The translations under genes and the position numbers were made by a program. A stretch of DNA of 64,000 nt, taken from the NCBI RefSeq assembly GCF_030691015.1, contig NZ_JAUYFF010000001.1, positions 310,001 through 374,000 on the forward strand, written 5' to 3'. The stretch is from Sulfuricurvum sp. (GTDB lineage Bacteria; Campylobacterota; Campylobacteria; Campylobacterales; Sulfurimonadaceae). This document shows positions 1 to 64,000 of this stretch, piece by piece. The notes beneath the pieces were generated by a model, which saw only the letters and a program-made list of their open reading frames with translations, was not told where the DNA came from and did no database searches. Every line of letters begins with the position of its first letter. Within the stretch, counting starts at the first letter, position 1.

Positions 1-760
1 ATATTAATGCGGTACCGATAACAGGAATAACCGCTGAAATAGCCGTCATAAATCCAAGTAAAAAGGGGTTATATCCTTCAAAAAAAGCAATGAAGATTCC
101 AAACGCCAACCCTTGCGCCAGCATAACACCGCCCAATGAATAAAATACGACCGCCGTTGTCGTCATCATATCGCTAAAAAATGCCCGCTTAATGGTACGG
201 GAAAGGGGGATAATAGGAAGAATAAAAAGCATCATACTGCGTCCGTACCAACTCAGAAAAAAGAAAAATACGACAATCATAGCCATCTCAGCAAGCATAA
301 CCATAAACGTTTGGAGTCCATTACCTAGCCAAGCGGCAAGAGTGGCTATGATCTCATCTTTATGTGCTTTTCCTAAAAGGATCAAATTATCCAGAGGCTC
401 CTTCATCCATCCTAAAAAAGTGGGAAGATAATCGGTAATCGTATCAATTTGATCACTCAGGGCCCGAAGGGTTCCAACTACATTGGCAGGTTGATCAAAT
501 AGATAGTATAAAAACATTGCAATAGGAACAAAAAGAATAAGAGAGAGTCCTAATGTCACAATACCGGCCGCAAGAACTGATGCCATAGATGAAAGACGCT
601 CAATATGGCGTATGTTAGTTTCAACAGCACGATAGAGCGGAAATACAACGATAGCTAATAAAAATGCGATAAAGAAACTTTTTATAAAGGGCAAAAAGAG
701 CCAGGTGACAAGTCCCAAGGCAGAAAAAATCATAAATCGGACAAAAAGTTTATTTTCCAT
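1..760 (-). CDS. AI-2E family transporter (PerM-like permease), 3' part cut by window edge
   Basis: Open reverse frame from ATG at 760 (MENKLFVRFMIFSALGLVTWLFLPFIKSFFIAFLLAIVVFPLYRAVE...) continues to position 1; multi-TM with AI-2E family pattern. Absent from the ORF track because it is open at the edge. Confidence 0.8.
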   Translation of the reverse strand, partial: MENKLFVRFMIFSALGLVTWLFLPFIKSFFIAFLLAIVVFPLYRAVETNIRHIERLSSMASVLAAGIVTLGLSLILFVPIAMFLYYLFDQPANVVGTLRALSDQIDTITDYLPTFLGWMKEPLDNLILLGKAHKDEIIATLAAWLGNGLQTFMVMLAEMAMIVVFFFFLSWYGRSMMLFILPIIPLSRTIKRAFFSDMMTTTAVVFYSLGGVMLAQGLAFGIFIAFFEGYNPFLLGFMTAISAVIPVIGTALI

Positions 761-772
761 GAATACTCCTAG

Positions 773-2536
773 TTAGTGCTGATGAGTGACAAAGTTTTTA
801 AAACTTCCGTCTTGATGTTCCAATACTTCACGGCTTCCCTCTTCCAAAACCGTCCCGTTTTCAAGAACATAGATATAATCGGCTCGGGTAATGGTGCTAA
901 GCCTGTGAGCAATGATAATAACCGTTTTGTCCCGTAAAAACGGTTCCAAAGCTTCAAAAAGTGCCGATTCGGTATGGACATCCAGTGCCGAAGTTGATTC
1001 GTCAAATATAACCGCTTTAGGGTTAGAGAGGACCATTCGTGCGATTGAGAGACGCTGACGCTGACCGCCTGAGAGACGGATGCCCAGCTTTCCAACCTGT
1101 GTTTCCAAGCCCTGTGGAAGCGAACGGACAAAATCTTCAAGCTGTGCAACTTCAAGAGCGTTCCAAATTATCTCATCACTAATCTCATCGCCCATACTCA
1201 GATTAAATCGAAGCGTATCATTAAACATCAGCGGTTGCTGCAAGACAACAAACACCGCCTCACGTACCCGTGAAAAACCGATATCTTTAACACTCACACC
1301 ATTATAGAGTATATTACCAGATGTGGGGGAATAAAAGCCGACCAACAATTGAGAAAGGGTACTTTTTCCGCTCCCGCTCGCACCGATGATCGCTACTGTA
1401 CTGCCTGAGCATATATCGATATTCACCCCCTTCAGTACCGGCTCTTTTTCATCGTATCCAAATACTAAATCACGGGTTTGAATCGAAAGAGAAGTGCTAT
1501 TTTCCAATACATTCGACGTAGAAGAATGTTTCTCCTCGGTAGGAAGGGAAAGCAACTCATTAAGCCTAAAGAGGGCATTTTTGGCATTGGCAAAGCTGTA
1601 CTGCATTGAGAGCAAATCCTGCACGGGGGTCATCATAAACCACAGATATCCGAATATCCCAAACATCAATCCGATGGAGAGATCCGAATAAAGAACCATC
1701 ACTAGTCCAAGTGCTCTAAAAATCTCAAATCCACTGAGAAACAAGGTGTAGGAGTAACGTTCTCCCCGCAACGCCTTGATTCCGTATTCGCTGGCACTCT
1801 GACGCAATCTCTGCGACTGGGTGATCGCACTCGCGATAAACCGCTCCTCTTTGTTACTCGCCCGTATCTGACCGAACAGATCGCACATCTGTGTCAAGTT
1901 ATCGGAGAGTTCGCCGATGGTTCGGTTTTGCTCTTTTTTAAGTTTTCCGACACTTCCCGATATTTTACGGGTCACAATCATAATTAGGGGCTGAAAAACG
2001 ATAATAAGAATTCCAAACAAAGGGTTAATCCAGATCAGCACGCCCGCTACTCCGATGAGCGTTGTGACAGAGACAATCAGTTTAGAGAGAGCGCTTCCCA
2101 AAAACTGCTCAATCGTATCGATGTCGGTGATTAGATGGGTGATCACTTTACCGCTTCCGAGCCGCTCATACGCAGACATCGAAACATGTTTAAGATGTTC
2201 CAATGCTCTCACACGGATCGTAAAGCTTAGTTCTTGCGACAGGGTGATAAAAAAACGCTGCGATGCAACGCTGAGAAGAAAAAACAAAAAACGCAAAAAG
2301 ATCGTCACTGCCAGCACGACCCCGATGTAGAGAAGAGGCTCATGCAAAGGGGTGAAAAAATCGATTGCGTCTGTGATACCTCCCCCTTTTTTAAGAAGCA
2401 CCTCATCGACAAGAAGGGGTATCAACAGAGGAATCGGGATAGAGATTAAGGTGGCAAGAATGGCTATGATATTGCCCCACACTAATGAGCGTTTATGTGC
2501 TAACATCATCGAAAAAAGGGTTTTAAAAGTCAACAT
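773..2536 (-). CDS. ABC transporter, fused permease/ATP-binding protein (MsbA-like)
   Basis: Six-TM N-terminus, Walker A GASGSGKST, signature LSGGQRQRLS, Walker B AVIFDEST. Confidence 0.9.
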   Translation of the reverse strand: MLTFKTLFSMMLAHKRSLVWGNIIAILATLISIPIPLLIPLLVDEVLLKKGGGITDAIDFFTPLHEPLLYIGVVLAVTIFLRFLFFLLSVASQRFFITLSQELSFTIRVRALEHLKHVSMSAYERLGSGKVITHLITDIDTIEQFLGSALSKLIVSVTTLIGVAGVLIWINPLFGILIIVFQPLIMIVTRKISGSVGKLKKEQNRTIGELSDNLTQMCDLFGQIRASNKEERFIASAITQSQRLRQSASEYGIKALRGERYSYTLFLSGFEIFRALGLVMVLYSDLSIGLMFGIFGYLWFMMTPVQDLLSMQYSFANAKNALFRLNELLSLPTEEKHSSTSNVLENSTSLSIQTRDLVFGYDEKEPVLKGVNIDICSGSTVAIIGASGSGKSTLSQLLVGFYSPTSGNILYNGVSVKDIGFSRVREAVFVVLQQPLMFNDTLRFNLSMGDEISDEIIWNALEVAQLEDFVRSLPQGLETQVGKLGIRLSGGQRQRLSIARMVLSNPKAVIFDESTSALDVHTESALFEALEPFLRDKTVIIIAHRLSTITRADYIYVLENGTVLEEGSREVLEHQDGSFKNFVTHQH

Positions 2537-2615
2537 AAAGAGATTATATCTAAAGAGGAGATAATGGTATGCAAGTGGTATTCTAAATAATAAAAATTTT
2601 CCTTTAGACTTTATG

Positions 2616-2631
2616 GTTACTTTCCTGTAAC
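2616..2631. promoter_or_regulatory. Candidate operator: inverted repeat GTTAC-N6-GTAAC upstream of peroxiredoxin
   Basis: Perfect 5-bp half sites about 70 bp upstream of the prx start codon; no regulator identified. Confidence 0.3.
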
Positions 2632-2698
2632 TTATTTGAATTAATCTTCGTGTGTTACAATTTCCCTACATTAAACACAAACCACACAAGGAAATCGC

Positions 2699-3295
2699 AT
2701 GCTCGTTACTAAAAAAGCTCCAGACTTTACTGCTACTACCGTTCTTGGGAACAACCAAATCGTTGATAACTTCAACCTCTATGAAAACCTCGGCGAAAAA
2801 GGTGCCGTATTGTTCTTCTATCCGTTGGACTTTACGTTCGTATGTCCGTCTGAACTTATCGCGTTCGATCACCGTCTTGATGCGTTCACAGAACGTGGAA
2901 TCAACGTTATCGGTGTATCAGTTGACTCACAATTCAGCCACTTTGCATGGAAAAATACTCCGGTAAACCAAGGCGGTATCGGACAAGTTCGTTACCCACT
3001 CGTAGCCGATTTGAACAAACAAATTTCACGTGATTACGATGTATTGCTCGGTGATTCTGTAGCACTTCGCGGATCATTCTTGCTTGACAAAGACGGAACA
3101 GTTCGTCACGCGGTTATCAACGACCTTCCGCTTGGACGTAACATCGATGAGATGCTTCGTATGATCGATGCGATGTTATTCACCAACGAGCACGGTGAAG
3201 TTTGTCCTGCAGGTTGGGCAAAAGGGGATGCGGGTATGAAAGCAAGCACTGAGGGTGTTGCTGAATACCTTTCTGCTCACTCTGATAGCCTTTAA
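2699..3295 (+). CDS. Typical 2-Cys peroxiredoxin (AhpC/TSA family)
   Basis: FYPLDFTFVCPSEL peroxidatic Cys motif and GEVCPAGW resolving Cys motif. Confidence 0.95.
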   Translation: MLVTKKAPDFTATTVLGNNQIVDNFNLYENLGEKGAVLFFYPLDFTFVCPSELIAFDHRLDAFTERGINVIGVSVDSQFSHFAWKNTPVNQGGIGQVRYPLVADLNKQISRDYDVLLGDSVALRGSFLLDKDGTVRHAVINDLPLGRNIDEMLRMIDAMLFTNEHGEVCPAGWAKGDAGMKASTEGVAEYLSAHSDSL

Positions 3296-3304
3296 TCTTT
3301 CCTT

Positions 3305-3320
3305 TTCCCCTTTCGGGGAA
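3305..3320. terminator. Short hairpin TTCCCC-TTTC-GGGGAA downstream of peroxiredoxin
   Basis: 6-bp perfect stem shortly after the stop codon; weak T tract. Confidence 0.4.
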
Positions 3321-3355
3321 GCCACTTTTAATCCAAAACTCCCTATTCTTCTTTT

Positions 3356-4099
3356 ATGCAATACTCTTTTTTAGCCTCTTACGCCCTTATCATTTTTGCC
3401 CTATGGTATTCACGCCGTGAACAATTTGGTCTGGAAAAAACGATTCTGACGAACTCCATTTTGGCGATGGTTCAGCTCGGCCTCCTCGGCTATGCACTCG
3501 TCTATCTTTTTAAAATCGAACACCCCTCTTTGCTCTTTTTTGTATTGCTAGGGATGGTGACTTTCGGTGCCTATACCGCCAAGAAACGCTCACCACTAGG
3601 AGAACATAGTTTTAAAATCGCTTTTTTTACCCTTGGGGCTTCGTCGGGGATCGTCTTTTTATCGATGATGGCGTTCGGCGTCATCCACATGGTTCCTCAT
3701 GAGATGATCCCCATCGGGGGGATGATCATCGGCAATGCCCTCAACGTCTATACCCAAAGCACCGAGCGGTTCCGCGCGGAGGTCAAAAATACGATTGAGA
3801 CGATAGAGGGGATGGTCGCATTGGGTGCGCCGCTCAAAGAGGCACTTAGTTTTGCCTCAAAAGCCTCCGTCAAAGCATCCATGATCCCGACACTCAATAT
3901 GCTCCAGACGGTGGGAATCATCCATATCCCCGGTATTACGACGGGGATGCTCCTCGCGGGAGCCGATCCATTACAAGCGATCTCGTATCAACTCGCCGTC
4001 ATGTATATGATGGTGGCTGTTGCGCTCCTTGCAGCCGTATTTAGCACGATGTTCTCGTATCACGTTATTATCGGTGCGGCGTTTACAGACCCTCGCTAA
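3356..4099 (+). CDS. FetB/UPF0014 family iron-export ABC permease
   Basis: Multi-TM; MIIGNALNVYTQSTERFRAEV and GAPLKEALSFASKASVKASMIPTLNMLQTVGIIHIPGITTGMLLAGADPLQAISYQ are typical of UPF0014. Confidence 0.85.
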   Translation: MQYSFLASYALIIFALWYSRREQFGLEKTILTNSILAMVQLGLLGYALVYLFKIEHPSLLFFVLLGMVTFGAYTAKKRSPLGEHSFKIAFFTLGASSGIVFLSMMAFGVIHMVPHEMIPIGGMIIGNALNVYTQSTERFRAEVKNTIETIEGMVALGAPLKEALSFASKASVKASMIPTLNMLQTVGIIHIPGITTGMLLAGADPLQAISYQLAVMYMMVAVALLAAVFSTMFSYHVIIGAAFTDPR

Positions 4100-5321
4100 A
4101 TCGTTTTGCTTTGGGATGGACAAAACAAAGCTTTTCCCACCCTCGATTCGGACGAATCAATGTCACCCGATGTGCCGACACGGAGCGGGATAAAGCGACA
4201 TAAAACTGCGAAGGAGCAAAGATTTCATTCGTCTCGATAACATAATCGGCTAAAGACATCCCCTGCGATTTGTGAATCGTAATAGCAAAAGCCAATGTGA
4301 TCGGAAACTGACTGAGAGTAATGAGTTTCTCTTCACTCGCCGTGCTCCCTTTTTCAATCCAGCGTGTCTTAGTCGTATCAACACGCTCTACTTTGACACT
4401 GGCACCGTCCTCTTTTTTGACCCATATCACCTCGTCCTCGATGGAGGTGATTCGTCCCCGCTCGCCATTATAGTAATTCCATGCATTTCGGGTAAAGAGA
4501 ATCGGAGCACCCACTTTCAAAGCCAATATTGGTTCGATACGACTCTCGATCATAAACCGCTCGACATCGCGTTCCTGCATCTTTTTATCATGGATCGTGA
4601 CATAAGTTTCAACCTCGATAATCTCACCGTTTAGATGTTCCAGTTGGGAGCGGTTATGATTTTGAGCGCTGATATTTTTACCGTACAACAGCGTAATAGA
4701 CGATTTGTCCTCGCTGAGTGGTCTCACTAACGCATCCAATGCATTATGCGCCTCTTCATCGAGACGGGCATGGCGTACTTTCTCCAATAGACTCAAAAAC
4801 TCCTCTTCATGAGTACGGTATGACCCTTCCAAATGCAATATCTCAAACCCCAGCCGTTCCCAGCTTGGAGATTCAAAAGCGAAATAGATCGGTTCATTCC
4901 CGCGAGTCACGGGAGGGAGCTGTAAAAAATCCCCTACTACGATGAGACGACCTGCAAATTCTGCTTGAAGGAGTCGAAGTCGAATCATATCCAGTAGTGG
5001 CGCCCCCACCATCGAAATCTCATCGATAACGATAAGTTGCATCGTCCTGATGAGTTTAATAATTTTTTTAGAGGGATCGAGTTTGCCGTTGCGCTCCAAC
5101 TCCTCTTGGGACGAAGCAATCCCCAGATCAAAAAAGCTGTGGAGGGTCTGCCCGCCGATCAATGTCGCCGCCATTCCCGTTGAAGCGAGACGGGCAACCG
5201 ATTTACCCTTTTGCACCGCATCCTCGATCAGCGCACGGGTCAATGTTGTTTTCCCCGATCCCGCACCGCCCGTGATAAAGAGGTTGGAAATTTCTAAACT
5301 TTTTAACGCGTTTTCAATCAT
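4083..5321 (-). CDS. RecD-like/PIF1-type ATP-dependent DNA helicase
   Basis: Walker A GGAGSGKTTL, VIDEISMVG, VVGDFLQLPPV, C-terminal FAITIHKSQGMSL and YVALSRS motifs of SF1B helicases. Confidence 0.9.
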   Translation of the reverse strand: MIENALKSLEISNLFITGGAGSGKTTLTRALIEDAVQKGKSVARLASTGMAATLIGGQTLHSFFDLGIASSQEELERNGKLDPSKKIIKLIRTMQLIVIDEISMVGAPLLDMIRLRLLQAEFAGRLIVVGDFLQLPPVTRGNEPIYFAFESPSWERLGFEILHLEGSYRTHEEEFLSLLEKVRHARLDEEAHNALDALVRPLSEDKSSITLLYGKNISAQNHNRSQLEHLNGEIIEVETYVTIHDKKMQERDVERFMIESRIEPILALKVGAPILFTRNAWNYYNGERGRITSIEDEVIWVKKEDGASVKVERVDTTKTRWIEKGSTASEEKLITLSQFPITLAFAITIHKSQGMSLADYVIETNEIFAPSQFYVALSRSVSAHRVTLIRPNRGWEKLCFVHPKAKRFSEGL

Positions 5322-6390
5322 TCGTATCCTTAAGGGTAATCACCCGTCCAAACGGGATATCCATAGACAGCGGCGCAATCCACAAAGTTTCATACGGCGG
5401 TTCATACGGAGGAAATTTACCGTCAAGATCGGTAAAATAAAGGAGGATTTTCGGTCTGTGCGTCCACGATTCGATTAGCTCAAAGACGGGTCTAAAATCA
5501 GTTCCCGCACCACCGCTGAGAGTATAGGTGATAGCCTCTCCCCGCTCAAATCGATTATGGGAGCGAATGCGCTCATCACAGACAATCAGATCGATGCTAT
5601 AGGAGCCGAACAACTCCGTGATCGATTCTACCTCGGAAATAAACTGCGCTAAAAGTACCTCATCAACCGACCCTGAACTGTCAATCGCGACAGCAAGTTC
5701 CAAATGGCGCGAATGGACCCCAGGCAGATAGATCCCGCTATAGAGGAGCTTTTTACTAGGGGGGATTAGAGTATAGTCACTGACATAATACCCGCCGATT
5801 TCCTCGCGCAGTTCACTACGCCAATCGATGAGACTCTTTTTATGCGGTTGAATCAAGTAATGGATCGCTTCGCTGAGGGGGTCTGATTTCTCCAGCGCCT
5901 CCTCGGAGCGTTTTTCACGCTGTGCACGAGAGAGCTTTTCATCCAGCCCCGGTTCATCACGACCTTCATCACTGTCTCGGTCGTTTTGTTCCTGATCTAA
6001 AAACTCCAGGGAGAGCTCATGATAGATCTCTTCGGCACTCAGATTACCGAATCGTTTATCGTAGGTGATTGCAGGAGGCGGAGTAAAACCGCTTTCGATC
6101 AGCAACGTGTTAATCGCGTAATCACACGCCATATTCCAAAGCCACGGGCTTCGGTTTCCTCGTCTTTGGGTATGACTTAGCGCTTCATGCAAAGCAGCAT
6201 TACACAGAGTAAACATCCGCTCTGCTTCGACAAGAGACTCCATATACCCCTCACGATATTCAAAACGCCCCTCACGGATAGCAAAACTCTCGATATTATC
6301 GTTTACGATATTCTCCATGCCGCTGGCAATCGTGCCGAAAAACGGATAATCGAGAAGGAGTTTGGCTTTAAGGGGAGAAAAATCGATCAT
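5314..6390 (-). CDS. DUF2201-like/VWA domain protein (predicted metallopeptidase family)
   Basis: SHTQRRGNRSPWLWNMACDYAIN region matches the DUF2201 N-terminal pattern; VWA MIDAS AIDSSGSVD and GGAGTDFRPVFE. ATG at 6390 overlaps the upstream stop (ATGA). Confidence 0.8.
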   Translation of the reverse strand: MIDFSPLKAKLLLDYPFFGTIASGMENIVNDNIESFAIREGRFEYREGYMESLVEAERMFTLCNAALHEALSHTQRRGNRSPWLWNMACDYAINTLLIESGFTPPPAITYDKRFGNLSAEEIYHELSLEFLDQEQNDRDSDEGRDEPGLDEKLSRAQREKRSEEALEKSDPLSEAIHYLIQPHKKSLIDWRSELREEIGGYYVSDYTLIPPSKKLLYSGIYLPGVHSRHLELAVAIDSSGSVDEVLLAQFISEVESITELFGSYSIDLIVCDERIRSHNRFERGEAITYTLSGGAGTDFRPVFELIESWTHRPKILLYFTDLDGKFPPYEPPYETLWIAPLSMDIPFGRVITLKDTND

Positions 6391-7379
6391 AGCAGATAGG
6401 CATACGCCTCGACCCATTCGCCGAAAGCCTCCAGATGTTCCATCGCTACACCCTGGCGCTGAAGGTCTTGAACAATCATGACGGCAAACTCATTTTTGAG
6501 TTTTAACGTATAGCGTAATAGATGAGAGAGAGCCTCTTCATCAGGAGCGCTCAATATGCGTGATACCAAAATATTAGAGAGGGCATAGAGAGTGGAGAGT
6601 TCAGTAGGAGCTTCACACTCCTCACCGCGTAAAATCGCATCGATATCGGGAAGATGATCCATGATTTTACAGTATCCTAAAAAATCGACGGCGGCATCCT
6701 CCCCCACCGCGCCGCTAATCGCTTCAAGCAGCAGATTACGAGGCAACCCACTTTCTAAAATTTTATGAACCGCTTCCCAGCTGCGCGGCGTTGCGAAACT
6801 TCTCTCATTTCTAAGCGGATCAAAACCGAACAATGCGCTGTTTTTAAACGCGATATAAGCGATCAAACGCGGATCGATCCGGCTTTGTAATGCCCAAATT
6901 CTCCAATCCGTGGCACTCACCTCCATCTCGATATGGACGAATCGGTTTGCCAGCGGTGAGGGGAGACGATACACCACCCCCCGATCGCTCTCGCGATTTC
7001 CCGCCGCAACGATTGACCACCCTTTAGGAAGCGTATATTCTCCCACTTTACGATCCAAAATCAGCTGATAGGCCGATGCTTGCACCGCAGGGGCGGCGGC
7101 ATTTAGCTCATCGAGAAAGAGTATCCCTCTCCCCTCACGCGGTAAAAAAGAGGGCGGTGCCCAAAGTGCCAGATGTGCCTCTTTGTCATAAAAAGGGATC
7201 CCTTTAAGATCCGTCGGATCGAGAAGTGAAAGGCGTAAGTCAATACATTCGAGATCTTTCTCGTGAGCAATCTGTTTAATAATTGAGGATTTGCCGATCC
7301 CAGGAGCCCCCCATAAGAAGGTCGGAATCTGCGATTCGATCAACGACTCAATCGTTATTTTTGCCTGAGAACTGCGCAT
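6387..7379 (-). CDS. MoxR-like AAA+ ATPase
   Basis: Walker A WGAPGIGKSS, Walker B ILFLDELNAA, sensor region AAGNRESDRGVVYRLPSPLANRFVHIEM. An alternative start lies at 7388. Confidence 0.9.
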   Translation of the reverse strand: MRSSQAKITIESLIESQIPTFLWGAPGIGKSSIIKQIAHEKDLECIDLRLSLLDPTDLKGIPFYDKEAHLALWAPPSFLPREGRGILFLDELNAAAPAVQASAYQLILDRKVGEYTLPKGWSIVAAGNRESDRGVVYRLPSPLANRFVHIEMEVSATDWRIWALQSRIDPRLIAYIAFKNSALFGFDPLRNERSFATPRSWEAVHKILESGLPRNLLLEAISGAVGEDAAVDFLGYCKIMDHLPDIDAILRGEECEAPTELSTLYALSNILVSRILSAPDEEALSHLLRYTLKLKNEFAVMIVQDLQRQGVAMEHLEAFGEWVEAYAYLL

Positions 7380-8626
7380 CAGAACCATCCTATATTATGG
7401 GTTTGTATATGTTTTCCGAAAGCAGAATTGGTTTTCACTGCTCTCTCAAACCGCCGATCCAGAGAGAGCTGATACAGCACTTCAATCGGTGTAGATGTGT
7501 TGGCTGCAAGAGAGGACAATACTTCAACATCAAAACTTGCAGAGAGTGCTTCGAGCCATTTTTGATTGAGTGAGGGATTAGAAGCGAGTTCTTTCATAAA
7601 ACATCCCGTACTATAGAGCTGCTCTAGGATCGTATTATCGGCCATAGCATTCGACGCGAGGGAACGATAGACCGCTTCATCATGTAACACCATCAACCGT
7701 TTTTGCATCACCAAGGTAAGACTTGAATTGCCCGCTAAATTATGGGCATAGTCTATGACCAAGCGATCAAACCGCTCATCACTTAGTATCGTATTAGATG
7801 CTATAAGATCGGGGTACGTACGCTCCAGCACATCAGCCCCTTCTTTAGATAAAGTGGTATTCTCTGAAAGAATCCGATTGATCGCTTCTTCTTTTAATGC
7901 CAACAATTCACTCTCCAAGTCTAAAGGCTTCCGATGGGCTAAAAGTGCTGCCCGCTCCCCCATCAATAGACGTAAAATACCCTCTTTGGTCTCACGATGA
8001 AGTGCCATCGCATCAAGGACTCCAGATAAAGATCTATCTGAGGGGTTTTTTAACTCTTTGGCTATAGGTGATAATTCTGCTATCGCACTGATCAAGTCAC
8101 TGTTTCCATATTGTTCGATCAAATGTGCCAATCCACTCATCGCATACTGAACATTATGATTGCGATCTAAATCGACATAAAAGCGGCCTATTATTGCGGC
8201 GGTTACGTCTCGATTGGTATCGTTATCAAATAATCCTTCTCCTTGCCAGTCGTAGAGTTTCAGTAGTTTGAAAAATAATTCATCGGTAATATAAGGATTT
8301 TGTAAAAAACCGACAAGGCGCTCTTGATTGTGTGAAAGCTTCAGACTCATCAATAATCGATTGGGTTCAATAGAGCGGCACAACCACTCTTCTACGCGTG
8401 AGAGTTCTACAATTGGGGTACATTGTGCTTCATAAAGACGCGCCGATTCAGCCTGTTCGTAAGGATTCATCATCCTCCCTTCAACAATCAGGGCAACACT
8501 TTTTGAATAGGTTCCGACACGCTCAATTTTATGCAATTTGAGAAGGGTATCAAACTCCTCGTGACTCAATGCACGGGTTTTCCCTAACAGTAAAACCGAT
8601 TTTCCACAAAGCTCTTCATAGTTCAT
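7379..8626 (-). CDS. Uncharacterised protein: N-terminal BRCT-like domain plus C-terminal LRV/HEAT-like helical repeats
   Basis: N-term GKSVLLLGKTRALSHEEFDTLLKLHKIERVGTYSKSVALIV...IVELSRVEEWL resembles BRCT; recurrent LA.N..L....L..L units in the C-terminus. Confidence 0.55.
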   Translation of the reverse strand: MNYEELCGKSVLLLGKTRALSHEEFDTLLKLHKIERVGTYSKSVALIVEGRMMNPYEQAESARLYEAQCTPIVELSRVEEWLCRSIEPNRLLMSLKLSHNQERLVGFLQNPYITDELFFKLLKLYDWQGEGLFDNDTNRDVTAAIIGRFYVDLDRNHNVQYAMSGLAHLIEQYGNSDLISAIAELSPIAKELKNPSDRSLSGVLDAMALHRETKEGILRLLMGERAALLAHRKPLDLESELLALKEEAINRILSENTTLSKEGADVLERTYPDLIASNTILSDERFDRLVIDYAHNLAGNSSLTLVMQKRLMVLHDEAVYRSLASNAMADNTILEQLYSTGCFMKELASNPSLNQKWLEALSASFDVEVLSSLAANTSTPIEVLYQLSLDRRFERAVKTNSAFGKHIQTHNIGWF

Positions 8627-8705
8627 AACGCGTATTATATTCACTCACTCTAAAAAAACTCACACAAAGGTATAATGTCGCCAATAGTTTAAAAGGATTT
8701 TAACG

Positions 8706-8966
8706 ATGGATGAACTCTACGAGGGAATTGCCGCTTACGATGCGGGAAATTTTACTAAAGCCTATGAGTTGCTTTACCCCCTTGCGGCCTACAAACGTGA
8801 TCCTGAGGCACAATTTCACATGGGCATGATCTATTTTTACGGTGAAGGGGTCGACAAAGATGTCGATAAAGCAATGGAGTGGTGGAAGAAGGCCATGAAA
8901 AGTGGGCATGTGGATGCAGCCTATCGTCTCAGTGAAATTTCTACATCGACCAAAACAACGTTTTAA
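8706..8966 (+). CDS. Small Sel1-repeat/TPR-like protein
   Basis: DPEAQFHMGMIYFYGEGVDKDVDKAMEWWKKAMKSGHVDAAYRLSEI is a Sel1-like repeat. Confidence 0.8.
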   Translation: MDELYEGIAAYDAGNFTKAYELLYPLAAYKRDPEAQFHMGMIYFYGEGVDKDVDKAMEWWKKAMKSGHVDAAYRLSEISTSTKTTF

Positions 8967-9023
8967 TCATATAGTATAATATACGCTACAATTATAAATA
9001 AAAATTTGAAAAGGTTTTGATCA

Positions 9024-9437
9024 ATGCCGAATGCGTTAGCTGAAGATTGCTCTGTTCTACAAATATCCTTAGTTCAAAATATCCAAAAGTTTGATTATCG
9101 GTTTAAACGCTATCAGGTCAGTTATTCTATCGTTCTTTTATACTGTTCTGACAATGTAAATTTTAATGAATTGTCCAACTGTATACGTTGTACTGACCGC
9201 TTGATTACTTTAGACAAGCATACATGTGCGATTGTTTTTGACTCCACAACCGCTGAAACCGGTCAACTAGCAGCCAACAACTTTTTAGAATATTTTAAAT
9301 GCACATTTTGTTCATCAAAATTTTTTACATCTATTGTCAATTCAAATCATTATGACGATGTCGATTGTATGATTCCTGAACTATTTTCCCAGTTATATGA
9401 CACGGTTGAAAACAATGCAATGGCACTGAGCAGTTAA
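9024..9437 (+). CDS. Hypothetical protein; possible degenerate GGDEF-like domain (paralog A)
   Basis: FDYRFKRYQVSYSIVLLYCSDN...CIRCTDRLITLDKHTCAIVFDSTTAETGQLAANNFLEYF; similar to the adjacent ORF. Confidence 0.6.
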   Translation: MPNALAEDCSVLQISLVQNIQKFDYRFKRYQVSYSIVLLYCSDNVNFNELSNCIRCTDRLITLDKHTCAIVFDSTTAETGQLAANNFLEYFKCTFCSSKFFTSIVNSNHYDDVDCMIPELFSQLYDTVENNAMALSS

Positions 9438-9439
9438 TT

Positions 9440-9892
9440 ATGATTAATACACTCAATCAACAGCGTCAGAATTTTCAAGAACAGTTGATTAAAGAGATTA
9501 CAGAATTTCATTACCGTTTTAACCGCTACCATACAAAATACTCGATTGCACTTGCCTATATTTCTGAAGAAAACGGTGATTTGAGTATCTGTTCCGAACA
9601 TCTGCGTGAAAGTGACACTCTCATCTTGTTTCAAAACAACTTTTGCGCTCTTATCTTTGATAGTACAAATGAAGAGCAAGGGATAAAAGCTGCCAATAAC
9701 GTTCTCTCAGACGTCCAAAATATTTTTTTTGCAAAACACTTCTATATGGCAGTGACTACAGCATCAGATGAGTACAGTGAGTTTCAAATGGTCCATGACC
9801 TTTTTGATCTCATTAGCTATGCACTGGAACACAATATGGATAATCTTGTTATAGACAGCTCTCAAATTATCCAGCACAAACAATTAGTTTAA
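9440..9892 (+). CDS. Hypothetical protein; possible degenerate GGDEF-like domain (paralog B)
   Basis: FHYRFNRYHTKYSIALAYISEENGD...LRESDTLILFQNNFCALIFDSTNEEQGIKAANNVLSDV. Confidence 0.6.
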   Translation: MINTLNQQRQNFQEQLIKEITEFHYRFNRYHTKYSIALAYISEENGDLSICSEHLRESDTLILFQNNFCALIFDSTNEEQGIKAANNVLSDVQNIFFAKHFYMAVTTASDEYSEFQMVHDLFDLISYALEHNMDNLVIDSSQIIQHKQLV

Positions 9893-10632
9893 GAAGCCAA
9901 TACTCTCTCAATCGAATAACGCATGTCTTCATCGAGGCTATCCATATTGCCTAACATCCACGTAAGATACCCTTTGTCGGCTTCAGCAATCTCAGTGAGA
10001 GTTTTTCCTTTATATTTACCGAACTTCAAAGAACGGGTATAAAATACAGGTGTTTGCGTTAGTTCCACCATCTTATCGATAGGATTCGCCCCGATGTAAC
10101 GTTCGGCTAACCGTTTGCGCAACTCGGTCAAAAAAAGTTTTAATACCAATACGTCACCGATGGCATCGTGTGCTTTTACTTCAATTCCAAGGGCATCAGC
10201 TTCTGCCTGCTCTATTTTATACAGCCCCAAGCGGTAGCGAAAATATTGCAATCGATGGGATTCTTCGTCATCAAACAAGTGCCTCGCGCATCTCAACGTA
10301 TCTATGAGACGCATCTGCGACGTAAAATTTTCCTTCGAGAGCATCCCCAAATCAAATGGGGCATTATGAATGATGAGAACATTCTCAACACTATTAAGAT
10401 CGGACAATGCTTGAAATGCGGAAGTATCACAGCACAAAGGCTTCCCTTCAATCATTTCAGGAGTGATACCGTGCACTTCCATAGCACCATACCCGATAGG
10501 AATCGGAGCTAAGCAAAGATCGTTATATACTTCCACTCTCTTTCCGTCCAGCACCATAAATCCGAGTTGTATGATGCGATCTTCCTCTCCGGCACCTGTC
10601 GTCTCAGTATCGAGTAAAATGTACTTCGCCAT
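9889..10632 (-). CDS. 3'-5' exonuclease (DnaQ-like/DEDD superfamily)
   Basis: ILLDTETTGAGEEDRIIQLG ExoI motif, HNAPFDLGML ExoII, HDAIGDVLVL ExoIII; extra C-terminal domain LKFGKYKGKTLTEIAEADKGYLTWML. Confidence 0.9.
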   Translation of the reverse strand: MAKYILLDTETTGAGEEDRIIQLGFMVLDGKRVEVYNDLCLAPIPIGYGAMEVHGITPEMIEGKPLCCDTSAFQALSDLNSVENVLIIHNAPFDLGMLSKENFTSQMRLIDTLRCARHLFDDEESHRLQYFRYRLGLYKIEQAEADALGIEVKAHDAIGDVLVLKLFLTELRKRLAERYIGANPIDKMVELTQTPVFYTRSLKFGKYKGKTLTEIAEADKGYLTWMLGNMDSLDEDMRYSIERVLAS

Positions 10633-11018
10633 TAATACTGATTATCTTCATCTTCTAGATCAAACTCGTCATAATCGTCTTCATCTTCGTCCTCATCATC
10701 GTCATAAAGATCATCCTCTTCATCACCTTCTCCTTCACGCATGGAAGTAAGTTCCGTATACAGTTGTTCTGCCTCTTCTTCATCGATGTCACCGCTGTTG
10801 ATCTCTCCTAGAAGATCTTTATACTCATCACGAAGTGCTTGCATATCTTCAAGCTGTGCACGTTCTTCAACCGTTGCATCTTTTTGGGATGCAATCGATT
10901 CGAAAATATCGTCAATATGTTCTTCAACATCGGGAATGAGTTCATTTTGTATCAAATGTTTTAATTGAGTAATATAGGCCATTTTTAATCCTTTTGACTT
11001 GTGATTTGCATATCTCAT
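10632..11018 (-). CDS. Hypothetical protein with poly-acidic C-terminal tail
   Basis: ORF adjacent to exonuclease; tail EGDEEDDLYDDDEDEDEDDYDEFDLEDEDNQY. The start may be an internal Met (MAYITQLKHLIQ). Confidence 0.7.
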   Translation of the reverse strand: MRYANHKSKGLKMAYITQLKHLIQNELIPDVEEHIDDIFESIASQKDATVEERAQLEDMQALRDEYKDLLGEINSGDIDEEEAEQLYTELTSMREGEGDEEDDLYDDDEDEDEDDYDEFDLEDEDNQY

Positions 11019-11109
11019 TATACTTCAAAAATATGACAAAATTACAACAACAAAGAGGATGTTTAAGAAGAAAAGTTTTGATTTTAAAGGTATTGAAGAA
11101 AAAAATAGA

Positions 11110-11193
11110 TGGTGCGGACGGGGGGATTTGAACCCCCACACCTGTTGGCACTACCACCTCAAGGTAGCGTGTCTACCGTTCCACCACGTCCGC
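11110..11193 (-). tRNA. tRNA-Leu (anticodon GAG)
   Basis: Reverse complement GCGGACGTGGTGGAACGGTAGACACGCTACCTTGAGGTGGTAGTGCC...GGGGGTTCAAATCCCCCCGTCCGCACCA; 7-bp acceptor stem, anticodon stem CTACC/GGTAG with loop TTGAGGT, encoded CCA. Confidence 0.95.
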
Positions 11194-11204
11194 ATAAAAA
11201 AGGT

Positions 11205-11222
11205 GGTCAGCCGAGGCTGACC
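11205..11222 (-). terminator. Rho-independent terminator of atpE
   Basis: GGTCAGC-CGAG-GCTGACC hairpin; on the minus strand it is followed by ACCTTTTTTAT, between atpE and tRNA-Leu. Confidence 0.8.
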
Positions 11223-11238
11223 GAAAGAGAAGTAAAAC

Positions 11239-11616
11239 TTACGCAGCCAAATACGGGTTAGCGTAAAGAGCGATAAGAGCGATAACAAGTGTATAAATAA
11301 CTTGTGCTTCGATCATTGCAAGAGCGATGAACATAGTTGTCATCAATTTTCCGCCAAGACCTGGGTTACGAGCTGTACCAGCGATAGTTGCAGCAGCAGT
11401 ACTACCCATACCGATAGCTCCACCAAGAGCAGCCAAACCAAGACCAACACCGGCAGCGATCATAGAGTACGCTTTCAATGTTTGGTTTGCAACGTCTGCA
11501 GATGCAGCAGCCACAGCAGGTGCAGCTTCAACAGTCGCTTCAACAACCGCTACCGCTTCTTCAGCACCGAATACTGAAGCAACAAGAGCGAGCATAAGAA
11601 AAAGAACTTTTTTCAT
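11239..11616 (-). CDS. atpE: ATP synthase F0 subunit c
   Basis: GVGLGLAALGGAIGMGSTAAATIAGTARNPGLGGKLMTTMFIALAMIEAQVIYTLVIALIALY. Confidence 0.95.
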   Translation of the reverse strand: MKKVLFLMLALVASVFGAEEAVAVVEATVEAAPAVAAASADVANQTLKAYSMIAAGVGLGLAALGGAIGMGSTAAATIAGTARNPGLGGKLMTTMFIALAMIEAQVIYTLVIALIALYANPYLAA

Positions 11617-11708
11617 AAGTAATCTCCGTATTTAAATCAAAGTCTGTTCGGATAGTGTCCCTACTTATCACTTTGTGGGTGGAATTATAGTTTTAATGAG
11701 CTAAAAAA

Positions 11709-13886
11709 TTACTTAGCTCGCCCTAACCCGATTTTATTGCCTTTAAACTCGACGACCTCAACCATCAATTCATCTCCCTCACTCACCGCATCACTAACAC
11801 GGCTGATGTGTCCATCAGAGAGTTTAGAGATATGGATCAATCCATCCACTCCCCCAGGGAGTTCGATAAAAGCACCGAAATCGACGATCTTTTTCACTTT
11901 TCCTTTAACGACATCCCCCACTTTGTATTCCACTTTCTCAACCGGAGTTGCACCGCTAACGATCCCTTCGATGTGATCACGTGCTCCACGGAGTCCGTCA
12001 CGATTTTTCCCTGTCAACTTAACAGACCCTTTTTTCTTATCGATATCGATCGTTACATCGAAACGCTCGATAATCTCACGAATCGTTTTACCCGCTTGAC
12101 CGATAATATCACCGATAAAACTCGGATCGATATGAAAAAGATCGGTGCTTGGTAATGTCCCTTCATTGAGTTCGATTTTTTCTTCACTGCTTATCATAAT
12201 ATCAATGATATGAGCACGTGCTTTAGCAGCTTGGTAAAGTGCTTCTTGTAGAACATCCAAATGAATACCGCCGAGTTTGATATCCATCTGCATTGCGGTA
12301 ATCCCCTCTTTCGAGCCCGCTACTTTGAAATCCAAGTCACCGTCATGATCTTCAAGTCCCATAATATCGGTCAAAATTGCGTGACGGTTCCCCTCTTGCA
12401 CCATCCCCATTGCGACACCCGCAATCGGGTCCGCCATCTCGATGTCCCCTGCACGAAGTGCCATATAGCCGCCACACACGGTAGCCATTGAGGAAGACCC
12501 GTTTGATTCGAGAATCTCTGACACAAGTCGAATCGTTTGGCCATTGCGGACACAGGCACCTTCAAGCGCTCGTTTGGCAAGATTGCCGTGTCCCAATTCG
12601 CGACGGCGCGGCGCACCGATCGGTGATGGCTCACCGACGCTGAATCCCGGAAAGTTATAATGAACCATAAACGCTTCATTTTGAGTTCCGCTGTCAGTGA
12701 GGTTTTCAAACATCTGTGCATCTTTCATCCCACCCAGAGTCAAAATAACCAGTGCTTGGGTTTGCCCACGGGTAAAAAGAGCTGAAGCGTGCGCGCTCGG
12801 CAGTACATTGGTTTCAATTCTAATCGGACGTACTTCATCTAGCGCACGACCGTCTGCACGCACTTTTTCATCCAAAATTTGGGTACGTACCATTGTTCTT
12901 TTCACCGATTCGATCGCTTTTTTCAACTCATGCTCATTCCACTCCGGCTTTTCACCCATAACGGTTTTACGGATCGTGCGCAATGCGGTAGAACGTTCTG
13001 TTTTCGCCATTTGATTGATACCGCGTTTGAGATCATCCGTATGGTTGAGACGAACATACTCTATCATCTCTTTGTTTATTTCGCTGATAACATACTGAAG
13101 TTCAAACGGTGCTGACGCGAACGGTTTAAATGCAGCTTCATACGCGCTATTGGATTCAAACAAAGCCTCTTGAGCCGATGCAAGAACACGGATCAGCTCA
13201 TCTTCATGCATGGCATTGGATACTCGTACAGGAATGGCGGGGACACTCATTGCAGGATCAACCAATGGATCAATCATTCCGATATCAAGGATTTCCATCT
13301 CATCGCTTCCGAGTGTTTGCATCTCGATCATGAGCATATCGTCTTTGCTTCCAGCCAAATATAGATCAAGGGTGCTTTTTTCGAGCTCGCTGCGTGTCGG
13401 ATTAAAAACAATCTCTCCATCGATTTTACCGACACGTACCGCACTCACCGAATTAAAAATATCGATATCGGATACATAGAGTGCGGCTGATGCCGCATTG
13501 AGCGCCAATACCTGTAAATCAGCCTCTTTATCGGCACTTAAAACCATAACCGTAATTTGGATCGGGTTTGCGAATCCTTTTGGGAACAACGGACGAAGGG
13601 ATCGGTCTACAATCCGTGACGTTAAGGTTTCAAAATCACTCGGTTTGGTTTCACGTTTGATAAATCCGCCCGGAAATTTCCCTGCCGCATAACTTTTCTC
13701 AATATACTGAACCGTAAGCGGTAAAAAATCCTCATCGACAAAATCGGTCTCATCGACAACGACCGTTGCTAAAATAACAGTGTCTCCGCATTTGAGCCAA
13801 ACGGCTCCGTTGGCTTGCGCCGCTACTTGATTAAACGCGTACGCTTCGGTTTTATTTTTTAAGGCTAACTCAACGTTGTATTTCAT
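11709..13886 (-). CDS. pnp: Polyribonucleotide nucleotidyltransferase
   Basis: RNase PH repeats (GKFPGGFIKRETKPSDFETLTSRIVDRSLRPLFP), KH domain DPSFIGDIIGQAGKTIREI and S1 domain VGDVVKGKVKKIVDFGAFIEL. Confidence 0.98.
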   Translation of the reverse strand: MKYNVELALKNKTEAYAFNQVAAQANGAVWLKCGDTVILATVVVDETDFVDEDFLPLTVQYIEKSYAAGKFPGGFIKRETKPSDFETLTSRIVDRSLRPLFPKGFANPIQITVMVLSADKEADLQVLALNAASAALYVSDIDIFNSVSAVRVGKIDGEIVFNPTRSELEKSTLDLYLAGSKDDMLMIEMQTLGSDEMEILDIGMIDPLVDPAMSVPAIPVRVSNAMHEDELIRVLASAQEALFESNSAYEAAFKPFASAPFELQYVISEINKEMIEYVRLNHTDDLKRGINQMAKTERSTALRTIRKTVMGEKPEWNEHELKKAIESVKRTMVRTQILDEKVRADGRALDEVRPIRIETNVLPSAHASALFTRGQTQALVILTLGGMKDAQMFENLTDSGTQNEAFMVHYNFPGFSVGEPSPIGAPRRRELGHGNLAKRALEGACVRNGQTIRLVSEILESNGSSSMATVCGGYMALRAGDIEMADPIAGVAMGMVQEGNRHAILTDIMGLEDHDGDLDFKVAGSKEGITAMQMDIKLGGIHLDVLQEALYQAAKARAHIIDIMISSEEKIELNEGTLPSTDLFHIDPSFIGDIIGQAGKTIREIIERFDVTIDIDKKKGSVKLTGKNRDGLRGARDHIEGIVSGATPVEKVEYKVGDVVKGKVKKIVDFGAFIELPGGVDGLIHISKLSDGHISRVSDAVSEGDELMVEVVEFKGNKIGLGRAK

Positions 13887-14565
13887 CTCTTCTCTCCAAT
13901 ATAGTCTCTATAGTTTCTTCATCTACCGTCTCAAATTCGTGGTAATAATACCCCGTATCGATATAATCTTCGATCTCTTGAAGGCAAAATATCCCATCCA
14001 CAATTGGGTCCAGTGCTTCTACGACACTGGAGGGCATAATCGGTGCTGCGACGTAGACCGCTTTAGCTTTTTGAGCAAATGCGGTTTTGATCGCACACAT
14101 CAGTTTTAACCCTGTTTCACTCCCCTCATCAATCAGAAGTATGTTTTTCCCCTTCATCGATTTGAAATGTTCTCCCTTACGGTATTGGTAGACCGCACTG
14201 AGAATTTTTTCTTCGTGTTTGCGCGTTGCCTCGCCGTAAATATAATCTACCTGTATCTCAAACGCATCGACAAGGGCTTGATGAATAACAATCTCTTCCG
14301 TCTCACTCACCCTTGCCAACTCACATTCAGGGTTTTGAGGAGCGGTGATACTGGCTGAGAAAATGAAATCTATCGGCAGTTTAAGTCGCTTATTCATCTC
14401 TGACGCGATTATCAGTCCCCCAGACGAAACAGCAATCAGATTCCACCCCTCACTTTTCATCCGATCCAGAGGGAGGAGTTCTTTGAGCTGCAAAGCAGCA
14501 TCAGAGCGGTCTTTAAATATATAACGTTGTATTCCCATATTATTTTGCCATCGAAGCTGTACCAC
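13870..14565 (-). CDS. Phosphoribosyltransferase family protein
   Basis: GKNILLIDEGSETGLKL PRPP-binding-like loop; AVYVAAPIMPSSVVEALDPIVD. Confidence 0.75.
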   Translation of the reverse strand: MVQLRWQNNMGIQRYIFKDRSDAALQLKELLPLDRMKSEGWNLIAVSSGGLIIASEMNKRLKLPIDFIFSASITAPQNPECELARVSETEEIVIHQALVDAFEIQVDYIYGEATRKHEEKILSAVYQYRKGEHFKSMKGKNILLIDEGSETGLKLMCAIKTAFAQKAKAVYVAAPIMPSSVVEALDPIVDGIFCLQEIEDYIDTGYYYHEFETVDEETIETILERRDEIQR

Positions 14566-15940
14566 TCAAATATTTAAGATCGTTGTCAATAAATCTCAGA
14601 CCTAATCCTAAGAAAATATTTTGTGATTGCGGATTGAGGAAGTTATCCCATCCTCCATAGAGTTCGAGGTGTTTAAGCATTTGGTAGCGTACTTGCGCCT
14701 TAAGATGGGCACGGGTTCCGCGAATATCATTGACAGCATTAAAATCAAACGCTTCTCCGCTGAATTTCAACCGATCATGATCCATAAAATAATCGACTCC
14801 AACTCCACCTGTTGATTCGATTGCTCCAAATCGCAATAACGTGTTATCAAACCGTTTTCCGTATTGGAGAGAATAATAGGTTTCTCCTTTGATATTTTTG
14901 CCCGGAGGATTCGTATCATAACGGGAATAATCATCGGTACTGACCAAGTCAAACATATAATAAGTTTCAGGGTTCGGAAGGTAAGTAACCCCTAAATAAA
15001 CTTTTCCATATTGATCCCGCATCATATAATCCGTGTGCATCGCCACCTGTAGTTCACTGGTAGTAAAGTTGCTCAACATTGAATCTATTTTACCGAATGC
15101 TTCTTCTCCACTTTTGAAAAACGATCCCGCATTTGCAATCGTCTCTTTCAATGAAGACCTATTTTCCGTGAGAATAACGCTGACATTATCTTCAATTTTG
15201 ACAAACTTATCAACCGCTTCAGGAAGTTTTTGTTCTAACGAACCGCTGATGTTATCCATACGTGTCGTCAAAGAATTAATCCGTGCCATAATCGCCGGAA
15301 GATCTTTATTAACGGTATCGGCACTCTGAGCAAATCCGGCAGACATCGCTCTAAAATTGATGATCGCTTCATGAAGATCTTCACGATTATCGACAATTAC
15401 CCCATCAAGATTAACCCCTACATTACGAAATGCAATAATCATCTCTTGAATTGCCGCTCGATGTTCGTCATCGAGTGTAGAGCGGAAATCTTTCAGTAAA
15501 AGTTCTAATTCTTTGGCAGCTGCATTTACCGAATCACTCGTTTGATCAAACGAAGCATAGCGTTTCGACTGCGAAAGGGTACCTCCGGTTTGCAAAAAGG
15601 CTGTCGAATCTCCTACAACAATATTAATAACTTTTGAGCCTAAGAGTGATTCTTGTGCGACAACAACCGATGAATCATCCGGAATTTTCACATCCTTATT
15701 AATCATCAAAGTCAGTTTTACCCTCTTGCCTTCTATCTCGATCTCTTCCACATCACCGATAGTTACCCCGTTCATTAAGACATGGGTATGTTTTTCGATT
15801 CCTGAGGCATCTTCGATATACGCTTGTATCGGATAACCATCGCTTCCCCATTTTCCAAGAGAGGTTACCTGTGTTGATAGAAACAATAACGCACCTAACG
15901 CCATCACAACAAAGAGACCGATTTTTGCTTCCAGTTTCAT
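14540..15940 (-). CDS. MlaD/MCE family protein with a predicted beta-rich C-terminal domain
   Basis: MCE pattern VTSLGKWGSDGYPIQAYIEDASGIEKHTHVLMNGVTIGDVEEIEI; long helical region; C-terminal alternating aromatic strands. Confidence 0.85.
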   Translation of the reverse strand: MKLEAKIGLFVVMALGALLFLSTQVTSLGKWGSDGYPIQAYIEDASGIEKHTHVLMNGVTIGDVEEIEIEGKRVKLTLMINKDVKIPDDSSVVVAQESLLGSKVINIVVGDSTAFLQTGGTLSQSKRYASFDQTSDSVNAAAKELELLLKDFRSTLDDEHRAAIQEMIIAFRNVGVNLDGVIVDNREDLHEAIINFRAMSAGFAQSADTVNKDLPAIMARINSLTTRMDNISGSLEQKLPEAVDKFVKIEDNVSVILTENRSSLKETIANAGSFFKSGEEAFGKIDSMLSNFTTSELQVAMHTDYMMRDQYGKVYLGVTYLPNPETYYMFDLVSTDDYSRYDTNPPGKNIKGETYYSLQYGKRFDNTLLRFGAIESTGGVGVDYFMDHDRLKFSGEAFDFNAVNDIRGTRAHLKAQVRYQMLKHLELYGGWDNFLNPQSQNIFLGLGLRFIDNDLKYLSGTASMAK

Positions 15941-15952
15941 ACGTAACCCCCT

Positions 15953-18091
15953 TTACTTACCGGTGAGTTTATAATCAAACTCTGCCCCACCGATCGGTTT
16001 TAAAATTATGGTGATAAAAATATACGAATCTTCGACAGAATCATTCGCACTGCTGTTGGTTAAAACCGGTCGCCGATTTTGAACGAATCGTATTCCAAGG
16101 TCGAAACAGCGCTGTGTATACAACACTCCGATTTCATTCCGCTTTAATAAAGCTTCTGTGTAATCGTAGGCAATATTGCCAAAAATTTTATACTGACGAT
16201 TATATTGGTAGGCAGCATTTGCTGTCCAATAGGAGGCATATTCTGCCCTGTTATTACGAAGCTGATCGGTATAATAATGACTTACACCTGCTACAACAGT
16301 CCCGTCATTATAACTCAGTGTGTTTTGTTCTTTGGTGATACGGTTGCGATCATGATTAAAAGCCGTTTGATTATAGAATGAGATGGTACTGGTAATCATC
16401 CACTCCAGCTCATTTTGCAATTCACCGTAGTAGCTCCCTTGATCATCATAACGGAAGTTTTGAGAGAGACGATCAACCACAAATTGTTTACCCCTCTTAA
16501 AAAGATAGTTGTTTATTCCTAGAGAGAGAGTATCACTGGGTGCGGAAAGGGTATAAAATTCACATGCTACTCCAGCATAAGTGCCTGTAACATCACATGA
16601 ATCCTTATAGGTTTCATAATACCCATCATAATAACGGCTTCCTGCCGAGGTATAACTGGCAAACGGATTGATAACATGGGTAAGATTGTTGTCATACGGT
16701 TTTACGAGAGTTGAGCCTATACTGATCGTATGATCAAGTTGCGCGTATTTTCCGGGTTCATACATCCCCTCTTCAGCAGGACGTTCATTTGCATAAAAGC
16801 CTATCGCCTTTGCAGAAGCGTTCATCGTATAGCTAAGATCGACATACTCTTCAAACAAAGAGGTTTGAAGCGTTAAAGGGACATTGAAATTCCCCTCTAT
16901 CGCCCTTTTTCCGTTCGGTCTGTAGTAGTGCGTCGTTGTAGCATCGCCGCTAATTAAAAGATAATCATCTAAAAAACTCTCCAAATAGCGGTGATAATGG
17001 AGCGTCGGTAAGGTTTGAATCGTTTCGTCATTACTCGCAAGGTTCAAATATTGATAATGTTTAAAATAAGTACCAAGATAGTTGTCTTCACTGTTGTAAT
17101 ATCCGTTAATCCGTGACATAACCTGATTTGAAGTGACATTTTGTGTTTCATCGACTTTCTGCAAATTAAGATAATCGACATCGTTCATCCATGAGCCCTC
17201 AATATAAAGCCCCGACTCCCCCTCTAAATCCGTATCAAACCATTCGCGCAATGGGGCACTGTGCCGGTAATTAATATCATACCCGTAATGTTTGACATGA
17301 GCCAAATCATTTTTCAAAGCATAGTCTGCTTGTTCCTTAAAATACCCCATCCGAATGGAGCCCTGAGAGGAGGGGGTATCAATAAAACGAAAATCTGAAT
17401 ACATCCCCGATCCCCGCATGGTACGAATCTGAGGACGAAGCTCCAAATCCCACCAGTTATGCGGAGCGAAATAAATCGGCTGCTGATAATAAAACCCTTC
17501 CGATCCCGACCACCCCATTATAGGAATTAATAGTCCGGTTCGACGGGTTCGATCGGTCGGATAGCCGAAATAAGGGAGATAAAATACAGGTACCTCTCCG
17601 ATCTCTAAACGTGCATTGTATAGATTCACCCACATATTTTCCGTATTATAATCCCCGCTGGTAAAACGGATTTTCCACAAAGGATCAGCTGAATCACACC
17701 CAGATACGGCGCCGCTGGAAAGATCAATATCGTTTTGGCATCCTTGTGCTTCCGCAGCACTCATCCACAAACCCGACAATTGATCCGTCGCATAATAAGG
17801 TGCTGAATAACGGGTATCATCCTCGAAATTCAAACGGGTATAATCACTTATACCGTGATACTGTCCCCCTTTGAAAATACTGACATTTCCTTTGGCTTCC
17901 ATAATACTCGTATTACGATCATACATAAGCTCATCGGCAGTAATAATCTCATCTTGATAGAGGGCAACGGGATTACCTTTGGCAGTCGCAAGTGACCCGT
18001 TTGCATCAACATTGACACCATACAGTTCTACACGCTCTTCACCTAAGAGTACCGTTGATGCAATCAAACTGATCCAATAAAATTTACGCAT
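15953..18091 (-). CDS. lptD: LPS-assembly protein LptD (OstA-like)
   Basis: N-terminal OstA repeat ITADELMYDRNTSIMEAKGNVSIF; LYNARLEIGEVPVFYLPYFGYPTDRTRRTGLLIPIMGWS typical of LptD. Confidence 0.9.
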   Translation of the reverse strand: MRKFYWISLIASTVLLGEERVELYGVNVDANGSLATAKGNPVALYQDEIITADELMYDRNTSIMEAKGNVSIFKGGQYHGISDYTRLNFEDDTRYSAPYYATDQLSGLWMSAAEAQGCQNDIDLSSGAVSGCDSADPLWKIRFTSGDYNTENMWVNLYNARLEIGEVPVFYLPYFGYPTDRTRRTGLLIPIMGWSGSEGFYYQQPIYFAPHNWWDLELRPQIRTMRGSGMYSDFRFIDTPSSQGSIRMGYFKEQADYALKNDLAHVKHYGYDINYRHSAPLREWFDTDLEGESGLYIEGSWMNDVDYLNLQKVDETQNVTSNQVMSRINGYYNSEDNYLGTYFKHYQYLNLASNDETIQTLPTLHYHRYLESFLDDYLLISGDATTTHYYRPNGKRAIEGNFNVPLTLQTSLFEEYVDLSYTMNASAKAIGFYANERPAEEGMYEPGKYAQLDHTISIGSTLVKPYDNNLTHVINPFASYTSAGSRYYDGYYETYKDSCDVTGTYAGVACEFYTLSAPSDTLSLGINNYLFKRGKQFVVDRLSQNFRYDDQGSYYGELQNELEWMITSTISFYNQTAFNHDRNRITKEQNTLSYNDGTVVAGVSHYYTDQLRNNRAEYASYWTANAAYQYNRQYKIFGNIAYDYTEALLKRNEIGVLYTQRCFDLGIRFVQNRRPVLTNSSANDSVEDSYIFITIILKPIGGAEFDYKLTGK

Positions 18092-18533
18092 TGATCACCA
18101 ATGTCTTTCCGGTTCGATCATGCCAACTCCGATGAAACGGATCGAGCATTGCCCAGACAAATCCAAGATAAAAAAGTATCTCACTTACAACTCGAAAAAC
18201 ACTCCGATTAAAGGCACTTAAAAACCGTGGATTGGAGAGTGTAGAGAGTTCAATAATACGGATTTTCATAATAATTTTTCCGACACTTGCACCGTATTGC
18301 ATCGTAAAAAAAGTGTGATAGAGAATTTTAATCGCCATATATTCCAATAAAAAACTATTGGTAACCGCAATCATCTCTTCCAATGTAGTTGCATTAGCCA
18401 TCGAATCCCATAAAATAATAATCATAATGAAGGATAGAAGAAGTTCGTCGATACCAAAAGCAGCTGCTCTCTGGCGCACTGATGCGAGGGAGAGATGCTC
18501 ACGCTGTAAAAGAGAATCGAGGCGTTCATCCAT
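18084..18533 (-). CDS. RDD family membrane protein
   Basis: LASVRQRAAAFGIDELLLSF...QYGASVGKIIMKIRI. Confidence 0.85.
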   Translation of the reverse strand: MDERLDSLLQREHLSLASVRQRAAAFGIDELLLSFIMIIILWDSMANATTLEEMIAVTNSFLLEYMAIKILYHTFFTMQYGASVGKIIMKIRIIELSTLSNPRFLSAFNRSVFRVVSEILFYLGFVWAMLDPFHRSWHDRTGKTLVINA

Positions 18534-19801
18534 TAACGAAGTGCCTGATATGCGATATCGGTACGCAATTTTTTACCGGCAAAATGGACTTGACCACAGA
18601 GCATATAGGCTCGATCACGCGCTTGTTTAATGCTATCTCCTACTCCGACGCATACAAGTACCCGTCCGCCGTTTGCATAAAGCTTCCCATCTTCACTGCT
18701 CACGCCGGCATAGGCAATGTGTGTGTGTTGAGCAATCTCATCATGATGTGTCTCATCAACAATAATCTCTGCAGGTTCAGAGTTATCATACGGATAATTT
18801 CGACTTGCCATTACTACACCGACGGCATATTTGTCATAGAACTCTACATTTAAAGAATCGAGTTGTTTGGTAGCAGCTTTGTAAAAAAGCTCACTGGCAG
18901 GCGTTTTCAAAAGCGGCATAAGGATCTCGCACTCAGGGTCACCGAAACGGACATTAAATTCCAATGTAATAGGCTCGCCATTCACGATCATCAGTCCGAT
19001 AAAGAGAACCCCCTCAAACGGAGCCCCCTCTTCTTGCATCCCTTTAAGTGTTGGGCGAACGATTCGATCTTTTACTTTTTCATAAATAATATCATCGACC
19101 AAAGGAGTTGGAGCGTATGCCCCCATCCCTCCGGTATTAGGACCTTCATCGTTATCAAGAAGCCGTTTATGATCTTGCGCGGCCGGGAGGAGGATAAAAT
19201 CTTTTCCGTCACATAGAGCAAACATCGAGAGCTCATACCCGTCTAAAAACTCTTCGACAACAACGCGTTTGCCGGCATCTCCGAATGATTTTCCGCTGAG
19301 CATCTCAGAAACCGCTATTTTTGCCTCTTCATAACTCATCGCAATAATAACGCCCTTGCCCGCACACAAACCGTCCGCTTTCACCACAATAGGGAGTGAG
19401 AGTGATTCGATAAAAGCAAATGCATCACCGATATGATCGGTTTCAATATAACGGGCAGTAGGAATACCGTACTTTTTCAAAAAGTTTTTCATATAGACTT
19501 TTGAGCCCTCTAACTGTGCCGCCGCTTTGGATGGTCCGAAAATAACCAACCCCTTTGCTTTAAACACATCGACGACACCGTCACTGAGCGGTCCTTCAGG
19601 TCCTACAATCGTCAAATCGATCGCGTTATCCACTGCAAATTGTGCAAGTTCTTCATACTCTTTAATCTCTACATTCGTTCCCAACATTGTCGTTGCACCG
19701 TTGCCAGGGGCAAAAAAGAGTTCACTTACTTCGGCATCTTGCTTTAACACACGACCGATTGAAAATTCGCGTCCGCCGCTTCCGATTACCATTACTCGCA
19801 T
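18533..19801 (-). CDS. purD: Phosphoribosylamine-glycine ligase
   Basis: [36 protein letters not shown]-grasp features, [10 protein letters not shown]. Confidence 0.97.
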
Positions 19802-19859
19802 ACATTGACCTTGTATAAATTATATTGTTTTAGTTGAACGGCGCGAACGTCTCTCAAAT

Positions 19860-20050
19860 CAAACAAAAGCCCGGGCGGGCGTTTCGCAGTAGCTTTGGTT
19901 CTTCAAAGCTGTAATTGCGCCACATCGAGCGTCTCTTCCGGCGGCAATCTCTCACGCGAATGCGCTCAAACAAGACCACCGACACACCGAAACATCTACA
20001 GATGTGACTAGTTGTATATGTAGAACCCTCATATTGCGGTTACTCGCTGC
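19860..20050 (-). ncRNA. ssrS: Candidate 6S RNA upstream of purD (boundaries approximate)
   Basis: Non-coding, GC-rich relative to flanks. On the minus strand: closing stem GTTTCG/CGAAAC (19988-19993 with 19881-19886), apical stem TTGAGCG/CGCTCGA (19963-19969 with 19925-19931), and between them a perfect 7-bp hairpin AGCTTTG-AAGAAC-CAAAGCT (19891-19910) on the 3' side of a large bubble; GC hairpin plus TTTTGTTT at the 3' end. Adjacent to a purine gene. Confidence 0.55.
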
Positions 20051-20105
20051 GCCCAGAGTAAATAATTATAGCCCTAAAATCTTAAAAGGGTGATGAATTT
20101 TACCC

Positions 20106-20741
20106 TTACGAAGCGATTTTACGAGCCAACTCAACTGCTGAAGCAATACTCGGTGTTGCACTGAGGGATGAAGAGAGACCCAAAGGGAGAGCTTTTTGTG
20201 TCGTTTTACCGATAACAACGATGGAATGTGTTGAGAGAATAGAGTAGTTTTGAAGAAAGCAGTTAATCGATGAGGGAGAAGCAAAGATCAGCACACCGTT
20301 TTCTTCTATCTCAAAATGGGAAGCTTCATCATTACACACTGTTTTATACAGCACAGCTTCATCAATTTTCACTCCATTTTTTCTGCCTTCTTCCGCCCAC
20401 GAAGAAGCGACATGCTCAGGGCGTAAATAAAGCCATCGCTTCTGCAAAGATTCTTCTCTTATTATGGCTTCTATCCCTTCTCCATATCCGTTCGCAACGG
20501 CCGCAATAACGCACCCTTGTGTACGAAATACGTCAGCTGTCGGCTCAGAGACAGCAATTATTGGAAGTGCTTTCCATTCTTCTGAATAAGGCTCAAGCGC
20601 TTTTAAAATTTGTTTAGAGGTGACTATGATTCCCTCATAGTGAGAAAAATCGATATCGGGGGCAAAAAAACGAGTTTTGAGGATAGGGATGTGAATAACT
20701 CCCTCATAGGGAGTTTTGGAGATGAGATAGATCGGGCGCAA
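20106..20741 (-). CDS. hemD: Uroporphyrinogen-III synthase
   Basis: HemD-like architecture; FEIEENGVLIFASPSSINCFLQNY and VVIGKTTQKALPLG. Confidence 0.8.
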   Translation of the reverse strand: MRPIYLISKTPYEGVIHIPILKTRFFAPDIDFSHYEGIIVTSKQILKALEPYSEEWKALPIIAVSEPTADVFRTQGCVIAAVANGYGEGIEAIIREESLQKRWLYLRPEHVASSWAEEGRKNGVKIDEAVLYKTVCNDEASHFEIEENGVLIFASPSSINCFLQNYSILSTHSIVVIGKTTQKALPLGLSSSLSATPSIASAVELARKIAS

Positions 20742-20753
20742 ACTGCGAGCCCT

Positions 20754-22298
20754 TTATTCCCACTCGATCGTAGCGGGCGGTTTGGAGCTGATATCATATA
20801 CGACGCGGTTGATCCCGTCCACTTCGTTGATGATACGGCGGCTGATACGTTCCAACAACGTATGAGGAAGATGGGCAAACGTTGCCGTCATCCCATCCAC
20901 CGCTTCGACGACACGGACACATACCGTATTGTCATAGGTACGATTATCCCCCATAACACCAACCGATTTTACGTTAAGGAGTACCGCAAACGCTTGCCAA
21001 GTTTTCGTGTAGTAGCCGCTTACTTTAAGCTCATCGAGCAAAATCGCATCGGCTTCACGGAGAAGATTCAAATCCGCTTTATTCACTTCTCCCATGATAC
21101 GGATACCCAAGCCCGGTCCCGGGAACGGATGGCGGTTTACCAACGAATCGGGAAGTCCGAGTTCGAGTCCGAGTTTACGCACTTCGTCTTTGAACAAATC
21201 ACGTAGCGGTTCAATCAATTCGAAATCCATCCAGTCAGGAAGTCCCCCGACATTATGATGCGATTTGATCGTAACAGAGGGACCATTTACCGAAACCGAT
21301 TCGATTACGTCGGGGTACAATGTCCCCTGTGCTAAGAATTTAATCCCGTCATGTTTTTTTGCTTCCGCTTCAAACACCTCGATAAAGGTATGACCGATAA
21401 TTTTACGTTTTGTCTCAGGATCGGTTACACCTGCAAGTTTTCCGAGGAAACTTTCCGATGCATCGGCGACGACGAGAGGTACTTTGAGGTGCACTTTGAA
21501 AATATTTTCAACCGATTCACGCTCTCCCTTGCGGAGTAAGCCGTTATCGACAAATACAGGGATAAGTTGATCCCCGATCGCTTCATACAGTAATGCCGCA
21601 ACAACCGAAGAATCAACCCCGCCACTGAGGGCACAAAGTACTTTCCCCTCACCCACTTGGGCACGGATTTTAATGATTTGTTCTTTAAGGAAATGTCCCA
21701 TGTCCCATTTGTCAGTGATACCGCAAATTTTACGAGCAAAGTTACGGAGCATCAAATACCCCTCTTCGGAGTGATTAACCTCAGGGTGGTACTGCATTGC
21801 ATAGACCATTTTTGCTTCATTCGCGATAGCCGCATACGGAGAGTTCGGGGAGTAAGCGATTGGAACAAAACCTTCCGGCAATACGTCTACTTTATCGGAG
21901 TGACTCATCCATACCGCGCGTTCATCTTCACACCCCTCAAACAAAACAGAGTGCTGGGTCATATCGATGGTGAGTTCCGCTTTACCGTATTCGTGATGAT
22001 CACTTCGAATAACGCTTCCGCCGAAATCGACAGCAATTCGCTGCATGCCGTAACAAATTCCCAAAACAGGAATGCCAAGGGCATAGACACCCTGATCTAC
22101 TTCGTACGCATCTTTGTTATACACGGAAGACGGTCCGCCGCTGAGGATAACCCCTTTAGGATTTTTTGCTTTGATAACATCGATTTTAGTGTGATACGGA
22201 AGTACTTCGCAATACACTTTATCTTCGCGCAGACGACGGGCAATCAACTGAGTATACTGTGAACCAAAATCAAGGACGATAATATTGACATCTTTCAA
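20754..22298 (-). CDS. guaA: GMP synthase (glutamine-hydrolysing)
   Basis: GICYGMQ GATase motif, [16 protein letters not shown]-terminal [27 protein letters not shown]. Confidence 0.98.
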
Positions 22299-22337
22299 AG
22301 GAGAGCCTTTAAGTGGAGATAATCGGGAGGGAGTGGA

Positions 22338-22362
22338 TACCCTTTACGTTATTGAAAGGGTA
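22338..22362. other. 8-bp hairpin TACCCTTT-N9-AAAGGGTA between guaA and nhaD
   Basis: Perfect inverted repeat in the intergenic region; no clear minus-strand T tract. Confidence 0.4.
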
Positions 22363-22391
22363 CCTAAAAGTAGTTTAATTTTGGATATAGT

Positions 22392-23720
22392 TTAATAAAT
22401 GCCTAAAATCATAAATTGAACGTACCATACCGCAAGAGAGACAATATATCCCACTAGCACTGTCCAAGCCAATTTGATGTGCGATGAAAAAGTATAAATG
22501 CCGTACATTTTTCCCATCACACCTACCCCTGCGGCACTTCCGAAACTGATCAATGATCCTCCGATTCCTGCCGTCATTGTCACCAACATCCACTGAGCAT
22601 GATCGATTGCAGGATTGGCTTTAAGCACTGCCGACATGACTGGAACGTTATCGACGATGGCGGAGAGAAATCCGACTCCGATGTTGACGATAGTTGGATC
22701 AAATGCCTCATACAGTTGTGCCGCATAGGTAAGAAAGCCTGTGAAATGGAGTGCTCCCACAGCCGCCAGAATCCCAAAGAAAAAGAGAAGTGTGTTGTTC
22801 TCGACTTTGCTCATCGCCTCGAAAATATTCACATCGACATTATGTTTCGTTTTCAGAAAATACATATAGAGCTGCAAAATCGCTAAACCAAAAAGCATCC
22901 CCCACATCGGAGGTAGATGAAGAAGCTGTTTCCCTACAACCGCAAGGGCAATCGTCAATGCACCGAATGCGATAATCACACGTCCTCCTTTGAGGATTTC
23001 GATTTTCCCCGCCGCTTCAGGATCGCCCTCTTTGTTCGGATCAAGATCGGGGACATAACGAACCAAAAGTGCCGCCGTAACGAGCCAACCGGTAAATGCT
23101 GCAGGAAAAAGATAAAGGAAATCGACGAAACTTCCTTTTTCAGCTGCCCATACCATGAGCGTCGTAATATCTCCAAACGGGCTCCAAGCACCGCCCGCAT
23201 TCGCGGCAACAACAACATTTATAGCACTAGGGACGAGGAACTCTTTTGTTTTATTATCAATAGTGAGTAAGACGGTAGATAAGATTAAAGCGGTTGTCAG
23301 ATTATCAGCTACCGGAGAGATAAAAAAAGCCAAAACTCCGGTGATCCAGAAGAGTTCACGATAGCTGTACCCTTTCGCAATCAGTTTTGCACGCAACGCA
23401 CTAAAAACCCCCCTCTCGATTAATGCCTCAATATAGGTCATCGCCACAAATAAGAAGAAGAAGATTTCAGCTATCTCTAAAATCATATGATCGACTTCAC
23501 GCTCAAACGGAGTCAAATCGGCACCAACACTAATATAATACAGCCCTATTAGAACAAACATCAACGTTCCGGTAAACAATGCCGGTTTGGCTTTATCGAT
23601 ATGGTATTTCTCTTCGGTGGCAATAAAATAGTACCCCACTACAAAAATAGCGAGTAAAAGCCATCCGAACGGATGACTTACAAGATTTATCGCCGTAGCT
23701 TCTGAAACAACCGTTGTCAT
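22392..23720 (-). CDS. nhaD: NhaD-type Na+/H+ antiporter
   Basis: FFISPVADNLTTALILSTVLL, NAGGAWSPFGDITTLMVW, SAIVDNVPVMSAVL typical of NhaD. Confidence 0.9.
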   Translation of the reverse strand: MTTVVSEATAINLVSHPFGWLLLAIFVVGYYFIATEEKYHIDKAKPALFTGTLMFVLIGLYYISVGADLTPFEREVDHMILEIAEIFFFLFVAMTYIEALIERGVFSALRAKLIAKGYSYRELFWITGVLAFFISPVADNLTTALILSTVLLTIDNKTKEFLVPSAINVVVAANAGGAWSPFGDITTLMVWAAEKGSFVDFLYLFPAAFTGWLVTAALLVRYVPDLDPNKEGDPEAAGKIEILKGGRVIIAFGALTIALAVVGKQLLHLPPMWGMLFGLAILQLYMYFLKTKHNVDVNIFEAMSKVENNTLLFFFGILAAVGALHFTGFLTYAAQLYEAFDPTIVNIGVGFLSAIVDNVPVMSAVLKANPAIDHAQWMLVTMTAGIGGSLISFGSAAGVGVMGKMYGIYTFSSHIKLAWTVLVGYIVSLAVWYVQFMILGIY

Positions 23721-25168
23721 TCTTTCTCTTCATGTGTCATATAATGAACCCCGATCGATTCGGGCCGTTTTTGTGCTGAGACAACAATACTGAGTGCCGT
23801 TAGCAGCCGCAAACGCAATAATCTTCCCACATTGCCCGAGAGCATCTGTGTTATCGCTTCAAAAGCCGTATTTAGTCCCAGTAACGTACGCTTGATCGAC
23901 ACATTCTCCCACATAATACGGCGGAGTTGATCTTTTTTTTCTTTGTCACCCTCTACATTAAGCGGCTCATCTCCTACAGTAAAATACTCACTGCACCCGT
24001 GTGCTGCACACTCTAGAATCGATTCTGCTGCCCTACGGGAAAAAACCAGCCCTTCAAGCAAAGAGTTACTGGCCAACCTATTAGCACCATGTACTCCCGT
24101 TGAGGCTGCCTCTCCCACAGCATAAAGCCCTTTTACTTGAGGCACCGCTCCATTACTCTCTGTTTTGATTCCCCCTACGGCATAATGAAAAGCCGGAGAG
24201 ATAGGAACCCGCTCTTTTGGAAGATGGTATCCCAAATCATTCAGCGATTTGTAGATATTCGGAAAACGCTCTTTAAAATATTCGCTCTCAAAATCTTCAC
24301 AGGAGAGATAGACTTGTTTAGCGCTACGTTGTTTGTAATCGAAAATAGCGCGGCTGACGATGTCACGAGGTGCGAGCTCACCGCGCGGATCGTACTCGAA
24401 CAAAAAGCGATAGCCGTTTTCATCGACAACATGTGCCCCCTCTCCTCTGAGTGCTTCGGAGAGGAGCTGTTTGCGTGCCCAATTATTGGCGACAAAAACG
24501 GTGGGATGAAACTGCATCATCTCCATTGATTCGAGTTCAATCCCTTTTTCGATACAAATACCGTGAATATCTCCGCTGATCGTTGAAGCATTGGTATGGT
24601 ACTCATACAACGATCCCACCCCGCCGCTGGCTATGATGACGTTATCGGACAAAATAATTTTCCGTTTCCCCTCACTAAAAACTTCCACACCGCAGCATTG
24701 ATTATTCTCAATCAATAAATCGACCACGGTTGCATCACTAAGCATCGGATGAGGATTTTGGTTCAATAAAAAGAAATGAAGGTGTCTCCCCGTCGCATCC
24801 CCGCCTGCATGGAGTATTCGACTCCGTGAATGGGCGGCCTCTTTGGTGTAGAGTAAATTTCCCTCTTCATCTTTATCAAACTCAAATCCGCGATCAATCA
24901 AATCCCTGATAACCCCTTGAGAACTTTCACTCATCAGCTGTACTGCGGTTGCGTTACACATACCTGCCCCCGCATCAAGAGTATCTTGGACATGAGAAGC
25001 GATATCTTCATCATTATAGGCCGTGGTAACACCGCCTTGCGCATAATAGGTGTTACATTCCCACGGGTTTGATTTATTAATGATTAAAACTTTTAAGTTC
25101 TTCGGCAAAGCGATTGCCGCATAAAGGCCGGCAACGCCTGAGCCAATGATAACAACATCATAACGCAA
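23717..25168 (-). CDS. nadB: L-aspartate oxidase
   Basis: VVIIGSGVAGLYAAI FAD motif, YYAQGGVTTAYNDEDIASHVQDTLDAG; likely TTG start before RYDVVIIGSG (alternative ATG at 25201). Confidence 0.95.
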   Translation of the reverse strand: MRYDVVIIGSGVAGLYAAIALPKNLKVLIINKSNPWECNTYYAQGGVTTAYNDEDIASHVQDTLDAGAGMCNATAVQLMSESSQGVIRDLIDRGFEFDKDEEGNLLYTKEAAHSRSRILHAGGDATGRHLHFFLLNQNPHPMLSDATVVDLLIENNQCCGVEVFSEGKRKIILSDNVIIASGGVGSLYEYHTNASTISGDIHGICIEKGIELESMEMMQFHPTVFVANNWARKQLLSEALRGEGAHVVDENGYRFLFEYDPRGELAPRDIVSRAIFDYKQRSAKQVYLSCEDFESEYFKERFPNIYKSLNDLGYHLPKERVPISPAFHYAVGGIKTESNGAVPQVKGLYAVGEAASTGVHGANRLASNSLLEGLVFSRRAAESILECAAHGCSEYFTVGDEPLNVEGDKEKKDQLRRIMWENVSIKRTLLGLNTAFEAITQMLSGNVGRLLRLRLLTALSIVVSAQKRPESIGVHYMTHEEKE

Positions 25169-25286
25169 CGGGAGATTCCTTCGTCGGTGAGGGTTTCTCA
25201 TAATAAGGAGGAGCTTTATAGCCGCATCCGCTCATCAGTCCCATCAAAAGGGCTATACTGCAGATCATCATCCATTTTCGGGTCAT
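25158..25286 (-). CDS. 42-aa predicted lipoprotein, LptM-like (missed by the ORF track)
   Basis: Reverse frame reads MTRKWMMICSIALLMGLMSGCGYKAPPYYEKPSPTKESPVAL*; signal peptide plus lipobox LMSGC followed by GYKAPPYY. Confidence 0.7.
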   Translation of the reverse strand: MTRKWMMICSIALLMGLMSGCGYKAPPYYEKPSPTKESPVAL

Positions 25287-25359
25287 GACTTTCCCCTCTC
25301 TTTTCTTTAATGACGGATGTTATAATAGCTACCATAAATTATTCATTAAGAGTTCACCG

Positions 25360-27168
25360 ATGATAGAACAAATCCGCAGCCTCCCTCACCAAGCGGGGAT
25401 CTACCAATATTTGGATGGCGCAGGGAGAATTCTCTACATCGGCAAGGCTAAAAACCTCTCCAAACGGGTCAAAAGCTATTTTAATCTCACCCCACAGCTC
25501 TCCCCTAAAATAACATTATCCCTCCGTATCCAAAAAATGCTCTCTGAGGCGGTAGGGCTCCACTACATCATCGTGGAAAATGAGCACGACGCCCTCATTT
25601 TAGAAAATTCCCTTATCAAACAACTCAAGCCCAAATACAATATTCTCCTCCGTGATGATAAAACCTACCCGTATCTCTATGTTGATATGGAAGAACCCTA
25701 TCCACGCTTCGAACTCACCCGCAAAATTATTAAGGGTAAAGGGATCCGCTATTTCGGCCCTTTTTCGATAGGAGCACGCGATATTCTTGATTCTCTTTAT
25801 GAACTGCTAAAACTTGTACAGAAAAAAAGTTGTCTGAAAGGGAAAAAAGGGTGCCTTTTTTATCAGATGGAACAATGCCTTGCTCCTTGTGAATTTCAGG
25901 TTCCCAGAGAAACCTATTTGCCGATGGTTGCACAAGGGATCGAATGGATTCAAAATAAACGTCGACTCATCAGAGAACTCGAAACCAAAATGGAATTTTA
26001 TTCAGAATCGCTACGATTCGAAGAGGCTTTGGTGCTTCGAGATCGAATAGAGCGGATCAACAAAAGCGAGCTAACCTCTCAAATCGATCTGGCCTCTACC
26101 GAAAATTACGATCTCTTTGCCATTGCCGTAAACGAAACACGCGGCTGTATCCTCCGACTTTTCATCCGTGATGGAAAGGTGGCATCCACAACTCACGACT
26201 TTCTCCCAGTAACCCCCTATTTTTCACTGGATGAAGCGTATGAGCGGACATTAGTTGGATTCTACGGAAACGAAAAGCCTCCTATAATCGCCCCTATTTT
26301 AACGGCACACTCTTTTGAATCGAGTGATTGGGTTCACGAACACTTGAGTACCCTCTTTGGGAAAAAAGCAATTCTCGAAGTACCGCAGAGGGGAGGGAAA
26401 AAAGAGCTTATTGATCTTGCCCTTACCAATGCCCATGAGCTACTGCGAGCACCTCAGCCTACCAACGAGAGCCTCTTGTCCGGACTCAAAGAACTTTTTG
26501 AACTCGATACATCCCCGATAAGAATCGAAGTATTTGATAACTCTCATCACGGGGGTGATGCTACCGTCGGAGCTATGATCGTTTATGAAAATGGCCGTTT
26601 TGATAAAAAATCCTACCGATCCTATCATCTGCATGAGAGAGATGAATATGGACAAATGTCGGAAATGTTGCGTCGTCGAATTGAAGGGTTTGCTACCAAT
26701 CCTCCACCTGACTTGTGGGTACTTGACGGCGGAGCGACGTTGCGAGCTTTGGCCGTCGATTTGCTGAGTTCACATGGACTTTATCTCGATGTTATCGCCA
26801 TCAGTAAAGAGAAAATTGACGGCGCATCGCACCGTGCCAAAGGTTCCGCACGCGACATCCTCCATAGCGGTGAAAACACCTTGCGATTGGAGAGTTCCGA
26901 TAAACGGCTCCAATTTATTCAAATGCTTAGAGATGAAGCCCACCGGAGCGCGATCACTTTTCACAAAAAAACTAAAATCAAAATCGATCAATCCTCCAAA
27001 CTTTTAGCCATTAACGGGATCACTTTGCCGAAAATTCATAAACTAATTGATTATTTCGGAACCTTCGAAGGAATTGCCAAAAGCGATTTTTCAACCCTTT
27101 GTGAACTTATAGGGAAGAAAGATGCCGAAAGTCTCCAAAATCACTATAGAGAAACTGCGTCTAAGTAA
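25360..27168 (+). CDS. uvrC: Excinuclease ABC subunit C
   Basis: GIYQYLDGAGRILYIGKAKNLSKRVKSYF GIY-YIG domain, UVR motif, DNSHHGGDATVGAMIVYENGRFDKKSYR, terminal HhH. Start at internal ATG 25360. Confidence 0.97.
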   Translation: MIEQIRSLPHQAGIYQYLDGAGRILYIGKAKNLSKRVKSYFNLTPQLSPKITLSLRIQKMLSEAVGLHYIIVENEHDALILENSLIKQLKPKYNILLRDDKTYPYLYVDMEEPYPRFELTRKIIKGKGIRYFGPFSIGARDILDSLYELLKLVQKKSCLKGKKGCLFYQMEQCLAPCEFQVPRETYLPMVAQGIEWIQNKRRLIRELETKMEFYSESLRFEEALVLRDRIERINKSELTSQIDLASTENYDLFAIAVNETRGCILRLFIRDGKVASTTHDFLPVTPYFSLDEAYERTLVGFYGNEKPPIIAPILTAHSFESSDWVHEHLSTLFGKKAILEVPQRGGKKELIDLALTNAHELLRAPQPTNESLLSGLKELFELDTSPIRIEVFDNSHHGGDATVGAMIVYENGRFDKKSYRSYHLHERDEYGQMSEMLRRRIEGFATNPPPDLWVLDGGATLRALAVDLLSSHGLYLDVIAISKEKIDGASHRAKGSARDILHSGENTLRLESSDKRLQFIQMLRDEAHRSAITFHKKTKIKIDQSSKLLAINGITLPKIHKLIDYFGTFEGIAKSDFSTLCELIGKKDAESLQNHYRETASK

Positions 27169-27238
27169 TCTTTTATGGAGTTTATGCCATATTCCACAGA
27201 TTATGTTTTCAGCAGTTTTTTAGCTAAAGGGTCAGATG

Positions 27239-27652
27239 ATGGAAAAACCTACTGCGGTGGATGAAGAGTATTTGTTTGATGGACGCGCTATTGTCAGTGA
27301 AACCGATCTTAAAGGTGTTATTACATTTGCCAATCGAAAATTTTGTGAAATATCCGGTTATACCGTTGAAGAACTGATCGGGGAGCCTCATAATATAATC
27401 CGCCATCCCGATATGCCCAAAGCGGCTTTCGCACAAATGTGGAACACAATTCAATCAGGAACACTGTGGCATGGATTGGTCAAAAATCTTCGAAAAGACG
27501 GCCGATACTACTGGGTTGATACGGAAGTTACACCGACATACGATGACAACGGAAAAGTAAAAGGGTACATGGCCGCACGCAAACCGGCATCTCGTAAAAA
27601 TATCGAAGAGACGGCTCAACTGTACCGAAAAATGATTGAGCAAGAACAATAG
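27239..27652 (+). CDS. PAS-only protein, Aer/CetB-like
   Basis: VSETDLKGVITFANRKFCEISGYTVEELIGEPHNIIRHPDMPKAAFAQMWNTIQSGTLWHGLVKNLRKDGRYYWV; no HAMP or MCP domain. Confidence 0.85.
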   Translation: MEKPTAVDEEYLFDGRAIVSETDLKGVITFANRKFCEISGYTVEELIGEPHNIIRHPDMPKAAFAQMWNTIQSGTLWHGLVKNLRKDGRYYWVDTEVTPTYDDNGKVKGYMAARKPASRKNIEETAQLYRKMIEQEQ

Positions 27653-27661
27653 GGGGGATGA

Positions 27662-29233
27662 GTGTTATTTTATAACCATAAACAAGAATTTATCGGGATC
27701 GACGAAGAGGGACTTAAACTCTTAAACTATGCAACACTGGAAGATCTCTTGAGTGTCTGCAGTGATGTTGCCGACCTTTTTGCAAAAGAACCCGGCTATA
27801 TCCATAATTTCAAAAGTTTCGGATGGATCGATTTTTTGCTCCACGCCGATTCTGATGCCCGCTCAGCCATTGTTCATGGAAACGGTCGAACCTTCTCCTG
27901 CACGCTTCAAGTCAACAGCCTTTTTTTAAGTGCAGAACCCTCCCAACCCGGTTATATTATTGATTTACTCCATGTTCAATCCATCAGTGGAGATGAATTC
28001 AAACCTCAACCGATGATCCCTAAGAGCAAAACGGACGTTAAATCTCCAATCATTGAATCAGCACCATCCATCTTGCCTAACTACGATCATATCACCCCTA
28101 CTACCTTAAGCGAACCGGGGATACTCGATGTTCCCTCGTTTGCTGAGTTGGAGGTTCAAGAAGAGCCGATCGAAGATCTGTACGCAAAACTCTCCCTTCC
28201 CCTCAATGATGAAGAGTTGGAAAAAGATTTTTTCATTCCGGAGCCTTCCCTCTCCAGCGAAGCGGTAGAAGAGACTAAGGCTGAGACGAGAATCGATCTC
28301 CCAATGCTCGGCGATGTCCGATACAGCAATGCAGAAAAAGAGTTTATCAATACTCTAAAAGTTGATAAATCATATCGTTTTGATCCAAATGTTGCCGCAC
28401 AAGAGCTTGGTCTTCCGGTTGACTTGATTCAAGAGTTCATCGGCGACTTTATCCAGCAAGCCAATGAGTTTAAAGAGGAGCTTTTTGAAGCCGTACTCAG
28501 AGGAGATATCAATAATCTAAAAATATTATCACACAAGCTCAAAGGGGTAGCAGCGAATCTCCGTATCGAAGATGCATTTGAAACACTCAGTGTTATTAAT
28601 ACCTCTGACGATTCCATAGAAATTGAAGCCAATCTCAAATATTTCTACACCATCATCGAAAAATTAGAAGGGAAAGAAGCGGTACAAGAAGAAGTCATAG
28701 AAGAGACTCTGCCAACGTATGAACCGATTTCTCTACCTGAAAATGATGATATTTACGAATTTGCTTTTAAAGAAAAAGAGCCCTTACTCATCCATGAAGA
28801 GCACCTCTATCAAAATGCAATAGAAAAAGATGCGACTCCGATTGAGCTAGCGTACGATGAACCGTTTAAAGAGATAGTTCCCCCCCCTGAAGAGAGTATT
28901 CCTGAAGAGATTCCTGAGGTCGAAACGACTCGAACACTTCATTACGATAAATTTTTTATTGCAGGACAATTGGGAATTGAGGTTGACTTTTTTAATGAAT
29001 TGATTGATGAATATAAACATGATGCCCTTCGTGCAGGAAGTGAAATAAGTGGTGCCATCAGCGCCTTTGATACCCACGCTTGGAAAAAAACGGCAAGTCA
29101 ACTCAAAGGGATCAGTGATAATTTACGACTCAATGAGATTTCGGATGAGTTGGCTATTTTATCTCAAACAAACGATGCTCAAGAAGCCAACAAAGCTTCT
29201 AAGCGTCTTAACAGTTTTCTTGAACAACTATAA
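27662..29233 (+). CDS. HPt-domain phosphotransfer protein (two HPt-like modules)
   Basis: KILSHKLKGVAANLRIEDAFETL (HPt) and the related KKTASQLKGISDNLRLNEISDELAIL; acidic linker. GTG start. Confidence 0.75.
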   Translation: MLFYNHKQEFIGIDEEGLKLLNYATLEDLLSVCSDVADLFAKEPGYIHNFKSFGWIDFLLHADSDARSAIVHGNGRTFSCTLQVNSLFLSAEPSQPGYIIDLLHVQSISGDEFKPQPMIPKSKTDVKSPIIESAPSILPNYDHITPTTLSEPGILDVPSFAELEVQEEPIEDLYAKLSLPLNDEELEKDFFIPEPSLSSEAVEETKAETRIDLPMLGDVRYSNAEKEFINTLKVDKSYRFDPNVAAQELGLPVDLIQEFIGDFIQQANEFKEELFEAVLRGDINNLKILSHKLKGVAANLRIEDAFETLSVINTSDDSIEIEANLKYFYTIIEKLEGKEAVQEEVIEETLPTYEPISLPENDDIYEFAFKEKEPLLIHEEHLYQNAIEKDATPIELAYDEPFKEIVPPPEESIPEEIPEVETTRTLHYDKFFIAGQLGIEVDFFNELIDEYKHDALRAGSEISGAISAFDTHAWKKTASQLKGISDNLRLNEISDELAILSQTNDAQEANKASKRLNSFLEQL

Positions 29234-29260
29234 AGAAATAAGCGAAATATAGGAGACCCC

Positions 29261-32200
29261 ATGCAACTAGGACTTAGAAATCGACTTCGCCTCATCAGTC
29301 TCTTACCGATTCTGATACTTTTTATCCTCGCAAGCTACTACGTTTATAATGCGTATGTCAGCTACAAAGGGGCGGAACAGCTTCAAGTAAGACTTGAGGG
29401 AAACAAACAACTCAATGATCTGATCAATAACCTTTCACGCGAACGCGGAATGACGGTAATGTATATGGGGAATGCTTCACCGGCCACCCTAAAATCACTT
29501 CATGCGCAACGAGCTATTGTCGATCAAAAAATCGATGCGTATCAAAAACATCTTACAACCCTAGAACATATGAATGCAGAAGAAGCTTCAAAAGCCTCTG
29601 CATTATCAAAACTCATCAGTGATCTACAGCGAGGGATCAATCAATCTCGTCCCTACGTCGATAACGGCAATGCCAATTTTGATAAAATTTTTACCGATCT
29701 GTACGGTAAATCGGAAGAACAGCTCATCAATGAACTGGCCAAACTGGCAACACTACATTTTGATGACGAAGTTAATTCCCTCTCTTCTGCCTACCTCTCT
29801 TTAGTTCGTGCAAACGAATACAGCAGTGTGGAACGTGACTACATTACCTATGTTCTCTCACGGGCAACCCCTCTTGCCGAAGAAGAACTCAATAAATGGG
29901 TTACGTTAATTGCAAAAGCCGATACCTTCAATCTCGAAGGAATGAGTAACAAACCGATCCAGTCAAAACTCCAAGCAACCCTTTACAGTGAAGATAACAG
30001 CGAGCTTTTCCTTGATATCACGACAGAACGAACCACTATTTTGCAAACCAGCACCACCGGTGCCTATCAAACCCAATCGGGTATTTGGTTTGCCATGATT
30101 TCTGAAAAAATCGATGCCATCAACGAAGCTGAAAAAGTTTTGATCGATGCCATGGACGCTCGTGCTTCTATCGTACAAGAACAAGCGGTTCAAGTCCTCA
30201 TCATCGCTATTGCCGTCTGGATATTGGGAGTTTTGGTTGCGATTTTAGGCTATTTTTTCTCTGCTGAAATCACCACCAACATCAAAAATCTTGAATCGGT
30301 TCTCAAACGGGTTGCAGAAGATACGCACGACAGCGAAGCTGAAGTTCTCAGCCATACCATTAACCTCGATACCACAGCAGGTACAGCCCAAGCGTATGGC
30401 TTGCTGGAACGTATCATTGAGCAAACCCTCAATGATAAGCAATACGCGATGGAAGCTTCCGAAGCAAAATCGATGTTTTTGGCCAATATGTCCCATGAAA
30501 TTCGTACCCCTCTTAACGGTATCGTCGGATTTACCGAGCTACTCAAAGATACCGACCTTCATGACGAACAACGAGAGTTTATCGATATCATTGAAAAAAG
30601 TTCTGAGAACCTTCTTGAAATCATTAATAATATTCTCGACCTCTCAAAAATCGAAAGCAATAAACTTGAAATTGAGGAGATTGTCTTTAATCCGATCGAT
30701 GAATTTGAAAGTGCCGTTGAAGTCTACGGAGTCCGTGCTTCCGAAAAGCATATCGACCTTGCATGTTATGTCGATCCGAGCCTGGAGCGACCGCTCAAAG
30801 GGGATCCGACTAAAATCAAAGAGGTCATTATCAACCTTCTTTCCAATGCCGTCAAATTTACCAACAGCGGCGGGGCTATCAGTGTCGATATACGCCGAGT
30901 AGAGTGTGATACCCTCAATCGAACCAAAGTCCGTTTCCAAGTAAAAGACAATGGAATCGGAGTTACCAGCGAGCAACGCTCCCGTATTTTTGAAGCCTTT
31001 TCACAAGCCGATACGTCAATTACCCGTAAATACGGCGGTACCGGTTTAGGACTCACCATTTCAAGCCGTTTCGTTGAATTGATGGGGTCACAGCTTGATC
31101 TTGAAAGCGAACCGGGCAACGGCACAACATTTTTCTTTACACTAGAGTTTGAAGAGATTGAAACCCTTAATGAACCGCTTAAGGGATCATTTTCCAATAT
31201 CAATGCCGTCATATTAGAGAACCATTCGAAGAAGAAACTCCAAAATACCTATCTTAAAGAGTATCTCGACTATTTCGGAGTGAGTTATACCACTTTTCAT
31301 GAACTAGATGAGCTTAGAATGTTGGAGCGGCAAGTTAATTACGACTTGCTATTTATTGACAATGACTACACAACCGATGATGATATTCTTACGTATGCAT
31401 CATCACAAGAACAGCTGGTTCTCATTACCAAATCATTCTATATGAAAAAAATCGACTCTCTGGGAATCGATATTTTCAAAGTATTGTATGAGCCTCTTAA
31501 CAGTTCAAAAATTCGCATCACCCTTGATGCGTATGATGCCGAAGCATTTAGCAACCGTAAAGTAAAAGTATCACGCCGCAAAAAGTTCGATGAGAAAAAC
31601 TCCCGTTTTGCCGCAACCGCACTCGTTGCTGAAGATAATATTATCAACCAAAAACTGATTCGACGTACTCTTGAAGATCTAGGATTAGAAATCACGATAG
31701 CCAACAATGGGCTTGAAGCATTTGAAAAACGCAAAAACGGTAATTTTGACATTATATTTATGGATATTCAAATGCCCGTACTTGACGGCATCGAAGCAAC
31801 CCAAGAGATTTTGGATTTCGAAGAGGATTATGGCCATAATCATATCCCTATCGTTGCCTTGACGGCAAATGCACTTAAAGGGGACCGTGAGCGGTTTATG
31901 GCAGCTGGAATGGATGAATATACCACCAAACCGCTGGTACGATCAGAAATAATCTCATTACTCAACAACTTTTTATCCCATAAGATTATTGAAATCAACC
32001 CTGTACCGAAATCGGTTCACGAGATTGTTGCTTCCTCTGAAGAATCAGCTCCTCTTATGACAAGCAGCGATGTCATAGTCGAACAAGGAAGTGAAACTAT
32101 TATTCCTGAGATTCCGGAAGAGAGTCTTATTGCCCTTCCTGAGGAAGAGTCCATCAATACATTGATGGAGGCTAATGAAGAGGATCCAATCCTACCGAAA

Positions 32201-32608
32201 CCGGAAGAAGAGTCGGCTATTATTGATGAGCCTATGATTCAAGAGCGGGTATCAGCCTATGAAGCCGATATACTGATAGCGAAACAAAATATTCTGGAAT
32301 TAAAACTCTTCACCCGCATTCTTGATGATTTAGGCTATACCTACAAAAGTGTCACAACTTCCGATCAACTCAAAGAAGAAATCAGTAATCATCGCTATAA
32401 ACTTGCCCTTTTTGATAAAAAATTAAGTGGATTAAATCTCAAGGATCTGTATGATATAATCCGTTCTAATAGCAGCGATACGTCTCTGGTTATGCTCATC
32501 GATCCAAGTGTTCCGGAAGAAGCTGAGGATGCAATGTATGTTCATGAAATTATCAAAAATATCATCAACAAAGATTTATTGCGTCTTGTTTTTGAAAAAT
32601 TTATCTAA
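29261..32608 (+). CDS. Hybrid sensor histidine kinase with NIT-like sensor and several receiver-like domains
   Basis: NIT-like [13 protein letters not shown]-box [18 protein letters not shown] box [11 protein letters not shown] box KYGGTGLGL; canonical [17 protein letters not shown] plus divergent REC-like segments. Confidence 0.93.
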
Positions 32609-32627
32609 GCGAATGGGGAAAATCTAA

Positions 32628-33005
32628 ATGGATGAGAAGAAACTAAAAGTTCTCGCGGTCGATGATGATATGATCAACCTAAAACTACTCAAGACCATGC
32701 TCATGAAAACCCCGAATGTCTCCGCTGTAGTAGAGGCGAAAAATGGTGCCGATGCCATCGGTGTACTCAAATCCCAAAACGATATTGATATCATTCTCCT
32801 CGATATCATTATGCCGGTTATGGGCGGGATCGAAATGCTCAAAGTCATTCGTGCGGATGAATCCCTCCGTCAACTTCCCGTTATCGTCCTCACCACCGAT
32901 GAGACTAAAAAAGGGGAAGCATTAGAATGCGGAGCCAACGGTTTCTTGATGAAACCGGTTCGTGAAAAAGATGTCCTCGCAAAAATCGCTCAGTTAGCAC
33001 TTTAA
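32628..33005 (+). CDS. Single-domain CheY-like response regulator
   Basis: VLAVDDDMINLKLL, IILLDIIMPVMGGIEML, VIVLTTDE, LMKPVRE. Confidence 0.93.
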   Translation: MDEKKLKVLAVDDDMINLKLLKTMLMKTPNVSAVVEAKNGADAIGVLKSQNDIDIILLDIIMPVMGGIEMLKVIRADESLRQLPVIVLTTDETKKGEALECGANGFLMKPVREKDVLAKIAQLAL

Positions 33006-33015
33006 CTTTATTCCC

Positions 33016-33061
33016 GTTCGTGGTGAGCACTTGTGCCCTTTGGGTATGTCAAACCATGAAC
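33016..33061. repeat. REP-like palindrome / possible bidirectional terminator between convergent genes
   Basis: GTTCGTGGT...ACCATGAAC arms (8/9 complementary) around an internal CCC-TTT-GGG hairpin; followed by a run of T. Confidence 0.5.
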
Positions 33062-33074
33062 CCTTTTTTTCTTC

Positions 33075-33521
33075 TTACAGCTTTTGCCAAGAACGTCTAT
33101 GCGCACGGATAGGTTCTGTTGTGATAGTCGCGCGCGTTACAGCTGTCGCATCAATCAGTACCATCGTATCTTTTCCGGTAGTGTCAGCCAGCGTTGTACA
33201 TCCTGCCGCTGCCGCTCCTTCAAATGAGTAGGCTAAGGAAACATTAATATCGAAAATAGCAGTTCCTCCTGCATCGTTTACGGTGATATTGAGCTGATTC
33301 AAACACGCCCCCGCTGTCGTATCAACCCCCTGCGCCCTCATAAGAGCATACTCAGTGGCACTCTGCGCCAATAGCTCTGCCTGAGCTCTGAGATAATTAT
33401 CGGAGATCGATTTACTCCCTTTGGCGGCATTGGATAAAAGCAAGGCTCCCCCTAAAGCAACCATAACAACGACAAAAATCGCCAGAATCATGGCAAACCC
33501 TTTGCGTTTAGTAACGGACAT
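33075..33521 (-). CDS. PilX/GspK-like minor pseudopilin
   Basis: KGFAMILAIFVVVMVALGGALLLSNAAKGSKSISDNYLRAQAELLAQSATEYAL; prepilin-like N-terminus without Glu5. Start taken at MSVTKRKGF. Confidence 0.7.
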   Translation of the reverse strand: MSVTKRKGFAMILAIFVVVMVALGGALLLSNAAKGSKSISDNYLRAQAELLAQSATEYALMRAQGVDTTAGACLNQLNITVNDAGGTAIFDINVSLAYSFEGAAAAGCTTLADTTGKDTMVLIDATAVTRATITTEPIRAHRRSWQKL

Positions 33522-34449
33522 GTACCATCCTTTCACGGCAAATTTGATTTGCGGAAAGATTCGAATCACTTAAATTCTCATCTAGCCCTTGCAGACAGAT
33601 TTTGAGGGTATAAATATTACCGACATTCGAGTTCATTACAGTATTACTATTGTCATACAAAATAGTAAAGTGTGTCACTTTATCGGCTAAAAGTCGTGCA
33701 GTAGCTCCACTATACTGTTCATTATTCCACGGTTCAAATCCCGTGTACATATTAAACAGACCGTTCTTTGCTCGAAATGCATAGGCTGTCCGCATCACAT
33801 ACGCCCGACTTGCCTGCCCGCTGATACTTAACACTTTATCAAGGGTAAGGGCTGTATCGGAATCCACTGACTGTATTGTTGCATAAACATGATTTTCAAC
33901 ATTAGCTGCACCTGTCAGATCCCAACCAAACCGATGACATTCATCTGCTCCCTCTCCCATACCATCACTCCGAAAAATAGCTGCACCCACCAAGGAATTC
34001 CCCGGATTGATAGAGGTATAGTTAGCATCCGCCGAAATCAACGTATTTCCGACACTCAAAACATCGCTTGTCCACCCCGAAAGCCAACGCCCTAACCCTG
34101 CATTCCAAAATCCTCTCAACCCATCATTATCCACCGCAACAAAAGCAATCGTATAATCGTTCTTTTCATCTCCTGTTACAGGGATACCATCACATTGACT
34201 ACCAAATGACACATTATTTTGATCCAAACGGATAATCGAAGCGGAGATTCCATTTTCAAAATATTTGGATACCTGCTCAAGGATGTGATCCGCTTGAGCA
34301 ACTCGTTTGGAATACTCACCCGTTCGATAAATTCCATCATAATATTGCCGCAAAACTTCCAGTGCCAATCCCCCGACTATTCCCATAATAACCATGACAA
34401 ACAAAAGCTCTATCATAGTAAAAGCTTTGCGATTATTTATAGGCTTCAT
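33508..34449 (-). CDS. Prepilin-type N-terminal cleavage/methylation domain protein
   Basis: RKAFTMIELLFVMVIMGIVGGLALEVLRQYYDG. Confidence 0.85.
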   Translation of the reverse strand: MKPINNRKAFTMIELLFVMVIMGIVGGLALEVLRQYYDGIYRTGEYSKRVAQADHILEQVSKYFENGISASIIRLDQNNVSFGSQCDGIPVTGDEKNDYTIAFVAVDNDGLRGFWNAGLGRWLSGWTSDVLSVGNTLISADANYTSINPGNSLVGAAIFRSDGMGEGADECHRFGWDLTGAANVENHVYATIQSVDSDTALTLDKVLSISGQASRAYVMRTAYAFRAKNGLFNMYTGFEPWNNEQYSGATARLLADKVTHFTILYDNSNTVMNSNVGNIYTLKICLQGLDENLSDSNLSANQICRERMVHVRY

Positions 34450-35135
34450 TCGGAGAACTTCCCAACATTGGATTTAAAAAAAGTCAATGTCATATCGACA
34501 TCAGGATTAGCAGGGTTATGAGTTCGAACGACAATTTGTTTGAGATGAGTTTGTGTCCCAGCATTAAAAGGGTTCATATTTGCCGATGACCCCAATGTCC
34601 ATGTTGCCGTTGCCATTCCTGCATTAATAGCAGATATTGTAGCAGCAACATAATTCACTCGATACTCAATCTGAATCGTATAGATTGTATTATTAGCCCC
34701 TGTTGCATTTATTTCTAAATTATAGGGGTTGTTATGAAGTTGCTCTATCCCTTGAGTCAAATTCAAATTTCCATTTACCGCAGCTACTGCCATCATCGGA
34801 GCATTAGCAGAACAGGCCATACTTGAATCAGGATTTGCACGGTATGTTCCTGCTCCTCTAAGAGGGTCAACATTACAAGGCAAATCAATATCTCCAGCAA
34901 TCTGAAGTGAACCAAAATCGGGAGCGGTCGAGTTTCGATCCCATCGTGCTTGAGAGACCTTGGTGATCTCCCCCATCATCCGCTTGAGAATATCCTCATC
35001 GATAATCATCCCTTTGGAGGCATTATCGGCTACATTCATCATAGAGGGAATGGTGATGACGCTGATGGCTATAATGACTATGGCAAATATAAGCTCGATC
35101 ATCGCCATAGCTAAGCGCATTTTAGAACCTCTCAT
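34446..35135 (-). CDS. Pseudopilin-like protein (PilV/MshO-like)
   Basis: RLAMAMIELIFAIVIIAISVITIPSMM N-terminus; 4-bp overlap with the next gene. Confidence 0.75.
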   Translation of the reverse strand: MRGSKMRLAMAMIELIFAIVIIAISVITIPSMMNVADNASKGMIIDEDILKRMMGEITKVSQARWDRNSTAPDFGSLQIAGDIDLPCNVDPLRGAGTYRANPDSSMACSANAPMMAVAAVNGNLNLTQGIEQLHNNPYNLEINATGANNTIYTIQIEYRVNYVAATISAINAGMATATWTLGSSANMNPFNAGTQTHLKQIVVRTHNPANPDVDMTLTFFKSNVGKFSE

Positions 35136-38100
35136 TATCGTGTTGCCGGAGTGTAATCATAGGTTACTCCCGTTCCTCTTGATGTCCCTTTATTAGCTTT
35201 ATCGCTTCCGAGTATTTTGGTATTGGTAGAACTGCCCGCTGTTCCAATATTCGGGACAACATTAATATTGAAACATGGATGGGTTTGGCAGTCGAGATTA
35301 GGATTAGATGGATCACTATACTCGAGGGCATTGATACCATACCATAACCACGGATCAGTATTGATATGAGCTTTACCGCTATAAGTTGGAGCAATAGGAC
35401 CAAGGGTATATGTCTCCATTCCGTTGACCTCATTACTCCACATATTAACAGTCGTTACCGTACCATTACTGTTATTTTGTATTCGGGTAATATTCCCGTC
35501 TCCGTCGTTATTATCGTTATGCAGTATATTGATAAACCATTGCGATGAATTACGACTAGGTGCTAAGCCCGTTCCAGCTAATGTCGGGGTGTTAAATACT
35601 TCATACCAAGCGTTTGCAGTAAAACCGACATTTCCAAATACCCGTACATCGCGTGGAACGATACGCCCGTAAACAAAAGTAACATTTTGATCAGCATTTT
35701 CTATACGAGAACCAGAAACATTTCTATCTCCAATAGGAGCAGTACCCGTATAAAATGAAATAATTGATACATTTGTTTCATTTCCATTGACGCTGAATGG
35801 ATTCACTGTTATAGTTGGTGATTTATTAAAATTAAATCGAAGCATTAAACTACTATTAGTTTCATTCCATGCTAAATATTTTGTACCATTTTCATCGCCC
35901 CCGCTTCCAAACCCTATGGCTAAATTGTTAATAACTGTTTCATTTGCATCACCATGAAGATTATCAAACACAATAGGAGTGATGGTTACACTTTTTTCCC
36001 ATGCCCCTTGTCTGAAATTTCGAGTGATCGCTCCATTGTTATTTTGAGCACTTACATTTAAATCAAAACGGCCTGACATCATTTTTAATGTAGCTTCATC
36101 ATCCCCGATTCGCGCAAGATACGTAAAAGTACCCGGATTCCCATTGTTATTACTGAGCCTCAAAGTAGAAATATTAAAAGTAGAGGGGATATAAGTTGCA
36201 TTAGTGTTTCCACATATAAAAGTTCCATTACAATTTAGTTGTGAATCATCATTATCAATTGCAGACCAAACTTTATCTATGACTTGTAATGTCATTTTTC
36301 CTACATCTGAAAAATTTACTGGCATTACTTCATTAGATACTATTCCACTTTTAACAGAGATTCCATTACTCATATTAAAATCACCTGTTCCCATTGAAAA
36401 GAATCCAACTAGTCCATTTGTTGTATCTAGTACATTATTAGGATAGTATCTTGCACTAGTATTCAATTCTAAAATATTACGGGCATTTGTAACATTATAA
36501 TCATTCGTTAATCCATTTTGAAATGTCAATGCCTGTAATGTTATATTGTAGTCAGATGCAGAAGTTAATAGATCAGGCCAATGGGAAGAATTCGATGTGA
36601 TTGTAAATTTATTTGGTCTTATCGCATATGCATCCGATGAACATCCTTTTGTCCCTAAAGCGTCCAAAGTACATTGATAACATCCATAATTATGAGCATA
36701 TACACCCGTTCCAATACCATGATTGGCAGGTTCACAAGGAGCGCCATTTAATGTTCCTCGACATCTATCAACAGCTGCTTGTCCAAATGCTTGTAAATAC
36801 TGACTTCCACTATTTACACATTGTGGCATTCCTTCAATATTACCGCTATTAGAGCTATTTACCAAACAGGTAATCGAAGGATCTATTAGATTCATTCCAT
36901 AAAAATTAATATATTTCGGAACTATTTTAGAATGTTTTTTAGCTTGTGCTTGTATTGTGTATGTCGATGTTGTTCTTGCATACGTGTCCCCTGCAGAAAA
37001 AGTAGATATCAAAGGTTGCCCATTATTCCCAATAATTTGATAACGCTCAGCTGTACATGATCCATTATCATCGGTTGTATTAATATCAGAAACATAAAAA
37101 AGTACTGGCATATCAACTACATCATTGTTACCAGCAGTATAATAAGGAATTGCACTCGAGCCCCCTCCCGTCCCTAACCAAACTGCATCTAAAAAGTGAT
37201 TAGCATCTGTTTTTGATGTTATTTTTGTTTTTAATCCTGTCCGAGCTGTGTACCCATTGGTTGGATAATTATCGACTACATCAACTGCTCCTGTGTTGCT
37301 TGGTGGAGTTGGTGGAATTGGATTATAAGGAGTACATCGTCCCCAAACTGTCAAATCATCAATTTCATGAGCATTACACCCACCCCCAGTTCCTGAGGTT
37401 AATGCAAAACGGACCAATGCAGGAGTAGTAGTTTGATTATAAACTGGATTTTTAGCATCAAATCCATTGATAATCGTAACATATCCTGATCCAGTGTCTC
37501 GTTCAAGACGGATGTACAAGTGAGCATTATCACGAGCATCCACAGTCAAACGAAATTTATCACCCGGTAATTTAGCCGGATTTGTATAGTCAACTTCCGG
37601 TGCAATAGGCGTTGTTAAAGGATACGCTTCTTGTAAGAATTCATATCCGGACATACCACTACCATCTCCACGAATGACTGCAGCATTCGTATGAAATCCA
37701 GGACCACCAACACGATCTTCTGTAGGATTAGCAAAGTTCCCATATTCATCCAAGCCAAGACCAAGCCAACCACCTTGAAACCCAGGATTTCCATGTCCCT
37801 GAGCATATCCCATTGATCCTCCATATGCGCCAGGTGTTGGGGATGCTCCCACTGCTGAATCATACAATACGGCGACAACCCCATCCGCACCATAGGTACC
37901 TAATCCTGCTTCAGCAGGACTTTCTTCAAAACATCCTCCATATGCATAATGGGTAAATTCTACAATTATTAAATTCCCTTGAGAAGGAAACTCATAGTCC
38001 TTTGTAACGGCTGTAGCAATATTTTTTTTACCCGGAGTGAGTTTGAGATGTCCACTGTTAATTTGCGGGGTAAAGGTTCCGTTACTATAAAGTGTCCGCC

Positions 38101-39187
38101 ATTTTTCGTCTAATTCCGTACTAAATGTATCGTTGTAACACATAGGAGCTGTTAATTGTTCCATAATACTGGCTGTTGCAATATCATATCCTGCTTTTAG
38201 TGAAACCCCCCCGCTTCCAGTCGGATTCGAAAGAGTTACTCTAAAGCTTTCTGTCAATTCAATTATTTCATCGTGATAAATATCCATATTAACAGTGACT
38301 TCTGTTTGTCCTGCTGGAATTGTTACACTTCCTCCTGCAATACGGTAATCACTATCCCCAATAGCAGTTAAATCATACGTAGTGTACATTACACTAATCG
38401 GGTACTCTACCACAGTATCCAATGATATTTTCATAGGCATTTGTGATACTCCACCATAAGGGAGAGTCGTATTTTCACTTGTTTGATAAACTACTTGTTC
38501 CCAACCTATCTCAGGAAGTTTAACTATTATATTCACCGTTCCCGTGGAGGTATGAGCAAATCCATCCTGAATTGTGTAAGTAAACGAATCATTTCCAAGA
38601 TAATCGACTTCCGGTGTATACGTAAAAGATCCATTTGCATCCAAAGCAAGTACTCCATGCGATGGAGCCGTATTTGTTATTACACTTAATGAATCTCCCA
38701 TATCATTAGTTAATATATTTTCACTTAATACACTATTTTTGCCAGTAATATATGAATCATTAACTGCAGTTGCATTGGGAACAAAATTGAAACTAAATGC
38801 ATATACCTGATTATTTGCAGTGCTTTTAATACGCATATTAAAATCAGTTGCACCTGTAAAAGTTATAGTATTATTATTATTTAGTACTGTGCCCGTACTA
38901 TTATCAGGACAACTAGATAAATGATATTTATATGCTACGTCATTATCAGCATCTCGGGTAAAGGTTAAAGTACCAGCGGATGGAATATTAAAGTAATAGT
39001 ATTCATTATCGCCATTATCAAACTGATTCCCAGAATATGAATCTGTATAATTTGAATCCACTCCAGATACGGTGAAACTATGATCTGTAGTATTACTACA
39101 CGCATCAGAGCACCATCCTGATGGACTCATAACCATCACCATTCCAAAAACCGCTATCCATCGTAAAAAAAGTTTATTTATTTTCAT
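35135..39187 (-). CDS. Large surface protein, MshQ/DUF6701-like, with Ig/cadherin-like, Calx-beta and lectin-like segments
   Basis: Signal peptide; NDSYITGKNSVLSENILTNDMGDSLSVITNTAPSHGVLALDANGSFTYTPEVDYLGNDSFTYTIQDG; Calx-beta-like ITVNMDIYHDEIIELTESFRVTLSNPTG; DUF6701-like C-terminal half. Confidence 0.8.
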   Translation of the reverse strand: MKINKLFLRWIAVFGMVMVMSPSGWCSDACSNTTDHSFTVSGVDSNYTDSYSGNQFDNGDNEYYYFNIPSAGTLTFTRDADNDVAYKYHLSSCPDNSTGTVLNNNNTITFTGATDFNMRIKSTANNQVYAFSFNFVPNATAVNDSYITGKNSVLSENILTNDMGDSLSVITNTAPSHGVLALDANGSFTYTPEVDYLGNDSFTYTIQDGFAHTSTGTVNIIVKLPEIGWEQVVYQTSENTTLPYGGVSQMPMKISLDTVVEYPISVMYTTYDLTAIGDSDYRIAGGSVTIPAGQTEVTVNMDIYHDEIIELTESFRVTLSNPTGSGGVSLKAGYDIATASIMEQLTAPMCYNDTFSTELDEKWRTLYSNGTFTPQINSGHLKLTPGKKNIATAVTKDYEFPSQGNLIIVEFTHYAYGGCFEESPAEAGLGTYGADGVVAVLYDSAVGASPTPGAYGGSMGYAQGHGNPGFQGGWLGLGLDEYGNFANPTEDRVGGPGFHTNAAVIRGDGSGMSGYEFLQEAYPLTTPIAPEVDYTNPAKLPGDKFRLTVDARDNAHLYIRLERDTGSGYVTIINGFDAKNPVYNQTTTPALVRFALTSGTGGGCNAHEIDDLTVWGRCTPYNPIPPTPPSNTGAVDVVDNYPTNGYTARTGLKTKITSKTDANHFLDAVWLGTGGGSSAIPYYTAGNNDVVDMPVLFYVSDINTTDDNGSCTAERYQIIGNNGQPLISTFSAGDTYARTTSTYTIQAQAKKHSKIVPKYINFYGMNLIDPSITCLVNSSNSGNIEGMPQCVNSGSQYLQAFGQAAVDRCRGTLNGAPCEPANHGIGTGVYAHNYGCYQCTLDALGTKGCSSDAYAIRPNKFTITSNSSHWPDLLTSASDYNITLQALTFQNGLTNDYNVTNARNILELNTSARYYPNNVLDTTNGLVGFFSMGTGDFNMSNGISVKSGIVSNEVMPVNFSDVGKMTLQVIDKVWSAIDNDDSQLNCNGTFICGNTNATYIPSTFNISTLRLSNNNGNPGTFTYLARIGDDEATLKMMSGRFDLNVSAQNNNGAITRNFRQGAWEKSVTITPIVFDNLHGDANETVINNLAIGFGSGGDENGTKYLAWNETNSSLMLRFNFNKSPTITVNPFSVNGNETNVSIISFYTGTAPIGDRNVSGSRIENADQNVTFVYGRIVPRDVRVFGNVGFTANAWYEVFNTPTLAGTGLAPSRNSSQWFINILHNDNNDGDGNITRIQNNSNGTVTTVNMWSNEVNGMETYTLGPIAPTYSGKAHINTDPWLWYGINALEYSDPSNPNLDCQTHPCFNINVVPNIGTAGSSTNTKILGSDKANKGTSRGTGVTYDYTPATR

Positions 39188-39190
39188 CTC

Positions 39191-39204
39191 ATCCTCCTTA
39201 GGAT
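39191..39204 (-). promoter_or_regulatory. Hairpin ATCCT-AAGG-AGGAT containing the adhesin Shine-Dalgarno
   Basis: Minus-strand ATCCTAAGGAGGAT lies directly upstream of ATG at 39187; AAGGAGG falls in loop and stem. Confidence 0.5.
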
Positions 39205-39208
39205 TTTA

Positions 39209-39287
39209 AGGGACACAAAAGCGGGGCTCGGTAGCACTCATCCATATACCCAATTTATCTAATCGATTACTATCGACCATTGTCCCT
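39209..39287 (-). promoter_or_regulatory. Structured 5' leader of the adhesin gene (riboswitch-like, class unknown)
   Basis: 7-bp closing stem AGGGACA/TGTCCCT enclosing TCGAT-AGTA-ATCGA and GGTA...TACC hairpins. Confidence 0.4.
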
Positions 39288-39475
39288 CTTTACTAAAGCT
39301 TTTATGCGAGGAGACGCTATCTTTTGATTGTAGTGCTATGCAGATTAAATGGCGATTAAAATGCGTTAATAATTATTGATCGTGTATCGATTCTCTTTTT
39401 ATAAAACTTCTTGACGTTTGTTTTTTGTGTGTTATAATCAAACTTTCCTCAATATAACACTAAGGTGGGACAACT

Positions 39476-40012
39476 ATGAATATCTCTCTCGTCGGACGCC
39501 ATATCGAGCTCAGCGATGCCATTAAAGATCATCTGATGCACTCTATCGATACACTATCTAAATACCATCTCGACCTTATCAGCGTTAATGCCGTTGCCAG
39601 CTCGAACGAACGCAAAAAAGGGGTGACGATCGAATTTACGATCAACGTTGCCGGAAAAAACACTATTGTAATCACCCAACGTGACGATGATCTCTACGCC
39701 GCTATCGACATCGCTATCGACCGTGCCCAAAAAGCACTTCGCCGTCTTCATGACCGCATTTCTGATCATAAAAATGAAGGGCTCAATGAAGCAAAACTAG
39801 CAGCCTCGCACACTATCGATTTGCACGCTGCCAATGAAGCGATGGAAGATGAGATTGTTCCGACAGAATTGGTTCTCTACAAACCTCAAGAGGTTGCCGA
39901 AGTGGTAGAAAAACTCAAAGAGAGTACCAAAGTTTTTGAAGTATTTTATGACAATGACGGGAAAATGCGTGTCCTTTACAAACGCGGTGACGGACGTTTC
40001 GGGTTATATTAA
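39476..40012 (+). CDS. hpf: Ribosome hibernation promoting factor (long HPF)
   Basis: MNISLVGRHIELSDAIKDHLMHSIDTLSKY; C-terminal VFYDNDGKMRVLYKRGDGRFGLY. Confidence 0.93.
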   Translation: MNISLVGRHIELSDAIKDHLMHSIDTLSKYHLDLISVNAVASSNERKKGVTIEFTINVAGKNTIVITQRDDDLYAAIDIAIDRAQKALRRLHDRISDHKNEGLNEAKLAASHTIDLHAANEAMEDEIVPTELVLYKPQEVAEVVEKLKESTKVFEVFYDNDGKMRVLYKRGDGRFGLY

Positions 40013-41802
40013 CCTTTTTGAAGGTCAAGATAATTCTTGACCTCTCTTACAACTTCTTCATCTTCACCGATATCCGCCCACCGAAATTTTTTACCGCTTT
40101 GGATACTCCCCTCTAATAAATCACCGCTTGAGCGAAATTTCAGATCGAGTGCCGCTATCTCAAATCCGCTGGTACAACTGCTAAACGACTCTAAACGCTC
40201 ATTTTTACCGCTTTTATTCGTATAGAGATAACAATACCCCTGCAACCCCGTACGGCTCACCCGACCGCGCAGCTGATGGAGTGTCGAGAGACCCAACCGT
40301 TCCGCTCCGACGATCACGACTGTGGAGAGTCGCGGGAGAGAGATCCCTACTTCGACGACGGTGGTCGCAAGGAGAATACTCCCCTTTTCGCGAAACTCCA
40401 TCAATACCGCCTCTTTCTCTTTGTCTTTGCCGTGGGTGACGTAGACATTCTCGAAATTTTTTTCCCAGTACCCTCGCGCTTCCTCGATGCTTTGGTAATC
40501 GATGCTCTCGCTTTGCTCTACCAGCGGATAGACAATAAGGACTTGATGCTTTTGTAAAATCTCAAAGCGAATACGATCTAATAATTTTGTAAAATCACTT
40601 TTACCGATGATGCGAGTTGTGATATTTTTGGTAAAAGGGGTTTGGACGATCAGACTCACATCAATATGGGCCGAATCGATCATCGCCTGTGTACGGGGAA
40701 TCGGGGTGGCGGAGAATTGGAGATAGTGTGGAGAGGTATCATTCTCGGTAAGTTTCGTTAAGGAATGGCGCTGTGCCGTTCCGAAACGGTGCTGTTCATC
40801 CACCATAACGAGTCCCGCTTCAGGGAGGCTTCGATGAAGCAATGCATGGGTTCCGATGATGAAATCATACTCTTCCAAAGAGCCCTTTTTTGTTGCATTG
40901 GTCACCAATGCTATTCGTAAATTGGGGAGAAATTTTTGCGCCTCTTCATAGAGCTGAGCCGCAAGGATCGTCGTCGGTGCCATCAAAATGGAGCGATAAG
41001 GACGCATCAAAATAACAGAGGCTAAAATCACCATCGTTTTCCCCGATCCGACATCCCCCACAATCATCCGTCGAGAGCCATATTGCCCTCTGAGATCACT
41101 CTCAATCTCGCCAATCGCTTTTTTTTGATCCTCCGTCAATTCGAACGGAAGGGTTTTTATCCACGCATGAACATCACCTGAAGCACGATAGGAGGTTTTA
41201 TGAAAACGGCGTTTAAGACGGAGACGACGCATATACTCAAAAAGTTCGGCAAATTTAAGGGCGTGATATTGCTGTTCATTCAGAGGCTTTGGAAGATCGG
41301 GAAAATGGATTGCATAAAGTTCACGGGCTATCTTTTCGGGAAGTCCGTCTGCAATAATATTTTCAACGGTAATATTTTTTTCAACTAAGCGGCGCATCAC
41401 ATCGGCACGAAGCGGCGTTTTATAAATCGGAACGAGGGAGCCGACGGCACTGATCTTCATCGGATGGACTATCGTCCATTTTCCCAACTCCCACTGCGCC
41501 TTGCCGCTGAAAAAAGCACGCTCTCCACGGGGGAATTGATGAATCATATAGGGCTTGGGATGAAATATTACCCCCTCAATCACACTCTCTAGATTATGTG
41601 CAAAAAAGGTGATTTTGAGGGTTTTAGGAGTGCGTACAACGTGCTCTACCGTCGCATCGATAACACAGGCGGAGTTATGGAGTAGCTCACTGCTTAAACG
41701 ACGATCTTCGAACGAGGTAGGGGTGAGGAGGGAGAGAGCGGTGATACTTCCAATCCCTAAACGGTGAAACTTTTCACCCTCCTCACTTGGTAACGATAGC
41801 AT
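40009..41802 (-). CDS. recG: ATP-dependent DNA helicase RecG
   Basis: MIVGDVGSGKTMVI, VMVDEQHRFG, QFSATPIPRTQAM, LRGRVSRTGLQGYCYLY. Confidence 0.93.
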   Translation of the reverse strand: MLSLPSEEGEKFHRLGIGSITALSLLTPTSFEDRRLSSELLHNSACVIDATVEHVVRTPKTLKITFFAHNLESVIEGVIFHPKPYMIHQFPRGERAFFSGKAQWELGKWTIVHPMKISAVGSLVPIYKTPLRADVMRRLVEKNITVENIIADGLPEKIARELYAIHFPDLPKPLNEQQYHALKFAELFEYMRRLRLKRRFHKTSYRASGDVHAWIKTLPFELTEDQKKAIGEIESDLRGQYGSRRMIVGDVGSGKTMVILASVILMRPYRSILMAPTTILAAQLYEEAQKFLPNLRIALVTNATKKGSLEEYDFIIGTHALLHRSLPEAGLVMVDEQHRFGTAQRHSLTKLTENDTSPHYLQFSATPIPRTQAMIDSAHIDVSLIVQTPFTKNITTRIIGKSDFTKLLDRIRFEILQKHQVLIVYPLVEQSESIDYQSIEEARGYWEKNFENVYVTHGKDKEKEAVLMEFREKGSILLATTVVEVGISLPRLSTVVIVGAERLGLSTLHQLRGRVSRTGLQGYCYLYTNKSGKNERLESFSSCTSGFEIAALDLKFRSSGDLLEGSIQSGKKFRWADIGEDEEVVREVKNYLDLQKG

Positions 41803-43069
41803 AGCTAAGATCGCGAATTTCGCCGTGGCGTTTGATAAAATCGTTCACATCCTCTAGGGTAAGGGTACGAATCATCTCCAATTCCTGCGCACTCGATCCG
41901 AGCGGTTTGCCCTGATAATATTCGCTGAATGTTCGACCCAAACGCTGAGAGAGAGTTTCGACACGCAACGGCTCAGAACCGAGCAAAAATTTACGCGCTT
42001 GATCAAGCTCATTTTGGGTGACACCGCCTCGAACAAAAGTATCGATTACTTCAACCACTGTTTTTTTAGCTTCATCCTGCGATTCAAGTTTGGTTTGCAA
42101 ATAACCGCTGAAATAGGTATTAGTTTTCGCAACCGAGAGACGGGAATAAGCGGAGTAAGCAAGTCCACGCTTCACTCGAATCTCCTCCATCAATCGGCTT
42201 CCAAATCCGCTGGAGCCGAGGATAAACATGGCGACACGGGCTTTAAAAAACTCCGGATCACCCTCATTCATAGCAAATGGGGCACCGAAATAGAGATAAG
42301 CCTGCTCCGTCTGAGGACGCTTTAGGATCGATTCTTTTGGCTCTTTTCGCGGCTCGTAATGGCGCTCTTTCCCTATTTTACCCGCTTCTAATAGACTCAG
42401 GAGAGATTGCACTTTCGCTTTTGCCTCAGTGATAGAAATATCGCCTCCCATAACGATAAGGGCATTGTTAAGGATTAAATGATCTTTTTTAAACGTTTCA
42501 ATATCACTCAGATTAATCGCTTTAATGCTCTTTTTAGTCCCGATATTAGGCACCGCCATCGGTGTCCCTTCAAAAAGAACCGCTTTAAGCTCTTCAGAGG
42601 CAACCGTATCGAAGTCAGCCTCTTTACGGGCGATATCGCTGAGTGCCATTGTTTTTACTTTTTCGAGTGATTTGTCGGTAAAGTTAGGCTCTCGCAACTG
42701 TTCGTTTAAAAGGGAGAGTCCTGTATCGAACTCCTCTTTGAGAGATCCTAGTTCGATAACGAACGTCTCATTCCCCGCATTGCTGCTGAGCTGTATAGCA
42801 CGTGCGTCAAGGGCATCGGCAAAACCGACGGAACCGCGTCTTAGTGACCCTTCATTCAACATTTTGCCGCTGAGCCGCGCCAAACCAAAAGATTTCCCCT
42901 CATCAATACTGCCACTATGGGTGAAGACAACCTGCATAGAGACGATCGGAAGACGTTTATCCTCTTCGAAAATAAAAGGGATTTTTACCCCTTTAACTTC
43001 TATAAAATCCAATGTGCTTGCCATAAGTGCTTGCCCTAATAGTAAAATCGCTAAAAATAAACGTGTCAC
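41783..43069 (-). CDS. M16 family peptidase-like protein
   Basis: M16 fold features (VEVIDTFVRGGVTQNELDQARKFLLG; EEIRVKRGLAYSAYSRL). N-terminal site reads FTHSGSIDEGKSFGLARLSGKML. Confidence 0.88.
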   Translation of the reverse strand: MTRLFLAILLLGQALMASTLDFIEVKGVKIPFIFEEDKRLPIVSMQVVFTHSGSIDEGKSFGLARLSGKMLNEGSLRRGSVGFADALDARAIQLSSNAGNETFVIELGSLKEEFDTGLSLLNEQLREPNFTDKSLEKVKTMALSDIARKEADFDTVASEELKAVLFEGTPMAVPNIGTKKSIKAINLSDIETFKKDHLILNNALIVMGGDISITEAKAKVQSLLSLLEAGKIGKERHYEPRKEPKESILKRPQTEQAYLYFGAPFAMNEGDPEFFKARVAMFILGSSGFGSRLMEEIRVKRGLAYSAYSRLSVAKTNTYFSGYLQTKLESQDEAKKTVVEVIDTFVRGGVTQNELDQARKFLLGSEPLRVETLSQRLGRTFSEYYQGKPLGSSAQELEMIRTLTLEDVNDFIKRHGEIRDLSYAIVTK

Positions 43070-44112
43070 TCAAATTTTTCCAAAATCTCATACGCCGTAT
43101 TACGAATTGCCGGTATTTCTCCGATATCACGGATCAAATGTACCATCTCATCTTTTGCCATCCTAAACCCTGCCCCCGCACTGCGGACAACGTTCTCTTC
43201 CATCATGGTAGAGCCCAAATCGTTTGCCCCGAACAGCAATGCCATCTGACCGATGTAAGGCCCTTGGGTCACCCAAGAACTTTGGATATTGGGGAAATTA
43301 TCTAAAAAGAGACGAGATACCGCTAACAGTCTAAGATAACGGTTGGATGATTGTTTTTCAATCTCGGGATGCTCTTCCATCAGCTGGGTATTCTGCCCCT
43401 GAAACGACCACATAATAAAGGCTCTAAAGCCGTGTGTTTCGTCCTGAAGATCACGGATGAGATTCCAATGCTCGATAATCTCTTCATCGGTCTCGACCGT
43501 CCCGTACATCATCGTCGCTGTTGACATAATACCGAGTTTATGCGCTTGGCGGTGTACATCCACCCACTCTAACGAATCCATTTTTTTCGGAGCGATAATA
43601 TCGCGTACACGGTCACTGAGAATCTCAGCCCCTGCACCCGGAATCGATGCGAGCCCTTTGGCTTTCAAACGGCTCAAACACTCTTGAATCGAGATATGGG
43701 AAACTTTAGCGATAAAATCAAGCTCAATCGAAGAGAAGCCGTGGATGGTGATCGTCGGATATTTGGTGTGAATATGTTCCACCAAATCCTCGTACCATTC
43801 GATTTTGAGTTTCGGGTGAACACCCCCTTGGAACAAAATCTGTGTCCCGCCGATCTCAAGGAGTTCATCGATTTTTTGGTCGATCTCTTCAAAGGTGAGG
43901 ACATAGGCATCTTCATCTTTACCGTGACGGTAGAAAGCGCAGAACTTACAATCAACCCAACAAACGTTGGTGTAGTTGATATTACGGTCTACGACAAAGG
44001 TCGTGATCCCCTCAGGATGGAGCTCTTTTTTTCGAGCCGTCGCCATTTTCCCCAGTTCTTTGAGGTCAGCATGACGGATAAGTTCTAAGGCTTGTTCTTT
44101 ACTAAGACGCAT
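43066..44112 (-). CDS. mqnC: Cyclic dehypoxanthine futalosine synthase (radical SAM, menaquinone futalosine pathway)
   Basis: NYTNVCWVDCKFCAFYR radical SAM CxxxCxxC motif; FQGGVHPKLKIEWYEDLVEHI; GAGAEILSDRVRDIIAPKK. Confidence 0.92.
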   Translation of the reverse strand: MRLSKEQALELIRHADLKELGKMATARKKELHPEGITTFVVDRNINYTNVCWVDCKFCAFYRHGKDEDAYVLTFEEIDQKIDELLEIGGTQILFQGGVHPKLKIEWYEDLVEHIHTKYPTITIHGFSSIELDFIAKVSHISIQECLSRLKAKGLASIPGAGAEILSDRVRDIIAPKKMDSLEWVDVHRQAHKLGIMSTATMMYGTVETDEEIIEHWNLIRDLQDETHGFRAFIMWSFQGQNTQLMEEHPEIEKQSSNRYLRLLAVSRLFLDNFPNIQSSWVTQGPYIGQMALLFGANDLGSTMMEENVVRSAGAGFRMAKDEMVHLIRDIGEIPAIRNTAYEILEKFE

Positions 44113-44118
44113 AATGAC

Positions 44119-44517
44119 CTATTTATCTCGCGAAATAGCGTCAAGAACGCCGTTAATAAACTTCGGTGATTGCTCGCTTCCGAATGCTTTTGCAACTTCG
44201 ATTGCTTCGTTGATGATAACAGCCGAATCGAGTTCTCCGAACATAATCTCATATCCGCCAAGACGGAGCGTGGCGCGCTCAATCGATCCCAAACGGTCGA
44301 AATCCCAATCTTTGAGGTGTTTAATGATTGCTTCGTCTACCTCTTCCAAATGGTCCGTTACCCCTTTGAACAAATCAAGGGCAAAATCACGCTGTTTGTT
44401 ACGGATCTTTTTCTCTTCGAGAATCTCATCACTAAAATCAGAGATTGTCTGATTTCCTAAATCGTATGCGTACAATAAACTCACAACCGCCATGCGGGCT
44501 TGATGACGTGTCGCCAT
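44119..44517 (-). CDS. nusB: Transcription antitermination factor NusB
   Basis: [22 protein letters not shown]...RATLRLGGYEIMFGELDSAVIINEAIEVAKAFG...FINGVLDAI. Confidence 0.95.
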   Translation of the reverse strand: MATRHQARMAVVSLLYAYDLGNQTISDFSDEILEEKKIRNKQRDFALDLFKGVTDHLEEVDEAIIKHLKDWDFDRLGSIERATLRLGGYEIMFGELDSAVIINEAIEVAKAFGSEQSPKFINGVLDAISRDK

Positions 44518-44993
44518 TATGCGCCGATCTCAGCGTACAGATCAAGCATCTCGATAACAACGGTCATCGCTTCGAACCCTTTGTTCCCTGCTTTGGTTCC
44601 TGCACGTTCAATCGCCTGCTCGATGGTATCGGTCGTCAAAAGACCGAATGAAACCGGTTTTTTATGTTTCAAGCTTACCGTTGCAATCCCTTTGGTCGCT
44701 TCAGCAGAGACATAATCGAAATGAGGAGTTGAGCCGCGAATGACCGCACCCAATGCACATACCGCATCGTATTTACCACTGCTGAGAAGCTGCTCAATTA
44801 CCATAGGAAGTTCAAACGCACCCGGTGCCAAAACGTGAGTCAACTCATCCGCGTTTCCGCCGTGACGTGCATAGGCATCTTTTGCCCCTTCTACGAGACG
44901 ATCAACGATAAAGTGGTTCCAGCGTGTACTAACGATCGCTACTCTTTTGTCCGTGCGAACACGAAGTTGTCCTTCGATAAGTTTCATTTTCAA
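44517..44993 (-). CDS. ribH: 6,7-dimethyl-8-ribityllumazine synthase
   Basis: [36 protein letters not shown]. Confidence 0.97.
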
Positions 44994-45790
44994 TTTCCTT
45001 TAAGTGAGTCAATTTTCAACAGCGTTTCGCTTAACGCTTCTAATTGTTCTAATTTTAGCATATTTGGTCCGTCACTCAAAGCGCAAATAGGATCAAAGTG
45101 TGTTTCGAAGAAAAATCCGTCCACTCCGACGGCTGCCGCGGCGCGTGCGAGGTGAGGGACCATCGAGCTGTCTCCACCTGTTTTACCTGTACCATTACCC
45201 GGCATCTGTACCGAGTGGGTCGCATCGAAAATAACGGGAGCGTATTCGCGCATAATGACGAGGGAGCGCATATCAACGACGAGGTTGCCGTATCCAAAGG
45301 ATGAACCCCGCTCACACAACAAAACGCCGTGTTTTTGGGAAGCTTCGTAGCTAACCTCATCACACCCGCGCGTTTTAAGTACTTTCGCCACCGAAAAACG
45401 CATATCGGCAGGGGTCATAAACTGCCCTTTTTTGATGTTAACGATCTTGTCGGTTTTAGCCGCTGCTACGAGCAAATCGGTTTGACGGCATAAAAAAGCG
45501 GGGATTTGAAGCATATCGACCACTTCCGCTGCGATGGGAACTTGATAGCTCTCATGGACATCGGTGACGATTTTATAGCCGAAATCGTCTTTGACCTTTT
45601 GCAAGATCCGAAGTCCCTCTTCGATTCCCGGTCCGCGATAACTATCGAGTGACGTACGGTTAGCTTTATCAAAACTCGATTTGAAATAAAAATCAAAGCG
45701 CGGGTCATTTTGGTAACGCTCTAAGCTTTTGGCGATTTTAAAAATCGACTCTTCACTTTCGATGACACACGGTCCGGCTAAAAGGATCAT
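44990..45790 (-). CDS. kdsA: 3-deoxy-8-phosphooctulonate synthase
   Basis: [41 protein letters not shown]. Confidence 0.97.
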
Positions 45791-45835
45791 AGGATATTCC
45801 TCGATGTTAATTGGTGTAATTGTACTGAGAAAAAA

Positions 45836-47065
45836 TTAAAATCCCGTGTGACATTGGGGTTTAGTTTTAGAGAGATACTCCATCCCTTTTGTACATTGAC
45901 GATGAAGGAGATATCGGTATCCTCGCATAATTATTCTTTTCACCCAATACCCCAAAAGACCGCTGATTCGAATCACTCCAAAGAGAGAAATGGCGGCGTA
46001 ATTTCCCCCTAGTGCCACCATCATCCCCTCCATCCGTATTTTGGCACGTCTCATCTCACGATTCTCAATCGATGCAAGAATATTTTCTGCCGCAAAGATG
46101 CCGCTTTGCTCGGCACTCTGGGCTGTAGGGGGAAGTAATTCTCCATCAAATTCTCGAAGCTCGGCAATATCGCCTGCCGCAAATACCTTATCATACATCC
46201 CGACACGTAAATACTCATCGACAATAAGCTGCGACTTTTTATTTTTAGAAACATTGATTGTCGATGTCAATGTTGAAGCAACTATCCCTCCCGTAAAAAT
46301 CATAAAATCAAAACAAAGACTCTTATCATTGTTCAGCATTACAGTATGTTCTTCAACCGAGGTGATACGAGAGTGATTGATGATTTTTACCCCGAGCTGC
46401 GTGAGCCTCTGTGTCGCTTTTTTAATCAGATACGGCTCCATCCCCTCCAAAACGCTCTGGTGCGGAATAATTAAAAAAATATGGATATTATCGCAAGTAA
46501 GGGTGTTATCTTTATGAAATACACGGATATAGTTTGCCATCTCGGCGGCAATCTCGACACCGCTCAATCCGCCACCGCCGATAACGACGTTAAAAGGTTC
46601 ACTGCACCATCCCCCCTCGCTCTCCATACGTGCATAAAGGCGTTGTTCAAACTGATGTTTAAAAGAGAGAGCACTGGGGAGAGTTTTAACCCCATGGGAG
46701 TGTTCACGTAGCCCCGGAGTAGCACTATTATACGCCGTTCGGCTACCGCTACAGAGGAGAAGATAATCATAGGGATGGCACGAGTTTTGCCCGCTGGCAC
46801 ATTTGTTCTCAAAATCGATCTCACGCACAGTATCTTTGATAAACGTCACATGTTCACCGTAACTCAGACATAAAGCGACCAAATCGATCGTGACACGGGT
46901 CATCGAGCACTCATTGGCAATCAGTTCATACGCTTCGGTTTGGAGATAATGGTACGGGTGCTGATCGATCAGAACTATATCACATAGATTTGAGGAGGCA
47001 AGAGTTTGGAGTGCTTTTACCCCCGCATACCCGCCGCCGACAATAATGACACGTTGACGTTTCAT
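45836..47065 (-). CDS. NDH-2-like NAD(P)/FAD-dependent oxidoreductase
   Basis: MKRQRVIIVGGGYAGVKALQTL; VVIGGGGLSGVEIAAEM; VFAAGDIAEL. Confidence 0.88.
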   Translation of the reverse strand: MKRQRVIIVGGGYAGVKALQTLASSNLCDIVLIDQHPYHYLQTEAYELIANECSMTRVTIDLVALCLSYGEHVTFIKDTVREIDFENKCASGQNSCHPYDYLLLCSGSRTAYNSATPGLREHSHGVKTLPSALSFKHQFEQRLYARMESEGGWCSEPFNVVIGGGGLSGVEIAAEMANYIRVFHKDNTLTCDNIHIFLIIPHQSVLEGMEPYLIKKATQRLTQLGVKIINHSRITSVEEHTVMLNNDKSLCFDFMIFTGGIVASTLTSTINVSKNKKSQLIVDEYLRVGMYDKVFAAGDIAELREFDGELLPPTAQSAEQSGIFAAENILASIENREMRRAKIRMEGMMVALGGNYAAISLFGVIRISGLLGYWVKRIIMRGYRYLLHRQCTKGMEYLSKTKPQCHTGF

Positions 47066-47097
47066 CTCATACCTTAGGACTATAGTATTTGATACGA

Positions 47098-48243
47098 TTA
47101 TAGCATAATGGTTTTTGAACACATCACCGCTGAGCTAAACGCCCACTGGAAGTTATATCCCCCAAGTTCCCCCGTCACGTCCACCGTTTCACCGATAAAA
47201 TAAAGATTGGGAACGGTATACGCCTCCATTGTAAGAGGATTGAGTTCTTCGCATGCGACTCCGCCGCGACACGCTTCGGCTTTGGCTAAACCAAATGTCC
47301 CTGAGGGTGCCATGGCATAGTGACGGATACTCAAAAGCTTTTCGAATTCCTGCGGATTCAAACGGTTGCACCCTTTGTCTTCCAGCCCTATTGCTTCTAA
47401 AAAAGCTTTCATAAACCGTTTAGGCAGGGGGATTGCCGTAGAGATACTCTTTTTCTCTTTTTTAAGGATGTTCACATCAAAATCGGGGAGAAAATCGATC
47501 ACAATTTCACCTTTATGCCAGTAAAGCGACGCGGAGAGGACAACGAGACCGCTAATCCCTTTGTGGGCAAAGAGCAAATCCTCATCCAACGTTTTCCCCG
47601 CGACATGAATTCGGGCAGGGAAACTGATTCCGCTAAGTTCTTTCATCCAAAACTCTTTAGGTTGCAGTGTCAGTCCCACCAATGCAGGGGAAAACGGTAC
47701 GGTTTTTATCCTGTAGCTTTGAGCGATTTTCAATCCTATATCACTCGCACCAAGCTCTTTATAACTTGCCCCACCTGTTGCCACAACCACTTTTTCGGCG
47801 GTAAACTTCCCCTTATCGGTAGTTACCACGAACGGATTTTGCCCCTCTACGGAAAGGATTTTATATCCCAAAAGGAGATCGCATCCGCTTGTTTTTCCCA
47901 TCAAAATAGTGATAATCTCATCGGAGCTTTTCGGACAGAAATAATAGCGCTCTTTACGGATTACCGGTCGCAATCCGCCTGCTTTGAAATAGTCCAAAAG
48001 TGCTTTTTGTCCAAATACCGATAACGCTTGTTTGACAAGGTTTTCATCTCCGAGAAAGTGACTCTCATCGACCTCTACGTTGGTAAGGTTACATTTGCCT
48101 CCGCCCGAAGCTTTGAGTTTCAGCGCAGGTCGGGTATTTCCCTCGATAATCGCGACAGAGAGGGAACTGTTTTGGCGTACCTGTGCGGCGCACATAAGCC
48201 CGCCCGCCCCTGCTCCAAGGATAAGCACATCGTAGTGTTTCAT
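47098..48243 (-). CDS. HI0933/BaiN-like flavoprotein
   Basis: VLILGAGAGGLMCA; LKASGGGKCNLTN; GETVDVTGELGGYNFQWAFSSA. Confidence 0.9.
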   Translation of the reverse strand: MKHYDVLILGAGAGGLMCAAQVRQNSSLSVAIIEGNTRPALKLKASGGGKCNLTNVEVDESHFLGDENLVKQALSVFGQKALLDYFKAGGLRPVIRKERYYFCPKSSDEIITILMGKTSGCDLLLGYKILSVEGQNPFVVTTDKGKFTAEKVVVATGGASYKELGASDIGLKIAQSYRIKTVPFSPALVGLTLQPKEFWMKELSGISFPARIHVAGKTLDEDLLFAHKGISGLVVLSASLYWHKGEIVIDFLPDFDVNILKKEKKSISTAIPLPKRFMKAFLEAIGLEDKGCNRLNPQEFEKLLSIRHYAMAPSGTFGLAKAEACRGGVACEELNPLTMEAYTVPNLYFIGETVDVTGELGGYNFQWAFSSAVMCSKTIML

Positions 48244-48813
48244 TTAACGCTTAATCAGTCGAAGTGCCAAGCCCAGAGCCAGCAATGAAATAGCGATAAT
48301 ATGAGCTGTTTCTAACGTGCGGTAACCAAGCAAAAGGTGGATAATAACCAGAACGACTCCAATGTAAAGAATCTTGTACCACGCTTTGACGTGCGGAGCG
48401 ATGGAGAGTACCAGCAACGCACCCAAACCGACGGTTAAAAAGAGATGGGTAAAAAACAATTTTCCGATATACCCAAGGGCAAATTGGTGTGACGCGATAA
48501 AGAAAAGCAGATGCAGTGCTGCGTATCCTACAGCAAAACCCCCGAGCAGTTTTTTAAACTCCACCAGATCAAAACGGATATAGGTACGCAGAGGCTGAAC
48601 CCAAAAAGCGAGGATAAGGAGCCATAATGCACTTATTCCTGCAATTTTGGAGAAAAAGTAGAGTTTATTTTTCACAATGGGGAGAGAAGAAGAAAAAGCA
48701 TTTTCGCCCCATACGACCACTTCATCAAACCACACGATCCCCGATCCGTAAAGAAAGAGGATACCCATGAACATCAACGGGATTAAAGCTAAAAGGACGA
48801 TTATATATCTCAT
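48244..48813 (-). CDS. Ferric reductase-like transmembrane protein (MsrQ/YedZ-like)
   Basis: Multi-TM; GISALWLLILAFWVQPLRTY...LGGFAVGYAALHLLFF. Confidence 0.75.
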   Translation of the reverse strand: MRYIIVLLALIPLMFMGILFLYGSGIVWFDEVVVWGENAFSSSLPIVKNKLYFFSKIAGISALWLLILAFWVQPLRTYIRFDLVEFKKLLGGFAVGYAALHLLFFIASHQFALGYIGKLFFTHLFLTVGLGALLVLSIAPHVKAWYKILYIGVVLVIIHLLLGYRTLETAHIIAISLLALGLALRLIKR

Positions 48814-48875
48814 GTTGAAAGTGTATCAAATTCTCTCTTGGATATAATACGTTTATATTTTTCCAAAGGGATAGA

Positions 48876-50192
48876 ATGTCTAAAAAGCTTCATATCGTTT
48901 CACTCGGTTGTACCAAAAATCTCGTCGATACCGAGGTGATGCTCGGACGGCTCAAAGATTTTGAAATGACCGATGCAAGTGATGAAGCAGACGTTATCAT
49001 CGTCAATACCTGCGGGTTCATCGATGCGGCAAAACAAGAGTCACTCAACACTATTTTCAATCTCGACGCAGGGCGCAAACGTGATTCGGTTCTGGTAATG
49101 GCGGGGTGTCTTTCTGAGCGATACAAAGAGGAACTTTCCAAAGAACTCAAAGAGGTCGATATTTTCACCGGTGTCGGCGATTACGACAAAATCGATGAAC
49201 TCCTTGCCGCCAAACAAAGCCGTTTTACCCCTGAGGTCTATCTGATCGACGGTGCCGAGCGGGTCGTAACGGGATCAACCTACCATGCTTATGTCAAACT
49301 CTCCGAGGGGTGCAATCAAGTGTGCAGTTTCTGCGCCATCCCCTCGTTCAAAGGGAAACTCCATTCGCGTGATTTAGAGAGTATCGCCCGCGAGGTCGAA
49401 GGGTTGGTTGCCAAAGGGTATTATGATTTCAGTTTCGTATCCCAAGACTCTAGTTCGTATCTGCGGGATCAAAATACGCAAGACGGCCTTATTCACCTCA
49501 TTAAACGGATCGAATTGATCGATGGGGTAAAAAGCGCTCGGATTTTGTATCTCTACCCTTCGACCACAACATTGAAACTGATCAAAACAATCGGAGATTC
49601 GAAAGTGTTCCATAACTATTTCGATATGCCGATCCAACACATCAACGACGATATGCTCCGTATCATGAAGCGAGGGTTTGGAAAAGCCAAAACCCTCGAA
49701 CTCCTCAATGCAATGAAAGCACTCCCTAACCCCTTTATCCGTACCAGCTTCATCGTCGGTCATCCGCAAGAGTCTGAGGCTATGTTCGATGAGATGGCGG
49801 AATTTGCAGAGAGTTTCGGGTTTGATCGCCTCAACGTTTTCAGCTACTCCGACGAAGAGGGGACGAGTGCGTATACAATGGATGAAAAAATCGCTCCCAA
49901 AGTGATCAACGCCCGTGCCAAAAAATTGGGGAAAATCGCTTCTAACGTCGAAGTGGAAAGTCTACAAAAACTCGTTACTCAAGAAATTTCTCTCATCATA
50001 GACGGTGAGAGTGACGAACACGAATTCCTCCTAAGCGCACGGGCCCTCAACTGGGCACCCGATGTGGACGGCGAAATTTACGTCAACGACCGCGAAATAG
50101 AGGGTGAGCTCAGTTTCGGTAAAATCTACCGTGCCCGTATCACTGAACTTGCACAAACACGCCCTTTGGCGACCGTAACGGGAAATGTCTGA
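48876..50192 (+). CDS. rimO: Ribosomal protein S12 methylthiotransferase
   Basis: SLGCTKNLVDTEVMLGRL; SEGCNQVCSFCAIPSFKGKLHSR. Confidence 0.97.
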   Translation: MSKKLHIVSLGCTKNLVDTEVMLGRLKDFEMTDASDEADVIIVNTCGFIDAAKQESLNTIFNLDAGRKRDSVLVMAGCLSERYKEELSKELKEVDIFTGVGDYDKIDELLAAKQSRFTPEVYLIDGAERVVTGSTYHAYVKLSEGCNQVCSFCAIPSFKGKLHSRDLESIAREVEGLVAKGYYDFSFVSQDSSSYLRDQNTQDGLIHLIKRIELIDGVKSARILYLYPSTTTLKLIKTIGDSKVFHNYFDMPIQHINDDMLRIMKRGFGKAKTLELLNAMKALPNPFIRTSFIVGHPQESEAMFDEMAEFAESFGFDRLNVFSYSDEEGTSAYTMDEKIAPKVINARAKKLGKIASNVEVESLQKLVTQEISLIIDGESDEHEFLLSARALNWAPDVDGEIYVNDREIEGELSFGKIYRARITELAQTRPLATVTGNV

Positions 50193-51201
50193 ACTCCTCC
50201 ATCTTGATCTTCTAAAAGAGGAGAGAGTTCTCCTCGCCTTTTCTGGCGGGGTCGATTCAACCGCCCTCTTCCATCTTCTACTTGAACATAATATTACGTT
50301 TGACATTGCCCATGTCAACTACCACACCCGCGAGTCCAGCGATGCTGAGGAGCAAAGTGCAATTGCTCTCGCACAAAAATACAATTTGCAATACTATATC
50401 CACTCCTGCCGATTGGGAGGAGTCAATTTTGAACACCGCGCCCGCGAAGAGCGGTACAAATTTTTCGGCTATCTGATGAAAAAGCACTCCTACCGCTATC
50501 TCCTCACCGCCCATCAGCTCAACGACCGGTTAGAGTGGCTGATGATGCAAATGTGCCGAGGGTCAGGTCTTCCTGAGATGCTTGGGATTCGCTCACACGA
50601 CCGGCGTGATGATATCGAGATACTGCGCCCTCTTTTGGAATGGGATCGCGACTCTATCGAAGCGTATCTTCATACACATAATATCCCTCACCATATCGAT
50701 GAAAGCAATGCCGATGAGCGATACACCCGCAACTTTTTCCGCCATCGCTACAGTGCGCCGATGATGCGTGATTATCGAGATGCCATCCGTCGCAGTTTTC
50801 GCTATCTTGAAGAGGATAATGAGTCGTTGATTGAACCGATGGATTTCCTATCGGCGGAAGAGCTCTCCTACGCACACAACCCGCACACATTCCGCTCACT
50901 CCTGTACGGAATCGATCGCTTTTTCAAATCGCGTGGCATTCTCCTCACGCAGCACGATAAAGAGGCACTTAAAAAAGGGGGAGAACATATCATTGCGCGA
51001 CGCTTTGCCCTCTCCATAGAGAAAAAGTATACTTTTATCGCCCCTTATGAACATACTGTCGTGATGGATAAAGGATTTCGTGAAAAGTGCAGAGCATTAA
51101 AAATAGGGGTTAAGTTGCGGGGCTACCTTTATGGTGCCCCGAGGGCATTCGAAGTTATCCGTCGATTAAAAGACGATTTAACACCTCTTCGATTCGACTG
51201 A
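50185..51201 (+). CDS. tilS: tRNA(Ile)-lysidine synthase
   Basis: LLAFSGGVDSTALFHLL; TAHQLNDRLEWLMMQMCRGSGL. Confidence 0.93.
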   Translation: MSELLHLDLLKEERVLLAFSGGVDSTALFHLLLEHNITFDIAHVNYHTRESSDAEEQSAIALAQKYNLQYYIHSCRLGGVNFEHRAREERYKFFGYLMKKHSYRYLLTAHQLNDRLEWLMMQMCRGSGLPEMLGIRSHDRRDDIEILRPLLEWDRDSIEAYLHTHNIPHHIDESNADERYTRNFFRHRYSAPMMRDYRDAIRRSFRYLEEDNESLIEPMDFLSAEELSYAHNPHTFRSLLYGIDRFFKSRGILLTQHDKEALKKGGEHIIARRFALSIEKKYTFIAPYEHTVVMDKGFREKCRALKIGVKLRGYLYGAPRAFEVIRRLKDDLTPLRFD

Positions 51202-53578
51202 CACCGACGATCTCTATCGCCGCTTTTACCTCATCGGGAATATCGCTCAAATCACGATCGTAGTTTTTCTGTGGAATAAGGGCAAGTTTCATCCCCGCTC
51301 GATGCGCCGCAATCAGCTTCTCTTTCAGCCCGCCGATAGGGAGAACATTTCCCGTGAGCGATACTTCACCCGTCATCGCGATATCGGCACGCACTTTTTT
51401 ATTTGTGAGTATCGAAGCGATGACCGTTGACATCGCGATCCCCGCACTCGGGCCGTCTTTAGGGGTAGCCCCATCAGGAACATGGATGTGCAAGTCAAAG
51501 CGTTTATACACTTCGCTTGCATCGAGTGGGATATCACTTTCTCTCTCAGCAGGACTTAGAGGGATAATCGAATGATCGACACTGATTTTTCCCTCATCGA
51601 TCAGAGTTTTGACGACGGAGAGGGCGATGCGGGCAGACTCTTTCATCACATCCCCCAAACTTCCCGTGAGCTGTAATACCCCTTTTCCGTTGATACGGAT
51701 CGCTTCAATCTTGAGAACATCTCCACCCACTGCTGTCCACGCCAACCCGTTAACCACACCGATACGATCTATGTGATCGGTTCGATCAATTTCAAATATC
51801 GTTTTTTCCAAGAAATCTTTGAGATTTTTCAAACTCACCGTCACTTTTTGGGTAGTCGGTTCTTCGAGAATTTTTTTAGCCGCTTTACGGACGATATCGG
51901 CGACACGTCGACGAAGGTTACGAACTCCCGCTTCCCGCGTATGCTTCTCAATCACTTCGGCTAATGCCGTTTTAGAGATAGAGAGCTCCGCCGTTTTAAG
52001 ACCGTGTTTTTTCAACTCTTGGGGGATCAGATACTGTTTTGCGATCTGAAATTTCTCTTGCGGCGTATAACTGCTGACCGAAATAAACTCCATACGATCG
52101 CGCAACGGTCCCGGAATCTGCCCTACATCGTTCGCCGTCGCGATGAAAATCGCTTTGGACAGGTCAAGGTTAAAGTTGAGATAATAGTCTCTGAAATGGG
52201 TATTTTGTTCAGGATCGAGAATCTCCAACAATACCGCCGTCGGATCACCCCGATGCGATTTTGCGACCTTGTCAATCTCATCGAGAACGATGACGGGATT
52301 CATCTTTTTCGCTTCGATCACCCCCTGCACGATACGTCCTGGCATCGCACCGATATAGGTACGGCGGTGTCCACGCAGTTCGTTTACATCTTCCAACCCA
52401 CCCAATGCGATCCGCACAAGTGGACGTTTGAGCGCAGTTGCAATAGAGTTGGCTAACGACGTTTTACCCACACCCGGAGGGCCCGCAAAACAAAGGATTG
52501 CTCCACGTCCCTCTTTGTCGGCAATACCGCGAAGTTCAAGGAGCTCTTTGACCGAGAAAAACTCCAAAATACGCTCTTTCGGTTTTTTAAGAGAGAAGTG
52601 GTCTTTGTTCAGCTGATTCTCGACGTCGTGAATGTTGAGCGCTTTTTTCGCCTCTTCGCCGTAAGGAATCTCAAGCACCCATTCGAGATACGTTTGGATC
52701 ATCCCCGCATCGGCGCTGTCGGGATGCATTCGTGCGAAACGCTCGAGTTGCTTGTTGATCTCTTTGTAGGCATCGGGATGCATTTTATCTTTTTTAGCAT
52801 CGAGTTTTTTGCGGAACTCCTCAATCTCTTCATCACGGTGGGTATCGGTTCCCAGCTCTTTTTGAATCTGTTTGAGCTGCTCTTTGAGAAAATACTCTTT
52901 ATTCACTTTCTCAATGCGGGAGTGGACTTTCGAGCGGATCTCTTTTTGGAGTTTATTCGCTTCAGTCTCTTCGATCAGCTCATCTATAAGCATCAAAAAC
53001 CGTTTTTCAGGGTCACGCTCGATAAAGAGCTTGTAAGCATTCTCTTTTTTGATCTTGATCGAGCTACAAATCAAATCGACAATACGGTTGTATTCATGGT
53101 TTTCTTCAATGGTGCGAAGAAGATCAGGGGGGAAATAGTTGCTTACCTGAGAGAGGGCACGCACTTTTTCACGCAACACTTCTAAAATCGCATCCATTTT
53201 CAGCTCATTCACCGCCAACGATGAGATCAAATCGACATGAGCGCGCAACGGGTTATCATGCACCATCTCCGTAATGTGCCCGCGAGCAAGGCCTTGAAAC
53301 AGTACCTTGATTCGACCATCGGGTAAAACAACTTTACGCATAATAGAACCGATAACGCCGGCATCATAGATCGAATCGCTTTCACGTTCCCCTTCATGCT
53401 CAGGTTTTACGGGGCAAACGATTACAAGTGAATTATTCTCTATCGCTTCGGCTGCAGCGGCAATATTTTTTTCATCATTTAAAAAGAGGGGAGAGATCAT
53501 AAACGGGTATAAAAAAAGCTCATCCTCCGCAATCACCGGTAAATTGGTCGGAAAAGAGCTGTAATTACTAAGTTGCAT
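51155..53578 (-). CDS. lon: ATP-dependent protease Lon
   Basis: GPPGVGKTSLANSIA; catalytic DGPSAGIAM; GLKEKLIAAHRAG. Confidence 0.98.
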   Translation of the reverse strand: MQLSNYSSFPTNLPVIAEDELFLYPFMISPLFLNDEKNIAAAAEAIENNSLVIVCPVKPEHEGERESDSIYDAGVIGSIMRKVVLPDGRIKVLFQGLARGHITEMVHDNPLRAHVDLISSLAVNELKMDAILEVLREKVRALSQVSNYFPPDLLRTIEENHEYNRIVDLICSSIKIKKENAYKLFIERDPEKRFLMLIDELIEETEANKLQKEIRSKVHSRIEKVNKEYFLKEQLKQIQKELGTDTHRDEEIEEFRKKLDAKKDKMHPDAYKEINKQLERFARMHPDSADAGMIQTYLEWVLEIPYGEEAKKALNIHDVENQLNKDHFSLKKPKERILEFFSVKELLELRGIADKEGRGAILCFAGPPGVGKTSLANSIATALKRPLVRIALGGLEDVNELRGHRRTYIGAMPGRIVQGVIEAKKMNPVIVLDEIDKVAKSHRGDPTAVLLEILDPEQNTHFRDYYLNFNLDLSKAIFIATANDVGQIPGPLRDRMEFISVSSYTPQEKFQIAKQYLIPQELKKHGLKTAELSISKTALAEVIEKHTREAGVRNLRRRVADIVRKAAKKILEEPTTQKVTVSLKNLKDFLEKTIFEIDRTDHIDRIGVVNGLAWTAVGGDVLKIEAIRINGKGVLQLTGSLGDVMKESARIALSVVKTLIDEGKISVDHSIIPLSPAERESDIPLDASEVYKRFDLHIHVPDGATPKDGPSAGIAMSTVIASILTNKKVRADIAMTGEVSLTGNVLPIGGLKEKLIAAHRAGMKLALIPQKNYDRDLSDIPDEVKAAIEIVGVSRIEEVLNRLLIDG

Positions 53579-53595
53579 TGAAAAAAATCCTATGT

Positions 53596-54312
53596 TTATT
53601 TACTTTCGTTATCGTCCATTGAAATAACACTGCGTGTTTGAGGAATCATAAAATCGTACCAGCTGCTGCTACCGTCTCCCTCAAACATCTCTCGATACCA
53701 TGGAACTTCGGCATGTACAACTTCTTTCGAATCGATCCACGTAACAGGGGCGATAGCGCGATAATAACCGGCCCCTTTAGGCTTGCCCAAACGCTCATAC
53801 AGTTGTGCGATTTGCTCGTTTAGCACTCCACGGGCAAGCTGTAATTGTGTCTCCATTGAGTGAACCAACGGCAAATAGGTAGAATAAGGGTAATTTCCTT
53901 TAAAGGCATCAACCCCGCGAAGGGTATCATCGATCAGACCTTGATCACGTCCCGGATTCGGAAGGGCTAAAAACTTGGCTTTAATCTTTAGAAATTCAGC
54001 ATATTCACGCCCTGCAGGGGTAGCGTATCGGCGGATATACTCATCCAAAAAATGTTCCGCTAATAAATACTCTTCATGTGCCATATGGGCTTGTGCCATA
54101 ATCATAGTCGCTTCAGCTAAAAAAGGTGAACTGATATGTTCGCTTTGGAGTGAGCTAAAATAACTGTCCGCTTTTTCCAAATTTCCGTTAGAGACAGCAC
54201 TCACCATCTTTTCATACCAATATTCCGCGGGTTTATTAAACTCTTCAAGATCTTTCCCGCATCCGCTTAGAAGAATGAGTGCCGTTATTGCGATTAACCA
54301 TGTTCTAATCAT
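53596..54312 (-). CDS. bamD: Outer membrane assembly lipoprotein BamD
   Basis: Lipobox LLSGCG; TPR-rich; ADSYFSSLQSEHISSPFLAEA...LAEHFLDEYIRRY. Confidence 0.88.
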   Translation of the reverse strand: MIRTWLIAITALILLSGCGKDLEEFNKPAEYWYEKMVSAVSNGNLEKADSYFSSLQSEHISSPFLAEATMIMAQAHMAHEEYLLAEHFLDEYIRRYATPAGREYAEFLKIKAKFLALPNPGRDQGLIDDTLRGVDAFKGNYPYSTYLPLVHSMETQLQLARGVLNEQIAQLYERLGKPKGAGYYRAIAPVTWIDSKEVVHAEVPWYREMFEGDGSSSWYDFMIPQTRSVISMDDNESK

Positions 54313-54442
54313 TGAAAAAACCTACACTATTTTGAAATTATGAGCTATTTTACCGTAAAGAGATTAAAGACCCCTGCAAGAGGTTGAAACTTTTTAGTTT
54401 GATGTGTTAAAATCAGATCACTAATGATAAAAGAAGGTAGTT

Positions 54443-54832
54443 ATGCAGTTTGATTTAAAACTTCCCCTGCTTGGTTTTGAAGCAGTTTCCAAGATGGAAC
54501 TCCAAAAAATCGATGAAATTTTTTTGCGTCTAGAAAGTATAGGCGAGGGGCCATCTTTCACACTGATAAACCCTTTTGCCCTTCGCGAGTACTCCTTTGA
54601 TATTCCCTCTTCTCTTCAAGCATTAATGGGAATTACTCCGGAAAGCAATCTTCTAATTTACAACATTATGATTCTTCAAACACCGATCGAAAAATCAACT
54701 ATCAATTTTGTTGCCCCTTTGATTTTCAATACCGATAACCAGACGATGGCACAAATCATTGTCGATAACCGTTCTGATTTCGGTATTGCCGAACCGGTTA
54801 GAACCTACCTTAAGGGTATGAGTGATGTCTAA
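54443..54832 (+). CDS. fliW: Flagellar assembly factor FliW
   Basis: LPLLGFEAVSKMEL; FTLINPFALREYSFDIP; VNFAPLI-like NFVAPLIFNTDNQTMAQII. Confidence 0.92.
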   Translation: MQFDLKLPLLGFEAVSKMELQKIDEIFLRLESIGEGPSFTLINPFALREYSFDIPSSLQALMGITPESNLLIYNIMILQTPIEKSTINFVAPLIFNTDNQTMAQIIVDNRSDFGIAEPVRTYLKGMSDV

Positions 54833-55586
54833 GTCCATCACTTTTGTCGGAAACGGAAAAATGGCTCTTGCTCTTGCTAAAGGGCTATGCAAAACCCATA
54901 CTATCGAAGTGATCGGACGAACACAAGCCTCAATGGATAATTTTGAGACCGCATTAAATATTTCCATCACTAAAACCCTCTATGCCAATGCTTCGATAAA
55001 AGATAAAAAAGTTATTCTTTGTGTCAAGCCTGCAAATCTGAATGAAGTCGCACCACTTCTGAAAGGAAAAGCCGACGTTTTATATTCTGTTCTTGCCGGA
55101 ACCTCTTTGGAAGCGCTCAAGACGATTGAAGCTTTCCATTACTGTCGTGCTATGCCTAATCTTGCCGCCGAAGCTGGTGCCTCTATGACCTCTTTGGTCG
55201 GGGATCATTCTATCGCTGACAATGCTATTGCCCTTTTTGAAACTATCGGAAAAACTCTTTGGCTTAATAGTGAAAAAGAGCTTGATATTGCTACGGCGCT
55301 TGCCGGAAGCGGTCCGGCTTATCTCGCCCTCGTTGCCGAAGCACTTTGTGACGGTGCGGTACGGGAGGGGTTAAAACGTGATGACGCGATGGTTTTAATG
55401 CGCGGGTTATTTGAAGGGTTTGGAAAACTGATCCAAACAACCCATCCCGCCATTTTGAAAGATAATGTGATGAGTCCGGGAGGGACAACCGCCGCCGGAT
55501 ACGGAGCACTGGAAAAAGGAAAAGTGAGAGAAGGGTGCATGGAAGCGATTCATGCCGCCTATGCCCGTGCTAAAGAGATGAAATAG
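54825..55586 (+). CDS. proC: Pyrroline-5-carboxylate reductase
   Basis: FVGNGKMALALAKGL; RAMPNLAAEAGASM; SPGGTTAAGYGALE. Confidence 0.95.
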   Translation: MSKSITFVGNGKMALALAKGLCKTHTIEVIGRTQASMDNFETALNISITKTLYANASIKDKKVILCVKPANLNEVAPLLKGKADVLYSVLAGTSLEALKTIEAFHYCRAMPNLAAEAGASMTSLVGDHSIADNAIALFETIGKTLWLNSEKELDIATALAGSGPAYLALVAEALCDGAVREGLKRDDAMVLMRGLFEGFGKLIQTTHPAILKDNVMSPGGTTAAGYGALEKGKVREGCMEAIHAAYARAKEMK

Positions 55587-55596
55587 TCTCTAAAGT

Positions 55597-56235
55597 TTAA
55601 TGCTGAGATGACGCCTCAGCTTTTAGTGGCTCAAAAGGTGATATTACTTCAGGCGTTTTAGGTACAACTTCTTTAGCTTTTGACTCAGGTTCTTTCTTCA
55701 TGTGCTCTTTCATCGGCATCTCTTTTTCAGAGGGCTTATTGTGTACTTTCATCGTAAAGCTTGAACGAATTTTATCCCCGTCTCTCTCAAAATGGATCGG
55801 GAAATTAACTCCGATAATCCATTCACTTTTATTGATGTTTTCTAAGAAGTTATAAAAACTTTGCGGTGACGTAATTTTGGATGTTGCATTGACTTCATAC
55901 ACTTTAAACGTTCCATTGCTCTCAAATTCACTCACCTCTGTCAAATAAAGGTCGGTAAACTCTTTTTTATAGAGACGTTCAAACCGATCGGGATTAAATG
56001 TTTTATCAAAAGCCCCTATTGTACTGCGATGCAGTGACTGAAGATCTTTGAGGCGATTATGCGTATTGTCGTACCGATTTTGAGCCAATTCTAACTGCTG
56101 AAACTCTTTTTTACTCTCTAGGCGCAGCGTCCGGTATTCTTTCCCTTTTGGGATTAAAAATAAAAATGAAAAAGCAACCACACCTATTAATAACAAAAGT
56201 GAGAGTATCACTACGAACAGTGTCTGACGATTCAT
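55597..56235 (-). CDS. PilO-like membrane protein
   Basis: Single N-terminal TM, coiled coil, then a PilO-like fold region; position in a pilMNO-like order. Confidence 0.55.
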   Translation of the reverse strand: MNRQTLFVVILSLLLLIGVVAFSFLFLIPKGKEYRTLRLESKKEFQQLELAQNRYDNTHNRLKDLQSLHRSTIGAFDKTFNPDRFERLYKKEFTDLYLTEVSEFESNGTFKVYEVNATSKITSPQSFYNFLENINKSEWIIGVNFPIHFERDGDKIRSSFTMKVHNKPSEKEMPMKEHMKKEPESKAKEVVPKTPEVISPFEPLKAEASSQH

Positions 56236-56759
56236 TCTTCTACCTCTTCAACAGTCTCATCATCGAGATAATTTGTTGAAACGAATCGGTACCACCCGTT
56301 TTCAATCGGATAAAAACTTGTATAGGTACGATGAAAAATGGACCGTAACGGTGCATGAAGCATATACTCATAGGTATCTTTATTGGGGGTAGTACCATAT
56401 AAAATCAAAGACCTTGATTCCAACTCAGCGCGAGAGAGGGTAATATCTTCGGGAACGAGATCAAAGAGATTACGTATACTCTCTTTCATTACCGTATTAT
56501 CGGTTGTCACTTGCTCAGCAATTTTTGCCTCGGCCTCTATGGTTTTAATCTGCTCTTCCATCTGACTAATTGAACGGTTTAACCCTTTTTCTTTTTGCGC
56601 TACCATTGTACGCTCATGGGCAAAATCATACGTTTTATACCCTAAAAAGATATACGTTCCTACAACCATAGCAATCGTTACTGTGAAAAAGAAAAGGACT
56701 AAACGCAGTTCACCGCTGATTAAACGTTTTGTCCGGGGCGTAATAAAACTGTGCTTCAC
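56232..56759 (-). CDS. PilN-like membrane protein
   Basis: One TM near the N-terminus, coiled coil, LVPEDITLSRAELESRSLILYGTTPNKDTYEYML typical of PilN. Confidence 0.6.
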   Translation of the reverse strand: MKHSFITPRTKRLISGELRLVLFFFTVTIAMVVGTYIFLGYKTYDFAHERTMVAQKEKGLNRSISQMEEQIKTIEAEAKIAEQVTTDNTVMKESIRNLFDLVPEDITLSRAELESRSLILYGTTPNKDTYEYMLHAPLRSIFHRTYTSFYPIENGWYRFVSTNYLDDETVEEVEE

Positions 56760-57793
56760 AGCCCCTCCTCTTCCACCATTGAGAGTGCTATCACTTCATC
56801 TGCGACATCAATATGCCGAATGAGTACATTTAGAAAGAGTTCTTCTTCGAGGTAACGCTTGAGTTCACTTCCGCTCCCATAAGCATCTGCAATATAAACG
56901 GTCTCTACAAAACGATTACGGCAATGTTCTCCCCCATAAAACCGTATCAAAGTGCGCTGAATCAACTCAAATCGACGATAGTCATTATTGAACCGATCCA
57001 TCTCAGATTTAATGTCATTCCCATGAGAAGAAGTGATCCTTTTTTCCTCATATGTCAGTTCATCTTCACTGAATTCTGCAATCTCTTCGAGAGTATCCAA
57101 GTCCTCTATATCGCTCAAATCATCCAGCTCTTCTAGGATATCCAAATCATCAAGAGACTCTATGTCATCAAGACTTATCCCTCTCTCAATCTCTTCCTCT
57201 TCTTTAATGCCTACCGCAAATCCGGCGGTATTGCTCTCATCCTCAATGCCCATCCCGCTTTTTTCTGTCATAGTATAGTGATGAGCATATTCAAGTTTCC
57301 CCTCTTCAAACAATACAATACTGAATGAGTCTTTTTGCGCCAATGCATAGAGGGCGAATCCCCCTTTGATCTTATCTGCAAAAAAATGTTCCAAAATGGA
57401 AAAAGGTGAAAAAATAAAATCAAGCCCTAGGGTACGATACTGATGCTCTAGAGCATCAAGCTCTCTTTGTGAACTGTACAAAAGCCACTTTCCGTTACGA
57501 CAAAGTGTTTTTGTGCCGATGATCTCTTCCATATCATCAGCAATATGTTGTGAACACCCTACTAATGCCCCTTGTTTAGGTTCAGGGTTTAGCAACGCTA
57601 CATAATATAAGGGAGATTCATCGATATATTTACGCAAAAAGGAGACCATATCTTCATACGAAGATGTCCCTTCAAATCGTCTATTCTCTTTGTATAGGAG
57701 TTTTTTTTGCTTTTGCGCCACAACCCGTACGTCGTGAGATCCTCCGTCTTGTACAATAGCGATGAAAATTTTTCGGTAAAACCGTTCTATCAC
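56756..57793 (-). CDS. PilM-like protein with repetitive acidic insert
   Basis: Position upstream of PilN/PilO-like genes; acidic segment EEEEIERGISLDDIESLDDLDILEELDDLSDIEDLDTLEEIAEFSEDE. Confidence 0.45.
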   Translation of the reverse strand: MIERFYRKIFIAIVQDGGSHDVRVVAQKQKKLLYKENRRFEGTSSYEDMVSFLRKYIDESPLYYVALLNPEPKQGALVGCSQHIADDMEEIIGTKTLCRNGKWLLYSSQRELDALEHQYRTLGLDFIFSPFSILEHFFADKIKGGFALYALAQKDSFSIVLFEEGKLEYAHHYTMTEKSGMGIEDESNTAGFAVGIKEEEEIERGISLDDIESLDDLDILEELDDLSDIEDLDTLEEIAEFSEDELTYEEKRITSSHGNDIKSEMDRFNNDYRRFELIQRTLIRFYGGEHCRNRFVETVYIADAYGSGSELKRYLEEELFLNVLIRHIDVADEVIALSMVEEEGL

Positions 57794-58632
57794 TTAGAGT
57801 CCTCATGAGGATGGCATAATGGATGCGATTGACGATAATGATCCATTTTCAATGCATTTCCCAGCTTAGTATAAATCTGTGTCGTAGACATGCTAGCATG
57901 TCCCAATAATTCGCTAACATCGGCAATTCGCGCCCCATTGTTTAACAATTCGGTTGCATAGGTATGACGCAATTGATGTGGGGTCACTTTGAGTCCAACC
58001 TTTGCAAATGCCTTAATAATGGTATATCTTAGACTATTTTCGCTTAATTTTTCACCTTTGGCCTCAAAAATATACTCTCGTGAGGGGTTGGTGCGCTGAT
58101 AAGCAAGTACCATAGCGCTAATGCTCTCTATCATCGGAATATCTCTCTCTTTTGATCCTTTCCCCCGAACACGAGACCATCCTTCGCCCATATCCTGAAG
58201 CCGCAAATGGGTGAGTTCTGAAATACGAAGTCCCATTGTATACAGGAGTGTGATTGCCAATGCTGCCTGCGGCTCAGCGTATTGCAATGCATGGGAAATT
58301 TGCTCATGCGTAATCGGTTTTGGGAGGGTTTTCGGGATCTTAATACTCTCATCCCCTCGGAGTTCAACGCTCGTCCCGTTGTCACGGAGATATTTTATAA
58401 AACTACGTATAGCACTGAGTTTAGCGGCGATAGTTTTGGCTTTTAACGAAGCGATTTTAAGACGAAGCGGCATAAGATTGAGGAGAATATCGCCATGATG
58501 GATCTCGATTTCGGCATGCCTGATCATCTCATCGATTGCATCGTTATAACTGCGTATCGTCAGAGGGGAGTAGCCTCGGATAGAATCAAGATACTTTAAA
58601 AATGCTTCTTTAGCATTATAGAGTTCAGACAT
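57790..58632 (-). CDS. Tyrosine recombinase (Xer family)
   Basis: Complete catalytic set: GLRISELT, GKGSKERDIP, HQLRHTYAT, LGHASMSTTQIYTK. Confidence 0.93.
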   Translation of the reverse strand: MSELYNAKEAFLKYLDSIRGYSPLTIRSYNDAIDEMIRHAEIEIHHGDILLNLMPLRLKIASLKAKTIAAKLSAIRSFIKYLRDNGTSVELRGDESIKIPKTLPKPITHEQISHALQYAEPQAALAITLLYTMGLRISELTHLRLQDMGEGWSRVRGKGSKERDIPMIESISAMVLAYQRTNPSREYIFEAKGEKLSENSLRYTIIKAFAKVGLKVTPHQLRHTYATELLNNGARIADVSELLGHASMSTTQIYTKLGNALKMDHYRQSHPLCHPHEDSK

Positions 58633-58643
58633 CCTACGCCACC

Positions 58644-59279
58644 CTAGAGGGTATGTTCCATAAGCTTGGATTTGATAAGGGCTTTAGCCGCTTCCATCTC
58701 CAAACCATCCAAATCAATCGGTTCGGATGCATAGAAATGAAGGGTTCCAAACGGTTTGGGAACGGTAAAACGATCCCAACTGGGTAATTGCCAAAATTTT
58801 GAAGGAACACAGCTGTAGACAATAACTTTGGTATGCCGTTTTTGCGCCATAATCACGACTCCGTCACTCATCTCATGACGAGGACCCTTCGGACCATCGG
58901 GAGTTATTCCGATATCATACCCCTCATTAAGGGATTTAAGCCCCTGAATGAGAACTTTTGCCCCGCCGCGTGTGGTGGAGCCATGAATCGTTCCGAGCTT
59001 AAAGTATCGCATTATACTCGCGATAATTTGACCGTCAAAATGGTCAGATATTAGAACATTCGCTTTAGGATTTTTGCGGAATTGGTAGTAGAGATACGGT
59101 TGCATTAGCAAATCTCCATGCCAAAACGCAAAAATAACGGGTTCTGCAGGGATGGTTTGAGGAAGATGAAACCGCTTTGCATTCGTGAGATAAATCAGAC
59201 GAATCAGAAGTGTTCCGATAGGGGGGATAAACCACAACGCTAACGTGCGAAGAAGTTCTTTACGCAATGATCTCTCCAT
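58644..59279 (-). CDS. DUF374/lysophospholipid acyltransferase family protein
   Basis: [45 protein letters not shown]. Confidence 0.88.
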
Positions 59280-60558
59280 ACTGGACGTTACGAGAAACCT
59301 CCGTTATTTTTACTTTAGCGATTTTACCCAGCCACTCTTCAGACCCTTTTACTTTTACGGAAAGGTTATTATCACTGCGGCCTGCAACATGTCCACCCTC
59401 GCGCAGCTCTTCGAAATATACCTCAACAACCTTACCTAAGTTGACCGATTTCATCTCATCGAGTATCTGATCATGTCGTGCTTGAAGTCTGTTAAGTCGT
59501 TCCGAACCTATTTCAGAATCAACCTCTTCGAGTTTTTCAGCCTCAGTCAATGGACGCGGAGAGTATTTAAAGCTAAACAGCTGCTCGAAACGAACTTGAT
59601 TGAGAACATCCATCGTATCTTCAAAATCCGCATCGCTCTCACCGGGAAAGGCAACAATGATATCGGTACTAATACTGACATCCGGCGCCAACTCCCGCAA
59701 TTTTCGTGCACGATTTAAAAACCACTCTTTGCTATAACCGCGCTTCATCGCTTTTAAAATCGGATCAGAGCCGCTTTGCAGCGGCATATGCATCGATTTA
59801 CAGATTTTGGGGTTAGCGGCAAACTCTTCAATAAACTCATCATCCATGTGCAGCGGATGGGGAGAGGTAAATCGGATACGTGCCAACCCCTCCACCGCAC
59901 TCACACGACGAAGCAGCTCGGTAAAGTTGATCTTTTCATTCCCCCCCGACAAACGCCGACCGTAGTTGTTGACATTTTGACCGAGTAAAAAAACCTCTTT
60001 AGCTCCGTTCTCGACCGCTTTACGCGCTTCGGCAACAATCAGATCGGGAGGAATCGATATCTCATCCCCACGGGTTTTCGGGACAATACAAAAGGTACAC
60101 TGCTTATCACATCCAATAGAGATATTGATATAGGCTTTATACGGACTGCTGCGAAAATCTTTAAAAGCAAACTGTGATTCATCGTAATCGATCTCAATTT
60201 CGACCGCTTTATCGCGATGAAGTACAGAGGCGATTTTAGAAACATTACGGGCACCGAGAACAAAATTAACATACGGAGCGCGCTTGATGATCTCTTTCCC
60301 CAAATGGGACGCCGTACATCCACACACACCGATTTTGGCATCTGCTTTTTTGAGCTTGTTAAAGACACCGAGTTCGGAAAAGAGTTTATGTACCGGTTTT
60401 TCACGAACCGAGCAGGTGTTAATGAGGATTAGATCGGCAGAGCTCGCATCATCGGTAAGCTCATACCCCTCATGGGCATTTAGCTCTGCGATCATGTGCT
60501 CGGAATCACGCACGTTCATGGCACATCCGAGCGTCTCAATAAAGAGTTTTTTAGACAT
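59260..60558 (-). CDS. miaB: tRNA-2-methylthio-N6-dimethylallyladenosine synthase
   Basis: [43 protein letters not shown] region. Confidence 0.97.
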
Positions 60559-60800
60559 TAGAGGATATGTACCTCGTACATATATTCATTCGCTGAAAGT
60601 CCGAATTTTACTTCACGCATGTAAAAACTTTTCCCTTCTCCTTCAAAATGATCTTGAAGTGCAAGAAGATCTTTGTGTGAATTCTCACGATCAAAATAGA
60701 GGATAGAAGAGTTACTTTTTTCTACCATTTCGGTGATTTTTTTGAGGTCGATTTTACGCGGTTTTGTGTCGTGTTCGCTACGGGCGAGTTTGAGTTCCAT
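60558..60800 (-). CDS. HP0268-like small protein (putative nuclease family)
   Basis: [80 protein letters not shown] matches the Campylobacterota HP0268 pattern. Confidence 0.8.
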
Positions 60801-60961
60801 TGCTTTTCCCTTTTATAGAGTTCTTGATATTAGGGGGATTATAGCGGTGATATGATAAATATCCTATTAAGAGAAATTTATGTATAATACATATCCTTCA
60901 TAAAAAAGCTTTCCCAACCAACCAATTTTTTATGAGTTACCACCTAAAAGAGGATAGTCCT

Positions 60962-62095
60962 ATGGAAAATATTTTAGACATTATTGACTCAATTGCTAAC
61001 GAAAAAGGGCTTAACACCGATCGTGTTCAAGAGGCGATTAAAACCTCTTTTATTCAAACCGCCAAACGTATTATTAACCCTACTTTCGCTTTTGAAGCGG
61101 ATATTGATGATCGTACTAAAACCGTCAAATTACGCCAAATCATTACTGTCGTTGCCGATGATGCTCCTGAAATTGAAGGGGAAGAAGCCGGTGCCTATAT
61201 GGGTATCACGAGCGCTTTGGAGATTGACGAAGAAGCTGAGATCGGCGATCAGCTTCAAATGGAGCATGACATCGAAAGCTATGGAAGAAGTGCGTTCGCT
61301 ACCTTGCACCGAGAGATTGAATTTCATATTCAACGCCTCGTAGAAAATGAACTCTACGACAAATATAAAAGTAAGATCAACCAAATCGTCTCCGGCCGAG
61401 TTACCCGGGTCGACAACGATCAAAATACGACCATCGAGATTGATGAAATTCGCGCAACACTGCCGATGAAAAGCCGTATTAAAGGGGAAAAATTTAAAGT
61501 CGGTGATGTCGTCAGTGCAATCGTTCGCCGTGTCCACGTCGATAAAGCCAACGGTATCTCTATGGAACTTTCCCGTACCTCTCCTAAATTCCTTGAAGAA
61601 CTTTTGGCACTTGAAGTACCAGAGATCAAAGACGGTATCGTGGTCATCGAAAAATGTGCCCGTATCCCGGGTGAGCGCGCTAAAATTGCCCTCTATACCA
61701 ACCGTCCTCAAATCGATCCTATTGGAGCGACCGTCGGTGTACGCGGTGTCCGTATTAATGCGGTAAGTGAAGAACTTTGCGGAGAAAATATCGACTGTGT
61801 CGAATACAGCTCATCCCCTGAGCTGTTTATCTCTCGTGCAATGAGCCCTGCTATCATCAGTGCCGTCGTCATCACCGAAGATGAAGGGGAAGAGAAAAAA
61901 GCAGTTGTTACCCTCCCAAGCGATCAAAAGTCTAAAGCAATCGGTAAAAGCGGCATCAATATCCGTCTTGCATCGATGTTGACGGGTTATACTATCGAGC
62001 TAAACGAAGTGGGCGGAAGTACTCAAATGGGTGAAAAAGCTGGGGAAGAGAAAAAAGAGGGGCTTAGCTCACTCGAAGCATTATTTGGAAATTAA
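60962..62095 (+). CDS. nusA: Transcription termination/antitermination factor NusA
   Basis: NusA N-domain, S1 and KH; DPIGATVGVRGVRINAVSEELCGENIDCVEYS; AIGKSGINIRLASMLTGY. Confidence 0.97.
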   Translation: MENILDIIDSIANEKGLNTDRVQEAIKTSFIQTAKRIINPTFAFEADIDDRTKTVKLRQIITVVADDAPEIEGEEAGAYMGITSALEIDEEAEIGDQLQMEHDIESYGRSAFATLHREIEFHIQRLVENELYDKYKSKINQIVSGRVTRVDNDQNTTIEIDEIRATLPMKSRIKGEKFKVGDVVSAIVRRVHVDKANGISMELSRTSPKFLEELLALEVPEIKDGIVVIEKCARIPGERAKIALYTNRPQIDPIGATVGVRGVRINAVSEELCGENIDCVEYSSSPELFISRAMSPAIISAVVITEDEGEEKKAVVTLPSDQKSKAIGKSGINIRLASMLTGYTIELNEVGGSTQMGEKAGEEKKEGLSSLEALFGN

Positions 62096-63045
62096 CGTTT
62101 CACAAACGGATTAAGCTTTAACAACACCGCATCGGCAATCTGATTGCCGATCAGCGTTAAAAACGCACTCATCATCAAAATCCCCATAATTACCGGATAA
62201 TCCCGACTCATTGCCGATAGATAAAACAGTTGCCCCATCCCCTCGATCCCAAATATCGATTCCAATATCACCGACCCACCGATTAGCCCCGGCAACGATA
62301 ACCCCAACATCGTTACAATCGGCGGCAAAAGATTCGGGAGAATATAACGGCGGATTATTTTCTTCTCCTCTATACCGCGAGAGCGGGCAAAATAGATATA
62401 GTCACTTTTGAGGATTTCAAGGGTTAGTGAGCGCACATACAGTACTAAACTCCCGATACCGACAAAGACCATTACAGCTATCGGAAGTGTTAAATGCCAC
62501 GCCATATCGAGATAATACCCAACTCCCTCCGGTGGCTCCAACGAATGCATCCCTGATATAGGAAACCATCCTAACATAACGCTGAGAATCATCATCACAA
62601 CCAGTGCCAGATAATATGACGGCATCGCAAAACTAAGCAATGCAAGCTGGCTCAAAAAGGTATCCGCTTTTTTCCCATGGGAAAGTGCCGCTTTGATCCC
62701 CATCCATAGTGATAACACAAATGTTAGTACCATGGCAATGATATTCATCCACAGCGTTACAGGCAGACGATCTGCCACGACTTCAGAAACCTGTGCACCG
62801 CTGACAAATGAAATACCGAAATTGAGTGTAATTAAATTACCTACCCAATCACTATATTGCTGTAATAGCGGTTTATTCAATCCATAGATTGCTTGTAATT
62901 GTGCAATCGCTTCAGGAGTCATATTGGGATTGAGTTCCCCTCCCATAAAACTGTTCGGTGCCATATGAATCGCCCCAAACGAGAGGAGAGAGATCAGAAA
63001 AAGCATTAAAAACGTGTAAAGCAATGATTTGAGAAAATATTTCAT
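62092..63045 (-). CDS. Peptide/nickel-type ABC transporter permease (DppB/OppB-like)
   Basis: IYGLNKPLLQQYSDWVGNLITLNFGISF; YIYFARSRGIEEKKIIRRYILPNLLPPIVTMLGLSLPGLIGGSVILESIF. Confidence 0.92.
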   Translation of the reverse strand: MKYFLKSLLYTFLMLFLISLLSFGAIHMAPNSFMGGELNPNMTPEAIAQLQAIYGLNKPLLQQYSDWVGNLITLNFGISFVSGAQVSEVVADRLPVTLWMNIIAMVLTFVLSLWMGIKAALSHGKKADTFLSQLALLSFAMPSYYLALVVMMILSVMLGWFPISGMHSLEPPEGVGYYLDMAWHLTLPIAVMVFVGIGSLVLYVRSLTLEILKSDYIYFARSRGIEEKKIIRRYILPNLLPPIVTMLGLSLPGLIGGSVILESIFGIEGMGQLFYLSAMSRDYPVIMGILMMSAFLTLIGNQIADAVLLKLNPFVKR

Positions 63046-63090
63046 GTGAATGATTATAGCGAAAGTGTAAGGGGAAAATAAAAAGAGAGT

Positions 63091-63107
63091 TCACCCCAAA
63101 GGGGTGA
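63091..63107 (-). terminator. Rho-independent terminator of the porin gene
   Basis: TCACCCC-AAA-GGGGTGA hairpin; on the minus strand it is followed by ACTCTCTTTTTATTTT. Confidence 0.75.
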
Positions 63108-63120
63108 GAAGTAAAAACTC

Positions 63121-64000
63121 TTAGAAGTTAAGAGTTAAGTATGCTTGAACTGAATCGTAACGTGAACCGTCAGCATTTACATTTGTATTTTGATCATCAG
63201 CATCTGTAGAGATATATGCCAAAGTTGCATCCAAAGGACCGAAAGATTTAGAAGCAGTAACTGCGACTTCAGTCATATTAGTATTATCAGCTCTACTTGC
63301 ACCTAAACTTCTTAATGTAGCAATAACAGCGTTGCCAGTGTTATCAACTGAAACATTTGTATAGTATGTACCTAGTTTTGCGAAACCGGCATCGTACTCA
63401 GCCGTTACATTCCATGATGTTGCACCCGGAGCACCAACATACCCATAGTTCCACCATGCTTCTGTGTACAATTTAGATTGTCCAGCAACAAGGTTATTCG
63501 TTGCAGTATTTGCGATGTTCAATACACCGTCTTCATCAACATCAGAATAAGCTACTGATACTTTCAAGTTTTGAACACCTTCGTATCCAAGTTTGAACGC
63601 ATAAGCATCAGAATCTTTAGCATTAGGAACGATACCGTTAACTACACCCTTAGGATCGATCTTCGCAAGTTGAGCACCGATTTTTACACCTTTAACTAAC
63701 TCACAATTAATATCCGCTTGCAACCAATAAGCATCCGCTACACTTGATACATTGTAATACCATGCTTGTGCAGTAAGAGGTTTGAATGAGTTATTGACAG
63801 CCGCAACTGCGTATGCTCCTGCTTCACCGAATGTACTGTATTTAGCACCTGTAGCCATATAAGCATCAAGACCTACAGCCGAGCCGTTATCTTTCGTTGC
63901 AGCTACTTCACCTAATCCAGCCAATGGCGCCAAGTGGTTAACACCGTTCCCTTTTCCAACCCAAGCAGCTACCAAAGTAGTATCAGGAAGATCTTGGTTG
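63121..64000 (-). CDS. Major outer-membrane porin (Campylobacterota type), 5' end beyond window
   Basis: Beta-barrel alternation, terminal ...YDSVQAYLTLNF; the frame stays open past 63975 to the edge. Confidence 0.8.
   Translation of the reverse strand, partial: NQDLPDTTLVAAWVGKGNGVNHLAPLAGLGEVAATKDNGSAVGLDAYMATGAKYSTFGEAGAYAVAAVNNSFKPLTAQAWYYNVSSVADAYWLQADINCELVKGVKIGAQLAKIDPKGVVNGIVPNAKDSDAYAFKLGYEGVQNLKVSVAYSDVDEDGVLNIANTATNNLVAGQSKLYTEAWWNYGYVGAPGATSWNVTAEYDAGFAKLGTYYTNVSVDNTGNAVIATLRSLGASRADNTNMTEVAVTASKSFGPLDATLAYISTDADDQNTNVNADGSRYDSVQAYLTLNF

Follow-up and report, generated by a model that had tools for sequence, protein, structure and literature searches.

A probable three-gene MoxR-VWA unit with a putative BRCT-LRV adaptor in Sulfuricurvum, adjoined by an independent helicase gene

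Which of four overlapping genes in the sulfur-oxidizing bacterium Sulfuricurvum sp. belong together, and on what might their products act? The window, a 64,000-nt stretch of DNA (contig NZ_JAUYFF010000001.1, positions 310,001 to 374,000), carries four open reading frames at 4083–8626, all on the minus strand. They encode a 415-aa BRCT-LRV protein (7379–8626), a 330-aa MoxR-type AAA+ ATPase (6387–7379), and a 358-aa DUF2201-VWA protein (5314–6390), together referred to here as the triad, and a 412-aa PIF1/RecD-like (Dda-like) SF1 helicase (4083–5321). The BRCT-LRV and MoxR genes overlap by 1 bp at stop and start (TGATG at 7381–7377), MoxR and VWA by 4 bp (ATGA at 6390–6387), and VWA and the helicase by 8 bp (5314–5321), reproducing all coordinates and overlaps of a first-pass annotation of this DNA. 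The overlaps are not a chance arrangement of reading frames, as all four proteins are conserved in dozens of genomes; the start sites are consistent with homologues A1, A2, and A4. A plus-strand Sel1-repeat protein gene (8706–8966) borders the locus on its left, whether or not the genome carries the triad. The shared intergenic promoter region (8627–8705, minus strand) aligns with the region before the helicase in G016, a congener that lacks the triad, where it sits directly before the helicase gene. Within this region, alignment revealed a conserved TATAAT immediately upstream of the LRV start codon and, judging from sequence, the BRCT-LRV mRNA is probably leaderless. The helicase is probably carried on the triad transcript in the window. 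An ExoX-like exonuclease gene is also found near the triad.

The first-pass annotation had proposed a unit of MoxR-VWA, repeat protein, and helicase. Across 220 Campylobacterota genomes, the triad part of that proposal, in one transcription unit, held up, and the helicase part did not. BRCT-LRV and its MoxR are present in the identical 25 genomes, with no genome having one alone. Their genes lie less than 1 kb apart on one strand in 22 of these and are apart or rearranged in three (G030, G216, and G247). The triad was found in 21 of 25 Sulfuricurvum congeners; several Sulfurovum loci showed LRV-MoxR with no VWA gene nearby. The helicase, by comparison, occurs in 128 of the 220 genomes, 106 of them without the triad. 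Where both are present (22 genomes), they lie within 10 kb in 10, all in one of two related genera (g1 or g18), and in the other 12 the helicase maps to a different contig or to another part of the chromosome, a separation that the annotation itself had taken to speak against a shared unit. Of the 20 Sulfuricurvum genomes in which the VWA and helicase genes could both be placed, 15 have them abutting or overlapping, and in Sulfurimonas an opposite-strand response regulator gene lies between them. A four-gene system including the helicase was therefore rejected on the genome-wide distribution and on G016. The best explanation is that the helicase is a vertically inherited core neighbor, sharing a transcript with the triad in Sulfuricurvum only. 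The protein itself passes PF05970 (PIF1, 9e-29) and does not reach the RecD2 and RecD equivalog cut-offs (77 versus 500 bits and 57 versus 310 bits).

Insertion of a mobile cassette beside the helicase was considered from the triad-less sites, and no integrase was seen. Because Sulfurimonas L091 has the same Sel1-LRV-MoxR-VWA flank as Sulfuricurvum, precise loss of the triad in G016 is no less likely than cassette insertion. Two paralogous MoxR-DUF2201 pairs in the genus adjoin NifQ and ODP/flavodoxin genes, 16–47 kb from nifH; a nitrogenase role was rejected for the window copy, since that copy, unlike the paralogues, lies outside the nif region.

Recurrence outside Campylobacterota, which the first-pass annotation had put forward as a check for a functional system, was observed. 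Thermus plasmid pTHEOS01 carries LRV-MoxR-VWA (LRV match 2.6e-11), followed by an overlapping gene for an AddB-like protein and a gene for a UvrD helicase. Allomeiothermus plasmid pMESIL01 has the order LRV-VWA-MoxR, with an LRV match of 1e-57 and both DUF2201 domains. A deltaproteobacterial metagenome-assembled genome (L118) encodes a 978-aa LRV-like solenoid, MoxR, and VWA with junctions of 4 bp and 0 bp, though its LRV_2 match is weak (0.0025). LRV-containing sets related to the triad are thus seen in Campylobacterota, on Deinococcota plasmids, and in deltaproteobacteria. An LRV gene alone does not predict the system, because plasmid LRV relatives in Streptomyces, Aeromonas, and Deinococcus have no annotated MoxR beside them.

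The window MoxR matches PF07726 (3e-7) and phrog_1297 (1e-99) and has the sequence features of a MoxR-type AAA+ ATPase: Walker A (GAPGIGKS; consensus GxPGxGKS across homologues), Walker B (LFLDEL), sensor 1 (AAGN), and an arginine finger, with arginines R133 and R146 conserved. Its neighbor matches DUF2201 and DUF2201_N (5e-25 and 4e-22), with an N-terminal zincin-like domain and a C-terminal VWA domain. The MIDAS is intact (D237, S239, and S241 in DxSxS, T297, and D321), giving MoxR the adjacent VWA partner expected of a MoxR-VWA module. The zincin active site is degenerate, with NAALH replacing HExxH. In every Campylobacterota copy read, HExxH was lost (NAALH or similar) and the MIDAS was intact, whereas phage, plasmid, and other relatives (from Thermus, Synechocystis, phage Pollock, and Gammaproteobacteria) retain HExxH. 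The best reading of these residues is that the domain is a dead peptidase that may now serve as a platform.

The third protein had been described as BRCT-like and LRV-like, and both assignments were strengthened. An AlphaFold model (26 sequences, pLDDT 92) places a BRCT-like domain ahead of an alpha-solenoid. The modeled N-terminal topology is beta-alpha-beta-beta-alpha-beta-alpha, as in the BRCT fold, and Foldseek retrieved the RFC1 BRCT domain (2ebu, probability 1.00, target TM 0.52) as well as importin/armadillo structures. Residues 1–86 are BRCT-like, 87–172 form a highly conserved helical segment, 173–365 hold variable LRV/armadillo-like repeats, and 366–415 form a conserved C-cap; identities within the genus are 64, 87, 52, and 72%, respectively. 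Pfam gave no matches for the window protein, in which LRV repeats are not significant, but orthologues L071 and L069 match PF01816/PF25591 (LRV/LRV_2), with PF01816 at 1e-12 in L071. PF00533 (BRCT) found no match in the protein's own genome at E ≤ 10, a PDB sequence search with the BRCT part gave no meaningful match, and the N-terminus has a weak in-register match to the LigA BRCT domain (E 0.018). Relative to LigA, the phosphate-binding Thr and Lys are not conserved (hydrophobic for Thr and Gln/Glu for Lys, the Lys region being aligned by eye), and RFC1-style binding of DNA ends was rejected in view of these absent pocket residues. The Azotobacter LRV protein is an Fe-S protein; a similar identity was rejected here, as Pfam searches found no Fe-S domain in BRCT-LRV or its orthologues. 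In 46 of 78 pairs, though not in all, LRV is less conserved than the other three proteins of the locus.

Four MoxR-vWA-centric ternary classes have been described, with VMAP, iSTAND, FtsH, or beta-propeller third components (Kaur et al. 2020, PMC7159879). The triad resembles them in having a MoxR AAA+ protein, a vWA co-chaperone, and a dedicated third protein, and in them too the peptidase-type domain fused to vWA is often dead. It differs in its third protein, as BRCT-LRV is in none of the four classes and profile searches found none of the four domains in it or in orthologous proteins, and in a MoxR score under the cut-off of the bpMoxR model. Jumbo phages encode a pair of MoxR and an N-terminal metallopeptidase-vWA protein with a proposed role in virion assembly and processing (PMC7824862). 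This pair and N4 gp24/gp25 in Schitoviridae share families phrog_1297 and phrog_1314 and the zincin-VWA architecture with the triad; however, HExxH is intact in the Pollock copy read, with no LRV gene annotated nearby. NorQ-NorD, RavA-ViaA, and CbbQ-CbbO likewise use a MoxR-type hexamer and a VWA partner on a client complex, an arrangement predicted here from the genes, but they have another VWA architecture, known clients, and no LRV/BRCT adaptor. Literature searches pairing MoxR with LRV, DUF2201, or Sulfuricurvum returned nothing.

We consider it probable that the unit comprises three genes, BRCT-LRV, MoxR, and VWA, with MoxR-VWA as the motor for remodeling, BRCT-LRV as its variable client adaptor, and the dead peptidase domain as platform. 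MoxR would build an ATPase ring on which the VWA protein could dock through its MIDAS-bearing domain, transmitting force to the client as in NorQD (PMC13036017) or midasin (Rea1/Mdn1), which uses its MIDAS to hold a client and extract it from a complex (PMC8837202). Midasin is the closest solved relative of the window MoxR (2e-24, PDB search), though it is a single giant chain of eukaryotic ribosome assembly. The zincin domain would act as a binding platform rather than a peptidase. BRCT-LRV may be the client adaptor, docking on the machine through its conserved middle segment and C-cap and recognizing the client through the fast-changing repeats, perhaps also through BRCT; alternatively, the fast change could be from relaxed constraint, with the repeat regions drifting. 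The outcome would be a protein complex remodeled or dismantled, not cleaved. Our best guess for the client is a multi-subunit protein from the cytosol of these chemolithotrophs. We would only tentatively extend this to a further MoxR-vWA ternary class, with BRCT-LRV as adaptor and a vWA protein whose zincin is dead, in which fast-evolving repeats recognize a variable, possibly foreign client (an invader protein or nucleoprotein) that the motor pulls apart.

DNA or defence roles for the triad are possible. As an anti-phage or anti-plasmid conflict system, a further class beside the ternary systems, BRCT-LRV would sense an invader component and MoxR-VWA would set a threshold or trigger the response. 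The literature interprets all four published classes as conflict systems, in which the vWA protein often carries a catalytically dead peptidase domain (PMC7159879). The patchy presence of the triad in phylum and genus and one mosaic operon (G011) would also suit such a system, as would the variable repeats, the plasmid-borne relatives, and congener G007, whose MoxR and VWA genes directly flank a type III restriction-modification set together with genes for an OLD/AriA-like ATPase and a toprim protein. On the other side, MoxR, VWA, and LRV match no PADLOC family beyond marginal ATPase matches of MoxR (0.0045 and 0.05), and the triad includes no nuclease, toxin, or NADase, nor was any DNA-cleaving or membrane-attacking effector seen. 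A defence island is further argued against because the locus is stable beside housekeeping genes in two genera, its chromosomal site being constant in Sulfuricurvum and most Sulfurimonas. We regard the conflict reading as doubtful.

Unlikely, too, is a special case of the remodeling machine, a NorQD/CbbQO-like chaperone maturing the metal cofactor of one metalloenzyme. NorQD offers a precedent, the carriers are chemolithotrophs, and the paralogous pairs adjoin NifQ and ODP/flavodoxin genes, yet no metalloenzyme gene lies beside the triad, nifH-positive genomes without the paralogues exist as does the reverse, and an LRV partner, here without an Fe-S domain, is not known in such systems. Least probable is the DNA-repair or nucleoprotein-remodeling unit first proposed, with the helicase as working partner. 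It could draw on the contact between helicase and VWA genes (an 8-bp overlap in the window, direct abutment in 14 congeners), the BRCT-like fold, the ExoX-like exonuclease nearby, and the pTHEOS01 arrangement, but it is opposed by the separate distribution of the helicase, the intervening Sulfurimonas gene, the helicase directly behind the promoter in G016, and the unconserved phosphate pocket. The proposed nucleoprotein client loses its main support because the helicase is not a component, which leaves the BRCT fold and the one Thermus plasmid in its favor.

MoxR-VWA modules are widespread and, to our knowledge, most of them have no known client or specificity factor. Comparing the distributions of triad and helicase corrects the idea of a helicase within the unit, and the VWA protein offers a case of a metallopeptidase-VWA protein that dropped catalysis and kept the scaffold. 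The putative specificity factor is here a separate protein, strictly co-inherited with its motor, in which a conserved middle segment stands against variable repeats, so that client choice by a MoxR-VWA machine would become a testable question in a small three-gene system.

Reading the open reading frames of the window bore out the arrangement given in the first-pass annotation, four minus-strand genes with overlapping junctions, encoding a 415-aa protein (8626–7379), a 330-aa MoxR (7379–6387), a 358-aa VWA protein (6390–5314), and a 412-aa helicase (5321–4083). Pfam, NCBIfam, and PHROGs agreed with three of the families it had named: an SF1 helicase of the PIF1/RecD-like type that resembles Dda (phrog_325, 5e-59), a DUF2201 protein with a putative metallopeptidase domain at the N-terminus and a VWA-like domain at the C-terminus, and a MoxR-type AAA+ ATPase. 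The 415-aa protein on its own had no family match in these three databases. Nearby, consecutive small proteins of 137 and 150 aa on the plus strand (9024–9437 and 9440–9892) are mutually similar and resemble degenerate GGDEF domains by eye, and are without Pfam matches.

The 415-aa protein had been called BRCT/LRV-like, and its predicted fold agrees, but sequence support for the BRCT part is weak, as PF00533 misses it. An AlphaFold model built from 26 natural sequences (pLDDT 92) has a beta-alpha-beta-beta-alpha-beta-alpha domain followed by a helical solenoid. Foldseek matched the first part to the human RFC1 BRCT (probability 1.00, target TM 0.52) and the rest to importin/armadillo folds, with no whole-chain match reaching E 0.001. 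In one chosen comparison only, the N-terminal part aligned in register (E 0.018) with the BRCT of LigA from the same genome. Where LigA has the phosphate-pocket Thr and Lys, the 415-aa protein has a hydrophobic residue and Gln/Glu, respectively, making a protein–protein role more likely than DNA-end binding.

We then examined distribution. Full-length BRCT-LRV occurred in 25 of 220 sampled Campylobacterota genomes, and MoxR of the same type in the identical 25; four further genomes (G099, G103, G163, and G245) had paralogous MoxR types only and lacked BRCT-LRV. The two genes lay <1 kb apart on the same strand in 22/25. As the genomes are related, we attach no formal probability to these counts, which span at least 10 genera. 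A second, shorter LRV family (about 190–250 aa), unlinked to the BRCT-LRV, MoxR, and VWA triad, was also seen in Campylobacterota (G000:C8:75152-75475, with like positions in G057, G073, and G174).

The helicase, previously counted as part of the unit, is distributed differently: it was found in 128/220 genomes, of which 106 lacked the triad. Where both occurred, it was <10 kb from the triad in 10/22, all of them in genera g1 and g18, and at other places in 12/22. Among 25 genomes of the window's genus, which includes genomes deposited as Sulfuricurvum, 24 had the helicase and 21 the repeat protein, with G004, G010, G016, and G023 having the helicase and no triad. VWA and helicase are split by other genes or gaps in five Sulfuricurvum genomes, and by an opposite-strand GGDEF response regulator on four Sulfurimonas-type contigs (L088, L090, L091, and L094). 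DNA upstream of the G016 helicase aligns with that upstream of the window LRV gene, including a TATAAT a few bases 5′ of the start codon; the triad is therefore present or absent precisely between promoter and helicase. As the Sel1–LRV flank is common to Sulfurimonas, the triad is no less likely to have been lost from G016 than to have been inserted in the window.

Over 78 genome pairs, mean identity was 83% for the helicase, 79% for MoxR, 68% for VWA, and 63% for LRV (BRCT part 64%, residues 87–172 87%, repeats 52%, C-cap 72%). Genome G011 is a mosaic, with its helicase from one clade, MoxR-VWA from another, and LRV closest to the first, indicating that parts of the operon recombine separately. 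In G007 (L063:4016-10212), MoxR and VWA directly flank a stretch encoding a type III restriction-modification set along with an OLD/AriA-like ATPase and a toprim protein of the DUF4276 family; in G003 (L064), VWA adjoins this ATPase/toprim pair and a Fic gene, with LRV-MoxR on a separate contig. The genus also has two more MoxR-DUF2201 pairs (L059–L062 and L077, from G017, G016, G013, G007, and G010), in one cluster with NifQ, ODP/flavodoxin, and GGDEF genes. NifQ is immediately 5′ of one paralogous MoxR and the cluster lies 16–47 kb from nifH in five genomes; it is possibly a nitrogenase-related maturation module.

The VWA protein model was fair (pLDDT 82), with a clear VWA portion, and the MIDAS residues are intact. 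Its zincin domain weakly matches minigluzincin MJ1213 (0.002), and reads NAALHEALSH or NAALHTVLSH at the HExxH position of active relatives. The catalytic Glu is lost in all Campylobacterota copies read, including both paralogue types, and in the L118 and L126 copies; this residue is retained in Thermus, Allomeiothermus, Synechocystis, and phage Pollock, and in most of the gammaproteobacterial copies read. PHROGs and many RefSeq records, e.g., NC_027381, label the phage zincin-VWA family phrog_1314 (N4 gp25-like, with 439 matching phage records) “HNH endonuclease”. As the window protein matching it has DUF2201_N and VWA domains, this label seems to be an error carried from record to record.

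Querying GTDB with the MoxR alignment yielded 80 loci. Excluding nif-region paralogues, the LRV gene was 5′ of MoxR in the Sulfuricurvum, Sulfurimonas, and Sulfurovum copies whose upstream DNA was covered, and likewise in one Arcobacter MAG. A deltaproteobacterial MAG (L118) closely packs a 978-aa LRV-like solenoid (weak Pfam LRV_2 match), MoxR, and VWA. Thermus oshimai pTHEOS01 (L082:7040-15143) has LRV-MoxR-VWA, then AddB-like (assigned from a weak TIGR03623 match and the pattern of Cys residues at the C-terminus) and UvrD helicase genes, in overlapping order; Allomeiothermus silvanus pMESIL01 has LRV-VWA-MoxR, and on Synechocystis pSYSA a MoxR-VWA pair has an LRV gene (product 638 aa) about 4 kb off on the opposite strand. 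No MoxR was annotated beside the LRV proteins of plasmids from Streptomyces, Aeromonas, and Deinococcus. Gammaproteobacterial relatives (about 42–46% identity) lack LRV; at 14 loci (L124:3310-4434 and 13 others, many in sulfur oxidisers), a different, apparently helical protein of 360–390 aa (~374 aa), matching no Pfam or NCBIfam entry, lies 3′ of MoxR-VWA and may substitute for it. Burkholderia (L080:8001-11263) and Rhodovastum (L083:7962-11192) plasmids have the order MoxR, a ~300-aa protein without Pfam family, and VWA, the former with PRTRC genes nearby. On two unrelated plasmids (pSYSA, L079:12573-16365; L081:9053-12771), a DUF262 gene is a few kb from the MoxR-VWA pair, that of pSYSA matching PADLOC Orf5 (5e-172).

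Four classes of MoxR-vWA ternary systems have been described (PMC7159879), and the phage relatives as a MoxR/metallopeptidase-vWA pair (PMC7824862). In the open-access papers searched, a part of the whole literature, we met no description of such a system with an LRV or BRCT third component. The protein families themselves are known.

In NorQD, the ring twists and stretches the linker of its VWA partner (PMC13036017), while the MIDAS of midasin extracts assembly factors from a complex (PMC8837202). By analogy with these, we propose that MoxR and VWA would exert force on a client selected by BRCT-LRV. As to the class of client, our first choice would be a cytosolic multi-subunit protein or metalloprotein; we place a role in conflict second, and one coupled to the helicase third, well behind these.
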